From Chitinophagaceae bacterium (GTDB taxonomy: Bacteria > Bacteroidota > Bacteroidia > Chitinophagales > Chitinophagaceae), in NCBI GenBank assembly GCA_023251255.1, contig JAHEZD010000040.1:1-49098 (forward strand): 49,098 bases of DNA, in the 5' to 3' direction. The position numbers and the translations under genes are program-made. How positions within the stretch are numbered: position 1 is the stretch's first letter; the number at the start of each line of letters is the position of its first letter. The notes under the pieces were generated by a model. It was not told the DNA's origin. It saw only the letters and a list, made by a program, of their open reading frames with translations, and ran no database searches. Shown here piece by piece: positions 1-49,098 of this stretch.

Positions 1-114
1 GGCCATGGTTATGGAACTGCGGGCTATGCCCAGGTAATCTGCCAACAGTTTCTGGCTGATGCCAAGCCTGCCATGCAGGCTGTCCTTATCTTTTTTCATC
101 CCATTTTTTGACAT
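1..114 (-). CDS. Helix-turn-helix DNA-binding protein, N-terminal part (cut by window edge)
   Basis: The frame opens at ATG 114-112 on the minus strand and runs off the left edge after 38 codons. The visible N-terminus contains a helix-turn-helix core, SQKLLADYLGIARSSITMA. It resembles the core of the HTH protein at 47891-48433 (TQEELALYLDTTRTTVARWE), so the two are probably paralogues of one Bacteroidota regulator family with an XRE/lambda-repressor-like fold. The start is supported by the absence of an upstream in-frame alternative and by a 50-bp palindromic operator-like array only 21 bp upstream (136-185). Autoregulation is inferred from that position. The remainder of the protein lies outside the window, so its effector domain is unknown. 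Confidence 0.7.
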   Translation of the reverse strand, partial: MSKNGMKKDKDSLHGRLGISQKLLADYLGIARSSITMA

Positions 115-135
115 CAATTTATTGATAATTTGAAC

Positions 136-185
136 TGTGACCAAAATTTTGTGAACATTTAAAAGTTCACAAAATTTTGGTCACA
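136..185. promoter_or_regulatory. Four-half-site palindromic operator-like array upstream of the HTH gene
   Basis: Four 7-bp half-sites are laid out as TGTGACC-7-TGTGAAC-8-GTTCACA-7-GGTCACA, exactly 50 bp. The outer pair and the inner pair are each perfect reverse complements, and the symmetry extends to 134-187. It lies 21 bp upstream of the minus-strand HTH start codon at 114. There is no T-tract, so a terminator is unlikely. The same 7-7-7-8-7-7-7 geometry occurs twice at 48484-48590 upstream of the second HTH gene. Binding by the adjacent HTH protein is an inference. Confidence 0.75.
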
Positions 186-189
186 GTCG

Positions 190-1089
190 TAAAAACCTGT
201 TTTCGTTGATCTATTTTGATGGATGCTGTTTATGTTTTGCCAGCCTTACTAGGGGGACAGAAGAAGGCGGGGCCGCCTCATGGTGAAGCGATTATTTAAA
301 ATGAATCAGATGGGTTTGCAAATTAACTCCTTTTCAAAGATTGGGCAAAATGCTTTCCCTATGGTAATGACTCAGTTTGAAAAGTGTCAGCTTGCCGAAG
401 GCGATTTTGTACCGTAATTCCAATTCGGTTTCGACAACACTTCGACAAGCTCAGTATGACATTGCTCGATCCCGATGAAGAATCGGGGCAGGCTCTGACT
501 ATAATTCAAACTGGGTCGCCAGCTCCGTATGCTTGGACAAAGTTTCCAAGCGGCTTGAACAAAACCTCCAAGCGGCTTGGAGAACTTGACCGCCAAATTT
601 GGAGAAAAAAGCGGGTTGAAAGGAAAGTGTACTGGAAACTGCGTAAACCGCGCAATTGAACTGCGTAGGATTACTGATTTTTTGAAAATAAGCGTGAAAA
701 ACGGTGGTTTGGTGGGAACTTCTTTCTACTTTGTTGCCAAGTACCCTTAAAAACTGCCATGGAAAAGATATCTATATCCATTACCCTCTTTTTGACCAGC
801 CACTTGGCTAGGGCACAGCCTCCTTCCTGCACAAGGAACAGACCAATTCAATATATTATTTTGACAAAGCAATTAAATGGTGAATAATAATTGATAGGAA
901 TTTGAAGATATTGATTTGCAATAACGGTAAAGTAGATTGTCCTAATAACAACTTATGTACCTGTAGGCATTTATAAAAGGATTAAAGCCAACTCACTGAT
1001 TTATCCATACTATATTCTACTAAAAATTACAGTTACTAGCGTTAATCTTTTATGTCGGCTGAAATTTTATCTGAACACTCTAAAATTTT
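190..1089. other. Non-coding stretch with REP-like repeat remnants at the island boundary
   Basis: No convincing gene is seen. Positions 421-500 hold a REP-like palindromic repeat, listed separately. Positions 540-600 hold two copies of a short CCAAGCGGCTTG palindrome followed by a related degenerate copy. From roughly 850 the sequence becomes markedly AT-rich and stays so to about 7120, marking the likely left boundary of the accessory island. No integrase, no attachment-site direct repeat and no copy of the tRNA-like 3' end was found here. Confidence 0.5.
421..500 (-). repeat. REP-like dispersed palindromic repeat
   Basis: Read on the minus strand this matches 21719-21800 almost base for base: GTCAGAGCCTG, CATCGGGAT, GAGCAATGTCATACTGAGCTT and TCGAAGTGTTGTCGAAACC appear in the same order. 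The core (GTCAxxCTGAGCxTGTCGAAG) recurs at 15926-16020, 16405-16495, 20069-20155, 20940-21090 and 29110-29135, always between genes. It is a non-coding dispersed element of the REP type. Confidence 0.75.
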
Positions 1090-1566
1090 ATGAGCATGAA
1101 TTCAACAATCATTGCAGCCTTAATTGGTTTGGGAGGTGTAATAATTACAGCGTTTTTTACTCCTGGATCTGTTTTATTGGACATACTAAGACCATCTCCT
1201 AAGTTGCATAACATTAAAGGGGCGTGGTTATCTTTCTGGGGGCCAGATCAAAGTTCGAAAAACAAATATTCCGAAGACATAATTATAACTAGCCAAAAAG
1301 GTCTAGAGATAAAAGGTTCTGCTATTCAACATAATTCTCCAGGAAAAAAATGGGAGATGAGAGGTCGCTATGATGGACAATTTTTACAGATGTATTATTA
1401 TCCTTCAAAAGAATCTAAAAATGTTGATTTTTTAGATTATGGTTGCTATTTCTTAAAAAGGATGGCAGATGGAAGTTTTGAAGGTTATTCTACAGGATTT
1501 GGTCTTGATGAAGGTGGATTATCAGAAAGCACTACTATAGATTATCATTCTTTAAAGAGAAAATAA
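1090..1566 (+). CDS. Small membrane-anchored protein of unknown function, coupled to SET protein
   Basis: 158 residues. An N-terminal hydrophobic segment (about residues 6-32) would anchor it in the inner membrane. A soluble region of about 115 residues follows, with alternating hydrophobic strands, GxW near residue 44 and repeated G/Y/W residues suggesting a small beta-barrel or sandwich. That plan (transmembrane segment plus beta domain) resembles some membrane effectors in defence systems such as Cap15, but no diagnostic motif is visible and the comparison is only structural intuition. The stop codon overlaps the start of the SET-domain gene (TAATG), so the two are translationally coupled. 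AT-rich, within the accessory island. I do not recognise the family. Confidence 0.7.
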   Translation: MSMNSTIIAALIGLGGVIITAFFTPGSVLLDILRPSPKLHNIKGAWLSFWGPDQSSKNKYSEDIIITSQKGLEIKGSAIQHNSPGKKWEMRGRYDGQFLQMYYYPSKESKNVDFLDYGCYFLKRMADGSFEGYSTGFGLDEGGLSESTTIDYHSLKRK

Positions 1567-2099
1567 TGAATCAATATAACTCCCCTAAATTACCTCAATG
1601 GTTTGATCCTCGTTTAGAAGTAAGAAATTCAAAAATATCAGGAAAAGGAATTTTTGCTTCCAAGTTTATAAAAAAAGATGAGATTCTTATGATTTGGGGT
1701 GGACATATCTTCACGATACAAGAGATAAAAGAAGGGAAGGCCAAGGCTAACAGCATCTCAGGATATAAGGAAGGATTATTTCTTGGGCAACCTATTGATG
1801 CTGAAGATACAATTGATCAATTTTTAAATCATTCATGTGACCCAAATGTTTGGATGCGTGATGAACTTAGGGTCGTAGCAAGAAGAAATATTAATATAAA
1901 TGAAGAAATAACGGCAGACTACGCATTTTGGGAGCTAGAATCTAGCTGGAAATTAAAAGACCTATGTAATTGTGGATCTATTTTCTGTAGAAAATTTATA
2001 ACAGGAAATGACTGGAAAATTTTCGATTTACAAATCAAATATGCTAACCATTTTTTACCATGCCTAAATGACCGAATTAAAGAACTTCAGGCAACATGA
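1566..2099 (+). CDS. SET-domain protein lysine methyltransferase
   Basis: 177 residues forming an almost minimal SET domain. SGKGIFAS (25-32) is the N-terminal SET motif. NHSCDPN (88-94) is the S-adenosylmethionine-binding/pseudoknot motif. EITADY (114-119) carries the catalytic-site tyrosine, and CNCGSIFC (134-141) is a post-SET-like zinc cysteine cluster. The family transfers methyl groups from SAM to lysine side chains of proteins; the bacterial substrate cannot be deduced. It overlaps the preceding membrane-anchored protein by one base, so the two probably act together. SET proteins are sporadic in bacteria, and this one is in an AT-rich island beside phage-defence genes, suggesting transfer. 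SET assignment is firm, role unknown. Confidence 0.88.
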   Translation: MNQYNSPKLPQWFDPRLEVRNSKISGKGIFASKFIKKDEILMIWGGHIFTIQEIKEGKAKANSISGYKEGLFLGQPIDAEDTIDQFLNHSCDPNVWMRDELRVVARRNININEEITADYAFWELESSWKLKDLCNCGSIFCRKFITGNDWKIFDLQIKYANHFLPCLNDRIKELQAT

Positions 2100-2250
2100 G
2101 TATTTGTGAAGGCTTGGCAGACGAAAGGTCAATCGACTGTATCGCTATTGGGCTTTTGTTTCGGCTGAACTGTTAATAAATTCTAGCTCTGCAGCAAGGC
2201 CTATTCGATGACGGTCAGTCTATGGACAAACATATAAACATAAAGACAAC

Positions 2251-3663
2251 ATGGGACTATTTGACTTTTTAAAGAAAAAGGAATTTGAGCAAATCAATCA
2301 ATTGCAAGGAGAACTTGAAAGATATAAAGCTATATCCGACATTGAGTTTGAAGTAGCGAGCCAAAAAAAGCATTTAGAGCAATTGGTAAGTGCAAAAAAT
2401 ACAGAACTTAAAAATGCTGAAGAAAGCATTTCTACTTTAAATGCTAACTATCAAACCTCTTTAGAAATATATACCAAGCTCCGCAAAGAGGTTAGCATTT
2501 TCGAATCCAAACTGGATCTGATAGAATTTGGTATTTATGAACCTGTGTATGATTTTGAGAAGTCAGATGATTATAGGGATGAACAGAACAGAATTATTGA
2601 ACAGGAGAAATCAATGATTAGCGGAGATACGGCTGCTATTTGCAATACGAAGTGGACAGTTGGCGATAGTGAGGCAAGAGGAAAAACGGTTGTAAATAGA
2701 TACAAGAAACTAATGTTAAGGGCATTTAACGGGGAATGTGATGTTCTAATTGCGAAAGTCAAATGGAATAACATCAATCAAATGAAGGAGCGCATGCGGA
2801 AGCTCTTTGATGCCATTAATAAATTGGGAGAAGGGTTCAATGTGTATTTGAATGAGCAATATCTTGACCTGAAACGAAAGGAATTGATTCTAGAATACGA
2901 GTACCAAGCAAAAAAGCAGCAAGAAAAGGAGGAAATGCGGGCAATTCAGGAGGAACTGAGAGAGGAGGAGAAAGCAAGGAGGGAATTTGAACAGGCACAG
3001 AAAGAAGCTGAAAAGGAAGAATCCAATTATCAGAAGGCCCTTGATAAAGCAAGGAGGGAAATTGAATTGGCAACGGGAGAAAAGCAAGACAAACTACAAT
3101 CCCAAATTGAACAATTGGAACTGGAACTCAAAGAAGCCAAAGAGAAAAAAGAACGGGCATTGTCCATGGCCCAGCAAACTAAACGGGGTCATGTTTATAT
3201 CATTTCCAATATTGGGTCATTTGGGGAGAATGTATATAAAATAGGTATGACCAGACGATTGGAACCTACAGACCGGGTTAAGGAATTAGGGGATGCTTCG
3301 GTGCCGTTCCAGTTTGATATCCACGCTATGATTTATTCAGATGAAGCAAGAACACTTGAGTATGAACTGCACAAAGCTTTTACCAATAAAAAGGTAAACA
3401 TGCTGAATTACCGAAAAGAATTTTTCAATGTAACGTTGGATGAGATAGAACAAAAAATTAAGGAGATTGGACTTGATGCAGAATTTTCAAGATTGCCAGA
3501 AGCAATGGAGTACAGGGAAACTTTGGCCATTTTAGACAAATTAAACACGCAGGTAGTGCCCAAAACGGTTGAGGAGATTATTGCGGAAGAATTTCCAAGT
3601 ACATTAAAAGATTATAAAAATGAAACAGTCGCATCGGATTTGGAGTTGATGGAAATCGAATAA
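2251..3663 (+). CDS. DUF4041 and T5orf172 (MUG113, GIY-YIG-like) domain protein
   Basis: 470 residues. After a short N-terminus there is a coiled coil (about 15-90), a globular DUF4041-like middle with conserved W/R positions (about 95-205), a long highly charged coiled coil (about 208-308), and a C-terminal T5orf172/MUG113 domain. That domain starts at GHVYIISN (313-320), continues YKIGMTRR (329-336), and includes DRVKELGDAS and EYELHKAF. T5orf172 belongs to the GIY-YIG nuclease superfamily, so a DNA-cleaving or DNA-binding function is plausible. Such proteins are frequent in phages, plasmids and defence islands. It sits between the SET gene and the PARIS-like pair but is separated from both by 150-210 bp, so probably has its own promoter. 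Domain assignment good, cellular role unknown. Confidence 0.82.
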   Translation: MGLFDFLKKKEFEQINQLQGELERYKAISDIEFEVASQKKHLEQLVSAKNTELKNAEESISTLNANYQTSLEIYTKLRKEVSIFESKLDLIEFGIYEPVYDFEKSDDYRDEQNRIIEQEKSMISGDTAAICNTKWTVGDSEARGKTVVNRYKKLMLRAFNGECDVLIAKVKWNNINQMKERMRKLFDAINKLGEGFNVYLNEQYLDLKRKELILEYEYQAKKQQEKEEMRAIQEELREEEKARREFEQAQKEAEKEESNYQKALDKARREIELATGEKQDKLQSQIEQLELELKEAKEKKERALSMAQQTKRGHVYIISNIGSFGENVYKIGMTRRLEPTDRVKELGDASVPFQFDIHAMIYSDEARTLEYELHKAFTNKKVNMLNYRKEFFNVTLDEIEQKIKEIGLDAEFSRLPEAMEYRETLAILDKLNTQVVPKTVEEIIAEEFPSTLKDYKNETVASDLELMEIE

Positions 3664-3872
3664 GTGAATGGGTTGCGTGGGTTAAACTTTATCTGGCATT
3701 TGGACAATAATATTGAAATAGAAAATTATTAATACTTTAATTAAGAAAGATACTTACCTGTCGGCGGTCGACACAAAAGTATAAATGCTAACTTGTAGAT
3801 TTGTACATGCTATATATTAAAGGGCAATATCTGTAGTACACCCTATTTTATGACACAATCCAATAGTTTAAA

Positions 3873-5168
3873 ATGAATAAAATAGAAAAAGTAAAAATCG
3901 AAGATTTCTGGGGTGATAAAACTGTTACTCTAAAGTTAAAGGATGATGTTAATTTCCTTATCGGTGTTAATGGTTCTGGCAAGACAACAATTATAAATCT
4001 AATTGCAGCCACTTTGAAAGCTGACTTTTCTACACTTGACAGATTTCAGTTTAAAAAAATAAACATTAGTTTGAAACCTCTAATAGTTGATTCTAAAGCA
4101 AAGAAGACAGCTTTTATAGAAGTTGAAAAAACTGACAAGACAAGTTCACCATATCCAAATATAATTTTTAAGATTAAGAGATATAATGATACTGAAGCAA
4201 AAAAATATTTGTTGGATGAATTAGAAGAAGAACATATGTTCAGGTATTCAAATGATTTTCTTCTTCAAAGAAGAATTGTAGGCGGTCCAAAATTTGAACG
4301 AGATGTGAATGTAGCATTACAAGAATTAATAAATGTCAGTTGGCTTTCTATTCATAGAGCAACCACAAGTTCAAGACGTAGGGAGGAAAGGAGTTTTGAA
4401 TCTACTATAGACCAAAAAATTGAAGAATTACAGATCGAACTGGTTAAATACTTTTCACAATTGAATAGGCGGTATGCTATCGAAACTGAAAAGTTTCAAA
4501 AGTACATTTTTGAATCACTTATAGATAAAATTGAAGAAGATGCGTTTGCAGTAAACAAGAAAATTGATGCAGAAAAAGAAAAAAATTCTTTGAAGCAAAT
4601 ATTTGTTCATTTTCAATTAAATGAACGAAGCGTTAATACAAAACTTGACAACTACTTTGATTCATACAATAAATCTTTAGTTAAACTTACACAAACGCAA
4701 AGGCTTGACATGACTGATCTTGCATATCTCTTAGGAACTAGAAAAATTCATTCTGTAGTTCAGGAATGGAGTAAAGTGATTGATAAACAAAAAAGCATAA
4801 ATAAGTCAAGAGAAACTTTCTTGCTAGTAATCAACAATCTGCTTCAAAGGAAACACTTGTTCATAAATGAGAAAAATGAATTGACAGTTAAAACACAAAG
4901 CGGAAAAATATTTCCATTGACAAATTTATCATCTGGAGAAAAGCAACTACTCATTATTCTCGGACAGAGTTTACTTCAAGAAGAAAATGTTCATATCTAC
5001 ATAGCTGATGAACCTGAATTGTCTCTTCATGTCGAGTGGCAAGAGAAATTAGTAAGTAGCCTAAAAAGTGTTAACCCAAACTCGCAAATTATTTTTGCCA
5101 CGCATTCGCCAGATATAGTTGGAGAATTTAATGACTCTGTCATAAAAGTAGAGGAGGCAATAAAATGA
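3873..5168 (+). CDS. AriA-like AAA/ABC-type ATPase of a PARIS-like defence system
   Basis: 431 residues. Walker A is GVNGSGKT (31-38). The ABC-type signature LSSGEKQ is at 352-358, Walker B with catalytic acids IYIADEPE at 375-382, and the switch histidine in ATHSPD at 409-414. This is the AAA_15/OLD-like ATPase type, with an ATPase head at each end and a helical insert between, and no TOPRIM domain of its own. The next gene supplies that as a separate protein, overlapping by ATGA. The pair AAA_15 ATPase + DUF4435 defines PARIS (AriA/AriB), in which AriA senses phage anti-restriction proteins and holds AriB inactive until triggered. Assignment is by domain pair and order; the trigger here is unknown. 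AT-rich. Confidence 0.85.
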   Translation: MNKIEKVKIEDFWGDKTVTLKLKDDVNFLIGVNGSGKTTIINLIAATLKADFSTLDRFQFKKINISLKPLIVDSKAKKTAFIEVEKTDKTSSPYPNIIFKIKRYNDTEAKKYLLDELEEEHMFRYSNDFLLQRRIVGGPKFERDVNVALQELINVSWLSIHRATTSSRRREERSFESTIDQKIEELQIELVKYFSQLNRRYAIETEKFQKYIFESLIDKIEEDAFAVNKKIDAEKEKNSLKQIFVHFQLNERSVNTKLDNYFDSYNKSLVKLTQTQRLDMTDLAYLLGTRKIHSVVQEWSKVIDKQKSINKSRETFLLVINNLLQRKHLFINEKNELTVKTQSGKIFPLTNLSSGEKQLLIILGQSLLQEENVHIYIADEPELSLHVEWQEKLVSSLKSVNPNSQIIFATHSPDIVGEFNDSVIKVEEAIK

Positions 5169-6046
5169 GTCAATTTAAACGAAGCACACAAGGAATTAAT
5201 AACCAACATCTTTTTTACAATGTTGACTTAGTTGTATTTGTAGAAGGAGGAAACAAAAGCTATACTAAGACAGAAGTATACTCGGGCTCTTATCATAGAG
5301 AGACAGAAGATATTATATTTTGGAAAAATTTATTTAAGATTTTCATTAGCACAAAAAAAGTAAAGTTTAAATCTGTTGGGTCTAAAACAACTATAAAAGA
5401 AATTGCATTAGACATTGTAAATGGGAGACTGCAAACGGTGATGGTTGCAATGGACAACGAATTTGATGAGATATTAAAACAAAGAATCGACCATCCAAAC
5501 GTATTTTATACATATGGTTACAGTTGGGAAAATGATGTTTGGAATAGTAAAGTAATTAAAAGTATAATTGCAGAATTGTCGGCAATTGAAATCGAAGACG
5601 ACGAAATTGAGAAGAATTTTAATACTTTCTTAAAAAGTTTGAAAGTGGCAGTCTATGCTGATGGATATTTATTTAAACGAGCATCTTCATTTTTTCCGAG
5701 AAAATCTGGTTTCTTATTCTGTGTTGACTGTGCTTCACCTGATTTGCCAACAATTAAAGAATCTGAGATAACAAATAGAATTATCGAAAAAGGACTTAAC
5801 AAAAAAGCGCTCTATTCGTTCGGCAGTAGATACTCGATTAATACATTGAAATTTTGTTTCGGCCATCTGCTTGCAGACTATTGCTGCCAATTAATCTTTA
5901 GTTATTTAAGAAACAACCATAATTTAACTGGCTTAAGAAAAGACATTATTTATAGAATGAGTATAAACAAATCGTTTCAATTGACATTTAATCCAAGCCC
6001 TATTTATGATTACTATGAAGCACAGTTCAACAAAAGCAATGTATAA
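5165..6046 (+). CDS. AriB-like DUF4435 TOPRIM-fold nuclease of a PARIS-like system
   Basis: 293 residues. The N-terminus has VDLVVFVEGG with Glu27, placed like the metal-binding glutamate of TOPRIM folds and close to the essential Glu26 I recall for AriB. VMVAMDNEFDE supplies the acidic TOPRIM DxD-type motif, and YGYSWEND is the conserved DUF4435 box. In studied PARIS systems, released AriB cleaves host tRNA and causes growth arrest in infected cells. The start overlaps the AriA-like stop (ATGA), giving tight coupling and fixing the start codon. Directly downstream are a HEPN gene and an aberrant tRNA-like gene, which makes the tRNA connection noteworthy. Nuclease activity is inferred from the family. 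Confidence 0.82.
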   Translation: MSQFKRSTQGINNQHLFYNVDLVVFVEGGNKSYTKTEVYSGSYHRETEDIIFWKNLFKIFISTKKVKFKSVGSKTTIKEIALDIVNGRLQTVMVAMDNEFDEILKQRIDHPNVFYTYGYSWENDVWNSKVIKSIIAELSAIEIEDDEIEKNFNTFLKSLKVAVYADGYLFKRASSFFPRKSGFLFCVDCASPDLPTIKESEITNRIIEKGLNKKALYSFGSRYSINTLKFCFGHLLADYCCQLIFSYLRNNHNLTGLRKDIIYRMSINKSFQLTFNPSPIYDYYEAQFNKSNV

Positions 6047-6214
6047 CAGAAGATTTTATGCAATTTTGGCTTGACCAAAAGGGCGATAATCGGTGCACCT
6101 CTTAGTTTCATGTCCGTTCTAGGTGGACGGTCGGTCAATTCCCAACTCTATAAAGCCTAAAACATTAGATGCAAGATTTGATGGGTCCTGCTAACTTGAA
6201 ACCAAAATTGGCAA

Positions 6215-7129
6215 ATGAGAACTAAACAACTTTGCGATTTCGAAACAAAAGTATCCGAGATAAATAATCATTTGTCTCATACAGTTTTTGTTTTCAAACA
6301 ATTTGCTATTGATAATGATAAAGTGACTGCAGAACTGCCTGAAGAGTTTACAACTAAAGTTTATGCAAAAAACGAATTTGCAAAACAATTCAATGTTAAG
6401 TTAAAAGACATCGCAGAGCAAGCTGATAAATCCTTTGATTACATTCTTGACACTTTATTTGTTTTTACAAATACTCAATTTGAAGTTTATTTGAAGGAAG
6501 TTTACCTTTTCGCAAAAAATAATTCGCAACTAAATCTTGCAGAGCCTCCAGAAACAAAAGTTTATGAAACTATTATAGAAAGAATTGGAATTGACTTAGA
6601 AACCGATATTGACAATTTGCGAGTGAGTACATACGACTACTTCAGGTTTAGACGAAATGCTATAATGCATCGCGACAAAAGTAAACGAGTACAAGGTGCA
6701 TTGGAAGATTTGATCAAGGGAAGAAATCCGGACAAAATATTTAAAGCAAAACAGTTGAATGGAACTGAACTCAATCAGAATTGGAAACGATACACAAGAG
6801 CACTCGATGATAAAAGTGCAAAAGGATATACTATTAGGACTTTTGACTTCGCAAATAGAGATATTTCTAAATTTACACTAACTGAGTTGTTTGATGTGTT
6901 TAATTTTTTCAGATTATACGCCTCAACCATTGATAAAATCATTCTCCAAAAAATTGAGAAAAAATATTTACTTGAGCATTTAATAAAACAGCATAAAATA
7001 AATTACGGTACGGAAAAAGATGATAACCTTAAAAAATTCTCAATTCGGTTTCAACGAACAAATAAATTAGAATTAAATTTGGAGATAACAAGCGAAGAAA
7101 TAGAAAAAATATATGATAATGGCATATAG
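6215..7129 (+). CDS. HEPN-domain putative ribonuclease
   Basis: 304 residues, mostly helical. FRFRRNAIMHRD contains Rx4H (Arg147-His152), the catalytic signature of HEPN ribonucleases, preceded by a helical stretch with conserved hydrophobic positions (70-105) typical of MAE_28990/RiboL-PSP-type HEPN proteins. HEPN nucleases act in toxin-antitoxin, abortive-infection and CRISPR systems and usually cut tRNA or mRNA. It lies 168 bp after the AriB-like gene in the same orientation, in the AT-rich island. Its last codons and TAG stop (7127-7129) lie inside the tRNA-like sequence beginning at 7120, a very unusual overlap. Start at 6215 is the first ATG in frame. Target unknown. Confidence 0.75.
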   Translation: MRTKQLCDFETKVSEINNHLSHTVFVFKQFAIDNDKVTAELPEEFTTKVYAKNEFAKQFNVKLKDIAEQADKSFDYILDTLFVFTNTQFEVYLKEVYLFAKNNSQLNLAEPPETKVYETIIERIGIDLETDIDNLRVSTYDYFRFRRNAIMHRDKSKRVQGALEDLIKGRNPDKIFKAKQLNGTELNQNWKRYTRALDDKSAKGYTIRTFDFANRDISKFTLTELFDVFNFFRLYASTIDKIILQKIEKKYLLEHLIKQHKINYGTEKDDNLKKFSIRFQRTNKLELNLEITSEEIEKIYDNGI

Positions 7130-7213
7130 CTTAATGGTAGAGCACTCCCTTGGTATTGATGTAAAGCATCAAAATCAAGGAGACGGTTGTCGGTTCAAAT
7201 CCGATTATGCCAT
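7120..7213 (+). tRNA. tRNA-Thr(GGT)-like gene interrupted by about 21 nt after the anticodon
   Basis: Acceptor stem TGGCATA/TATGCCA is a perfect 7 bp. U8 and A9 follow. The D-arm is GCTT-AATGGTA-GAGC with A14, GG and A21. The T-arm GTCGG-TTCAAAT-CCGAT is complete (one G-U pair). At the normal spacing the 5' anticodon strand is CTCCC, loop TT-GGT-A, giving U33, anticodon GGU (Thr) and A37. The 3' strand then does not follow: 7156-7176 is an extra stretch containing the hairpin TTGATG-TAAAG-CATCAA, before AAGGAG restores four pairs with CTCC. The extra piece sits at the usual intron position (37/38) but is far too short for a group I intron. No CCA is encoded. It may be a pseudo-tRNA, a decoy, or unusually processed. 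Confidence 0.6.
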
Positions 7214-7322
7214 CTAAGAAATGGCTGCGGTGCCCCAATAGGCCCGCACCCCATATTCCCCACCCCCTAACTTCGTTCCCCAATTAATTCGTTTCTGTTA
7301 TCTTCAATCCAAATTCCCGTTT

Positions 7323-10199
7323 GTGAAATATTGTATTGCAGCGTTCCTTTCCTTGTTCATACTATCCATGGCCCGTGCCCAGCCTGCTTATTGGCAGCAG
7401 CAGGTAAATTACAAAATTGAGGTTTCCCTGAACGATAAGGACCATAGCTTGGATGCCTACGAAAGGATCCATTACACCAATAACTCACCCGATACACTGC
7501 GTTTCATCTGGTTCCACCTCTGGCCGAATGCCTATAAGAATGACCGCATGGCTTTTACTGACCAGACCCTGGGCAATGGCAGCACGGCTTTCTATTTTTC
7601 CGCAGACTCCAGCAAGGGTTATATCAACCAACTGGATTTCAAGGTAGATGATGCCATAGCCGCAACAGAAGAGCATCCCAAATATGGCGATATCATCAAA
7701 CTGATCCTGCCCAAACCATTGCCCCCGCATCAAAGCATCCATATAGCCACGCCCTTCCATGTGCAGTTGCCCTATAATTTCTCCCGTGGTGGGCATATTG
7801 GACAGTCCTACCAAGTGACCCAATGGTACCCCAAGCCAGCGGTGTACGATAGCAGGGGCTGGCATGAAATGCCCTACTTGGACCAGGGGGAGTTTTACAG
7901 TGAGTTTGGCAGTTTTGACGTGAAAGTGACCCTGCCGGAGAACTATCTGGTAGCGGCCAGTGGGCAACTGCAAGACAAGACGGAACTGGACCAACTAAAG
8001 GCCCTGGGCAGGATGGACCCCAAGCAGCAGGCCAATTACAAAGCTTATGAAACCTTGGTTAAACAGAAAATAGTGAAGCTGCCCCTTGGCGCCAAGAAAC
8101 CAAAACCCGTAGCCAAGCAAGCAGCCGTGGCGGTGCCGCTAAAAACATGGCACTACCAACTGGACAACTGCCATGATTTTGCCTGGTTTGCAGCCAAGGA
8201 CTTCATTGTACAGTACGATACGGTAGCACTCGCCAGCAAAGTGGTGGACCTGTTTTCCTTTTACCAGCCTACCCATGCACTGCGCTGGAAACCCAGCCTG
8301 ATCTATGCCAAGGACGGCCTGAAAAAATATTCCCAATGGATTGGCGACTATCCCTATGCCGTTGCCACCGTGGTGAGCGGTGCCAGCAACGAGAACAGCG
8401 GCGGCATGGAATACCCCACCATTACGCTGATTACCACGCAGTCCGGTGGCAAGGAACTGGATGGCACTATTGTACATGAAGTTGGACACAATTGGTTCTA
8501 TGGTGCCCTGGGCAGCAATGAGCGAGACCATGCCTGGATGGACGAAGCCATCAATACCTATTACCAAAAAAGGTATGAGGCTGGGAAATATCCATCCCCC
8601 TTGGTGGGCAAGGGCGGTTTTATCTCCAATAGGCTGCCCGATGATGCGGAGATGCTGGTGGCCAACAGCTTTGCGGGCGTCCACAAGGACCAGCCGATAG
8701 ATACGGCTTCGGCTGCTTTCTCCAGACTGAACTATGGATTGATGGTCTATGCCAAGGGCAGCGAATGGATGAAGCTATTGGCCAAGGACCTCAGTACAGC
8801 CATATTTGACAGGGCCATGCAGCACTATTACCAGCAGTGGCAGTTCAAGCATCCCTATCCCGATGATTTCAAAAAGAGCATCGAGCAATCAACTGGTGCA
8901 TCCATCCAGCCAAGGTTCAGTCAATTGACCTCAACAGGCCCATTGGAAAAGCCTATGGAGCAGAAGCAGACCAAGCTGGTGGGGTTTTTCTCCCTCAAGG
9001 AAACCAACAAGTACAATTATATATCTGTGGCACCCGCCATTGGCATCAATTTCTATGACAAGTTGATGCTGGGGGTGCTGGTACACAATTACCAGTTACC
9101 CCTGAAGCGCTTCCAGTTTTTTGCAGCGCCCATGTATGCCACTGGCAGCAAGCAGTTGAACTATGCAGCAAGGGTATCCTACAGCACGTACAAGAAATAT
9201 TCCTGGTTGGAAGTATCGGCCAGTGCTGCCCGCTATTCCATGGATGATTTCAAGCCGGACAATGCAGACAGGATCCATCAAAGCGTTAGCAAGATTGTTC
9301 CCTCCATCAAGTACACGGTCTACAATAAGGATGCACGTTCCACCCACCGCTGGGTGTTCCAATTGCGGAGCTTTTTGTTGAGGGAAGATGCCCTGAACTT
9401 TACCACGGTTGCTGGTCCTTCGGGGCCTGTGGACCTGGTAAGCAAATCGCCTGTTGGTTCAACCGTGACCCAGTTGAAGATCAGTTCCAGTGATAATAGG
9501 GTGCTGTATCCCTACGACCTGAACCTGACGATTGACCAGGGCAAGAACTTTGTACGTGCAGGGTTTACGGGGAACTACTTCTTCAATTATGGCAATGCCA
9601 AGGGTGGTATTGATGCCAGGTTGTTTGCAGGTAAGTTCTTCTATACTTCAGACAAGACCTTCCTCACTGATTATGAAACGGACCGTTACCATTTGAACAT
9701 GAGCGGCGCCAAGGGATACGAGGATTATACCTATAGTGGCTACTTCATAGGCAGGAACGAATTTGAGGGATGGATGAGCCAGCAGATCATGCAGCGTGAC
9801 GGCTTCTTCAAGGTGAGGACCGATTTGCTGGGCAGCAAAGTGGGCAAAACGGATGACTGGTTAATGGCCATGAACTTCAGTGGCAATATCCCTGAAAAGC
9901 TGAACCCTTTGAATGTACTGCCCATCAAGGTCCCCATCAAGTTCTTTGTGGACATTGGTACCTATGCGGATGCCTGGAAGGACAATGCGGCCACGGCTAG
10001 GTTCCTGTATGATGCGGGATTGCAGTTGCCCCTGTTTGGTTCCCTCGTCAATATCTATGTGCCCATACTGTACAGTAAAGTGTACAGGGATTACTTCAAA
10101 TCTACCTTGGGAGAGAAGCGGTTCCTGAAGACCATCTCCTTTACGATTGATATCCAGAAATTCCAGTTGAACAAGATCAGTAGGGACATTCCCTTATAG
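7323..10199 (+). CDS. M1 family zinc metallopeptidase, exported
   Basis: 958 residues from a GTG start; a hydrophobic signal peptide (about 1-19, ending ARA) follows directly, which supports that start. The N-terminal beta domain (about 25-230) precedes the catalytic domain with GGMEY (aminopeptidase substrate motif), HEVGH (385-389) and Glu408, giving the classical HEXXH-x18-E zinc site. The C-terminal half (about 550-958) is rich in beta strands with aromatic residues and resembles the long C-terminal extension of Bacteroidota M1 peptidases. It likely trims peptides in the periplasm or at the cell surface. The next gene begins 2 bp after its stop. This is where the more GC-rich chromosomal backbone resumes after the island. 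Confidence 0.92.
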   Translation: MKYCIAAFLSLFILSMARAQPAYWQQQVNYKIEVSLNDKDHSLDAYERIHYTNNSPDTLRFIWFHLWPNAYKNDRMAFTDQTLGNGSTAFYFSADSSKGYINQLDFKVDDAIAATEEHPKYGDIIKLILPKPLPPHQSIHIATPFHVQLPYNFSRGGHIGQSYQVTQWYPKPAVYDSRGWHEMPYLDQGEFYSEFGSFDVKVTLPENYLVAASGQLQDKTELDQLKALGRMDPKQQANYKAYETLVKQKIVKLPLGAKKPKPVAKQAAVAVPLKTWHYQLDNCHDFAWFAAKDFIVQYDTVALASKVVDLFSFYQPTHALRWKPSLIYAKDGLKKYSQWIGDYPYAVATVVSGASNENSGGMEYPTITLITTQSGGKELDGTIVHEVGHNWFYGALGSNERDHAWMDEAINTYYQKRYEAGKYPSPLVGKGGFISNRLPDDAEMLVANSFAGVHKDQPIDTASAAFSRLNYGLMVYAKGSEWMKLLAKDLSTAIFDRAMQHYYQQWQFKHPYPDDFKKSIEQSTGASIQPRFSQLTSTGPLEKPMEQKQTKLVGFFSLKETNKYNYISVAPAIGINFYDKLMLGVLVHNYQLPLKRFQFFAAPMYATGSKQLNYAARVSYSTYKKYSWLEVSASAARYSMDDFKPDNADRIHQSVSKIVPSIKYTVYNKDARSTHRWVFQLRSFLLREDALNFTTVAGPSGPVDLVSKSPVGSTVTQLKISSSDNRVLYPYDLNLTIDQGKNFVRAGFTGNYFFNYGNAKGGIDARLFAGKFFYTSDKTFLTDYETDRYHLNMSGAKGYEDYTYSGYFIGRNEFEGWMSQQIMQRDGFFKVRTDLLGSKVGKTDDWLMAMNFSGNIPEKLNPLNVLPIKVPIKFFVDIGTYADAWKDNAATARFLYDAGLQLPLFGSLVNIYVPILYSKVYRDYFKSTLGEKRFLKTISFTIDIQKFQLNKISRDIPL

Positions 10200-10200
10200 C

Positions 10201-11112
10201 ATGGACAATATAACCATCATACCATCCAGCAAGATCAACAGGGTTAAATGGGATGCCTGCGTGGCCAATAGCAGCAACGGGCTCATCTATGCCAGCAGCG
10301 TTTACCTGGATGCCATGGCGGAGCAATGGTACGGATTGGTGATGGACGACTATGCCACTATTTTCCCCCTGCCCATCAAGAAGAAGCTGGGTTTCAAGTA
10401 TTGCTACATGCCCCCCTTTATGCAGCAGTTGGGCTTTATTGGCCAGCAGGATTTTGACGCAGTTAAAGTGGTTACGTATATTACCCAATGGGTGAAGTAC
10501 GGCTCCCCTTATTTGAATTTTGGCAACCAGGCATTTGCGGAGCAGCAGGATTGTCCAAGCCTCAGCAATTATGTGGTTGACCTTGGCAGGAGCTATGCGG
10601 ATATCAGGAAAAGCTATAGGAAATCCATTGATTACAGTTTGTCCAAGGCGGCCAAGCTTGGGCTGGATTATGTAGCAGATGGACATGTGGAAGCGGCCAT
10701 ACACCTGTACAAGGGGTACAACGAACCTAACATGCAGCATGTGACGGATAATGATTACGGGGCCTTGCAGGAACTGCTTGACCATTTGCAGCAGCAGGGC
10801 CAGGTCATGATCAGGAAAGTGCTGGGTAGTGACCATGCATTACTGAGCATCGTGTTGCTATTGAAGGACAACAAGCGTTACTATAACCTGATCAATTATA
10901 CCTCCGAAGAGGGGAGGAAGATGGAAGCCAATTATTTCCTGTATGACCATGTGCTGAGGGAGCTGTCCAATCAGCCCATGCTCTTCGATTTTGAGGGGAG
11001 CGACCTGCCGGGTGTGCAATCCTTCTACACAAAATTCGGTGCCGTGAACCAGCCTTTCTTCCATTGGCATTTCAACCATTTGCCCCTGCCGATGAAGTTG
11101 TTGAAGAAGTGA
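10201..11112 (+). CDS. FemAB/GNAT-like acetyltransferase family protein
   Basis: 303 residues, no signal peptide. The architecture suggests a tandem GNAT fold of the FemAB/Acetyltransf_6 type: an N-terminal half with FNxxW-like aromatic spacing, then DIRKSYRKSIDYSLSKA near 137-153, and a C-terminal half ending in FEGSDLPGVQSFYTKFGA, a box typical of these proteins in Bacteroidota. Members acylate peptidoglycan peptides, polysaccharides or small amines; the substrate here is not deducible. It starts 2 bp after the M1 peptidase stop, so the two are cotranscribed. Family call moderately sure. Confidence 0.72.
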   Translation: MDNITIIPSSKINRVKWDACVANSSNGLIYASSVYLDAMAEQWYGLVMDDYATIFPLPIKKKLGFKYCYMPPFMQQLGFIGQQDFDAVKVVTYITQWVKYGSPYLNFGNQAFAEQQDCPSLSNYVVDLGRSYADIRKSYRKSIDYSLSKAAKLGLDYVADGHVEAAIHLYKGYNEPNMQHVTDNDYGALQELLDHLQQQGQVMIRKVLGSDHALLSIVLLLKDNKRYYNLINYTSEEGRKMEANYFLYDHVLRELSNQPMLFDFEGSDLPGVQSFYTKFGAVNQPFFHWHFNHLPLPMKLLKK

Positions 11113-11138
11113 TCCTACATTTCTACGGATGCTGGAAA

Positions 11139-11276
11139 CCATTTGCAAGCAAATGCTTTTTGTTTTACCACCAAGACTCAAAGGCACTAAGTTCTAAAAA
11201 AGCTTCGCTTTTTCTTTGTGTCCTTTGTGCCTTTGTGGTTTAAATCCTATTATTGGTGGTTATTTGCGAAGCAAAC
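11139..11276. repeat. Dispersed hairpin element, accac(c)aag family, copy 1
   Basis: 11167-11240 is an imperfect palindrome: ACCACCAAGACTCAAAGGC at the left and CTTTGTGCCTTTGTGGT at the right, folding over AAAAAGCTTCGCTTTTT. It is bracketed by short ATTTGC/GCAAA palindromes (11141-11154 and 11262-11276). Related copies lie at 12099-12172, 15149-15212 and 16234-16329, with half copies near 40836, 41986 and 48607. Non-coding. It lies between convergent genes, so could also serve as a bidirectional terminator. Confidence 0.7.
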
Positions 11277-11302
11277 ATTAAAGGTAATAACAGGAGAAAT
11301 TA

Positions 11303-11971
11303 CTACAGTTCCTCCAATATTTTCTCTGCCATGAGCAGGTCAACTGGCCGGGTGATTTTGATATTATTGTAATCGCCCTCGCATAAATAGATCTCCTGTC
11401 CAAAGGCTTCCACCACGGTGGCTTCATCCGTAAAAGCATCGTTATGGCCCTGTGCAAAAGCAGGAATGATGATCGCACTGGTAAATGTTTGTGGGGTCTG
11501 GATGATACGTACCTTGGTCCTGTCGGCCACCACACTTTTTTCCCCATCGGCAATCCTTATACTATCTGTGGCCGCCACCGCAGGAACAGCGGAGCCCTTT
11601 GCCAATGCCTGCTCGTAGCAACGTTTGATCAGGTCCCTGCTTACCATGCAACGTACACCATCGTGTACAAATACAATGGAGCCGTCTTCTACCAGCTTCA
11701 ACCCGTTCTGAACGGAGTGGAACCTAGTGCTTCCGCCCTTGGTAATCACCACCCTTTCCTTCTCCTCAAAACTGGCCACGATTTCCTCTCCACGTTCAAT
11801 ATGCTCTTCAGGCAGTACCAGCACCACTTTCATGTCACTATAGGATTGCAGGAACGTATTCAGGGAATACCAGAGTACGGGCTTGCCCTTCAAGAGCAGG
11901 AACTGTTTTGGAATAAATGCACCCATCCTCAACCCATTGCCACCAGCTACGATTACCGCTACTTTTTTCAT
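11303..11971 (-). CDS. ispD: 2-C-methyl-D-erythritol 4-phosphate cytidylyltransferase
   Basis: 222 residues. Transfers CMP from CTP to methylerythritol phosphate, the third step of the MEP isoprenoid pathway, in the cytoplasm. The nucleotidyltransferase signature VIVAGGNGLRMG opens the protein and KQFLLLKGKP provides CTP contacts. VHDGVRC carries the substrate/metal aspartate, DEATVVE and NIKITRPVDL complete the active site. Length is normal for stand-alone IspD. It is convergent with the FemAB-like gene upstream and divergent from the PKD protein. The ATG at 11971 directly begins the conserved MKKVAVIVAGG stretch, so the start is well fixed. Confidence 0.93.
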   Translation of the reverse strand: MKKVAVIVAGGNGLRMGAFIPKQFLLLKGKPVLWYSLNTFLQSYSDMKVVLVLPEEHIERGEEIVASFEEKERVVITKGGSTRFHSVQNGLKLVEDGSIVFVHDGVRCMVSRDLIKRCYEQALAKGSAVPAVAATDSIRIADGEKSVVADRTKVRIIQTPQTFTSAIIIPAFAQGHNDAFTDEATVVEAFGQEIYLCEGDYNNIKITRPVDLLMAEKILEEL

Positions 11972-12044
11972 TGATCAAGATTTATCTTTAAACCAGTACT
12001 GTCAATATTGAAGATGATGTAAGGATGGCTTCGCCATTTACTTA

Positions 12045-12200
12045 TCTTTCAATGCTAGCAATTATGTTTGCGCAGCAAACAAAACCATTGGAGTTTTTAC
12101 CACCAAGGCACGAAGGCACTAAGTTTAAAAAAAACTTCGTTTTTTTCCTTCGTGTCTTTGTGCCTTGGTGGTAAGCATAAAAAATCATTTGCTTGCAAAT
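12045..12200. repeat. Dispersed hairpin element, accac(c)aag family, copy 2, in the gap between ispD and the PKD gene
   Basis: 12099-12172 is an almost perfect palindrome running from ACCACCAAGGCACGAAGG to GTGTCTTTGTGCCTTGGTGGT around AAAAACTTCGTTTTTT. Flanks carry TTTGCGCAGCAAA and CATTTGCTTGCAAATG palindromes. Downstream at about 12250-12270 is a GC hairpin (GCCTGCCCG...CGGGC). The rest of the 458-bp gap up to 12429 holds no recognisable gene and must contain the promoters of the two divergent genes. Confidence 0.7.
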
Positions 12201-12429
12201 GGTTCTTTACTATCTTAAACTAACCCGATGGCTATCGGTGTCAATGGCAGCCTGCCCGTTCAGGCGGGCTGTCATGAAGCAGCTTTCAAAAATGAACAGC
12301 ACAGACGTTAAAATTAATAGAAAAAGTTTCATCGACACAAAACTATTGTTGCCCGATAAATGCCCGTTGCCGGAGCAGCAAACAAACAGAAGGGTACATC
12401 TTGCAACAGGGACTTATCCTTACACCTGA

Positions 12430-15051
12430 ATGAAGCATTTCTTCCGAATCATTTTTTGTTTGTGCCCGTTGGCTTGCTTTTCCGAGCAGGCAATGGCAAA
12501 ACATATCAAGGGCGGCTATATCCAGTACGAATACCAGGGTGCAGGTACCAGTGCCAATACATCTGTCTATAAGATAACCGTGATTGTTTACAGGAGCTGT
12601 ACCGAAAACGGGCCCATGCCGGGTTCCTTGGGCATTTATGATGCGGTGACCAATGCTGTTGCAATGACCATTAGCAATACATCCGGTTCCTACCTGCTCA
12701 GTGCCACCATTACCAAAACAACGTTTGATGCCTGCCTGAACAATCCGCCTTCCATTTGCTACCAGCTTTATAAGTACACGACCACGGTTACACTTGCTGA
12801 CAATGCAAATGGTTACTTGATTGCTGCGCAGGATGCCAACCGGTCTGCCGATATTATCAACATTGTCAGTTCGGCCGGTACGGGCATCACTTTTTTGGCC
12901 TCCATACCCGGCACCATCAATGGAACGGATTACCATGTGAACTCCAGTCCCAACTTCATCTTCAAGGATACCGCCATCATTTGCTACAATTCCTCCTTCC
13001 AGTACCAGTTCGAAGCAACGGATGCGGATGCCGATTCATTGTCCTATTCATTTGGCGATGGATTGAACGGCACTTCGGCACTTAGTGCCCCACCTTATAC
13101 TTCATTGACCTATAATAGTGGTTATAGTGGTACTGCTCCGCTGGGCACCAGTGTGTCCATTGACCCATTTTCCGGATTGATTTCAGGTGTGGCCCCTGCA
13201 ACCATTGGGGAATATGTATTGGCCGTGTATGTGAAGGAATGGCGGAACGGGGTGATGATCAATAGCACCAAAAAGGAACTGCAGATCAATGTGACCAATT
13301 GTAGCATTACCAATGCAAGCCTCAAAGCCAGTTATATTAATTGCAACAATTTCAGTTTCAGTTTCCAGAATGAATCCACTTCATCGAATATTGTGGCCTA
13401 TCATTGGGACTTTGGGGTAACAACGGTCCTATCGGATACATCCAACCTTCCAACGCCTACCTATAACTATCCAGATACGGGCAGTTTTGTGCTGAAGCTG
13501 GTGGTTACCAGTACCGGGGGATGCAAGGACTCTACCACTTCCATCGTAAAAGTGTACCCGGGTTTCCGGTTGGGTTTTACCGTGCAGGGAAGCTGCTACC
13601 AAACGCCCTTTGTGTTTACGGATACGTCCTATATCAAATATGGAACAGTGGACTACCGCCTATGGGATTTTGGCGACAATACGGTTAGCACAGACACTTC
13701 CTCATTGGCCACCTATGGCTATGTATATCCTGCGGCAGGCAATTATACAGCAAGCTTGCACCTGACCAGTACCAAGGGCTGCGATACCACCATTACCCAA
13801 ATTGTGACGGTGAAGGACAAGCCCTACTTGCACCTGCCCTTTACGGATACACTGATATGCAGTGTGGATACCTTGCCGTTGATAGCACAGGTAAACAGCG
13901 GCACCAGTGTTTTTTGGACACCCAATTACAATATCAGTAACCAGTACATAGCAACACCTTATGTGTTTCCCCATGATACCACCACCTACCAGGTGGTGGC
14001 GCAGGAAAGTGGCTGCAAGGACAGTGCTACCATTAAGGTGAACGTGCTGCAGTTCATTACGGTGGAACTTGGCAACGACCTTGCGCTATGCAAAACAGAC
14101 AGCGTACTGCTGCAACCAGTGAGCTATGCGCTCAGTTATGTTTGGACACCTACCACGGCTTTGAGCAATGCCCATACCAAGTATCCCAAGGCTGCTCCGG
14201 CCACTACCACGCAATATTTCCTTACCAGTAATTTGGGCAAGTGCCAGGCAAAGGATTCCATTACCATTTTTGTGGCACCCTATCCCCAATCAAATGCAGG
14301 AAAGGATACGGCCATTTGCATTGGCGGAAAGGCCCAGTTGCATGGCAGCATCAACGCCACCTATTTCTCCTGGAAGCCCATCACCAATATGCTGTATGCA
14401 AATACATTGGACCCAGTGGTAGCACCTTCAAAAACCACTACTTACATCCTTACAGTTACCGATACCAGCTACTGCAAGAAAGCGGTGAATGATAGCGTGG
14501 ACGTTAACGTGATTGTGCCATGGCCCATTAACCTAGGCAATGATACCACCGTGGTGGTGAACCAGCCACTGCAACTGAATGCAGCCACGGCTGGAAACAA
14601 TTATACCTATACTTGGCAGCCCGCCACTTATTTAAGCAGCACCGCTATACAGGACCCCATAGCCCTGTTCCCTGCAAGTGCGCCCGACTATATGACCTAT
14701 TATGTAACGGCCATTACACCCGATGGCTGTGTGGTCAATGACAACCTGACCGTGAAGGTTTTCAAGACGGCCCCTGATATATTGGTGCCCAGCGGGTTTA
14801 CCCCCAATGGTGATGGTAAGAATGATATACTGAAACCCATATTGCTGGGCATTGCCAAACTCAATTATTTCAATATCTACAACCGTTATGGACAAATGAT
14901 CTACAGCACTTCCGAACCGGGCAAGGGCTGGGACGGAACCATTGGCGGTGTGCCCCAAACAGCTGGGGATACCTTTGTTTTCATGGCACAGGGCATTGAC
15001 TATTTCGGCAATGTAATCTTCAGGAAGGGCACTACTGTTTTGATAAGGTAG
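12430..15051 (+). CDS. Secreted PKD-domain protein with gliding-motility (CHU_C) type C-terminus
   Basis: 873 residues. Signal peptide about 1-23 (MKHFFRII...QAMA). The N-terminal region (KHIKGGYIQYEY) is typical of large Bacteroidota surface proteins. Two PKD-like domains follow, with YHWDFG and LWDFGDN at their cores (about 310-480). Then come repeated Ig-like units with FWTPNYN, YVWTPTTAL, FSWKP and YTWQPATYL motifs (about 490-775). The last 90 residues, from PSGFTPNGDGKND (about 787), form the gliding-motility-associated C-terminal domain. That domain is a type IX secretion signal (type B sorting), so the protein is exported through T9SS and displayed or released. Likely adhesin-like; ligand unknown. 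458 bp of repeat-rich DNA precede it. Confidence 0.88.
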   Translation: MKHFFRIIFCLCPLACFSEQAMAKHIKGGYIQYEYQGAGTSANTSVYKITVIVYRSCTENGPMPGSLGIYDAVTNAVAMTISNTSGSYLLSATITKTTFDACLNNPPSICYQLYKYTTTVTLADNANGYLIAAQDANRSADIINIVSSAGTGITFLASIPGTINGTDYHVNSSPNFIFKDTAIICYNSSFQYQFEATDADADSLSYSFGDGLNGTSALSAPPYTSLTYNSGYSGTAPLGTSVSIDPFSGLISGVAPATIGEYVLAVYVKEWRNGVMINSTKKELQINVTNCSITNASLKASYINCNNFSFSFQNESTSSNIVAYHWDFGVTTVLSDTSNLPTPTYNYPDTGSFVLKLVVTSTGGCKDSTTSIVKVYPGFRLGFTVQGSCYQTPFVFTDTSYIKYGTVDYRLWDFGDNTVSTDTSSLATYGYVYPAAGNYTASLHLTSTKGCDTTITQIVTVKDKPYLHLPFTDTLICSVDTLPLIAQVNSGTSVFWTPNYNISNQYIATPYVFPHDTTTYQVVAQESGCKDSATIKVNVLQFITVELGNDLALCKTDSVLLQPVSYALSYVWTPTTALSNAHTKYPKAAPATTTQYFLTSNLGKCQAKDSITIFVAPYPQSNAGKDTAICIGGKAQLHGSINATYFSWKPITNMLYANTLDPVVAPSKTTTYILTVTDTSYCKKAVNDSVDVNVIVPWPINLGNDTTVVVNQPLQLNAATAGNNYTYTWQPATYLSSTAIQDPIALFPASAPDYMTYYVTAITPDGCVVNDNLTVKVFKTAPDILVPSGFTPNGDGKNDILKPILLGIAKLNYFNIYNRYGQMIYSTSEPGKGWDGTIGGVPQTAGDTFVFMAQGIDYFGNVIFRKGTTVLIR

Positions 15052-15084
15052 TGGCTTATTTGAACTGTTGTTGGGTTGAGTAAC

Positions 15085-15215
15085 CAATGTTTACTTCGCA
15101 AACAAACATATTGACCCTGCCTGCCGGCAAAGGCAGGGATGATAATTTAACCACAAAGACACTAAGGCACTAAGTTTAAAAAGCTCTGCTTTTTCCATTG
15201 TGTCTTGGTGCCATT
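15085..15215. repeat. Dispersed hairpin element, accac(c)aag family, copy 3, with TTTGCTTCGCAAA-type flank
   Basis: 15088-15145 holds GTTTACTTCGCAAACAAACA followed by CTGCCTGCCGGCAAAGGCAG, the flank also seen at 16155-16215 and 20830-20890. 15149-15212 is the hairpin AACCACAAAGACACTAAGGC ... GTGTCTTGGTGCC around AAGCTCTGCTTTTT. The 321-bp gap between the PKD gene and the small protein at 15373 is otherwise without a recognisable gene; an in-frame extension of the small protein into this repeat is probably artefactual. Confidence 0.65.
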
Positions 15216-15372
15216 AATTCGGCTTACCTACTTATTTCCCCTGCCTGCCGGTAGGCAAGTTTCCGGTGAAGATGCAAATGGCGAAGCCATCAACTATTCA
15301 AAAAGGGTCATTACTTCTGCTAAAATAATTTTCATGGCAAAGGTTTCAACAGTAGTTTTGCGTCACAGGATT

Positions 15373-15738
15373 ATGTTGAAGCAGCTAACAGCGATGATTA
15401 TTTTGGTGGCCCTCATGGCACAGACCTTTAACAGGGCTGCTGTTGTTGCAAGCTATTATACCAATACTGCTGCCTACGCCAAGAACTGCGTCAATAAAAC
15501 AAGGCCACAGCTTCATTGCAATGGTAAATGCCAGATGATGAAGCAACTGAAGGAGGAGGAAAAGAAGGAACAGCAGAACAATGAACGTAAGCCGTCACTG
15601 GACGAGGTACTTTCCTCCAAATCATTTTTTGCAACTGTCCATGATTTCCAATCAACCATTGATAGAGTGTTCTTCCACCGCAATGTTGGCTATCCGGTTG
15701 ATCGGCCTACCCATTTCTTCCATCCCCCAGGCGCATAA
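15373..15738 (+). CDS. Small exported protein with Cys motif (CVNKTRPQLHCNGKC)
   Basis: About 121 residues from ATG 15373; another ATG at 15334 is possible. The open frame extends to 15205 but that part is dispersed-repeat DNA, so I reject it. The chosen start gives a hydrophobic signal segment (MLKQLTAMIILVALMAQTF), then CVNKTRPQLHCNGKC with three cysteines and a histidine, followed by a charged KEEEKKEQQ stretch. I recognise this as a recurrent small Bacteroidota family without assigned function. The Cys/His spacing would suit metal binding, and it precedes another Cys-bearing exported protein (CDICGC), so a joint role in metal handling is a guess. 800 bp of repeats separate the two. Confidence 0.65.
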   Translation: MLKQLTAMIILVALMAQTFNRAAVVASYYTNTAAYAKNCVNKTRPQLHCNGKCQMMKQLKEEEKKEQQNNERKPSLDEVLSSKSFFATVHDFQSTIDRVFFHRNVGYPVDRPTHFFHPPGA

Positions 15739-15898
15739 ACATCCATCTTCATTCATCCTTTTTTTGTTGGGCAACCTGCAGCAGATCCATTGAACTGCGG
15801 TAGCAAGTTTATCCTGCGCGTAACTGAAGGATACCCTTGTACAGTATACTATTACTGGGCAGGCCCAACTGTAAAAAACTATCCATCAATAAAACATT

Positions 15899-16061
15899 TT
15901 GGCTATCGGATGAAAGAAAGTATGTCAGGTTGAGCTTAGTCGAAACCTTTTATCGAATTAAGATTTCGTTCATCATACTTCGACAGGTTGAAAATCCCGA
16001 CTATTCGGGGCTCTGTATGACAGCGGTAAATGCTCATTACTTTCCTTCATACGATAGCCAA
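15899..16061. mobile_element. MITE-like element with 24-bp terminal inverted repeats carrying a REP core
   Basis: Left arm 15899-15922 and right arm 16038-16061 are inverted repeats of 24 bp with two mismatches (TTGGCTATCG at the outer end). Flanking TAAAACATT occurs on both sides (15890-15898 and 16063-16071), consistent with a target duplication. Inside lies the REP core (GTCAGGTTGAGCTTAGTCGAAACC ... CTTCGACAGG, shortened here to its landmarks). No transposase is encoded, so it is non-autonomous. A second right end (TACTTTCCTTCATACGAT) is at 16495-16512. Confidence 0.65.
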
Positions 16062-16149
16062 GTAAAACATTTATATGCCCCAGCATTTCAACAATGATGC
16101 TGAGCATTTGGCTGTCCTTAAAAGGGCCCGATTGGTTACGTCATACTGA

Positions 16150-16355
16150 GTAAATCAATGTTTGCTTCGCAAACAAACACATTGACCCTGCCTGCCGGCA
16201 AAGACAGGGATGACACCCGATAGCCATCGGGTTAACCACAAAGGCTCAAAGACACAAAGGAAAAAAAACGAAGTTTTTTTTCCTTTGTGTCTTCGTGCCC
16301 CCGCCTGAACGGACGGGCAGGTTTGCGGTAAAATAAAAAGCATTTGTTTGCAAAT
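16150..16355. repeat. Dispersed hairpin element, accac(c)aag family, copy 4
   Basis: TGTTTGCTTCGCAAACAAAC and a CCTGCCTGCCGGCAAAG block come first. The hairpin AACCACAAAGGCTCAAAG ... CTTTGTGTCTTCGTGCC folds around AAAACGAAGTTTT (16234-16300). Its right end is split by a CCGCCTGAACGGACGGGCAG block before TTTGCGGT. The flank ends with CATTTGTTTGCAAATG. This copy shows the insertion of a second repeat type into the first. Confidence 0.6.
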
Positions 16356-16544
16356 GGTTTTCAATATATCATTCTAACCCGATGTTTATGCGAGTGTCAT
16401 TGGCAGCTTAGTCGAAGTGTAATGAATTGCTTCTTGATGTTTCGACATGCTTGCCGGCAGACTCAACCTCGAATGGTCGGAGCAGGCTCTGGCATACTTT
16501 CCTTCATACGATAATCAATTATTACTAATTAAACAAAAACTATC

Positions 16545-17432
16545 ATGAAAAAAATATTCCTCTCCCTGGTTTTAATCATAAGTATTCAAACAGCCTTTGC
16601 CTGTGATATCTGCGGTTGCAGTTCGGGCAGCTATTTCATTGGCCCGTTTCCACAGTTCCATAAACATTTTGTTGGCATCAGGTACAGTTTCAGGAAGTTC
16701 AGCAGCACCATGGCCTCTGATGAAGCACAGTTCAGTAAGGATTTCTACCAGACCACGGAACTGATGGCTGGCTGGAACATGGGTAGGAAATGGCAGTTGC
16801 TTGCTTTTCTTCCTTACAATATCAATAAGCAGAACAGTGATGACGGCACCAAAATAAATACCGGTTTGGGCGATGCCACATTGATCATCAACTACAGCCT
16901 CCTGAACAAAACAATTGGTAGCACATCGCACCAGTTATGGATGGGAGGGGGCATCAAATTGCCAACAGGGAAGTTCAGTGCAGACCCGGATGAAATAGTG
17001 ACAACGGCCAACAACCAAGCAGGAACCGGTAGCTATGACTTTTTATTGAATGCCATGTATGCAGTTAAATGGAACAACTGGGGAATCAATACCAGTGCCA
17101 CTTACAAGATCAATGGCAGCAAGGATGATTACCAATTGGGCAATAGGTTCAGTGCAAGTGCTTTTGCTTACCGCTCCATCCCAAGTCATGGAAAAGCAAC
17201 ATTCAACCCCAATGTGGGCCTGTTATATGACCATTTGAATGCCAACCAGCTCAACCATGAAAAAGTGGAGGATACAGGTGGCCATACATTATCGGCAGCA
17301 GCGGGGCTGGAGGTCAACTTCAACAGGATTGCAGTGGGCTTCAATGCACAATTGCCTTTGCAAGAGAACCTGTCCAATAACCAAACAAGCACCACCATTA
17401 GGGGTATGGCCCATTTGTCACTGATGCTTTAA
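16545..17432 (+). CDS. Outer-membrane-type beta-barrel protein with N-terminal CDICGC motif
   Basis: 295 residues. Signal peptide MKKIFLSLVLIISIQTAFA is followed immediately by CDICGCSSGSYFIGPFP, three cysteines at the mature N-terminus. The rest consists of amphipathic beta strands with aromatic girdles (KHFVGIRYSFRKF, ELMAGWNMGRKWQLLAFLPY, GLGDATLIINYSL) and ends MAHLSLML, typical of a transporter-like outer membrane barrel. The family is common in Bacteroidota near metal-related genes, but its cargo is unknown. The cysteine cluster could bind metal, in line with the small Cys-motif protein upstream. A clear terminator follows at 17449. Confidence 0.75.
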   Translation: MKKIFLSLVLIISIQTAFACDICGCSSGSYFIGPFPQFHKHFVGIRYSFRKFSSTMASDEAQFSKDFYQTTELMAGWNMGRKWQLLAFLPYNINKQNSDDGTKINTGLGDATLIINYSLLNKTIGSTSHQLWMGGGIKLPTGKFSADPDEIVTTANNQAGTGSYDFLLNAMYAVKWNNWGINTSATYKINGSKDDYQLGNRFSASAFAYRSIPSHGKATFNPNVGLLYDHLNANQLNHEKVEDTGGHTLSAAAGLEVNFNRIAVGFNAQLPLQENLSNNQTSTTIRGMAHLSLML

Positions 17433-17448
17433 ATGTTCCTGTTCATAG

Positions 17449-17480
17449 GGGAGTGGCTGATAAGGCCACTCCCTTGCTTT
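17449..17480 (+). terminator. Rho-independent terminator of the CDICGC gene
   Basis: Stem GGGAGTGGC / GCCACTCCC (17449-17457, 17465-17473) with a 7-nt loop, followed by TTGCTTTTG. It lies 17 bp after the stop codon. Confidence 0.8.
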
Positions 17481-18027
17481 TGTAAGACTGGTTCAATAAT
17501 GACTGGAATGAATTCGTTGGCCGAGCTGGTTTTTCTTCGCATTGAAGTTTAAAATAGAATAATGCGTCAATTGGTACAATAGTTTCATTGCCCCGATCCC
17601 TGCCCGTTCCCCGTCCCCGTCCGAACTGGCACGGGCGGGCGTATCGGCACGGGCGGACGTTCAGGCGGGCTTTAGGTCGGGGTCATGAAAAGAACTCACT
17701 ACCTGGGCTTTACCCCAAAACGCAAAGCTTGGGCTAAAGCCAATACCGTCCAGCCAATATCATAATACCTTGGCTGAAGCCGAAGGGCAATGATGTGGGT
17801 ACCTACTTAATATGATATGGGAAAAATTAACTCCGCTAATAGGTTGGAATGATTATTTATTGCTTTATTGGGTTTCAATTAGCTACAATGGATACGCATC
17901 ACAGGTTGGGAGCAATGCCTAATACGACCGCTAACAATATTACCGGGTGTTTTTTCGTTAATGCAAAAACTATTTCCAGACTTGTCAATCTCTAGCTATC
18001 ATTGCTAAACAATCCTACCCAAAGGTT
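17481..18027. other. Non-coding gap with GC-rich degenerate repeats
   Basis: 17585-17690 contains repeated blocks of CCCGTCC and GGCACGGGCGG with the CAGGCGGGCT end also seen at 12262 and 16303, probably piled-up copies of a small GC hairpin. 17700-17800 has GCTTGGGCTAAAGCC and CTTGGCTGAAGCCGAAG, another small hairpin type. The last 200 bp are AT-rich and presumably hold the methyltransferase promoter. No gene is seen. Confidence 0.5.
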
Positions 18028-18837
18028 ATGAAATATACTTCCTGTAAAATTTGCGGCGGCCCCATCCATGAAGAAAACAAGACCAATGAACTGGTAAAGT
18101 GCTCCTCCTGTAAACTTACTTTTTACGAAAGCGATTTTACGGATATTGATATTGCAGCTTATTATAAAAGTGTTTACGAAACGGAGTACACGAACTTCAA
18201 CAATGCCGAAAAGAACCTGAATAAGGGGGAGGATGTTAGGATTGGGTACAATAAGGGCCAGGTGATGAAACAGGTGCTGAAACATCATCCCAAGAAGATT
18301 GGGGAAATTGGGGCAGGCATTGGTTTGATTGCCAACTTCTTGCGGAACAAACAGGTTGATTATTCGGGCTTTGAGCCTGTGGCACATATTGCGGAAAGTG
18401 GTGCCCAAAGGGGACTGAACATTACGCAGGCAGATTTTACGGTGCTTGCGCAATATCCATCCGTATTTGATACCTTATTGGCATTTGAAGTAATAGAGCA
18501 TCTGGATAACCTTGCTGATTGCATCAAGCTTATCCATGCGGCCTTGAAGCCCGGCGGCAGGTTCGGCTTCACGGTTCCCAACTATGACAAACGTTTGAAC
18601 TATGCAGAAAGGGGTGACAAGATTTACCAAAGTGGCCCGCCACTGCATGTTAATTTCTTTACCAAGGAATCCATTGAAAAGATGGCGGACCTGTTCAATT
18701 TCAAAGTGGACTACCTAACCGTACGTGCATTTCCGGAATCACAAAAAACAAAGAAGAAACTATTGCGGTTGTTTACCAGGGTGTTCCTGGGCAACTTCCA
18801 TGGTTCAACCATTTTCTGTGTATTGAGGAAGGATTAA
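18028..18837 (+). CDS. Class I SAM-dependent methyltransferase with N-terminal zinc ribbon
   Basis: 269 residues. CKICGG (6-11) and CSSCKLTFY (31-39) form a Cys4 zinc ribbon. The methyltransferase core starts at KIGEIGAGIGLIANFL (SAM-binding motif I, about 90-105), continues with FEPV (motif II acid), LLAFEVIEHLDN (motif IV, about 150-161) and LKPGGRFGFTVPN. This is the Methyltransf_23 layout found in enzymes acting on sugars or lipid-linked intermediates; the substrate is unclear. It is monocistronic and convergent with the slipin gene 17 bp downstream. Confidence 0.85.
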   Translation: MKYTSCKICGGPIHEENKTNELVKCSSCKLTFYESDFTDIDIAAYYKSVYETEYTNFNNAEKNLNKGEDVRIGYNKGQVMKQVLKHHPKKIGEIGAGIGLIANFLRNKQVDYSGFEPVAHIAESGAQRGLNITQADFTVLAQYPSVFDTLLAFEVIEHLDNLADCIKLIHAALKPGGRFGFTVPNYDKRLNYAERGDKIYQSGPPLHVNFFTKESIEKMADLFNFKVDYLTVRAFPESQKTKKKLLRLFTRVFLGNFHGSTIFCVLRKD

Positions 18838-18854
18838 AGGACCTCAAGAGGAAT

Positions 18855-19616
18855 TTATTCGGCCAGTTTCTTTTTGCTAACCAGTTCAGTAAAGCTTTTG
18901 GCTGCATTGGTAAAGTCTGATGGTACCAATATGACCGTGGTGGTGTTATTGTCGATACCAATTTCAGAAAGCATTTGCATCCTCCTTAGTTCAAGTGCAA
19001 TGGGGCTGCCTTCCATTTCCTTTGCTCCCTGCGTTAATTTGATGGAAGCTTCCAGTTCGGCTTCTGCCTTTACGATCCTTGCCCTTTTTTCCCTGATGGC
19101 TTCGGCTTCCCTTGCCATGGCCCTTTGCATGGCTTCAGGAATTTCCACATCCTTCATTTCCACCATTTCAATTTTTATGCCCCAGGGTTCGGTAGTTGCA
19201 TCCACAATTTTTTGCAATGTCCCGTTTATCTGCTCCCTTTCCCTCAGCACTTCATCAAGGGTATGCTGTCCAATAATATTCCGCAGGGCCGTTACGGAAA
19301 ACTGGTAAACAGCTTTATTGTAATCGGCCACTTGTATGATGGCATTTTCAGGGTTGATGATCTTGAACCAAAGCACTGCATTTACTTTAATGGTCACGCT
19401 GTCCTTGGTAATGGTTTCCTGCTGTTCAAGGTCCACCGTTTTTGTTCGGATATCCACTTTCTGTTGCCTTTCAAAAAGGGGGATGATCCAATAAATGCCG
19501 GGGCCCCTTATTCCTTGGAACCGGCCAAGCCTGAAAATGATGGAGCGTTGGTATTCCTGTGCTATGCGGATTCCTGATAGGAGAATGGCGATGATGATGG
19601 CAATGGCGGGTAACAT
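18855..19616 (-). CDS. Slipin family SPFH/band 7 membrane protein
   Basis: 253 residues. N-terminal membrane segment (LPAIAIIIAILLSGI) followed by the band 7 domain: EYQRSIIFRLGRFQGIRGPG, DLEQQETITKDSVTIKVNAV and ALRNIIGQHTLDEVLREREQ. After it comes an Ala/Glu-rich coiled coil (REAEAIREKRARIVKAEAE). These are hallmark slipin (stomatin-like) segments. Such proteins oligomerise on the membrane and organise protein complexes or chaperone membrane proteases. No NfeD partner is adjacent in the window, so it may act alone here. The ATG at 19616 gives the usual short N-terminus. Confidence 0.92.
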   Translation of the reverse strand: MLPAIAIIIAILLSGIRIAQEYQRSIIFRLGRFQGIRGPGIYWIIPLFERQQKVDIRTKTVDLEQQETITKDSVTIKVNAVLWFKIINPENAIIQVADYNKAVYQFSVTALRNIIGQHTLDEVLREREQINGTLQKIVDATTEPWGIKIEMVEMKDVEIPEAMQRAMAREAEAIREKRARIVKAEAELEASIKLTQGAKEMEGSPIALELRRMQMLSEIGIDNNTTTVILVPSDFTNAAKSFTELVSKKKLAE

Positions 19617-20039
19617 AATAATTGTTGATTAAAGTGAGGTCAATTTTAAGAGACTGTCTAAAATCATTTCAATGAGTAATATGTGTCGCTTTTCGGCTGC
19701 AACTGCGTTGGATTTTTCGTCGTAGGCACCCGGCTACGCCTGCAAAATCCGCCTTGTTTCGCTCGAAAATCGTCTACATATTAATCCATCAAATAATTTT
19801 AGACAGTCTCTAAGGAAGCATAAAAGTACAGGGTTACCGCAACTAAGCAGGTTCAATTTTGCTTTTGGGTTCAAGCATATACCGGGAATCCAATGTGGAA
19901 CTGGTGCATATTTCCACTATTTCGATATAATTGGGCAACGGCCCTAGAAACGCTGCCAGTTTGCCTTAAACCTGAACAAAATGGGGAATTCCTCCATCTG
20001 AACTTTCGAGCCATTTTATTTACTTTGCCAAACTAAATA
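19617..20039. other. Non-coding gap containing a MITE
   Basis: The gap holds the 161-bp MITE at 19650-19810 and, beyond it, about 230 bp with no recognised gene or motif, followed by another MITE-like element from 20040. The slipin promoter should lie just upstream of 19616, close to or within the MITE. Confidence 0.5.
19650..19810. mobile_element. MITE with IS5-like termini and TAA target duplication
   Basis: Perfect inverted termini GAGACTGTCTAAAAT / ATTTTAGACAGTCTC at 19650-19664 and 19796-19810 enclose 161 bp without coding capacity. The flanks are TAA on both sides (19647-19649, 19811-19813). Termini starting GAGACTGTC and 3-bp TNA duplications are features I associate with groups of the IS5 family, so it was probably mobilised by such a transposase encoded elsewhere. 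Inserted 33 bp upstream of the slipin start. Confidence 0.8.
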
Positions 20040-20183
20040 ACTGATAGTTACGCAAAGTTTCAAATACCGATGTCAGGTTGAGCTCGTCGAAACCTATTTG
20101 AAAACCAGATTGCCTTCGAGTAGTTCGGCAAGCTCACTATGACAAGGCTGGTATTATTCCCAGAATCTTTGCGTAAAATCAGT
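20040..20183. mobile_element. MITE-like element (ACTGAT...CAGT) with REP core, upstream of ssb
   Basis: Inverted termini ACTGATAGTTACGCAAAG (20040-20057) and CTTTGCGTAAAATCAGT (20167-20183) flank a REP core with GTCGAAACC, CCTTCGAG and GGCAAGCTCACTATGACA. AAATA flanks both ends (20035-20039, 20184-20188), consistent with a 5-bp target duplication. A longer relative with the same termini and same flank is at 21690-21865. The right end is 33 bp upstream of ssb, so it may contribute to the ssb promoter. Confidence 0.7.
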
Positions 20184-20216
20184 AAATAATCTTCATTTTC
20201 AATAAATTCATTAGCT

Positions 20217-20708
20217 ATGATTAAGATGCAGGCCATAGGTCATTTGGGCAAGGATGCAGTGGTAAACAATGTGAACGGGAAGTCAGTAATCAATTTTACG
20301 GTGGCCCATACGGAAAAATTCAAGGACCCTCAAGGCAACCCAAAAGACAAGACCATTTGGATTGATTGTGCCTACTGGACAGATAGGACCGCCGTGGCCC
20401 CTTACCTGAAAAAAGGTACGCAAGTGTATGTGGAAGGTAACCCTGATATCAGGACCTACACCACGCAGGATGGTAAGAATGGCGCAACGTTGAGCTTACG
20501 GGTTTTGGGTGTGCAATTGTTGGGCGGTAAAAATGAGGGTGGCAATAGTGGTGGCAATTACCAGGCACCGCAACAGCAGTCCTACAACCAGCCCCCACAG
20601 CAGAATTACCAGCAACAGCCCCAGCAGAATTACCAACAGCCCTCTTACCAGGCCGCTCCGGTTTCGGCCAATGAGCTGACAGAGCCGCTGGATGATTTAC
20701 CATTTTAA
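20217..20708 (+). CDS. ssb: Single-stranded DNA-binding protein
   Basis: 163 residues. The OB-fold (1-105) starts MIKMQAIGHLGKDAVVN and contains INFTVAHTEKF, WIDCAYW and GTQVYVEGNPDIRTY with the aromatic residues that stack on DNA. A Gln/Asn/Tyr/Pro-rich linker (about 110-148) with repeated QQNYQQ leads to the acidic tip LDDLPF, the conserved protein-interaction tail recognised by replication and repair partners. Binds and protects single-stranded DNA as a tetramer. Possibly one of several ssb paralogues. Preceded by a MITE-like element and followed by a strong terminator. Confidence 0.94.
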   Translation: MIKMQAIGHLGKDAVVNNVNGKSVINFTVAHTEKFKDPQGNPKDKTIWIDCAYWTDRTAVAPYLKKGTQVYVEGNPDIRTYTTQDGKNGATLSLRVLGVQLLGGKNEGGNSGGNYQAPQQQSYNQPPQQNYQQQPQQNYQQPSYQAAPVSANELTEPLDDLPF

Positions 20709-20731
20709 AACCAAGAAGCTTTATATCCACA

Positions 20732-20766
20732 ACGGTTGAATTACTTTATAGTTCAACCGTTTTTTA
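20732..20766 (+). terminator. Rho-independent terminator of ssb
   Basis: Stem ACGGTTGAA / TTCAACCGT (20732-20740, 20752-20760) with an 11-nt loop and a run of six T, 23 bp after the ssb stop codon. Confidence 0.88.
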
Positions 20767-20793
20767 TTGCTATACTTTTAGGCCCGAAGCCCG

Positions 20794-21107
20794 ATGTCAT
20801 TAAGTTAAGAAGTAGGATGTCAGGTTGAGTAAACCATATTTGCTTCGCAAACAAACACATTGAACCGGCCTGCCGGCAAAGGCACGAATGACAGATTGAA
20901 AAGGATACCAATCATGCTTCGACGCAGAAACCTTCGAAGAATGATGTCAGCCTGAGCCTGTCGAAGGCAGTAACCAGAAGAAATTTCATCTGTCATTGGC
21001 AGCTTGGCGAAACCGATATGTTAGACCATGATTTCCTAAATTGCCTTCGACAAGCCTGTCTGTTGGCAAAGGCAGGCTCAGGCTGACAATCCTTAACTTA
21101 ATGACAT
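20794..21107. repeat. Composite repeat bounded by 16-bp inverted repeats, packed with REP palindromes
   Basis: ATGTCATTAAGTTAAG (20794-20809) and its exact reverse complement (21092-21107) enclose 314 bp. Inside are a TTTGCTTCGCAAACAAACA block with CCTGCCGGCAAAGGC (20838-20885) and several REP cores (GTCAGCCTGAGCCTGTCGAAGGC split over 20946-20968, and more to 21085). There is no coding capacity. An in-frame extension of the downstream GNAT gene into its right end (from 21041) is rejected. Confidence 0.6.
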
Positions 21108-21127
21108 TGCCCCAAGCCATATTTTGT

Positions 21128-21694
21128 ATGATCGATTTCACCACCGCTGTTACTGATAAGGATTTAATGGGCATTATGGAGCTGCAGAAAAGCAACCTGC
21201 CCGTTCACCTTACACAGGAGGAGATGCAGCGTGAAGGTTTTGTGACAGTGGTACACCGTTTTGATGACCTGAAGCAGATGAACGATATAGAGCAACACGT
21301 GATCGCAAAGGATAACGGTACTGTTGTTGCTTATTTGCTGGCCATGACATCCAAGTCAAAATATGCAATCCCCATTCTTGTACCGATGTTCAACCTATTT
21401 GATGAAGTGGATTATAAAGGTAAGAAGGTTTCCGGCTACCATTACATTGTTGTTGGCCAGGTTTGCGTCAGCAAAGCATATAGGGGGCAAGGCATTTTGG
21501 ACAAATGCTATGAAGCCTATAAAAGCAAGTTCGGTAAGGATTATGATTTTGCCATTACCGAAATTGCTACCAGCAACCAGCGCTCCATTCATGCACATAA
21601 AAGGATTGGCTTTGAAGAAATTTATCGTTATGTTGCTCCTGATAAAGTGGAATGGAGCATCGTGGTTTGGGATTGGAAAACAATAAATAACTGA
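21128..21694 (+). CDS. GNAT family N-acetyltransferase
   Basis: 188 residues from ATG 21128. The frame is open to 21041 but that part is repeat DNA, and MIDFTTAVTDKDLMGIMELQ is a typical GNAT start. VSKAYRGQGILDKCYEAY carries the acetyl-CoA pyrophosphate loop (Q/RxxGxG/A equivalent RGQGI), and EIATSNQRSIHAHKRIGFEE the C-terminal motif B with the N-x-x-S-x-x-x-x-x-x-x-G-F pattern. Cytoplasmic acetylation of an amine on an unknown substrate. The stop codon TGA at 21692-21694 lies inside the left terminus of a MITE-like element, so the last residues may have been altered by its insertion. Confidence 0.83.
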   Translation: MIDFTTAVTDKDLMGIMELQKSNLPVHLTQEEMQREGFVTVVHRFDDLKQMNDIEQHVIAKDNGTVVAYLLAMTSKSKYAIPILVPMFNLFDEVDYKGKKVSGYHYIVVGQVCVSKAYRGQGILDKCYEAYKSKFGKDYDFAITEIATSNQRSIHAHKRIGFEEIYRYVAPDKVEWSIVVWDWKTINN

Positions 21695-21865
21695 TGTTAC
21701 GCAAAATGTCAAATACTGATGTCAGAGCCTGTCCCGATAATTTCATCGGGATTGAGCAATGTCATACTGAGCTTGCCGAAGTGTTGTCGAAACCTGTTTG
21801 GAAACCAGATTGCCTTCGAGGGCCTCAGGCTGGCATCATTCACACAATCTTTGCATAACATCACT
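21690..21865. mobile_element. MITE-like element (ACTGATGTTACGCAAA) with REP core, upstream of GH92
   Basis: Left terminus ACTGATGTTACGCAAA (21690-21705), right terminus CTTTGCATAACATCACT (21849-21865), both flanked by AAATA (21685-21689, 21866-21870). It shares termini and flank with 20040-20183. It contains GTCAGAGCCTGTCCCGAT and CATACTGAGCTTGCCGAAG landmarks matching 421-500 on the opposite strand. It bridges the GNAT stop codon and ends 12 bp before the GH92 start, leaving that gene's promoter within or at its edge. Confidence 0.7.
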
Positions 21866-21877
21866 AAATAAGCTTTC

Positions 21878-24091
21878 ATGAAGAAACTATTGCTTGCATC
21901 AACCTTACTAATATCCCTGCATGCTTATTCGCAAAGGCTTATTGAACTGGTGAACCCATTTATAGGAACAGGTGGCCATGGGCATACCTATCCGGGTGCA
22001 ACATTGCCATTTGGCATGGTACAGTTAAGTCCTGATAACGGTACACAGGGGTGGGACTGGTGCAGTGGCTATAACTATAGCGACAGCATGGTGCAGGGCT
22101 TTAGCCATACGCACCTAAGCGGTACAGGGATTGGTGACCTATGTGATATCTCTGTTTTACCAATGGTTGATAAGGAAGCATCTGCAGAAAGAATAAGGAG
22201 CAAGTATTCCCATAAGCAGGAAGCCGCAAGCCCCGGTTATTATGCCGTACAACTGAAGGATTTTGATATATGGGCAGAACTGACCTCTTCCATCCGCTGT
22301 GGCTTCCACCGCTATACATTTCCTGAAAGCAAACTGGCCTCCATCCGTTTGGACCTGGGCTTTGCCATCAATTGGGATGCGGCAACAGCCTGTTCCTTTA
22401 CCAAACTAAATGACACCACTTTTGTGGGTTACCGCTTTTCCACGGGTTGGGCAAAGGACGAGAAAATATTTTACGCCATCCGGTTGAGCAAACCGGTCAA
22501 GAATATCGTGTTGTTTGCCGATCAGCACCAAGTGGACAGTGTGGATGCAAGGGCAAAGGACCTAAAGGCATGTCTTCAATTTGCAACCAGAAAAGGGGAG
22601 AAGGTACTGATGAAAGTGGGCCTTAGCAGTGCGGATGTGGAAGGGGCCCTGGAAAGCCTCAATGAAATTGTTGGATGGGATTTTGACAAGGCAAAAATTG
22701 ATGCGGAGAATATATGGGAACGTGAGCTGCGCAAACTGCAGATCAGGAGCGATGATATGGACCTGAAGCAAACCTTCTATACAGCCTTGTACCATACCTA
22801 TTTGGCACCCAACCGTTTCAGCGACAGGTTTGGCAATTACAAAGGCACCAAGGGCACCATTGTTAATGGCAAGTCCATTTATACTGTTCAATCTTTATGG
22901 GACACGTTCAGGGCAGCCAACCCTCTGCTTACCTTAACGCAAACGGAGCTGGTTCCCTCCATCATCAATTCCTACCTGGCTTTTTATGACCAAACGGGCC
23001 TGCTGCCTGTATGGGACCTGCAGTTCAATGAAACCAATACCATGACGGGCTACCATGCCATTCCCATCATTACGGATGCCATACTGAAAGGTATTACGGG
23101 TTTCGATTACAACAAGGCTTATGATGCCATGAAGGCAAGCGCCTCGCAGAATATCCGTGCCACTGATCTGTACCGCCAATACAATTTTGTTCCGCAGGAC
23201 AAAGCAGGCAGCAGTGTTACCATCACTTTGGAATATGCTTATGATGATTGGTGCATAGCCCAAGCTGCCAAGCGTTTGGGAAGAACAGGTGATTACCGCG
23301 AGTTCATGAAGCGTGGCCTGAACTGGCGGAACCTATTTGATAAGAAAACTGGTTTCATAAGGCCAAAGAACTCAAACAATAAATTTGTTGAACCCTTTGA
23401 CCCTTATCTTTCTGAGCATGATGAAAGAAAGGCCGCCTATACAGAAGGCAATGCATGGCAGCATAGCTGGTTTGTGCCACATGATATATATGGACTGATC
23501 AATTACCATGGTGGCCCTGCCCGTTTTGCGAAGAAGCTGGATTCCTTGTTTGTAACCAGTTCCATTGTCAAAGGGGACAATAAATCACCAGACATCAGTG
23601 GACTGATTGGCCAGTATGCACATGGCAATGAGCCAAGCCACCATATTGCTTACCTCTACAATTATGTTGGCATGCCCGAGAAAACAGCCGACCATGTAAA
23701 GGAAATATGCACCACTTTGTACAGTGACAAGCCAGATGGGCTTTGTGGCAATGAGGATTGTGGTCAAATGAGTGCATGGTATGTGTTCAGCGTATTGGGC
23801 TTCTATCCGGTGAACCCGGCAAGCGGTGAATACGTATTGAGTGTGCCCATGGCGCAGGAGAGCGCATTGCAACTGCCCAACGGCCTATTGTTCCGTGTAA
23901 TAGTCAAAGAAGCCAGCGACAAGAACAAATACATTAAATCGGCCACCTTAAATGGTGAACCTTACAACAAATCATACATCAAGCACTTTGATATGATGAA
24001 AGGGGGCATCCTCGAAATAACATTGGGCGAAATACCGGGCAAGGATTTCGGTAAAGCAGTGGATGATTTGCCGGGAAGAAGTGTCCGCTAA
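21878..24091 (+). CDS. GH92 family alpha-mannosidase, exported
   Basis: 737 residues. Signal peptide MKKLLLASTLLISLHAYSQ, then VNPFIGTGGHGHTYPGAT and PFGMVQLSPDNG, the GH92 N-terminal signature, with FSHTHLSGTG. The (alpha/alpha)6 catalytic domain follows with DTFRAANPLL, WDLQFNETNTMTGYHAIP and GNEPSHHIAYLYNY, ending CGNEDCGQMSAWYVFSVLG, a conserved GH92 block. Members are calcium-dependent inverting exo-alpha-mannosidases, mostly acting on alpha-1,2/1,3 linkages of N-glycans or mannans in the periplasm or at the surface. No SusCD pair is nearby. The last codons overlap the first tandem repeat that follows. Confidence 0.93.
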   Translation: MKKLLLASTLLISLHAYSQRLIELVNPFIGTGGHGHTYPGATLPFGMVQLSPDNGTQGWDWCSGYNYSDSMVQGFSHTHLSGTGIGDLCDISVLPMVDKEASAERIRSKYSHKQEAASPGYYAVQLKDFDIWAELTSSIRCGFHRYTFPESKLASIRLDLGFAINWDAATACSFTKLNDTTFVGYRFSTGWAKDEKIFYAIRLSKPVKNIVLFADQHQVDSVDARAKDLKACLQFATRKGEKVLMKVGLSSADVEGALESLNEIVGWDFDKAKIDAENIWERELRKLQIRSDDMDLKQTFYTALYHTYLAPNRFSDRFGNYKGTKGTIVNGKSIYTVQSLWDTFRAANPLLTLTQTELVPSIINSYLAFYDQTGLLPVWDLQFNETNTMTGYHAIPIITDAILKGITGFDYNKAYDAMKASASQNIRATDLYRQYNFVPQDKAGSSVTITLEYAYDDWCIAQAAKRLGRTGDYREFMKRGLNWRNLFDKKTGFIRPKNSNNKFVEPFDPYLSEHDERKAAYTEGNAWQHSWFVPHDIYGLINYHGGPARFAKKLDSLFVTSSIVKGDNKSPDISGLIGQYAHGNEPSHHIAYLYNYVGMPEKTADHVKEICTTLYSDKPDGLCGNEDCGQMSAWYVFSVLGFYPVNPASGEYVLSVPMAQESALQLPNGLLFRVIVKEASDKNKYIKSATLNGEPYNKSYIKHFDMMKGGILEITLGEIPGKDFGKAVDDLPGRSVR

Positions 24092-24572
24092 CCCTGACGG
24101 CGGCTCCAGCCCCGTCAGCGGTTGTTCAGTAGTTGCCTTTTATAGTAAGAACCGCCGCCGAGGTTAAAACCGTCGGCGGGGTTAAACTTCCTTAGATGGA
24201 AACCTTAACGGCGGCTCCAGCCTCGTCAGCGGTTGTTCAGTAGTTGCCTCTTATAGTAAGAACCGCCGCCGAGGTTAAAACCGCCGGCGGTGTAAAACTT
24301 CCTTCGATGGAAACCCTAACGGTGGCTCCAATCCCCGTCAGCGGTTGTTCAGTAGTTGTCTCTTGTATTAAGAACCGCCGCCGAGGTTAAGACCGTCGGC
24401 GGGGTAAAACTTCCTTCGATGGAAACCCTAACGGTGGCTCCAATCCCCGTCAGCAGTTGTTCAGTAGTTGTCTCTTGTATTAAGAACCGCCGCCGAGGTT
24501 AAGACCGTCGGCGGGGTTAAACTTCCTTAGATGGAAACCCTAACGGTGGCTCCAATCCCCGTCAGCGGTTGT
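24091..24572. repeat. Tandem repeat, four full 111-112-bp units and a partial fifth
   Basis: Units begin ACCxTxACGGxGGCTCCA at 24091, 24202, 24313, 24425 and 24537, i.e. steps of 111, 111, 112 and 112. Each unit contains CCCGTCAGCGGTTGTTCAG, a TAGTAAGAACCGCCGCCGAGG block and a GTCGGCGGGGT block. The last two pair to form a GC-rich hairpin. Units differ by scattered substitutions. A single related hairpin (CCGTCAGCGG...CCTGACGG) is at 47849-47874. No spacers or cas genes, so not CRISPR. Confidence 0.9.
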
Positions 24573-24653
24573 CAAGAAGAATGGCCCGGTCTCCCAACCC
24601 CTACGGCCCCGATCCCAAGGTATTCTAATGCCCAATGACATTACATTTGCAAC

Positions 24654-25733
24654 ATGCCAGAACAACTATTTTCCTACGAGCATCTGTACAAGTTTACCCA
24701 TTCAGTTTTCAAAAGCATAGGCTGCAGTGACGAGCATGCTGCTACGGCCACAAAAACCCTGCTCAGCGCAGATTTAAGGGGCATTGATAGCCATGGTGTG
24801 GCACGGTTAAGTGGTTATGTGCGCCTGTGGGAAGCCAAAAGGATCAATGCAACACCGAACATGCAAATAGTGCATGAAACACCTTCCACGGCAACAATAG
24901 ATGGTGATGCCGGTCTAGGATTGGTGGTGGCCCCATACGCCATGCAGATAGCGATTGACAAAGCAAAGCTAGCTGGTACCGGTTGGGTAGCGGTAAGCAA
25001 CAGCAACCATTTTGGCATAGCTGGCTACCATGCCATGATGGCCCTGCAACATGATATGATCGGCATGGCCATGACGAATGCGAGTGCATTGGTGGCCCCC
25101 ACTTTTTCCATTGAGAAGATGCTGGGTACCAACCCCATAGCTGTGGCCATTCCTGCCAATGAGCAACCTGCTTTTGTGGCGGACTTTGCCACCACTACTG
25201 CAGCTAATGGAAAGTTGGAAATTTTACAGCGTAAGAATGCGGATACGCCCACTGGTTGGGTGCAGGACAAGGATGGCAACCCCACACACGATGCACATGC
25301 CTTGAAGACGGGCGGGGCCTTGCTTCCCCTTGGTAGCGACAGGGAGCATGGGAGCCATAAAGGCTATGCATTGGGAAGCATCGTGGATATTTTTTCTGCT
25401 GTGTTGAGCGGTGCAAGCTATGGCCCTTGGGCGCCTCCTTTCCCTGCTTACATAGCCATGCCGGAGAACATGCCGGGCAAGGGTCTTGGACATTTCTTCG
25501 GGGCCATGCGGGTGGATGCTTTCCGCCCTGCTGATGAATTCAAGGGGCATATGGACAATTGGATAGCCCGTTTCAGGAATGCCAAGCCAGCCGATGGACA
25601 TGACAAGGTGCTGATTCCCGGCGACCCCGAACGTGAAATGAATGCCATAAGATTGAAAGAAGGAATTCCTTTGCTGGAAAGTGTTGCGGATGATTTGAAG
25701 AATACAGGCAGCAAATTTGGTGTTGACTTGTAA
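24654..25733 (+). CDS. Ldh family (malate/L-lactate/ureidoglycolate-type) NAD(P)-dependent oxidoreductase
   Basis: 359 residues. This is the type II malate/lactate dehydrogenase family, unrelated to Rossmann dehydrogenases. Signatures are DLRGIDSHGVARLSGYVRL (catalytic His, about 43-61), VSNSNHFGIAGYHA (about 118-131), LGTNPIAVAIPA and KGYALGSIVDIFSAVLSG. Relatives reduce 2-oxoacids such as pyruvate, 2,3-diketogulonate, oxaloglycolate or pyrroline carboxylates; the exact substrate cannot be told. It is a single gene between the tandem repeat and a terminator. It could serve sugar-acid catabolism with the clusters further downstream, but nothing direct links them. Confidence 0.88.
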   Translation: MPEQLFSYEHLYKFTHSVFKSIGCSDEHAATATKTLLSADLRGIDSHGVARLSGYVRLWEAKRINATPNMQIVHETPSTATIDGDAGLGLVVAPYAMQIAIDKAKLAGTGWVAVSNSNHFGIAGYHAMMALQHDMIGMAMTNASALVAPTFSIEKMLGTNPIAVAIPANEQPAFVADFATTTAANGKLEILQRKNADTPTGWVQDKDGNPTHDAHALKTGGALLPLGSDREHGSHKGYALGSIVDIFSAVLSGASYGPWAPPFPAYIAMPENMPGKGLGHFFGAMRVDAFRPADEFKGHMDNWIARFRNAKPADGHDKVLIPGDPEREMNAIRLKEGIPLLESVADDLKNTGSKFGVDL

Positions 25734-25786
25734 CAAAATAAGTTGTCAATCCCTTTTAAACTTATCTCTCTTTATCATTTTTACCC

Positions 25787-25816
25787 GGCTTTCCATGAAA
25801 ATGGGGAGCCTTTTTT
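25787..25816 (+). terminator. Rho-independent terminator after the Ldh-family gene
   Basis: Stem GGCTTTCC / GGGGAGCC (25787-25794, 25803-25810, with G-U pairs), loop ATGAAAAT, then TTTTTT. Confidence 0.7.
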
Positions 25817-25982
25817 ATGGGGTGGCATTCAATAAGTTGACATAAATAAATAATTGGCAATGGTTATTATAACAAACAGCTTCTAAGTAGCTGTTGATTT
25901 AAAAGGGATTGATTCCCATGTACTCGGATAGATATTATGCTAGAGTCAGCATTAGTTGCTTGCGTTTGTAAACTGCTCACTG

Positions 25983-27260
25983 TTATTTCCATTGCTCATC
26001 AAGCTGGCTGTCTTTAAGAAACTTTTTGTAATCCTGAATGTGCAGCATGTCATAAATAGCTTTCTTTTTATCCTTTGCCCGGTCATAATAGGCCTTGCAA
26101 ATGCTATAGCCAACCCAATAGCCTAGATCGGCAGGTTTGTCGGCAGTTTCCTGTTCACTGTTGGCAATCCAGTTATGCGCCCTATTAAGGAACATTTCCT
26201 TTTTGAAATCGTTCCATATCTGTTTTTCCTTACCCTTGGCATACACTTTCAAACGTTCGTTGGTGGTCTTGCCGGAAATAAGTTCACCAATGAAATCTGC
26301 CATACCTTCAAGTATGGCCCCTTTGAGTAAGGTAGTATCTGATGCCATTCCAGTCTGTTCAAAATGTACAAGTTCATGCGCTACTGTATAAGGAAGACCA
26401 GCCAGATTGGTAAGGTTCCGCTTGTTCCAGATGCCAAGTTCAGTAGTATCAACAGTGGGTGAATAGCAACGCATATCTATGCCTATGATAATGCCGTTGC
26501 TGGAAACCGTACCGGCAGAATTGAACTTACCCATTACAAAGAAAATATCAGGGAAAATGGCTTCTGGATATATCTTTTTGAGGTTCACAAAACTGTTTTG
26601 GTACAGCTGTTTAAAACTGGCCGCTTTAAGCGAATTGCCCCTGATGCTCCTGTAGAATTTTGAATAGAGTTGATGTATATAGACAAAGTTTTCAACTGTG
26701 CTTATTTTATTGAGGAAGTAATCCTGCAGTGCCAATGTGCCTTTACTGATATACTGTTCCTTATAGATCTTAACTGCCTTCGCAGTATCCTTCTGCACCA
26801 GGTCATAAGCTTGCCAAAAGTGCCGCACATCTGTATCCACTACCCTTGATTTCAAGGGGTCAGTACTATAAGTCGGCTTGATGGAACCGATAAGCTTGCT
26901 CCAATGCTGGCTTTTCTTCATGAATGCGAAAGAATCCTGTGCAATCAGATTGGGAATATCATTGAAGCCATATTTAGTGATGGCCATTTCCAGGCACCTG
27001 AAACTATTGGAGCTGTCCTTGCCATAAGCAAAAGCAATGGCAGCATACGAATAATCAGCACCCTTGGAAATCCTGTATTCAGCAGCAGCAGCTTTTTCCC
27101 AAGTGGATGCTGCCTTGACAAAATCCTGCTTCCTGAAAAAACTGTTGCCAAGCTCCAGAAGACTGTCTTCTGCTGTTTGAGAAAAGCATGCTGTGGCAAA
27201 TGAAACAGATACAATAAAAAAGAATACTTTCTTGAGTAGTGTTTTTACCTGTAGTTGCAT
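25983..27260 (-). CDS. Exported zinc-peptidase-like protein (DUF2268-like) with TPR-like N-terminus
   Basis: 425 residues. A signal peptide (about 1-27, with CFSQ at its end, lipoprotein possible) precedes a TPR-like helical repeat (LLELGNSFFRKQDFVKAASTWEKA, written here as landmark LELGNSFFRKQD). The C-terminal half carries HELVH (295-299) followed by Glu318 in LEGMADFIGE, the gluzincin-type HExxH...E site of DUF2268-like predicted Zn-dependent proteases. Substrate unknown. It is transcribed divergently from the arabinose operon with about 200 bp between, which must hold both promoters. Confidence 0.75.
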   Translation of the reverse strand: MQLQVKTLLKKVFFFIVSVSFATACFSQTAEDSLLELGNSFFRKQDFVKAASTWEKAAAAEYRISKGADYSYAAIAFAYGKDSSNSFRCLEMAITKYGFNDIPNLIAQDSFAFMKKSQHWSKLIGSIKPTYSTDPLKSRVVDTDVRHFWQAYDLVQKDTAKAVKIYKEQYISKGTLALQDYFLNKISTVENFVYIHQLYSKFYRSIRGNSLKAASFKQLYQNSFVNLKKIYPEAIFPDIFFVMGKFNSAGTVSSNGIIIGIDMRCYSPTVDTTELGIWNKRNLTNLAGLPYTVAHELVHFEQTGMASDTTLLKGAILEGMADFIGELISGKTTNERLKVYAKGKEKQIWNDFKKEMFLNRAHNWIANSEQETADKPADLGYWVGYSICKAYYDRAKDKKKAIYDMLHIQDYKKFLKDSQLDEQWK

Positions 27261-27360
27261 GGAATGATAGAATGGGACAGTTAGTAATAGTTTTTGTGGT
27301 AGATAAATATAAGCAACTAAATATACTGGTGGTTAGCAGGCAACAAGAAGTTTCAGATTT

Positions 27361-27396
27361 TTTATGTTTAATAGTCTGTATAAAAATAAACGTAAA
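27361..27396. promoter_or_regulatory. Candidate AraR operator upstream of araB
   Basis: Imperfect inverted repeat TTTATGTTTA (27361-27370) and TAAACGTAAA (27387-27396), one mismatch, 16-bp spacer, ending 63 bp before the araB start. It is the best palindrome in the divergent gap and a plausible site for the NrtR-type regulator encoded at 33700, but I did not find a second matching copy in the operon. Confidence 0.3.
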
Positions 27397-27459
27397 AATT
27401 ACACTTATTCCAAAAACTCCTGTACATTAGCCTCCGTTTTAACGATTAGCTGATACACC

Positions 27460-29100
27460 ATGACCCCAAAGACTTATGTTATAGGAGTGGATTACGGAAC
27501 GGATTCTGTACGCTCCATTATTGCAGATGCTGCAAACGGCAATGAAATTGCCTCCTCCATTTTTTATTATCCCCGTTGGAAAAAGCAATTGTACTGCAAC
27601 GCAGCAGCCAACCAGTTCCGCCAGCATCCACTGGATTATGTGGAGGGATTGGAGTTCACCATCAAGGATTGCTTGCAGAAAGCCGGCCCTGAAGTAGCCG
27701 TCCATATAAAAGGGATTGCTGTGGACACAACAGGTTCGTCGCCTGTGGCCGTAGATGCACATGGTCAGCCACTGGCCCTATTGCCTGCATTTGCAGAGAA
27801 TCCCAACGCCATGTTCGTGCTGTGGAAAGACCATACCAGCGTGCAGGAAGCTGCTGAAATAAATGAACATGCCAAGCAATTTGACATTAACTATTTGCAG
27901 TTTGTGGGTGGCATCTACAGTAGCGAATGGTTCTGGGCAAAACTCCTGCATGTGCTCCGTGAAGATGAACAGGTAAGGAGTTCCATTCATAGCTGGGTGG
28001 AACATTGTGACTGGATACCCTTCCTGTTAACTGGCGGCAATGATGTTGCCAAAATAAAACGCGGCGTTTGCAGTGCAGGACATAAAGGTTTATGGAATGC
28101 AAGTTTTGGTGGCTATCCGCCCAATGCTTTTTTTGCTTCCTTGGATAAGGTACTGGATGGTTTCACCTCCAAACTTCCTGCGGAAACATTTACTTCTTCA
28201 CAAAGTGCAGGGAACCTCTCCACTGAATGGGCAGCACGTTTGGGACTATCAACTGAAGTTGTTGTTGCCATTGGCGCTTTCGATGCCCACATGGGTGCGG
28301 TGGGCGGGCAGATTGAACCTTACTATTTAAGCAAGGTGATGGGCACTTCCACCTGTGATATGCTGGTTGCACCCATTGATGAAGTGGGGGATACATTGGT
28401 GAAGGGTATTTGTGGACAGGTAGATGGTTCTGTTATTCCCAACATGATAGGCATGGAAGCTGGGCAATCAGCTTTTGGCGATGCTTATGCCTGGTTGAAA
28501 AACTTATTGGCCTGGCCATTGCATTTATTGGAAGATGAAAATTTGAAACAACAGGTTAGTGATAAAATTATTGCGGAACTCTCCAAACAAGCTGCACAAT
28601 TGCCCCTGAACGAAAAAGATGAACTGGCAGTAGACTGGTTGAACGGAAGGAGAACACCTGATGCCAATCAATTGCTCAAAGGTGCATTTACTGGATTGAA
28701 TTTGGGCACCGATGCCCCGCGTATGTTCAAGTCACTGGTGGAGGCAACCTGTTTTGGTGCAAAAGCTATCGTGGAAAGGTTTGTGGAACAGGGCATTTCC
28801 GTAAAAGGCTTGATAGGTTTGGGCGGTGTTGCAAAGAAATCGCCTTACATTATGCAGGTAATGGCAGATGTGATGGGTATGCCCATCCGCATCCATAAGA
28901 GCGAACAGACCTGTGCCGCTGGTGCTGCCATGTTTGCTGCCACTGCTGCCGGATTGTATGTAAAGGTGGAAGATGCCATGAATGCCATGGGGCAGGGGTT
29001 TGATGCGGAATACCATCCCAATGCAAGCAATGTGGAACTGTACAGGAAGCGTTACGAACAGTATAAAAAATTGGGCGCGTTTATAGAGAAGGGACTTTAA
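27460..29100 (+). CDS. araB: Ribulokinase
   Basis: 546 residues. Phosphorylates L-ribulose to L-ribulose-5-phosphate with ATP in the cytoplasm, second step of arabinose catabolism. FGGY-kinase motifs: YVIGVDYGTDSVRSII (phosphate loop, 6-21), VDTTGSSPVAVD (substrate aspartate region, about 88-99), LWKDHTS, VGAFDAHMG-type GAFDAHMGAVGG and the C-terminal adenosine motif LIGLGGVAKKSPYIMQVMAD. Length normal for AraB. First gene of a co-directional araB-araD-GH127-araA-araR-galM cluster. Spelled start MTPKTYVIG follows a 200-bp regulatory gap. Confidence 0.95.
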   Translation: MTPKTYVIGVDYGTDSVRSIIADAANGNEIASSIFYYPRWKKQLYCNAAANQFRQHPLDYVEGLEFTIKDCLQKAGPEVAVHIKGIAVDTTGSSPVAVDAHGQPLALLPAFAENPNAMFVLWKDHTSVQEAAEINEHAKQFDINYLQFVGGIYSSEWFWAKLLHVLREDEQVRSSIHSWVEHCDWIPFLLTGGNDVAKIKRGVCSAGHKGLWNASFGGYPPNAFFASLDKVLDGFTSKLPAETFTSSQSAGNLSTEWAARLGLSTEVVVAIGAFDAHMGAVGGQIEPYYLSKVMGTSTCDMLVAPIDEVGDTLVKGICGQVDGSVIPNMIGMEAGQSAFGDAYAWLKNLLAWPLHLLEDENLKQQVSDKIIAELSKQAAQLPLNEKDELAVDWLNGRRTPDANQLLKGAFTGLNLGTDAPRMFKSLVEATCFGAKAIVERFVEQGISVKGLIGLGGVAKKSPYIMQVMADVMGMPIRIHKSEQTCAAGAAMFAATAAGLYVKVEDAMNAMGQGFDAEYHPNASNVELYRKRYEQYKKLGAFIEKGL

Positions 29101-29227
29101 ATGTTGAAGATGTCGGTCTGAGCCTGTCGAAGACGGTAGAAAACTTTATTTTAAATTTTGAATGATAAATGTTGAATTAAAACTCCCGTCATTTAAAATT
29201 TAAAGCACAAAATTCAAAATAACAATT
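29101..29227. repeat. Intergenic repeat between araB and araD
   Basis: A REP core (GTCGGTCTGAGCCTGTCGAA) at 29110-29129 is followed by an AT-rich imperfect palindrome: TTTAAATTTTGAATGATAAA at the left and ATTTAAAATTTAAAG with ATTCAAAATAA at the right. It could form a hairpin that tunes expression between the two genes. Confidence 0.5.
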
Positions 29228-29920
29228 ATGTACCAACACATAAAACAAGAAGCTTACGAAGCCAATATGCAGTTGCCCAAGCTTGGTCTGGTACTGTTCA
29301 CTTTTGGCAATGTTAGCGCAGTGGACAGGGAGCTTGGCGTGTTTGCCATCAAGCCAAGCGGGGTGCCTTATGAAAAATTGAAAGTGGACGATATCGTGAT
29401 TGTTGACTTTGATGGCAATACGGTGGAGGGCAAGTTGCGTCCATCATCGGATACCAAAACACATGCTGTTCTCTACAAGCATTGGGAAAGTATTGGCGGC
29501 ATTGTGCATACGCATTCCACTTATGGAACGGCTTGGGCACAGAGCCAACGTGATATCCCCATCTTCGGCACCACCCATGCCGATTACAACACGGTTGACA
29601 TTCCTTGTGCCCCCCCTATGAGTGATGAAATGATTAAGGGCAACTATGAATATGAAACTGGTTTCCAGATCATGAACTGCTTCAAGGAGCGTGGACTGAA
29701 CTACAAAGAAGTGGAAATGGTATTGGTGGGCAACCATGCACCATTTACTTGGGGCAAGAATGCGGACAAAGCTGTCCATAATAGTGCAGTATTGGAAACC
29801 ATTGCACAGATGGCCTACTTAACGGAAAAAATCAATCCCCATGCGCCAAGGCTGAAAGACGCATTGATCAAGAAACATTTTGAAAGGAAGCATGGACCGG
29901 ATAGCTATTATGGGCAGTAG
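29228..29920 (+). CDS. araD: L-ribulose-5-phosphate 4-epimerase
   Basis: 230 residues. Converts L-ribulose-5-phosphate to D-xylulose-5-phosphate, which enters the pentose phosphate pathway. Class II aldolase/epimerase fold: LFTFGNVSAVDR and IKPSGVPYEKL (phosphate binding), HTHSTYG giving zinc ligands His94 and His96, and GNHAPFTWG giving His170. These fit the known three-histidine zinc site of AraD. Length matches the family. It follows araB after 127 bp of repeat DNA. Confidence 0.95.
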   Translation: MYQHIKQEAYEANMQLPKLGLVLFTFGNVSAVDRELGVFAIKPSGVPYEKLKVDDIVIVDFDGNTVEGKLRPSSDTKTHAVLYKHWESIGGIVHTHSTYGTAWAQSQRDIPIFGTTHADYNTVDIPCAPPMSDEMIKGNYEYETGFQIMNCFKERGLNYKEVEMVLVGNHAPFTWGKNADKAVHNSAVLETIAQMAYLTEKINPHAPRLKDALIKKHFERKHGPDSYYGQ

Positions 29921-29998
29921 GGTATAGCTCATGGTTCATAGGTCGTAGTTAAAACGTTACCACCATGAACCATCACCCATGAACCATCAACTAATTAA

Positions 29999-32032
29999 AT
30001 GAAGAAATTTCTTTTCACCATATTGTCCCTATATAGCCTTGCTTCCACCGCACAGCAGAAAGACTATACCATACAGGCAGTGGATTTTACGATGGTGAAA
30101 CTGTCCGATAAATTCTGGTTGCCAAGAATTGAAACGAACAGGACCGTTACCATCCCTGCATCCTTTGCACGTTGCGAAAGCACAGGACGTGTAAAGAATT
30201 TTGTAATGGCCGCCAAGAAAGAAGGCAAGTTCTGCACCACTTACCCATTTGATGATACGGACATTTACAAAACCATAGAAGGTGCATCCTACTCATTGGC
30301 AACCTATCCTGATAAAAAATTGGAAGCCTATATTGATTCGCTGGTAACCATTGTTGGCAATGCACAGGAACCCGATGGTTACTTGTATACCGCAAGAACA
30401 ATTGACCCGCTGCATCCACATAAATGGGCGGGTTTGCAACGTTGGGAAAAAGAAAGGGAACTGAGCCACGAATTGTATAATGCAGGTCATTTGTATGAAG
30501 CTGCCTCAGCCCATTATTTGGCCACGAAGAAGAGAAATCTGCTCAACATTGCCTTGAGGAATGCAGACCTTGTTTGCAGCGTGTTTGGCCCTGGGAAAAT
30601 GAGTGTTGCACCGGGCCACGAAATTGTTGAAATGGGGCTGGTGAAACTTTTCCGCATTACTGGCAAGCAGGAATACCTGCATACGGCTGCTTTTTTTATA
30701 GCAGCAAGGGGGCAGTACAAAGGTTATGATGCCAAGAGCAGGGATGCTTGGAAAAACGGCAGTTACTGGCAGGACCAGAAACCAGTTGTTGAACAGGATG
30801 AAGCAGTTGGCCACGCGGTGAGGGCCGGCTATTTATATGCTGCAGTGGCCGATGTGGCCGCTTTAACAGGCAATGACTCCCTACTCAAAGCAATAGATAG
30901 GATCTGGCAGAACACCGTGGAGAAAAAGACCTATGTGCAAGGTGGCATCGGTGCAATTGGTAGCGGCGAACGTTTTGGCGAGAACTATGAACTGCCCAAT
31001 GCCACTGCTTACAATGAAACCTGTGCAGCCATTGCCAATGTTTTCTGGAACCAACGCATGTTCCTGTTACATGGTGATAGCAAGTACATTGATATTTTGG
31101 AGAAAACCTTATACAATGGTTTGATTTCAGGTATTGGCCTGGATGGCAAATCATTTTTTTATACCAATGCCATGCAGGTGAAACAATTGGGGCATGTGCA
31201 TGGTGGTGCTAACGGATTTACCAATGGTGAAGTGGAAGCCTCACGTTCGGGTTGGTTCGAATGCAGTTGCTGCCCAACCAATTTAGTGCGGTTGATCCCT
31301 TCCATTCCCGGTTATGTATATGCTGTTAAGGGAACCACAGTTTATGCCAACCTCTTCATCAACAGTACTGCTACCCTTAAGGTGGACAATACCAATATCG
31401 AATTGGTACAGCAGAACAACTATCCCTGGGACGGAAGCCTGAAATTCACTGTTAATCCAGCAGCCCCCGCACAATTTAATTTGGCCATCCGCATTCCGGG
31501 TTGGGCAATGAACAGGGCCATGCCCACTGATCTGTACAGCTTTGAAGATGAAGTAAAGGATAAGCCCATTCTTACCATTAATGGTAAAACGGTTGATTAT
31601 ACAGTGGAGAAAGGCTATGCTGTTATTCCCAAAAAATGGCAGAAGAATGATGTGCTGGAATTTTCATTGCCCATGCCAGTAAGAAGGGTTGTTGCCAATG
31701 AAAAAGCAAAGGACGATATTGGGAAAGTTGCCCTGCAGCGCGGCCCATTGATGTACTGTGCCGAGTGGGTTGACAATAACAATAACGTAAGTGGCTATTT
31801 CATTCCAAGGAAAGTAAATTTTACAACCGAATACAAACATGATCTACTGAACGGGGTAACTGTACTGAAGGCAAGCGTTCCAAAAATAATGTTGATGAAT
31901 GAGGAGGAAATGGAGCAAGTGAATTCATCATTTACGGCAATCCCTTACTACGCTTGGGCAAACAGGGGCAAGGGAGAAATGATGATCTGGTTTCCAGAAA
32001 AGCTAACCGCAATAGATTTGATCAGTCAATAA
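29999..32032 (+). CDS. GH127 family beta-L-arabinofuranosidase, exported
   Basis: 677 residues. Signal peptide MKKFLFTILSLYSLASTAQ. The (alpha/alpha)6 domain contains SYSLATYPDKKLEAYID, EPDGYLYTARTIDP and GHLYEAA. The zinc-thiolate catalytic site typical of GH127 is intact: Glu340 and Cys342 in NETCAAIANVFW, and CSCC (422-425) in WFECSCCPTN, the last pair containing the cysteine nucleophile. It removes beta-L-arabinofuranose from arabino-oligosaccharides or glycoproteins, most likely in the periplasm, feeding the surrounding araBDA genes. The 78-bp gap upstream holds a small palindrome (CATGGTTCATAGG...CCATGAACCATC). Confidence 0.92.
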   Translation: MKKFLFTILSLYSLASTAQQKDYTIQAVDFTMVKLSDKFWLPRIETNRTVTIPASFARCESTGRVKNFVMAAKKEGKFCTTYPFDDTDIYKTIEGASYSLATYPDKKLEAYIDSLVTIVGNAQEPDGYLYTARTIDPLHPHKWAGLQRWEKERELSHELYNAGHLYEAASAHYLATKKRNLLNIALRNADLVCSVFGPGKMSVAPGHEIVEMGLVKLFRITGKQEYLHTAAFFIAARGQYKGYDAKSRDAWKNGSYWQDQKPVVEQDEAVGHAVRAGYLYAAVADVAALTGNDSLLKAIDRIWQNTVEKKTYVQGGIGAIGSGERFGENYELPNATAYNETCAAIANVFWNQRMFLLHGDSKYIDILEKTLYNGLISGIGLDGKSFFYTNAMQVKQLGHVHGGANGFTNGEVEASRSGWFECSCCPTNLVRLIPSIPGYVYAVKGTTVYANLFINSTATLKVDNTNIELVQQNNYPWDGSLKFTVNPAAPAQFNLAIRIPGWAMNRAMPTDLYSFEDEVKDKPILTINGKTVDYTVEKGYAVIPKKWQKNDVLEFSLPMPVRRVVANEKAKDDIGKVALQRGPLMYCAEWVDNNNNVSGYFIPRKVNFTTEYKHDLLNGVTVLKASVPKIMLMNEEEMEQVNSSFTAIPYYAWANRGKGEMMIWFPEKLTAIDLISQ

Positions 32033-32070
32033 AAAACGAATAACAATAACCAAGAACAACAATAACCAAC

Positions 32071-33573
32071 ATGAAAGATTTAAGAACGCTCGAAGTCTGG
32101 TTTGTAACAGGCAGCCAGGACCTATATGGAGAAGAAACATTGAAACAAGTAGCAGTGCATTCACAAGCCATCGCTGCTTATTTAAATGAACGTGAGCAGA
32201 TGCCCGTGAACGTTATCTGGAAACCAACAGTAAAATCACCGGAAGAAATCTTTGCGGTTTGCCAGGATGCAAACATTGCTAAGAACTGCATTGGCATCGT
32301 TGCTTGGATGCATACTTTTTCCCCGGCAAAAATGTGGATTGGCGGGTTGAAGATTTTGCAGAAACCATTGCTCCATTTCCATACACAGTTCAACCGTGAC
32401 ATTCCTTGGAACGATATTGACATGGACTTCATGAACCTCAACCAATCAGCACATGGTGACAGGGAATTCGGTTTCATCATGAGCCGTATGCGTTTGAACA
32501 GGAAAGTGGTGGTAGGCCATTGGCAGGATGAGGAAACATTGTCCAAAGTGGACACCTGGATCCGTGCAGCAGCAGGTTGGCATGATTGGCAAGGGGCAAA
32601 ATTTGTGCGTTTTGGCGACAATATGCGTTATGTGGCAGTAACCGATGGCGATAAAGTGGAAGCCGAAATGCGTTTTGGTTACTCAGTCAATACCTATGGC
32701 ATTGGTGACCTTGTTAAAGTGATCAATGAGATCTCGGATGCCCAAGTAGATGCCTTGGTACAGGAATATGCAGACAGTTATACATTGATGCCCTCCCTAT
32801 TGAAAGGTGGTGAACAGCATGCATCATTGCGTGATGCGGCCAAGATAGAACTGGGCATGCAAACATTTTTGGAAGCAGGCAATTACAAAGGGTATACGGA
32901 TACATTTGAGGACCTGCATGGCATGAAACAATTGCCGGGAATTGCTTCGCAACGTTTAATGGCAAAGGGTTATGGCTTTGGTGGCGAAGGGGACTGGAAA
33001 ACTGCTGCCCTTGTACGTGCCATGAAAGTAATGGGTAGCGGATTGAAGGGCGGCAATTCTTTTATGGAAGATTATACTTACCATTTCAATCCGGATAACC
33101 GCTTGGTACTTGGTTCCCACATGCTGGAAATCTGTGAAAGTATTGCCGATGCAAAGCCTTCTTGCGAGATCCATCCTTTGGGCATTGGTGGCAAGGCAGA
33201 CCCCGTTCGTCTGGTATTCAACTCTGCACCGGGCCCTGCATTGAATGCATCCATTGTTGATATGGGCAACCGTTTCCGTTTGCTGGTCAACGAAGTATTG
33301 GCAGTTGCTCCACTGCATAACCTTCCGAAACTTCCTGTGGCAAGGGTGTTATGGAAACCATATCCCAATATGCATACTGGTTGTGCAGCGTGGATCTATG
33401 CAGGGGGTGCGCACCATACAGGCTATTCCCAAAATCTCACAGCAGAGCATATGGAAGATTTTGCAAGTATGGCCGGCATAGAGTTCACTTTAATAGGAAA
33501 GGAAACCTCCCTCTATCAATTCAAAAATGAATTGAAGTGGAGCGATGTGTACTATCAATTGAACAAATCGTAA
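32071..33573 (+). CDS. araA: L-arabinose isomerase
   Basis: 500 residues. Interconverts L-arabinose and L-ribulose, first step of the pathway, Mn-dependent and cytoplasmic. The whole protein reads as Ara[20 protein letters not shown] at the start, [63 protein letters not shown] and a C-terminal GGAHHTGYS. Length normal. A strong 17-bp hairpin lies right after its stop codon (33578-33617), before araR. Confidence 0.96.
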
Positions 33574-33577
33574 AGTA

Positions 33578-33617
33578 TTCCCTAGAAGGTGCAGGATTAT
33601 CTGCACCTTCTAGGGAA
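33578..33617. promoter_or_regulatory. Perfect 17-bp inverted repeat between araA and araR
   Basis: TTCCCTAGAAGGTGCAG (33578-33594), loop GATTAT, exact reverse complement (33601-33617), starting 4 bp after the araA stop. There is no T-run, so it is a poor intrinsic terminator. It could stabilise the 3' end of the upstream mRNA, attenuate araR, or be a protein-binding site. Confidence 0.6.
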
Positions 33618-33699
33618 CTATTGGCCCGATATGCTTCGACAATAAACAACAGAACAGGCAACAACAAACTCCAAACAGTCTCCAATCAATTGTTTTTCC

Positions 33700-34395
33700 A
33701 TGCCGCCAGCCATCACTGCATATAAGAACCATGACAGGCACCTGCTCGCCGTGGACTGTATCATTTTTGGCTTTGATGGAAAGGAGCTAAAAGCATTGCT
33801 TATTAAAAGAGCATTGGAACCAGCAGTAGGTCAATGGTCATTAATGGGCGGCTTTGTTCAGCAAAATGAGAGTGTGGATGCTGCTGCAACAAGGATATTG
33901 AACCAGTTAACAGGACTGCAGGATATTTACATGGAGCAGTTGCACTGCTTTGGTAATGTGGAAAGGGATGCTGCTGCAAGGGTTGTATCCATTGCGTACT
34001 TTGCCCTGATAAAAATTGATGATTACAACGAGGCATTGATGAACGAGCACCATGCCAAATGGTTTTCGCTGAACAAAATCCCCGCATTGGTTTTTGACCA
34101 TCGGCAAATGATCAAATTGTCTAGGGAAAGATTGCAGGAAAAAGTAACCAGCCATCCAATAGGTTTTGAATTGTTGCCATATAAATTTACGTTGCAGCAA
34201 TTGCAGGCATTATATGAAGCAGTTTACAATACAAGGTTCGACAAGAGGAACTTTACCAAAAAGATCCTTGCACTGGACCTGCTCCATAAACTGGATGAAA
34301 AAGAAAAGGAATCATCCCGTAAAGGGGCATTCCTCTTTGTCTTCGATAAAAAGAAGTATGAACAACTGAATAAGGAAGGGCTTAAATTTTTATAG
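33700..34395 (+). CDS. araR: AraR, NrtR-type (Nudix-like + winged helix) arabinose regulator
   Basis: 231 residues. N-terminal Nudix-like domain (about 13-150) with WSLMGGFVQQNESVDAAATR; the Nudix box keeps G51, E57 and R65 but the catalytic glutamates are replaced (I66, Q69, L70), so it should bind a ligand without hydrolysis. A C-terminal winged helix (about 160-231) includes FTLQQLQALYEAVY and FDKRNFTKKILAL, the NrtR DNA-binding signature. In Bacteroides, NrtR-type AraR senses L-arabinose and represses arabinose genes; the location directly after araA fits that role. The ATG at 33700 follows 126 bp including the hairpin. Confidence 0.88.
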   Translation: MPPAITAYKNHDRHLLAVDCIIFGFDGKELKALLIKRALEPAVGQWSLMGGFVQQNESVDAAATRILNQLTGLQDIYMEQLHCFGNVERDAAARVVSIAYFALIKIDDYNEALMNEHHAKWFSLNKIPALVFDHRQMIKLSRERLQEKVTSHPIGFELLPYKFTLQQLQALYEAVYNTRFDKRNFTKKILALDLLHKLDEKEKESSRKGAFLFVFDKKKYEQLNKEGLKFL

Positions 34396-34423
34396 CCCTG
34401 CGGAGTCTCCAGACTTAACAGGG
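34396..34423. repeat. Small GC hairpin between araR and galM
   Basis: CCCTG at 34396-34400 and CAGGG at 34419-34423 pair around an inner AGTCTCCAGACT palindrome. Immediately after the araR stop; weak terminator or REP-like element. Confidence 0.5.
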
Positions 34424-34458
34424 AAAGGACTTTATTTCAATAAACAAAACAAACCATT

Positions 34459-35571
34459 ATGAAACAACGATTGATGATTGCCATGGCCATTGCCATAACC
34501 ATTGCGGGTTGCAAGGGAACAAAAACCGAAACCAGGACCGGCATCACAAAAGCTGCTTTTGGTACAGTTGACGGTAAGGATGTATCCCTTTATACACTTA
34601 CCAATAGCAAGGGCAACCAAGTTAAGATTACCACCTATGGGGGCATAGTTACTTCATGGACCTTCCCTGATAAGGCCGGAAAAAAAGAGAGCATCCTTGT
34701 AGGCTTTGATAGCCTTAACCAGTACCTGCAGAAGCCCCCTTACTTCGGTGCATTGATTGGTAGGTATGGTAACCGTATAGCTAATGGCAAATTCAAGATT
34801 GATACCGCAACTTACACATTGGCAACCAACGATGGCAAGAACCATTTACATGGTGGCAACAAAGGTTTCGATAAAGTGGTGTGGGATGCAGCCACTGTAA
34901 ATGATACCACGCCAACTTTATTGTTGAGCTATAGTAGCAAGGATGGCGAAGAGGGTTATCCGGGAAACCTGAAAGTGAACGTTCGCTATACATTGACCAA
35001 TGAGGATGAACTGGAAATAGCATACAATGCCGAAACCGACAAGCCAACCTATGTAAACCTTACGCAGCATAATTACTATAACTTAAGTGGCGATGTAAAC
35101 AATACCATCCTCAATGAGAACCTGTTTATTGATGCAGATCATTTCACGCCAGTTGACAGTACATTGATCCCTACAGGCGAAATCAAATCAGTAAAGGGCT
35201 TGCCCTTTGATTTTACCAAAGCCGAAAAAATAGGAGCAAGAATAGATTCAGTAAAAGGCGGTTACGACCATAATTGGGTACTGAACAAAAAAGATACATC
35301 CTTAACAATGGTTGCTACTTTATCCGATGCAACCAGCGGAAGGAAGATGGATGTTTATACAACAGAACCGGGCCTGCAGTTCTATACAGGCAATTTCCTC
35401 GACGGTAAGTTTATCAACCATGATGGCAAATCTATTAAGCAGCATACTGCCTTATGTTTGGAAACACAACATTTTCCCAACTCCCCCAACCAACCAAATT
35501 TCCCAACAACCTTGTTGAAGCCGGGGCAAAAATACCATACTGTTACGAAGTATAAATTATCTATCCAGTAA
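34459..35571 (+). CDS. galM: Aldose 1-epimerase, lipoprotein
   Basis: 370 residues. The N-terminus MKQRLMIAMAIAITIAGC ends in a lipobox, so it is probably a periplasm-facing lipoprotein. The mutarotase fold shows YGGIVTSW, IGRYGNRIANGKF, HLHGGNKGFDKVVWD and LTQHNYYNLSG with the two active-site histidines. The catalytic glutamate is in ALCLETQHFPNSPNQPNFP. It interconverts alpha and beta anomers of aldoses, and in this operon would equilibrate arabinose released by GH127 before uptake. The last gene of the ara cluster, followed by a strong terminator. Confidence 0.93.
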   Translation: MKQRLMIAMAIAITIAGCKGTKTETRTGITKAAFGTVDGKDVSLYTLTNSKGNQVKITTYGGIVTSWTFPDKAGKKESILVGFDSLNQYLQKPPYFGALIGRYGNRIANGKFKIDTATYTLATNDGKNHLHGGNKGFDKVVWDAATVNDTTPTLLLSYSSKDGEEGYPGNLKVNVRYTLTNEDELEIAYNAETDKPTYVNLTQHNYYNLSGDVNNTILNENLFIDADHFTPVDSTLIPTGEIKSVKGLPFDFTKAEKIGARIDSVKGGYDHNWVLNKKDTSLTMVATLSDATSGRKMDVYTTEPGLQFYTGNFLDGKFINHDGKSIKQHTALCLETQHFPNSPNQPNFPTTLLKPGQKYHTVTKYKLSIQ

Positions 35572-35593
35572 TGGCCAGGTTACCTGTTTTTAG

Positions 35594-35619
35594 AAGCCGC
35601 TGTGAAGCGGCTTTTTTTA
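35594..35619 (+). terminator. Rho-independent terminator of the arabinose operon
   Basis: Stem AAGCCGC / GCGGCTT (35594-35600, 35607-35613), loop TGTGAA, then a T-run to 35618. It lies 23 bp after galM. Confidence 0.9.
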
Positions 35620-35867
35620 TGCGCAATAATTTCCATGTCTATCAAGTATGGATAACCGTTGCCACAGTAAAATAGTACATCATTATAGTTAAACGTGGCA
35701 TTTGCCCCCCTTCATCCATGTTCTACTTTCGATTAGTTTCTCAAAAGGTTATTTATTGCTTATTTAGAATGCTTGACTGTATGATACTAAGCTACTTATG
35801 GTAGGAATTACCTTCATGCAATTCTCCTCTTTTCACGTAAGCAAAACTTGGCTGTTTAATTTTTTTT

Positions 35868-36317
35868 ATGTTGGTAAAACAATACTTCGAAGATTTTGAG
35901 CTGGATACTGTACGCTATACAAAGGGCAGGACAGTTACCGAAACTGATATTGTTGTTCATGCTGGTCAAAGCGGCGACTTTTTCCCCCATCATATGGATG
36001 AAGAATGGTGCAAGACACAGCCGTTCAAAAAGCGGATTGCACATGGCACACTGATCTTTACCATTGGCATTGGACTTACTGCTGAGGTGGTGAATGAAGC
36101 CGCCATGACTTATGGATATGAGAGATTGCGTTTTATAAAGCCCGTTTTTATTGGTGATACCATCAAGACCACCGTTACCATAAAAGATAAAAGGGACCAT
36201 AAGAAACCTGGCTTTGGCTTGGTAACGGAACTGGTGGAAGTGCATAACCAGCACAAGGAACTGGTAATGGTTTGCGAACATATTTTACTGGCCAACAAAA
36301 AGGAACTGAATGGGTGA
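35868..36317 (+). CDS. MaoC-like (R)-enoyl-CoA hydratase
   Basis: 149 residues, a single hot-dog fold. [23 protein letters not shown] carries the MaoC hydratase-2 motif, shown here by its landmarks: the catalytic Asp of SGD and the His of PHH. Then [15 protein letters not shown] and [11 protein letters not shown] follow. Such proteins reversibly hydrate 2-enoyl-CoA thioesters, or act on CoA esters in short-chain acid catabolism. It overlaps the next gene by 8 bp and starts an operon with a solute-binding protein and two CoA-transferases, implying a CoA-linked pathway rather than fatty acid metabolism. First gene after a 250-bp promoter-sized gap. Confidence 0.87.
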
Positions 36318-37479
36318 GATTGTACTACATGGAATTACTTGGAACCATAGCCGTGGCATAACGCCATTACTAGCTGCATCGCAACGTTTCCATGAATTGA
36401 ATCCACATATAGAAATCAAGTGGACCAAGAGGACTTTACAGGAATTTGCCGATTTTCCCATAGAAAGATTGACAGAAAATTACGACCTATTAATCATTGA
36501 CCATCCTTGGGTGGGCTGTGCCGCTGCAACGGAATGTGTGCTGCCTTTGGAACAATATTTATCACAGGATTATTTAGATGACCAATTACAGAACAGTGTT
36601 GGTTATTCCCATTCAAGTTATAACTACAACCACCATCAATGGGCATTGGCCATAGATGCTGCTGCACCTTTTGCCAGTTACAGGAAGGATTTATTGGAAG
36701 CAAACGGAATGGCCGTTCCCGGAACCTGGGAAGAAGTGCTTGCAATCGCAAAATTGGGCAAAGTAGCGGTGCCTGCAATCCCCATTGATTTGTTGATGAA
36801 CTTCTATACTTTCTGCATAGCTGCAGGGCAGGCGCCCTTTGCAGATGAAAAGGAAGTAATTGATGAGGCAACGGGCATTGAAGCTTTACGGATCATGAAC
36901 AGTTTGTACAGTTTGGTTGATAGGAGCATGTTTTCCAAAAACCCTATTGCAGTTGCAGAAGCAATGGCAGCAGCTAATGATTATTGGTATTGTCCATTTT
37001 CATATGGTTACAGCAATTATTCACGGGTTGGATATGCAAAAAACCTGTTGCATTATGCTGATGTGGTTAGCATGAACAACCAGCAACTGCAGACCACTAT
37101 CGGAGGAACTGGACTGTCGGTGTCAGCATTTAGCCAACATAAGCAAGAAGCTATTGCTTTTGCAGAAATGACCTGTTCAGCTTCCTGCCAATCTACTTTG
37201 TATGTGGAGAATGGTGGGCAGCCGGGACACTTGGCTGCTTGGAAAAACGAGCTGGCCAATATAATGACCAATAACTTTTTCAGTAATAATTTGCCTGCAA
37301 TGGAAAGAGGCTACGTTCGCCCACGGTACAATGGATACCTCTATTTCCAGGACCATGCAGGAGCGTTTATCCATGATTTTTTGAGCGGTAAAAGCAAGGA
37401 TGCCAAACAGGTGCTAAAAGAAGTCAATAGGATTTATAAGTATAGCGTGGAAAAAAATCAATCATCCATTTCAGTATGA
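36310..37479 (+). CDS. Family 1 extracellular solute-binding-like protein without signal peptide
   Basis: 389 residues. It reads as an ABC-importer sugar-binding protein (SBP family 1): [19 protein letters not shown] at the N-terminus, [12 protein letters not shown], an A[12 protein letters not shown] substrate loop and [10 protein letters not shown]. But it begins directly at what is normally the mature N-terminus, with no signal peptide or lipobox, and no permease or ATPase genes are nearby. The start is constrained by an 8-bp overlap with the MaoC gene, and it overlaps the first CoA-transferase by ATGA. It is therefore likely a cytoplasmic ligand-binding or scavenging protein working with the CoA-transferases. 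Family fold confident, role undefined. Confidence 0.82.
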
Positions 37480-38618
37480 ACAATTTACCATTGAACGGTT
37501 TAGTTGTGCTGGAATTCAGCCAATATCTATCCGGACCATCGGCAGGGCTGAGGTTGGCCGATCTAGGTGCCAGGGTCATTAAAATAGAGCGCCCCAAAGG
37601 AGGTGATGCAGGGAGGAGATTGGCCATAAAAAATTTATGGTTGGGCGATGATTCATTATTGTTCCATACCATCAACCGGAACAAGGAAAGTTTTACGGCC
37701 GATTTGAAAAATGCAGAAGACGTAGCTATTGTAAAGGAACTTATCTCCAAGGCAGATGTTGCCATACACAATTTCCGTCCCGGTATCATGGAAAAAATCG
37801 GGTTGGGTTATGACGTTGTTCAGCAGATAAATCCCCGTATAGTGTATGGTGAAATAAGTGGTTACGGGAAAACCGGACCATGGAAGAACAAGCCTGGGCA
37901 GGACCTGCTATTGCAGGCAGTTGCGGGCCTAACCTATACAACAGGCAATGAAGGGGACGCTCCTGTGCCCTTTGGTTTGTCCATTGCAGATACCTTATGC
38001 GGCGCACAGTTGGTACAGGGTGTTTTAGCTGCATTGATCAGGAGGCAGAAGACAAATAAAGGAGCATTGATCGAAATCAGTTTAATGGAATCCCTGCTCG
38101 ATTTCCAGTTTGAATTATTGACCACCTATTTCAACAGCAATCAGGATGTAAAAAGAAGCGGCATCAGTAACGGCAACCCTCTACTTGGGGCCCCTTACGG
38201 TATCTATGAAACGGCCAATGGCTATATTGCCATTGCAATGATGGACATTCACACACTGGCAGGAGTAATAGAGTGCGATGAATTATTCAATTATACCAAG
38301 GAGCATGCGTTTATCAATCGTGACGATATCAAGTCAATATTGACAGATTATTTGAAGCAGTTCAATACGGACCATTGGCTAATTAAATTGCAGGCACATG
38401 ATTTATGGGCAATGGAAGTGCTGGATTGGAACATGATGCTGGAAAGTGAAGCTTATAAAGTGCTGCAAATGGAACAAGTGCTAAAGCTTGATAGCGGAAA
38501 ATCCGTAACAACCACCCGCTGCCCCATCAGGATTAATGGGCAGAAACTGGTTTCGTCAAAAGCAGCACCATCACTGGGCCAGCACAATAAAGAGGTATAC
38601 GCAGATTTTATAAACTGA
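37476..38618 (+). CDS. Class III (CaiB/BaiF) CoA-transferase, first copy
   Basis: 380 residues. VVLEFSQYLSGPSAGLRLAD (8-27) and GARVIKIERP (31-40) are the N-terminal CoA-binding motifs. LHTINRNK-like FHTINRNKESFTADLK and HNFRPGIMEKIGLGYD follow. The catalytic aspartate is kept as Asp172 in SIADTLCGAQ. Class III enzymes move CoA between carboxylic acids through an aspartyl-CoA thioester. Substrates unknown. It overlaps the solute-binding-like gene by ATGA and precedes a paralogue after 90 bp; the two share layout throughout and may form a heteromer or act on successive acids. Confidence 0.9.
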   Translation: MNNLPLNGLVVLEFSQYLSGPSAGLRLADLGARVIKIERPKGGDAGRRLAIKNLWLGDDSLLFHTINRNKESFTADLKNAEDVAIVKELISKADVAIHNFRPGIMEKIGLGYDVVQQINPRIVYGEISGYGKTGPWKNKPGQDLLLQAVAGLTYTTGNEGDAPVPFGLSIADTLCGAQLVQGVLAALIRRQKTNKGALIEISLMESLLDFQFELLTTYFNSNQDVKRSGISNGNPLLGAPYGIYETANGYIAIAMMDIHTLAGVIECDELFNYTKEHAFINRDDIKSILTDYLKQFNTDHWLIKLQAHDLWAMEVLDWNMMLESEAYKVLQMEQVLKLDSGKSVTTTRCPIRINGQKLVSSKAAPSLGQHNKEVYADFIN

Positions 38619-38708
38619 TGCCAGACAGGGCCTTACTGTTAGCAGGGATGGCCCATGAATGACGTAAAACAGGATTCTCAGGAAAGAAATTATTAGTAAA
38701 CAAATCAC

Positions 38709-39881
38709 ATGAAGTTATTGCAGGACATAGTGGTTATTGATTTCAGCCAGTTTTTATCTGGCCCCTCAGCGGCACTGCGTTTGGCAGACATGGGGGCCCA
38801 AGTGATAAAGATTGAGAAACCTGGAACGGGTGATATCTGTCGCCATCTCTATGTGTCTGATGTGATGATAGAAGGTGAGTCAACCATTTTTCACGCCATC
38901 AACCGGAACAAAAAAAGTTATGCTGCCGATTTGAAGAATGAAGAGGATATAGAGAAGATAAAAATTTTGTTGAAGAAGGCAGATGTGGTGCTGCACAATT
39001 TCCGCCCCGGTGTAATGCAGCGTCTAGGTCTGGATTATGAAACGGTAAAAGCAATCAATCCGCAAATTATTTATGCGGAAGTAAGTGGCTATGGCAATGA
39101 AGGTCCCTGGAAGGATTTACCTGGTCAGGACCTGCTGCTCCAAGCGGCATCAGGTGTTACATGGTTAAGCAATAGCAGCAATAAGAACCCCACACCAATG
39201 GGGGTGGCAGTGGTGGACATTTTAGCCGGAACACATATTGCGCAAGGTATCCTGGCCTGTTTATATAAAAGGGGGATAACTGGGGAAGGGGCACTGGTAC
39301 AAGTGAGCATGTTTGAAAGTATCTTGGACTTCCAATTTGAAGTGCTGACCTGTTATTATAACGATGGGAAGCAGCTCCCGGTGCGCAGTGCGGTCAATGG
39401 TGCCAATGCTTATATTGCTGCTCCTTATGGTATCTATAAAACGGAGGACGGTTACTTGGCACTGGCAATGGGCGATATTGTAAAACTTGCCCAATTGTTG
39501 AGTTGCAAGGAACTGGAACAATACAGTGACAGTGCAGAATGGTTCGATAAACGTGATGAAATAAAAGCTGTTCTGGTAGACCTGCTAATAACCAATACAA
39601 CCAGTCATTGGTTATCCATTTTGGAACCGGCAGATATTTGGTGTGCAAGGGTTTTGGGCTATAAGGAACTGATGAACGAGGAAGCCTATCAAGCATTGAA
39701 TATGGAAATTGTGGTGAAAACGAGCAATGGGCTCTCCATCACTACAACCAGGTGCCCGATAAGGGTTGACGGAAAAACTTTCTCATCGGATAAAGGTGCA
39801 CCAATGTTGGGTGAACACAATGAGGAGATTGATGAACAGTTTGGTTTGAAGAAGGAAGTGGCGATGGCCCATAGTTCATAG
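38709..39881 (+). CDS. Class III (CaiB/BaiF) CoA-transferase, second copy
   Basis: 390 residues, clearly paralogous to the preceding gene: VVIDFSQFLSGPSAALRLAD, VIKIEKPGTGD, FHAINRNKKSYAADLKN, HNFRPGVMQRLGLDY. Catalytic Asp170 is in VAVVDILAGTH. Both copies keep the nucleophile, so both should be active, in contrast to families where one copy is degenerate. It probably arose by local duplication followed by divergence. The cluster (MaoC, binding protein, two CoA-transferases, lactonase) points to CoA activation of a sugar-derived or aromatic acid; the true substrate cannot be read from sequence. Confidence 0.9.
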   Translation: MKLLQDIVVIDFSQFLSGPSAALRLADMGAQVIKIEKPGTGDICRHLYVSDVMIEGESTIFHAINRNKKSYAADLKNEEDIEKIKILLKKADVVLHNFRPGVMQRLGLDYETVKAINPQIIYAEVSGYGNEGPWKDLPGQDLLLQAASGVTWLSNSSNKNPTPMGVAVVDILAGTHIAQGILACLYKRGITGEGALVQVSMFESILDFQFEVLTCYYNDGKQLPVRSAVNGANAYIAAPYGIYKTEDGYLALAMGDIVKLAQLLSCKELEQYSDSAEWFDKRDEIKAVLVDLLITNTTSHWLSILEPADIWCARVLGYKELMNEEAYQALNMEIVVKTSNGLSITTTRCPIRVDGKTFSSDKGAPMLGEHNEEIDEQFGLKKEVAMAHSS

Positions 39882-39979
39882 GCCATCGCAATATGCGGGC
39901 TGATGGAGGGGCCGGACATCACTGCTATCTATGAACCATGACCTATTTCTAATTAACTACAAAGAAATTTGCGATTGCG

Positions 39980-40834
39980 ATGCCCAATAAGATAATTGAT
40001 ACACATATCCACATCTGGAATTTTGACAAAGCAGCATATGCTTGGTTGGATGGCAATACTTCCATACTGAACCGTACCTATCATATTGAAGAAATAGAAA
40101 CAGAAAGGCTTGCCGTTGGCGTGTCAGAAGGGGTGCTTGTACAGGCTTCAAATACTTTTGAGGATACTGATTGGATGCTGGAAAAAGCCTCAGCAACCGA
40201 TTGGTTGAAAGGCGTGGTAGGTTGGTTGCCACTAATGGACCCCGATGCAACGAATAAGGCATTGACAGGTAAATATCTTGCCAATAATTATTACAAAGGT
40301 GTCAGGCATTTAATCCACGATGAACCCAATGCAGACTGGTTATTGCAGCCAACTGTACTGGAGAGCTTGCAGCTATTGGCAGACAATAACCTCACTTACG
40401 ATGTGGTAGGCGTATTGCCCCAGCATATAGAAACAGTGTTGAAGGTTGCAGCAAAAATCCCTTCCTTGAAAATGGTGTTCGATCATTTGAATCAGCCGCC
40501 CATCAAATCAAAGGAGCAATTTGGCGTTTGGGGAACACTCATGAAAGAGGCAGCCCAGCATACCAATTTCCATGCAAAGGTCTCCGGGTTGGGAACGGCC
40601 ACTGGAAATTTGGATGGATGGAGTGAAGATGACCTGGTTCCCTACATCGCATTTATCATGGAGAATTTTGGGGAGGACAGGTGCTTTTGTGGTGGCGACT
40701 GGCCAGTAAGTTTATTGGCTGGCAGCTATACCAAAACATGGACAGTTTATAAAAATGCGATAGAACAATTAACTGGTCCATCGGCACAGGAGAAGATATT
40801 CTATACTAACGCCAAACAATTCTATCAACTGTAA
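39980..40834 (+). CDS. Amidohydrolase-family lactonase (fuconolactonase/rhamnonolactonase-like)
   Basis: 284 residues. TIM-barrel amidohydrolase 2 type: DTHIHIWN (HxH, 7-14), VGWLPLMDP, YKGVRHLIHDEPN, FDHLNQPPIK, HAKVSGLGT and CGGDWPVSLL with the conserved aspartate. This is the COG3618 layout that includes L-fuconolactonase and L-rhamnono-1,4-lactonase. It would open a sugar aldonolactone to the free acid, in the cytoplasm. Next to a RhaT-type transporter, a deoxyhexose or related sugar is a sensible guess. It is separated from the CoA-transferase by 98 bp, including a TATGAACCATGACC palindrome remnant. Confidence 0.8.
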   Translation: MPNKIIDTHIHIWNFDKAAYAWLDGNTSILNRTYHIEEIETERLAVGVSEGVLVQASNTFEDTDWMLEKASATDWLKGVVGWLPLMDPDATNKALTGKYLANNYYKGVRHLIHDEPNADWLLQPTVLESLQLLADNNLTYDVVGVLPQHIETVLKVAAKIPSLKMVFDHLNQPPIKSKEQFGVWGTLMKEAAQHTNFHAKVSGLGTATGNLDGWSEDDLVPYIAFIMENFGEDRCFCGGDWPVSLLAGSYTKTWTVYKNAIEQLTGPSAQEKIFYTNAKQFYQL

Positions 40835-40835
40835 T

Positions 40836-40897
40836 AAAACGAAGTTTTTCACTTTGCGCCCGTGCCCTGCTTTTACTGGCAGGCATGCTTTGTGGTA
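40836..40897. repeat. Half copy of the accac(c)aag hairpin family
   Basis: AAACGAAGTTTTTCACTTTG followed by CCTGCTTTTACTGGCAGGCA and CTTTGTGGTAAG, matching the right half of the dispersed hairpin. It fills the whole gap between the lactonase and RhaT genes. Confidence 0.5.
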
Positions 40898-40917
40898 AGA
40901 CCCAATGGTAACAAACA

Positions 40918-41958
40918 ATGAGTTTATTCAACGGCATATTTTTTCACAGTGTTGGTGCGGCCGGGGCCTCACTTTGCTACACCCCACAGAAGAAAGTAAA
41001 AGGCTGGGCATGGCAAACTTATTGGTTGGCACAAGCTGCTATTTGTTGGCTCATCCTGCCACTGTTCATTGCTTGGGTTACCATTCCTGAATTGTTCAGG
41101 GTCTTGCACGAATCACCATCAAGTGCCATGTGGCACTCATTCCTATATGGCATGGCATATGGCATTGGCGGTACTGCATTTGGTATGGCCATACGTTATG
41201 TTGGTTACTCCTTAACCTATGCCATTGCAGTTGGCATTTCCTGTGTGGTGGGAACTCTATTGCCACCTATCATGAATGGCACGTTGGCTGAGACATTAAA
41301 GGGCAATGGATCCGGCTATATTGTTTCAGGAATTGTGATGGGAGCTTTGGGGATTGCTATTTGTGGCATTGCTGGGCGGAACAAGGAGAAGGACATCGAG
41401 AAAAGGCAACAGCAGGGCAATGTTGTTTTTTCCCTTTCCAAAGGATTGCCCCTATGTATTTTGGCTGGGGTGCTCTCCGCTTTATATGGCTTTGCCATTG
41501 CAGAAGGGGCTCCGATTGCTACAGTGGCTGAACAATATGGAGCAGGCAATTTCAAGATAAATGTGGTGTATATCTTTTCCAATACAGGAGCCTTTGTCAC
41601 CACGTTCTTCTATTGCTTGTACCTGCATATTAAAGAGAAAACCTTTGGTGAATATACTGCATCAACCAAGGTATTGGGAACCAACTTTATCATGGCGATG
41701 ATTACCGGTGTGCTCTGGTATTTCCAGTTTTTCTTTTATGGCCTGGGCCATGTGAACCTTGGGAAATATCAATTTTCAAGCTGGGCGATCCATATGGTCA
41801 TGTTGGTATTCTTTAGTGCACTAGCCGGATTGCTCATGAAAGAATGGAAAATGTGCAGTAACAAAACATTGCAGTTGCTGGCATTGGCACTGGCCATTTT
41901 AATAGCTTCGGTTTTAGTGTTAACTTATGGCAATTATCTGGGTGGATTGAAGGTCTAG
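40918..41958 (+). CDS. RhaT-type sugar/proton symporter
   Basis: 346 residues with ten predicted transmembrane helices, e.g. YWLAQAAICWLILPLFIAWV, YGMAYGIGGTAFGMAIRYVG, LTYAIAVGISCVVGTLLPPI and IHMVMLVFFSALAGLLMKEW. The L-rhamnose-H+ symporter (RhaT) family is recognisable from this pattern and from AEGAPIATVAEQYGAG and VVYIFSNTGAF. Imports a methylpentose or related sugar across the inner membrane. No rhamnose isomerase/kinase/aldolase genes are present in the window, so the imported sugar more probably goes through the neighbouring lactonase route. Starts 83 bp after the lactonase. Confidence 0.85.
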   Translation: MSLFNGIFFHSVGAAGASLCYTPQKKVKGWAWQTYWLAQAAICWLILPLFIAWVTIPELFRVLHESPSSAMWHSFLYGMAYGIGGTAFGMAIRYVGYSLTYAIAVGISCVVGTLLPPIMNGTLAETLKGNGSGYIVSGIVMGALGIAICGIAGRNKEKDIEKRQQQGNVVFSLSKGLPLCILAGVLSALYGFAIAEGAPIATVAEQYGAGNFKINVVYIFSNTGAFVTTFFYCLYLHIKEKTFGEYTASTKVLGTNFIMAMITGVLWYFQFFFYGLGHVNLGKYQFSSWAIHMVMLVFFSALAGLLMKEWKMCSNKTLQLLALALAILIASVLVLTYGNYLGGLKV

Positions 41959-41985
41959 GCACAAATTTCACGGATAATTTTAGTG

Positions 41986-42040
41986 CTATACAAAAAACGG
42001 AACTTTAATTTTTATGGCCCATGCCTTTGTGGTAAGGTTG
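41986..42040. repeat. Degenerate half copy of the accac(c)aag hairpin family
   Basis: AAAAAACGGAACTTTAATTT and CCATGCCTTTGTGGTAAGG resemble the right half of the dispersed hairpin. It occupies part of the gap between RhaT and the Gfo/Idh gene. Confidence 0.4.
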
Positions 42041-42086
42041 CCTTTCAGTTATCAACTTGAAGTGTTGATACAATATCAAGAACATC

Positions 42087-43160
42087 ATGCAGCAGGATAC
42101 CTATTATAAGCCTCAAAAAAATATTTCCATCTGCATCATTGGTGCGGGTGGCATTATCAATGATGCACATCTGCCAGCCTACCAAATTGCTGGCTACCAT
42201 GTAGCAGGCATCTACGATATCAACCAGGAAAAAGCAACTGCACTGGCCGAAAAGTTCAACATCGGAAACGTGTACAGCAGTTTGGATGAAATGATTGCTG
42301 GCAGTAATGGACCCACCATTTATGATATTGCCTTACCAGCAACGGCCATCATGGATGTGCTCAAGCAACTGCCCAACAAATCCGTCGTCCTCATCCAGAA
42401 GCCCATGGGCAATAACCTGGAAGAAGCCAGGGAAATACTGGAGCTGACCAGGTCCAAACAAATGATTGCAGCAGTCAATTTCCAGTTGCGTTATGCACCG
42501 TTTATTGAAGCAGCAAGAGGTATCATAGCAGCAGGGAGCCTTGGTGAACTATGCGATATGGAAGTGTATGTAAATGTGAACACGCCCTGGAACCTCTGGA
42601 CCTTCATGCATGGCATGCCACGTATTGAAATACTCTACCATAGCATCCATTACGTGGATTTGATCCGTTCCTTCTTGGGCAATCCAACGGGCGTGTACGC
42701 TAGAACGGTCAAGCATCCCTGCATGAACGAACTGGCCTCGGTGCGCACCAGCATCATCATGGACTATGGTGAAATGGTCCGTGCCAATATCCTTACCAAC
42801 CATTGCCACCAGTTTGGTCACCATAACCAGCATTCCTACATCAAGTTTGAGGGTACCAAGGGCGCTATCAAAATAAACATGGGTGTGCTCATTGATTATC
42901 CACGCGGTGTGCCGGATATGTTTGAATATATCATCATGGAAGAGGGCAAGCAACCGGAATGGAAGGAACTGGATGTAAGGGGTGGTTGGTTCCCCCATGC
43001 ATTTATTGGCAGCATGGCACAGGTGATGATGGCGGTTGATGGCACCATTGCCAAACCGGACAATAGTGTGGAGGATTGCATTTACACGATGGCCTGTGTG
43101 GAAGCGGCCTATCAAAGCAATGATAGCGGGGGCATTAAACTTCAAGAAATAATCCACTGA
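42087..43160 (+). CDS. Gfo/Idh/MocA family oxidoreductase
   Basis: 357 residues. N-terminal Rossmann fold: ICIIGAGGIINDAHLPAYQ with GxGGxxN dinucleotide loop (about 15-33), YDIALPATAIMDVL, and LIQKPMGNNLEEA, where the usual EKP motif is QKP; the conserved lysine is kept. The C-terminal domain contains HSIHYVDLIRSFLG. Members oxidise or reduce sugars and inositols with NAD(P). No signal sequence, so cytoplasmic. Four bp upstream of the pectate lyase start, so they form an operon. It may provide the dehydrogenase step before the lactonase, which is inference. Confidence 0.87.
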   Translation: MQQDTYYKPQKNISICIIGAGGIINDAHLPAYQIAGYHVAGIYDINQEKATALAEKFNIGNVYSSLDEMIAGSNGPTIYDIALPATAIMDVLKQLPNKSVVLIQKPMGNNLEEAREILELTRSKQMIAAVNFQLRYAPFIEAARGIIAAGSLGELCDMEVYVNVNTPWNLWTFMHGMPRIEILYHSIHYVDLIRSFLGNPTGVYARTVKHPCMNELASVRTSIIMDYGEMVRANILTNHCHQFGHHNQHSYIKFEGTKGAIKINMGVLIDYPRGVPDMFEYIIMEEGKQPEWKELDVRGGWFPHAFIGSMAQVMMAVDGTIAKPDNSVEDCIYTMACVEAAYQSNDSGGIKLQEIIH

Positions 43161-43164
43161 TAAG

Positions 43165-44589
43165 ATGATCCAATTAACAACATGGTATAGCCATTTAAGA
43201 AAGGCAGCAACCGTTTTCTTGTTTGCTTTCTTTTTGCAGAAAGTAACTGCCCAGGTAATTGCTTTCCCCGGTGCCGAAGGCTTTGGGAAATTCGCCTCCG
43301 GTGGCCGTGGCGGTAAAGTAGCGGCTGTTACCAATTTGAACGATAGTGGTGAAGGCAGTTTCAGGTGGGCGTTGGAACAGTATCCTAACCAGCCATTGAC
43401 CGTTATCTTCAACGTGTCAGGCATCATAGAACTGCAATCAAAAATCCAGATCAAAAGGTCCAATCTTACCATCGCAGGACAAACAGCCCCCGGTGATGGT
43501 ATCTGCCTGACCAACTTTTCTTTTATCTTGAATGGAGCATCCCAAAAAGGCAATCATGGCAATATCATTATCCGTTTTATCCGTTCACGTCCCGGTGGTA
43601 CGTTGAAGTCGGGCCTGTATGGGTACGACATGGAAAACTGCCACGATGTAATTGTGGACCATTGCAGTTTCAGTTGGGCCAATGAAGAGTGTGCAGCCAT
43701 GTACGATACCAAGAACACCACCGTACAGTGGTGCATTGTTAGCGAAGGCCTGTACGAAGCAGGCCATGCAAAAGGCCACCGTTCCTATGGTGGCGTTTGG
43801 GGCGGGCAGTACGCAACGTATCACCATAATCTATTGGCCCATCTGAACAGCAGGGCCGTAAGGTTTGATGGTGCCAGGGCCCACGATACCATGGCCATCA
43901 TAGACTACCGAAACAATGTGGTCTACAACTGGGGCAATCCCAATGCCTGTTATGGTGGTGAAGTGAATATCCCCGGTGGCGTATCACAGGTGAACATGGT
44001 GAACAATTATTACAAGCCCGGGCCAGCAAGTCCCAGTGAACTGAAATTCGTTCACGCCTTATATGAAAAGGAAAAAGCCAAGGGCACTGGGCAATGGTTT
44101 GTGGATGGCAATATCATGGAAGGTGACAAATCATTGACCAAGAAAAATGAGAAAGGTGTTGACCTGGCCGAAGAAGGTTATCCTAAGAATGCCATTGCAA
44201 CGAATGCTTTCCCGATAACTGCTCCATTGCCCAATCAGCCTGCGCAGGATGCATACAACCAAGTACTGAAATACGCAGGCGCCATATTGCCCACAAGGGA
44301 TGCTGTAGATGCAAGGGTAATCAACGAGACCAAAACAGGCACTGCAACAGGTAAGGGCGTATTTGGTAAGCCAGGCATCATTGATTTGCCCATTGCTGTT
44401 GGTGGATTAGGGACTTATAAAACTGCCCCAGCTCCTTTGGATACCGATGGGGATGGGCTACCTGATGCATGGGAACTCCAAAACAAATTGAACCCAAAAG
44501 ACGCAAGCGATGGAAATAAGTTGGACAAGGAGGGCTATACCATGCTTGAGAGATATTTGAATGAATTGGCGGCTGTGGGTAGGCAGTAG
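43165..44589 (+). CDS. Pectate lyase-type polysaccharide lyase (PL1-like), exported
   Basis: 474 residues. An N-terminal signal segment (KAATVFLFAFFLQKVTAQ) is followed by AFPGAEGFGKFASGGRGG, the typical start of Bacteroidota pectate lyases. A right-handed beta-helix follows: IRFIRSRPGG, VIVDHCSFSWANEE, VQWCIVSEG, VRFDGARAHD and VNMVNNYYKPG. Near the C-terminus DTDGDGLPDAWE (about 429) is a calcium-binding, thrombospondin-3-like repeat. It cleaves homogalacturonan by beta-elimination at the cell surface or in the periplasm. Together with the polygalacturonase at the right edge and the exo-enzyme at 45073 it forms a pectin-degrading set. Confidence 0.88.
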   Translation: MIQLTTWYSHLRKAATVFLFAFFLQKVTAQVIAFPGAEGFGKFASGGRGGKVAAVTNLNDSGEGSFRWALEQYPNQPLTVIFNVSGIIELQSKIQIKRSNLTIAGQTAPGDGICLTNFSFILNGASQKGNHGNIIIRFIRSRPGGTLKSGLYGYDMENCHDVIVDHCSFSWANEECAAMYDTKNTTVQWCIVSEGLYEAGHAKGHRSYGGVWGGQYATYHHNLLAHLNSRAVRFDGARAHDTMAIIDYRNNVVYNWGNPNACYGGEVNIPGGVSQVNMVNNYYKPGPASPSELKFVHALYEKEKAKGTGQWFVDGNIMEGDKSLTKKNEKGVDLAEEGYPKNAIATNAFPITAPLPNQPAQDAYNQVLKYAGAILPTRDAVDARVINETKTGTATGKGVFGKPGIIDLPIAVGGLGTYKTAPAPLDTDGDGLPDAWELQNKLNPKDASDGNKLDKEGYTMLERYLNELAAVGRQ

Positions 44590-45072
44590 TGAGAAGGCAA
44601 TAGAAGGGAATAGCAGTAGTTGTTAGCTGGAATCGCTAGTCGGAAGTCGCCAATCGGTAGTTCGTGTCAATCCGCATTTTCGTTCCATCGGAACGTCTTG
44701 TGGGTAGAATTGTTTAAATGGTATTTCGCTCCGCAAAAAATGTTTTATGGATATAATGATAATCATAAAGGCGTTTTCAAACCAGCGGAATTTTTATGAT
44801 GAAATGATAATTATAAAACGTTGTTCGTTCCATCGGAACGTCTTGTGGGTAGTAGAATCGTTTAAATGGTATTTCGCTCCGCAAAAAATGTTTTATGGAT
44901 ATAATGATAATCATAAAGGCGTTTTCAAACCAGCGGAATTTTTATAATGAAATGATAATTGTAAAACGTTGTTCGTTCCATCGGAACGTCTTGTGGGTAG
45001 AAGAATCGTTTAATTATGTTTTTCGTTCCGTAGGAACGTTTTATGCTAACCGCAAATTTGTTTGAACCATCC
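44590..45072. repeat. Non-coding tandem duplication with GTTCC/GGAAC palindromes
   Basis: A unit of about 145-148 bp starts CGTTCCATCGGAACGTCTTG at 44681, 44826 and 44974; the third is cut short and ends in CGTTCCGTAGGAACG near 45024-45038. Each begins with the palindrome CGTTCC-ATC-GGAACG and carries AAATGTTTTATGGATATAAT. A 67-codon open frame at 44747-44947 is made of this repeat and is not a gene. The promoter of the following glycosidase should lie here. Confidence 0.8.
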
Positions 45073-47844
45073 ATGAATAATGTGTCCAAAATATTGATTG
45101 TCTTCATCGCAACATTTGCATTGAATGTGGATGGAGCTATTGCACAGAAGAAAGAGACCATTCTTATCTATGTGTCACCAAAAATATTTGAGCTTCCAAG
45201 AGTTAAATATGGAATAGGGAAACTGTCTGATGCTTTAATCAGAAATGGATACAAGAGAAATCTGGTTTTTGAAGAACCCACAAAAAAAGCACAAACTGTT
45301 ATTGGGATTGTAGAACATTTGTATGAAGAATGCATTTCCTGTAAAAAAATATCCAAAGAAGGGTTTATTATTTCATCCTTTACAGGCTACAACAAGAATA
45401 TAGGGATAACCGTTTTTGCAAATGATGCTTCGGGCTTTTTATACGGCTGTATGGCTCTAGCTGATAGCATAAATCTTCTTGGTAAAGTTCCTAAGACTAT
45501 CAATACTGCCGATTCCCCCGAAATGCTCATGCGCGGCACCTGCATCGGTATGCAGAAACCCTATTACCTGCCTGGTAGAACAGTCTACGAATATCCCTAC
45601 ACACCGGAAACCTTCCCTTGGTTCTACGATAAGCAAATGTGGGTGCAGTACCTGGATTCGCTGCTGGCAAACAGGATGAACTCCCTGTACCTATGGAACG
45701 GCCATCCCTTTGCTTCCTTGGTCAAGCTAAAGGACTACCCCTACGCCGTAGAAGTAAGCGAGGAAACATTCAAGAAAAATGAGGAGATATACAGGTTCAT
45801 TGCAGAAGAAGCAGACAAACGTGGAATTTGGGTAATCCAAATGTTTTACAACATTATCGTTTCCAAACCTTTTGCAGAATACCATCATATCAAAACGCAG
45901 GACAGGAACCGTCCCATCATTCCATTGATTGCAGATTATACCAGGAAATCCATAGCAGCGTTCGTGGAGAAATACCCCAACGTGGGCCTCATGGTGTGCT
46001 TGGGTGAAGCCATGGAAGGCACGGGCAATGATGATATAGAATGGTTTACCAAGACCATCATCCCCGGCATGAAGGATGGCCTAAAAGCATTGGGCAAAAC
46101 AGAGGAGCCGCCCATTGTGTTGCGTGCGCATGATGCAGATGCGCCCGCCGTGATCAGGGCAAGCAAGGGGCTGTACAGTAATTTGTACACAGAAGCGAAG
46201 TTCAATGGAGAAGCACTCACCACTTATGAACCTCGCGGCAGTTGGGCAGAACTGCACAGGACATTGGCCCATTTGGGTTCCGTACAAATTGAGAACGTAC
46301 ACATACTTGCCAACTTGGAACCCTTCCGTTATGGGGCCACGGACTTCATCCAGAAATCAGTGAAGGCCATGCACAATATCATGGAAGCAAAGGGACTGCA
46401 CCTCTACCCACAAGCATCCTATTGGGACTTCCCCTATACGGCCGATAGTGTGAAAGCCTCGCCTTATGATTCTGCCGCACGGGACGGGCGCCTATTGCAG
46501 ATAGAGCGTGACTGGATATGGTACAAAGCATGGAACCGCTATGCTTGGAAGGCCAACCGTGACAGCATGGATGAAGTGAACTATTGGAGCAATTTATTGG
46601 CCACTAGGTATGGCTGCAGCAACCAACAAGGAACCGATATTCTCGAAGCCTATAACCAGTCAGGGGAGATAGCCCCTAAATTGCTGAGGCGTTTCGGCAT
46701 CACCGATGGTAACCGTCAAACCCTGACCCTCGGCATGCTGATGACGCAGTTGATCAATCCCTACCGTTACGGCCTGTTTGATTTGCTGTATGATGCGGAG
46801 AGCCCTGTGGGCGAGAAACTGATTGAATATGCAGAGAAGGAGTGGAAGCAGGAACCGCATATAGGTGAAACACCTGTGCAGATTATCCATGAAGTAAGGG
46901 CACATGCCAAGCAAGCAGTAGCTGCCATCAATAAGGTACGGCCCACCAGCAATACCGAAGAGTTTGAACGGCTCAAAAACGATATGCTTTGTTATGAAGC
47001 ATTGGCCAACCATTATGCCTCCAAAGCAGAAGCAGCATTGTTGATACTCCGTTATAAATATTCCAATGAAGTGAAGGATCTGGAGAAGGCCCTGCCTTAT
47101 TTGGAACGGAGCATTGCCAGCTACAAGCAGTTGGTGGAGCTGACCAAGGGAACTTACCGCTATGCCAATAGTATGCAGACCCAGCAAAGGAAGATCCCCA
47201 TCCGTGGTGTGGACGGTACTTTTAAAACTTGGGCAGAGGTATTGGTGCCCTTTGAAAATGAACTGGCCCACTTCAGGCACAAGATTGATTCGTTGAAAAA
47301 CAATCCCGCAAAGCAGGGCAATGAATTCACGGTGTTGAAAAATGAATACGTCGTCCTGCAAAGCACCAAGGCCAACCGTTTCGTCATTGACACCAATTCC
47401 CTTCCGTTCAATGACACCAGCCTTTCCATAACGGCTTATGCCAAGGAACTGAGAAACCTGCAGGGGATAAAGCTTTCCTTTCAGCAGCAAATACTGAATG
47501 GTACCTCCATCACATTCTCCAATTCAAATCCAGTAAAAGTATTGGTGGGCTTCTTCAATAAAAAAGAGAAACAATATTTGAAACCGCCAGAATTGGAAAC
47601 GGATGCCAGTGCCAATGATTACGGTCAGTCAGAAACAAAAATTGCCAATGGGTTAATTATAAAGGGCCTGCCAGCTATCAACATTCATACCTACGCTTTC
47701 AAAACAGGTACGAATACGTTGACCCTTGCCAAGGGGGCCTGTGTACTACTTGGTTTTGTGAATGATAAGGATACCATGCCTTTATATGATGCTGGTTTGT
47801 TGGAGAAAGGTATGAAAAAAGAGGTTGACTGGTTATTTGAATAG
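45073..47844 (+). CDS. Large exported exo-glycosidase-like protein (family uncertain)
   Basis: 923 residues from ATG 45073, where MNNVSKILIVFIATFALNV begins a signal peptide; the ATG at 45043 would put ten extra residues before it and lies in the repeat. The N-terminal domain ends in SGFLYGCMALADSI and MLMRGTCIGMQKPYY, like the GH20b/GH67 N-terminal domain preceding a catalytic barrel. The barrel has RMNSLYLWNGHPFAS, EEADKRGIWVIQMFYN, MVCLGEAMEGTGNDD and PPIVLRAHDADAP. It lies between a pectate lyase and a polygalacturonase, so an exo-acting uronidase on pectin (alpha-galacturonidase or alpha-glucuronidase type) is likely. I cannot assign the GH family with certainty. Confidence 0.72.
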   Translation: MNNVSKILIVFIATFALNVDGAIAQKKETILIYVSPKIFELPRVKYGIGKLSDALIRNGYKRNLVFEEPTKKAQTVIGIVEHLYEECISCKKISKEGFIISSFTGYNKNIGITVFANDASGFLYGCMALADSINLLGKVPKTINTADSPEMLMRGTCIGMQKPYYLPGRTVYEYPYTPETFPWFYDKQMWVQYLDSLLANRMNSLYLWNGHPFASLVKLKDYPYAVEVSEETFKKNEEIYRFIAEEADKRGIWVIQMFYNIIVSKPFAEYHHIKTQDRNRPIIPLIADYTRKSIAAFVEKYPNVGLMVCLGEAMEGTGNDDIEWFTKTIIPGMKDGLKALGKTEEPPIVLRAHDADAPAVIRASKGLYSNLYTEAKFNGEALTTYEPRGSWAELHRTLAHLGSVQIENVHILANLEPFRYGATDFIQKSVKAMHNIMEAKGLHLYPQASYWDFPYTADSVKASPYDSAARDGRLLQIERDWIWYKAWNRYAWKANRDSMDEVNYWSNLLATRYGCSNQQGTDILEAYNQSGEIAPKLLRRFGITDGNRQTLTLGMLMTQLINPYRYGLFDLLYDAESPVGEKLIEYAEKEWKQEPHIGETPVQIIHEVRAHAKQAVAAINKVRPTSNTEEFERLKNDMLCYEALANHYASKAEAALLILRYKYSNEVKDLEKALPYLERSIASYKQLVELTKGTYRYANSMQTQQRKIPIRGVDGTFKTWAEVLVPFENELAHFRHKIDSLKNNPAKQGNEFTVLKNEYVVLQSTKANRFVIDTNSLPFNDTSLSITAYAKELRNLQGIKLSFQQQILNGTSITFSNSNPVKVLVGFFNKKEKQYLKPPELETDASANDYGQSETKIANGLIIKGLPAINIHTYAFKTGTNTLTLAKGACVLLGFVNDKDTMPLYDAGLLEKGMKKEVDWLFE

Positions 47845-47848
47845 GGCC

Positions 47849-47874
47849 CCGTCAGCGGTTTTTAACCCTGACGG
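47849..47874. terminator. Likely bidirectional terminator between convergent genes
   Basis: CCGTCAG / CTGACGG (47849-47855, 47868-47874) with an inner GGTT-TTT-AACC stem, between the glycosidase stop and the HTH gene end. Its sequence is kin to the CCGTCAGCGG block of the tandem repeat at 24091-24572. Confidence 0.5.
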
Positions 47875-47890
47875 CGGTTGCTACGGTATT

Positions 47891-48433
47891 CTACGAGTTT
47901 CCGTTATCGCTTTCCAGCATCTCCTGTAGTTCTTTGATTTCCATTTGCAGCAGCCGGATAGTAGACTGTGTTTGCCGCTGTGCCGATGGGCCGCAGTCCA
48001 CAATTTTTTCGGTGGCCTCATATTCTCGCATTTTGAACCAGTTGATGTCCTTTTTGGCAACTGCATCGTCAGTGGTGATGGTAGGTAGCATGGTGTTAAC
48101 CAAATGAATTGCACTGCAACACCGGGCATAGGTTATTTGCTGGCTTTCGAATTGTTTCTGGGTCCTGGTCAACTTGTTTTGGCATTTAACCAATCGTCTG
48201 TAAGCCAAGGCTGCCAAAGAGTCTTTGGCTTTGGCTTCTGCCTCTATAATTTGGTCCGGGATAGTAGTAGGCTCGGCAAATAGGGGAACTTCCAGTCTTA
48301 TTTGTTTTAAGCCAGCTTCTGGCGGAAGGCTCCTAATCAATAGTTCCCACCGGGCAACAGTAGTGCGGGTAGTATCTAGGTATAATGCTAATTCCTCCTG
48401 TGTTATGTCGAAAACCTCGCGTAAGGATTGCAT
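47891..48433 (-). CDS. Helix-turn-helix regulator with coiled-coil C-terminus
   Basis: 180 residues from ATG 48433. The frame is open to 48607, but that stretch is the palindromic array and encodes an odd Phe/Cys-rich peptide, so the internal start MQSLREVFDITQEEL is chosen. The N-terminal helix-turn-helix (about 5-30, TQEELALYLDTTRTTVARWE) is close to that of the partial gene at 1-114. The rest is largely helical, with a C-terminal coiled coil (STIRLLQMEIKELQEMLESD) that would dimerise it. Two tandem copies of a four-half-site operator lie 50 bp upstream, implying autoregulation. It separates two pectin genes, but nothing else links it to sugar control. Confidence 0.78.
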   Translation of the reverse strand: MQSLREVFDITQEELALYLDTTRTTVARWELLIRSLPPEAGLKQIRLEVPLFAEPTTIPDQIIEAEAKAKDSLAALAYRRLVKCQNKLTRTQKQFESQQITYARCCSAIHLVNTMLPTITTDDAVAKKDINWFKMREYEATEKIVDCGPSAQRQTQSTIRLLQMEIKELQEMLESDNGNS

Positions 48434-48483
48434 GGTATAAATGGTAAAAGGATTTCTACTTGGAAAGTAGAAAAAATCAGGAC

Positions 48484-48590
48484 TGGAACAAAATCCTTGG
48501 AACATTTTAACATGTTCCAAACAAAATGTTCCAAGTAGTATGGAACAAAAAAGGTGGAACATTGTGGAATGTTCCAAGAAAATTGTTCCA
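48484..48590. promoter_or_regulatory. Eight-half-site operator lattice upstream of the HTH gene
   Basis: Heptamers TGGAACA at 48484, 48498, 48541, 48555 and TGTTCCA at 48513, 48527, 48570, 48584. Each group of four follows the same 7-7-7-8-7-7-7 plan over 50 bp (48484-48533 and 48541-48590), and the two groups are joined by a 7-bp linker, so half-sites keep a 14/15-bp step across 107 bp. This is the same geometry as 136-185, with a different half-site sequence. Confidence 0.8.
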
Positions 48591-48822
48591 CTATGGGTTA
48601 TAAGCAATGCACAAGAAAAGCGAAGCTTTTAACTTAGTGACCTTTGTGCCTTTGTGGTCAACCTGTCATCCCCACCTGTGTCGGCAGGCAGGTTCAATAT
48701 GCGGAATTGCGAAGCAAACATTTGTTACCCAGTCTAACACTCATTTATAAGAAGCATACAAAATATGATGTACTAGCAGATGACAATAAGAATTGCAGAT
48801 TCAGAATTTACACAAAAATAAA
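48591..48822. repeat. Non-coding gap with half accac(c)aag hairpin and TTTGC palindrome
   Basis: 48607-48660 has AAAAGCGAAGCTTTT and GACCTTTGTGCCTTTGTGGT, a half copy of the dispersed hairpin, followed by CACCTGTGTCGGCAGGCAGG and TTGCGAAGCAAAC near 48706. The last 90 bp before the polygalacturonase start are AT-rich and presumably hold its promoter. No gene is seen. Confidence 0.6.
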
Positions 48823-49098
48823 ATGATGAAAAAAAGTTCAATCGTATTAATGGTATTGCTGGCAGCAGCGGCCACCCATGCCCAGGATTATTATAACGTC
48901 ATAAAGTATGGCGCCAAGAACGATAGCAGCGCACTGACCACCAAAGCCATTGCCAAAGCCATTGATGCAGCCAGTAAAACGGGTGGCGGTACCGTATATT
49001 TCCCTGCGGGCAAATATTTGACCGGCCCCATCCATCTCAAGAGCAATATCACCATTTTAATAGATGCGGGGGCAGAACTGCATTTCAGTGACAACTTC
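48823..49098 (+). CDS. GH28 polygalacturonase-like protein, N-terminal part (cut by window edge)
   Basis: 92 codons to the right edge; start ATG 48823 or the adjacent ATG 48826. A signal peptide (KKSSIVLMVLLAAAATHAQ) is followed by YNVIKYGAKNDSSALTTKAI, the standard GH28 N-terminus. GGGTVYFPAGKYLTGPIHL and SNITILIDAGAEL are first turns of the beta-helix. The catalytic Asp residues lie beyond the window. GH28 enzymes hydrolyse alpha-1,4-galacturonan, in line with the pectate lyase upstream. Confidence 0.9.
   Translation, partial: MMKKSSIVLMVLLAAAATHAQDYYNVIKYGAKNDSSALTTKAIAKAIDAASKTGGGTVYFPAGKYLTGPIHLKSNITILIDAGAELHFSDNF

Follow-up and report, generated by a model that had tools for sequence, protein, structure and literature searches.

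Four-half-site arrays upstream of a patchy family of XRE-type regulators in Bacteroidia: likely self-operators whose half-sites covary with the recognition helix

Among the nearest solved relatives of the HTH part of the family described here are the controller (C) proteins of R-M systems, C.BclI, C.AhdI and C.Esp1396I. Like the regulators in our proposal, C proteins control their own genes through several half-sites, although their usual half-site order differs from the right-right-left-left order found here. The C-protein chains matched are 66-79 aa long in most cases and have no long hairpin, whereas P0001, a full-length family member encoded in the DNA stretch analyzed here, has 180 aa and carries a hairpin in addition to its HTH. 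The nearest worked-out parallel among the systems compared is C.Csp231I, whose two sites for dimers lie 15 bp from each other, depend on the length of the spacer and not on its sequence, and are considered to communicate through a DNA loop (PMC4321490). In the LacI family, own-promoter sites were used to infer a residue-to-base code dominated by two residues and two bases (Camas et al. 2010, PMC2978694). The logic followed here, reading own-promoter sites within one family, is the same, but it concerns another protein family, with four half-sites, several spacings and an expansion inside single genomes. Immunity repressors of cluster A mycobacteriophages work with stoperators, one repressor having many dispersed sites (PMC9283540, PMC6550527), and the title of the former refers to an asymmetric site. 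In contrast, the present family is chromosomal, with many paralogues per genome and palindromic four-site arrays. Among the papers listed by literature searches limited to open-licence papers, no description of this HTH family was seen.

The stretch of DNA analyzed (the window) is one complete contig of 49,098 bases (G000:C113) of a Chitinophagaceae draft genome of 6.1 Mb in 188 contigs. Near its left end lies an operator-like array of four half-sites, 21 bp from the ATG (positions 112-114) of a minus-strand HTH gene that is cut by the contig end after 38 readable residues (Table 1). The letters and spacing of the array and its distance from the gene, as given in the preliminary description, were exact. 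We add that its arms form a perfect 21-bp inverted repeat, spacers included. The centre-to-centre steps between half-sites are 14, 15 and 14 bp, and the outer pair is 43 bp apart. The TGTGAMC-half-site pattern with up to 3 mismatches occurs once in the window and was absent from 100 dinucleotide shuffles. A strict 7-8-7 scan of the entire window at a score of at least 30 returned only this array and two adjoining arrays near the other end, upstream of the gene for P0001. The latter have the same spacing but a different half-site, TGGAACA, as had been claimed; they too were absent from shuffles, and their arms are only 74-76% complementary.

Table 1. Coordinates of the arrays and genes discussed (positions in the window unless a locus is named; the partner genes are examples among others)
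Feature	Coordinates	Strand	Basis or remark
Four-half-site operator-like array, TGTGACC-7-TGTGAAC-8-GTTCACA-7-GGTCACA	136..185	.	sequence, shuffles; spacers 7, 8, 7
Half-site TGTGACC	136-142		
Half-site TGTGAAC	150-156		
Half-site GTTCACA	165-171		
Half-site GGTCACA	179-185		
5' part of HTH family gene, cut by contig end	1..114	-	ATG at 114; recognition helix GIARSSITM
P0001, full-length family member, 180 aa: HTH (residues 2-52) and long helical hairpin (60-178)	47891..48433	-	profile, model
First TGGAACA four-half-site array	48484..48533	.	50 bp upstream of P0001
Second TGGAACA array	48541..48590	.	57 bp from first
Partner gene	L127:577-987		
Partner gene	L128:2334-2744		
Partner gene	L129:2552-2974		
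Partner gene	L117:709-1131		

The fragment encoded at the window's left end matched the family profile weakly (E 2.4e-5). The first 220 bp of the window have a 96% near-copy at the start of another contig (C152:1-220), and contigs C178 and C56 each end in a 3' fragment of the family, the two being 98% alike across 141 bp. Judging by these matches, the window gene probably exists in two or more near-identical copies, at which the assembly broke. An HTH pseudogene related to it, on contig C136, has kept its array intact. Other repeats were seen in the window. A dispersed repeat (TTCGACAAGCTCAGTATGACA-like) at positions 418-499 has more than 20 matches in the genome, and two long inverted repeats of a different type, at 12097-12174 and 16243-16299, are 83% and 93% complementary.

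The family consists of XRE-type regulators, mostly of 160-190 aa, in which a lambda-repressor-like HTH at the N-terminus is followed by a long antiparallel hairpin of helices at the C-terminus. An AlphaFold model of P0001 (mean pLDDT 94.2, pTM 0.63) places helices at residues 2-8, 12-19, 23-30 and 38-52, which conform to the lambda-repressor-like fold, and the third of these is likely the recognition helix. They are followed by a 59-residue helix folded back on two more, so that the model has the shape of an HTH on a long coiled stalk. No enzyme domain was found in the model or the protein. Foldseek aligned the HTH part of P0001 to several C proteins, 434 Cro and P22 c2 at about 1-3 A, all at displayed E values above 0.1, and the comparison of the model with the PDB gave nothing at E 0.001 or better. 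The family profile matched the solved structure of C.BclI at E 1.3e-6, relatives found by sequence matching mainly in the HTH, and gave a weak partial match to PDB chain 8bny, 'Immunity repressor protein' (E 3.7e-4). Representatives compared with Pfam, NCBIfam, PHROGs and PADLOC had only weak HTH matches. None passed the curated cut-offs of Pfam (P0001 and the window fragment) or NCBIfam (four members): against HTH_3 (PF01381), P0001 scored 22.5 bits and the window fragment 19.5, both under the gathering score of 23.

A search of the genome with P0001 yielded 20 further paralogues, 19-28% identical to it. A profile of these 21 gave 40 matches, comprising 24 full-length members, one weaker match (C155, E 3.7e-4) and 15 pieces that were either shorter or weak. 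The distribution of the family is patchy, with an expansion in a few genomes. With the first profile, at E 1e-8, members were found in 6 of 396 genomes of the order; with a broader one, at E 1e-10, in 20 of 394 genomes of the Chitinophagaceae and 10 of 395 of the class, each count including the present genome. Its 24 copies are the highest number seen, the figures for other genomes being lower bounds because at most 8 candidates a genome were scored. A scan of named genomes gave 43 loci, one of which, L138 from Chitinophagaceae bacterium UBA1930, is identical in its upstream letters to L081 of G002 and represents the same locus. At the other 42, two of them from a Ferruginibacter MAG, the family profile matched over the HTH or a short stretch only. 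We examined 91 members, the 24 copies of this genome and 67 from elsewhere, so the HTH family presumed in the preliminary description does exist. Among the later loci, identical proteins were counted once, and the 92 entries correspond to 91 members because L199 repeats L133.

We then searched the 300 bp preceding each member for sets of four 7-mers in the order right-right-left-left with spacings of 6-8, 6-9 and 6-8. In the first set, 25 of 37 members scored at least 30, against 3 of 1480 shuffled sequences, and 23 of 37 scored at least 32, against 1 of 1480; shuffled controls cover this set only. The score of 32 was attained by 30 of the 55 entries of the second set. Altogether 53 of the 91 members have a four-half-site array at that threshold, and 38 have none reaching it. 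The expectation that members of the family carry such arrays is thus borne out for the majority only. Those without include L191, which has no upstream sequence, L198, which has two bases of it, and four members inside operons. At five members below the threshold (L016, L022, L135, L136 and L137), half-sites in other spacings were seen by eye. As a control on real DNA, a stretch of up to 400 bp preceding ribBA, a gene unrelated to the family, scored 27 or less in 27 of 29 genomes. The exceptions, G659 and G643, scored 35 and 39 and seem to have genuine arrays.

Across Bacteroidia, comparable layouts built from other half-sites stand in front of related genes. The half-sites seen at family genes include TGGAACA, TGTGACA, TGTAACA, TGAAACA, TGTGGTA, TGTGTCA, TGCGACA, TGTCCTC, TGTGACC, TGTAGCA, TGTTGCA, TGTAATA, TGTGCGA and TGTACCA. 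The idea of a conserved operator architecture with diverging half-sites holds in that the layout recurs and the half-sites differ, but the spacing itself varies, with 7-8-7, 8-8-8, 7-7-7, 7-9-7 and 8-9-8 all represented. TGTAGCA half-sites go with Ser27-Leu28 recognition helices at L016, L081, L137 and L192, in four genomes of the Chitinophagaceae.

The preliminary description had suggested correlating half-site bases with recognition-helix residues, and the two do covary. Among 28 members, similarity of the recognition helix correlated with similarity of the half-site (r=0.57, permutation p=2e-4), the value being 0.53 with C-terminal similarity removed. Of 855 residue-base pairs scanned in 24 less redundant members, five near-copies having been dropped, two stood far out, pairing residue 28 to base 4 (z 6.5) and residue 23 to base 6 (z 6.2), the next reaching 3.3. 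Half-sites for these two analyses were entered by hand, mostly from scan output, and include some read by eye, such as those of L016, L018, L022, L030, L031, L034 and L137. Automatic consensus half-sites were used for the validation, the counts over all 53 arrays and the tree counts; in the latter two the orientation of L015 was set by hand, base 6 being C either way.

The validation was performed on members fetched after the rule had been seen, with 29 of 30 arrays kept after removal of one repeat. C6 was present in 18 of 18 arrays of members with Arg23 and in 0 of 11 with another residue there (Fisher p=3e-8). G4 accompanied Met28 in 18 of 23, leaving 5 exceptions, against 0 of 6 (p=0.001), and A5 accompanied Ala27 in 4 of 5 against 7 of 24 (p 0.054). 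Over all 53 arrays, the corresponding figures were 33/33 versus 0/20 for Arg23 and C6, 31/38 versus 3/15 for Met28 and G4, and 14/15 versus 13/38 for Ala27 and A5. Gly24 is perhaps linked to T4 (4/5 versus 0/48), an association spotted only after the validation data had been seen. At lower thresholds, exceptions to the Arg23 rule appeared in 1 of 36 Arg23 members at score 30 and 4 of 39 at score 26. The array TGTCAAG in front of the L018 operon, about 1.2 kb from that HTH gene, disagrees with the Arg23 of L018. The window array is outside the set of 53 because its gene is cut; its protein has Arg23, and C6 occurs in the outer half-sites only, the inner TGTGAAC having A6 against the rule. Reading of the G opposite C6 by an Arg is ordinary chemistry, and lambda-type repressors usually make their contacts through recognition-helix positions 1, 2, 5 and 6.

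The arrays at family genes, their geometry and the coupling of residues to bases are read directly from the sequences. The explanation in which we place high confidence is that each array is the operator of the adjacent HTH protein, which would bind four half-sites in its own promoter and most likely represses its own gene. As part of that explanation, and with the same confidence, half-site letters would be set mainly by recognition-helix residues, Arg23 specifying C6 (G on the other strand), Met28 mostly G4, and Ala27 A5. Since half-site letters track the recognition helix, each protein of the family very probably binds its own operator.

Arrays are also found away from family genes. A 7-8-7 pattern requiring TGT in each of its four half-sites has 47 matches in this genome and none for the reversed-pattern control. 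Ten of them lie at family genes, intact or contig-cut, or at an operon with such a gene, a further 5 are at remnants or likely remnants (C136, C63, C150, C60 and C159), 1 is a probable chance match (C107) and 31 are elsewhere, 4 of the latter at C8 near a very weak family fragment (E 0.024). The claim that arrays go with HTH genes is therefore only partly upheld. In six other genomes the same pattern gave 25 (G560), 3 (G002), 3 (G643), 2 (G583), 1 (G607) and 0 (G854) matches, with a single control match, in G002; one match each in G002 and G607 looks like chance. In G560, TGTGTCA arrays were seen at L254, L255, L256 and L257, in tandem with a 54-bp period at three of these four loci. The array at L257:5319 precedes a further family gene, with Arg23 and outside the 91, which is followed by a gene for 136 aa.

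These dispersed copies could indicate that we are dealing with palindromic repeats of a mobile or dispersed kind, similar to REP or MITE sequences, with the HTH genes as passengers or as the element's DNA-binding protein and any operator role secondary. We regard this as unlikely, even though several observations agree with it. Dispersed palindromic copies are what REP/MITE repeats of the RAYT type would give. Flanking genes, taken from mechanical ORFs at the 29 dispersed loci with genes on both sides, show no clear promoter bias (9 divergent, 16 tandem and 4 convergent; L105 was left out because it has no left neighbour). We accordingly rejected the reading of the arrays as promoter-only sites and do not claim that all of them are regulatory. 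Modules of gene plus array are duplicated, L032 and L035 being 93% alike over 687 bp and L021 and L026 80% over 671 bp, and the stretch upstream of L032 recurs with an array at L116 and L100, both of which are gene-less. A pseudogene and likely truncated copies keep their arrays intact; the HTH pseudogene at L007:2296-2510 has an in-frame stop and a perfect array, followed by a ParA-like gene. The 21-bp arms are perfect at 8 of 8 loci of the TGTGAMC type and 5 of 6 of the TGTAAMC type.

Other features argue against mobile repeats. No transposase or nuclease domain was found in the HTH protein, as an autonomous element would have. At the aligned borders of the two module pairs no clear target-site duplication was visible by eye, and a mobile element with target duplication was accordingly rejected. 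If the proteins did not bind, it would be difficult to account for the coupling of residues to bases in the arrays that accompany their genes. Moreover, half-sites can be kept while spacers drift. The TGGAACA double array, with its 57-bp period, was found again at C115 and C162 with its half-sites kept and its spacers changed; over the three loci, pairwise identity is 166/168 in half-sites and 85/132 in spacers, and the shared stretch stops within about 10 bp of the double array. The dispersed arrays may be regulon sites, relics or spreading repeats. Judging by their sequences, some look like targets of the same proteins, forming small regulons, and others would be remnants of duplicated and decayed gene-plus-array modules.

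In two cases, arrays with different half-sites are found next to the same gene in different genomes. Arrays at ribBA occur in this genome and in two genomes of another genus (L252:1998-2104, L263, L284 and L288). The C115 copy of the TGGAACA double array lies here between an outer-membrane receptor gene and ribBA; the orthologous gap of G643, from another genus, has a TGTAATA-type array, and G659, of the same genus as G643, also has one of that type before ribBA. None was found in the 13 other family-bearing genomes with a ribBA match (that of G475 is only 45% identical) or in 14 genomes without a family match; G422 has no ribBA match. An AhpD-like gene followed by an array is found with TGTAACC here and with a TGTGCGA type in the congener G002 (L095:1173-1222 and L265:2004-2053).

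The residue-base coupling might instead reflect shared ancestry and not recognition, which we consider very improbable. Related members do share helix and half-site. When only the C-terminal part was used for a tree (52 rows), the Arg23 label had to change 6 times, with strong branches forcing 3 or more of these changes. Base 6 follows Arg23 in all 3 independent pairs on strong branches, for which the sign test (p 0.25) is without power because only these 3 independent switches rest on such branches. However, of some 171 variable positions scanned, the two with outstanding couplings both belong to the predicted recognition helix (residues 23-30), similarity of the C-terminal part has no explanatory value left when that of the helix is accounted for (0.06, p=0.23), and the Arg23-C6 rule was kept in newly fetched genera and families. 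That the palindrome acts as RNA or single-stranded DNA, as a hairpin terminator or attenuator and not a protein site, is hardly credible: the arms of the window array are perfect and spacer changes at L012 and L013 are matched on both arms, but many arrays match mainly in their half-sites (12-18 of 21 arm positions at many loci, and the TGGAACA arms as given above), and half-sites follow recognition-helix residues.

Under the operator reading, the divergence of specificity had been proposed to avoid cross-talk between paralogues. Among pairs less than 45% identical, the same half-site is shared by 5 of 150 within genomes and 46 of 1207 between genomes. As sharing is alike in both, we rejected cross-talk avoidance as the cause of divergence. 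Half-site and spacing together are shared by 0 of 150 such pairs within genomes, where about 1.6 would be expected, and by 13 of 1207 between genomes. Recent duplicates do have both in common, in 3 of 7 close pairs within a genome. It is possible that spacing provides a second specificity coordinate.

A gene for a coiled-coil-like protein of 136-140 aa lies within 500 bp downstream of 23 of the 91 members, in five families of the class; 71 of the 91 had more than 450 bp of downstream sequence. P0001 has no such partner downstream. Type II antitoxins have a toxin gene next to them, and the partner was considered in this light as well; of its representatives, two had no Pfam match and one had no PHROGs or PADLOC match. 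At L127, L128, L129 and L117 in this genome a membrane protein gene, the HTH gene and the partner gene form a three-gene operon in this order. Inspection by eye showed, upstream of three of these four operons, direct repeats roughly 21 bp long that differ from one operon to another, and palindromic arrays at the fourth (C16). The partner protein may modulate the HTH protein.

For the arrays at family genes, we infer binding, dimer arrangement and repression as follows. Each member would bind four half-sites of its own promoter, which are in the order right, right, left, left and together span about 49-53 bp. It would probably do so as a pair of dimers that the hairpins hold together. HTH dimers on stalks could bridge half-sites and pack cooperatively over the promoter. 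Such binding would most likely repress the protein's own gene, leading to self-limiting expression.

More tentatively, and with less than even confidence, the family might be regarded as a large set of naturally diversified repressor-operator pairs with a compact and largely decodable code (residues 23, 24, 27 and 28 to bases 6, 4, 5 and 4), spacing as a second coordinate, and a turnover of specificity during which some targets are retained. It has long been asked whether simple rules link amino acids to bases in HTH proteins, and in what way paralogous repressors diverge from one another. The family offers many cases, most with the presumed operator beside the gene, which makes both questions accessible to gel-shift or SELEX assays with synthetic arrays, and it could supply separate repressor-operator pairs for laboratory use.
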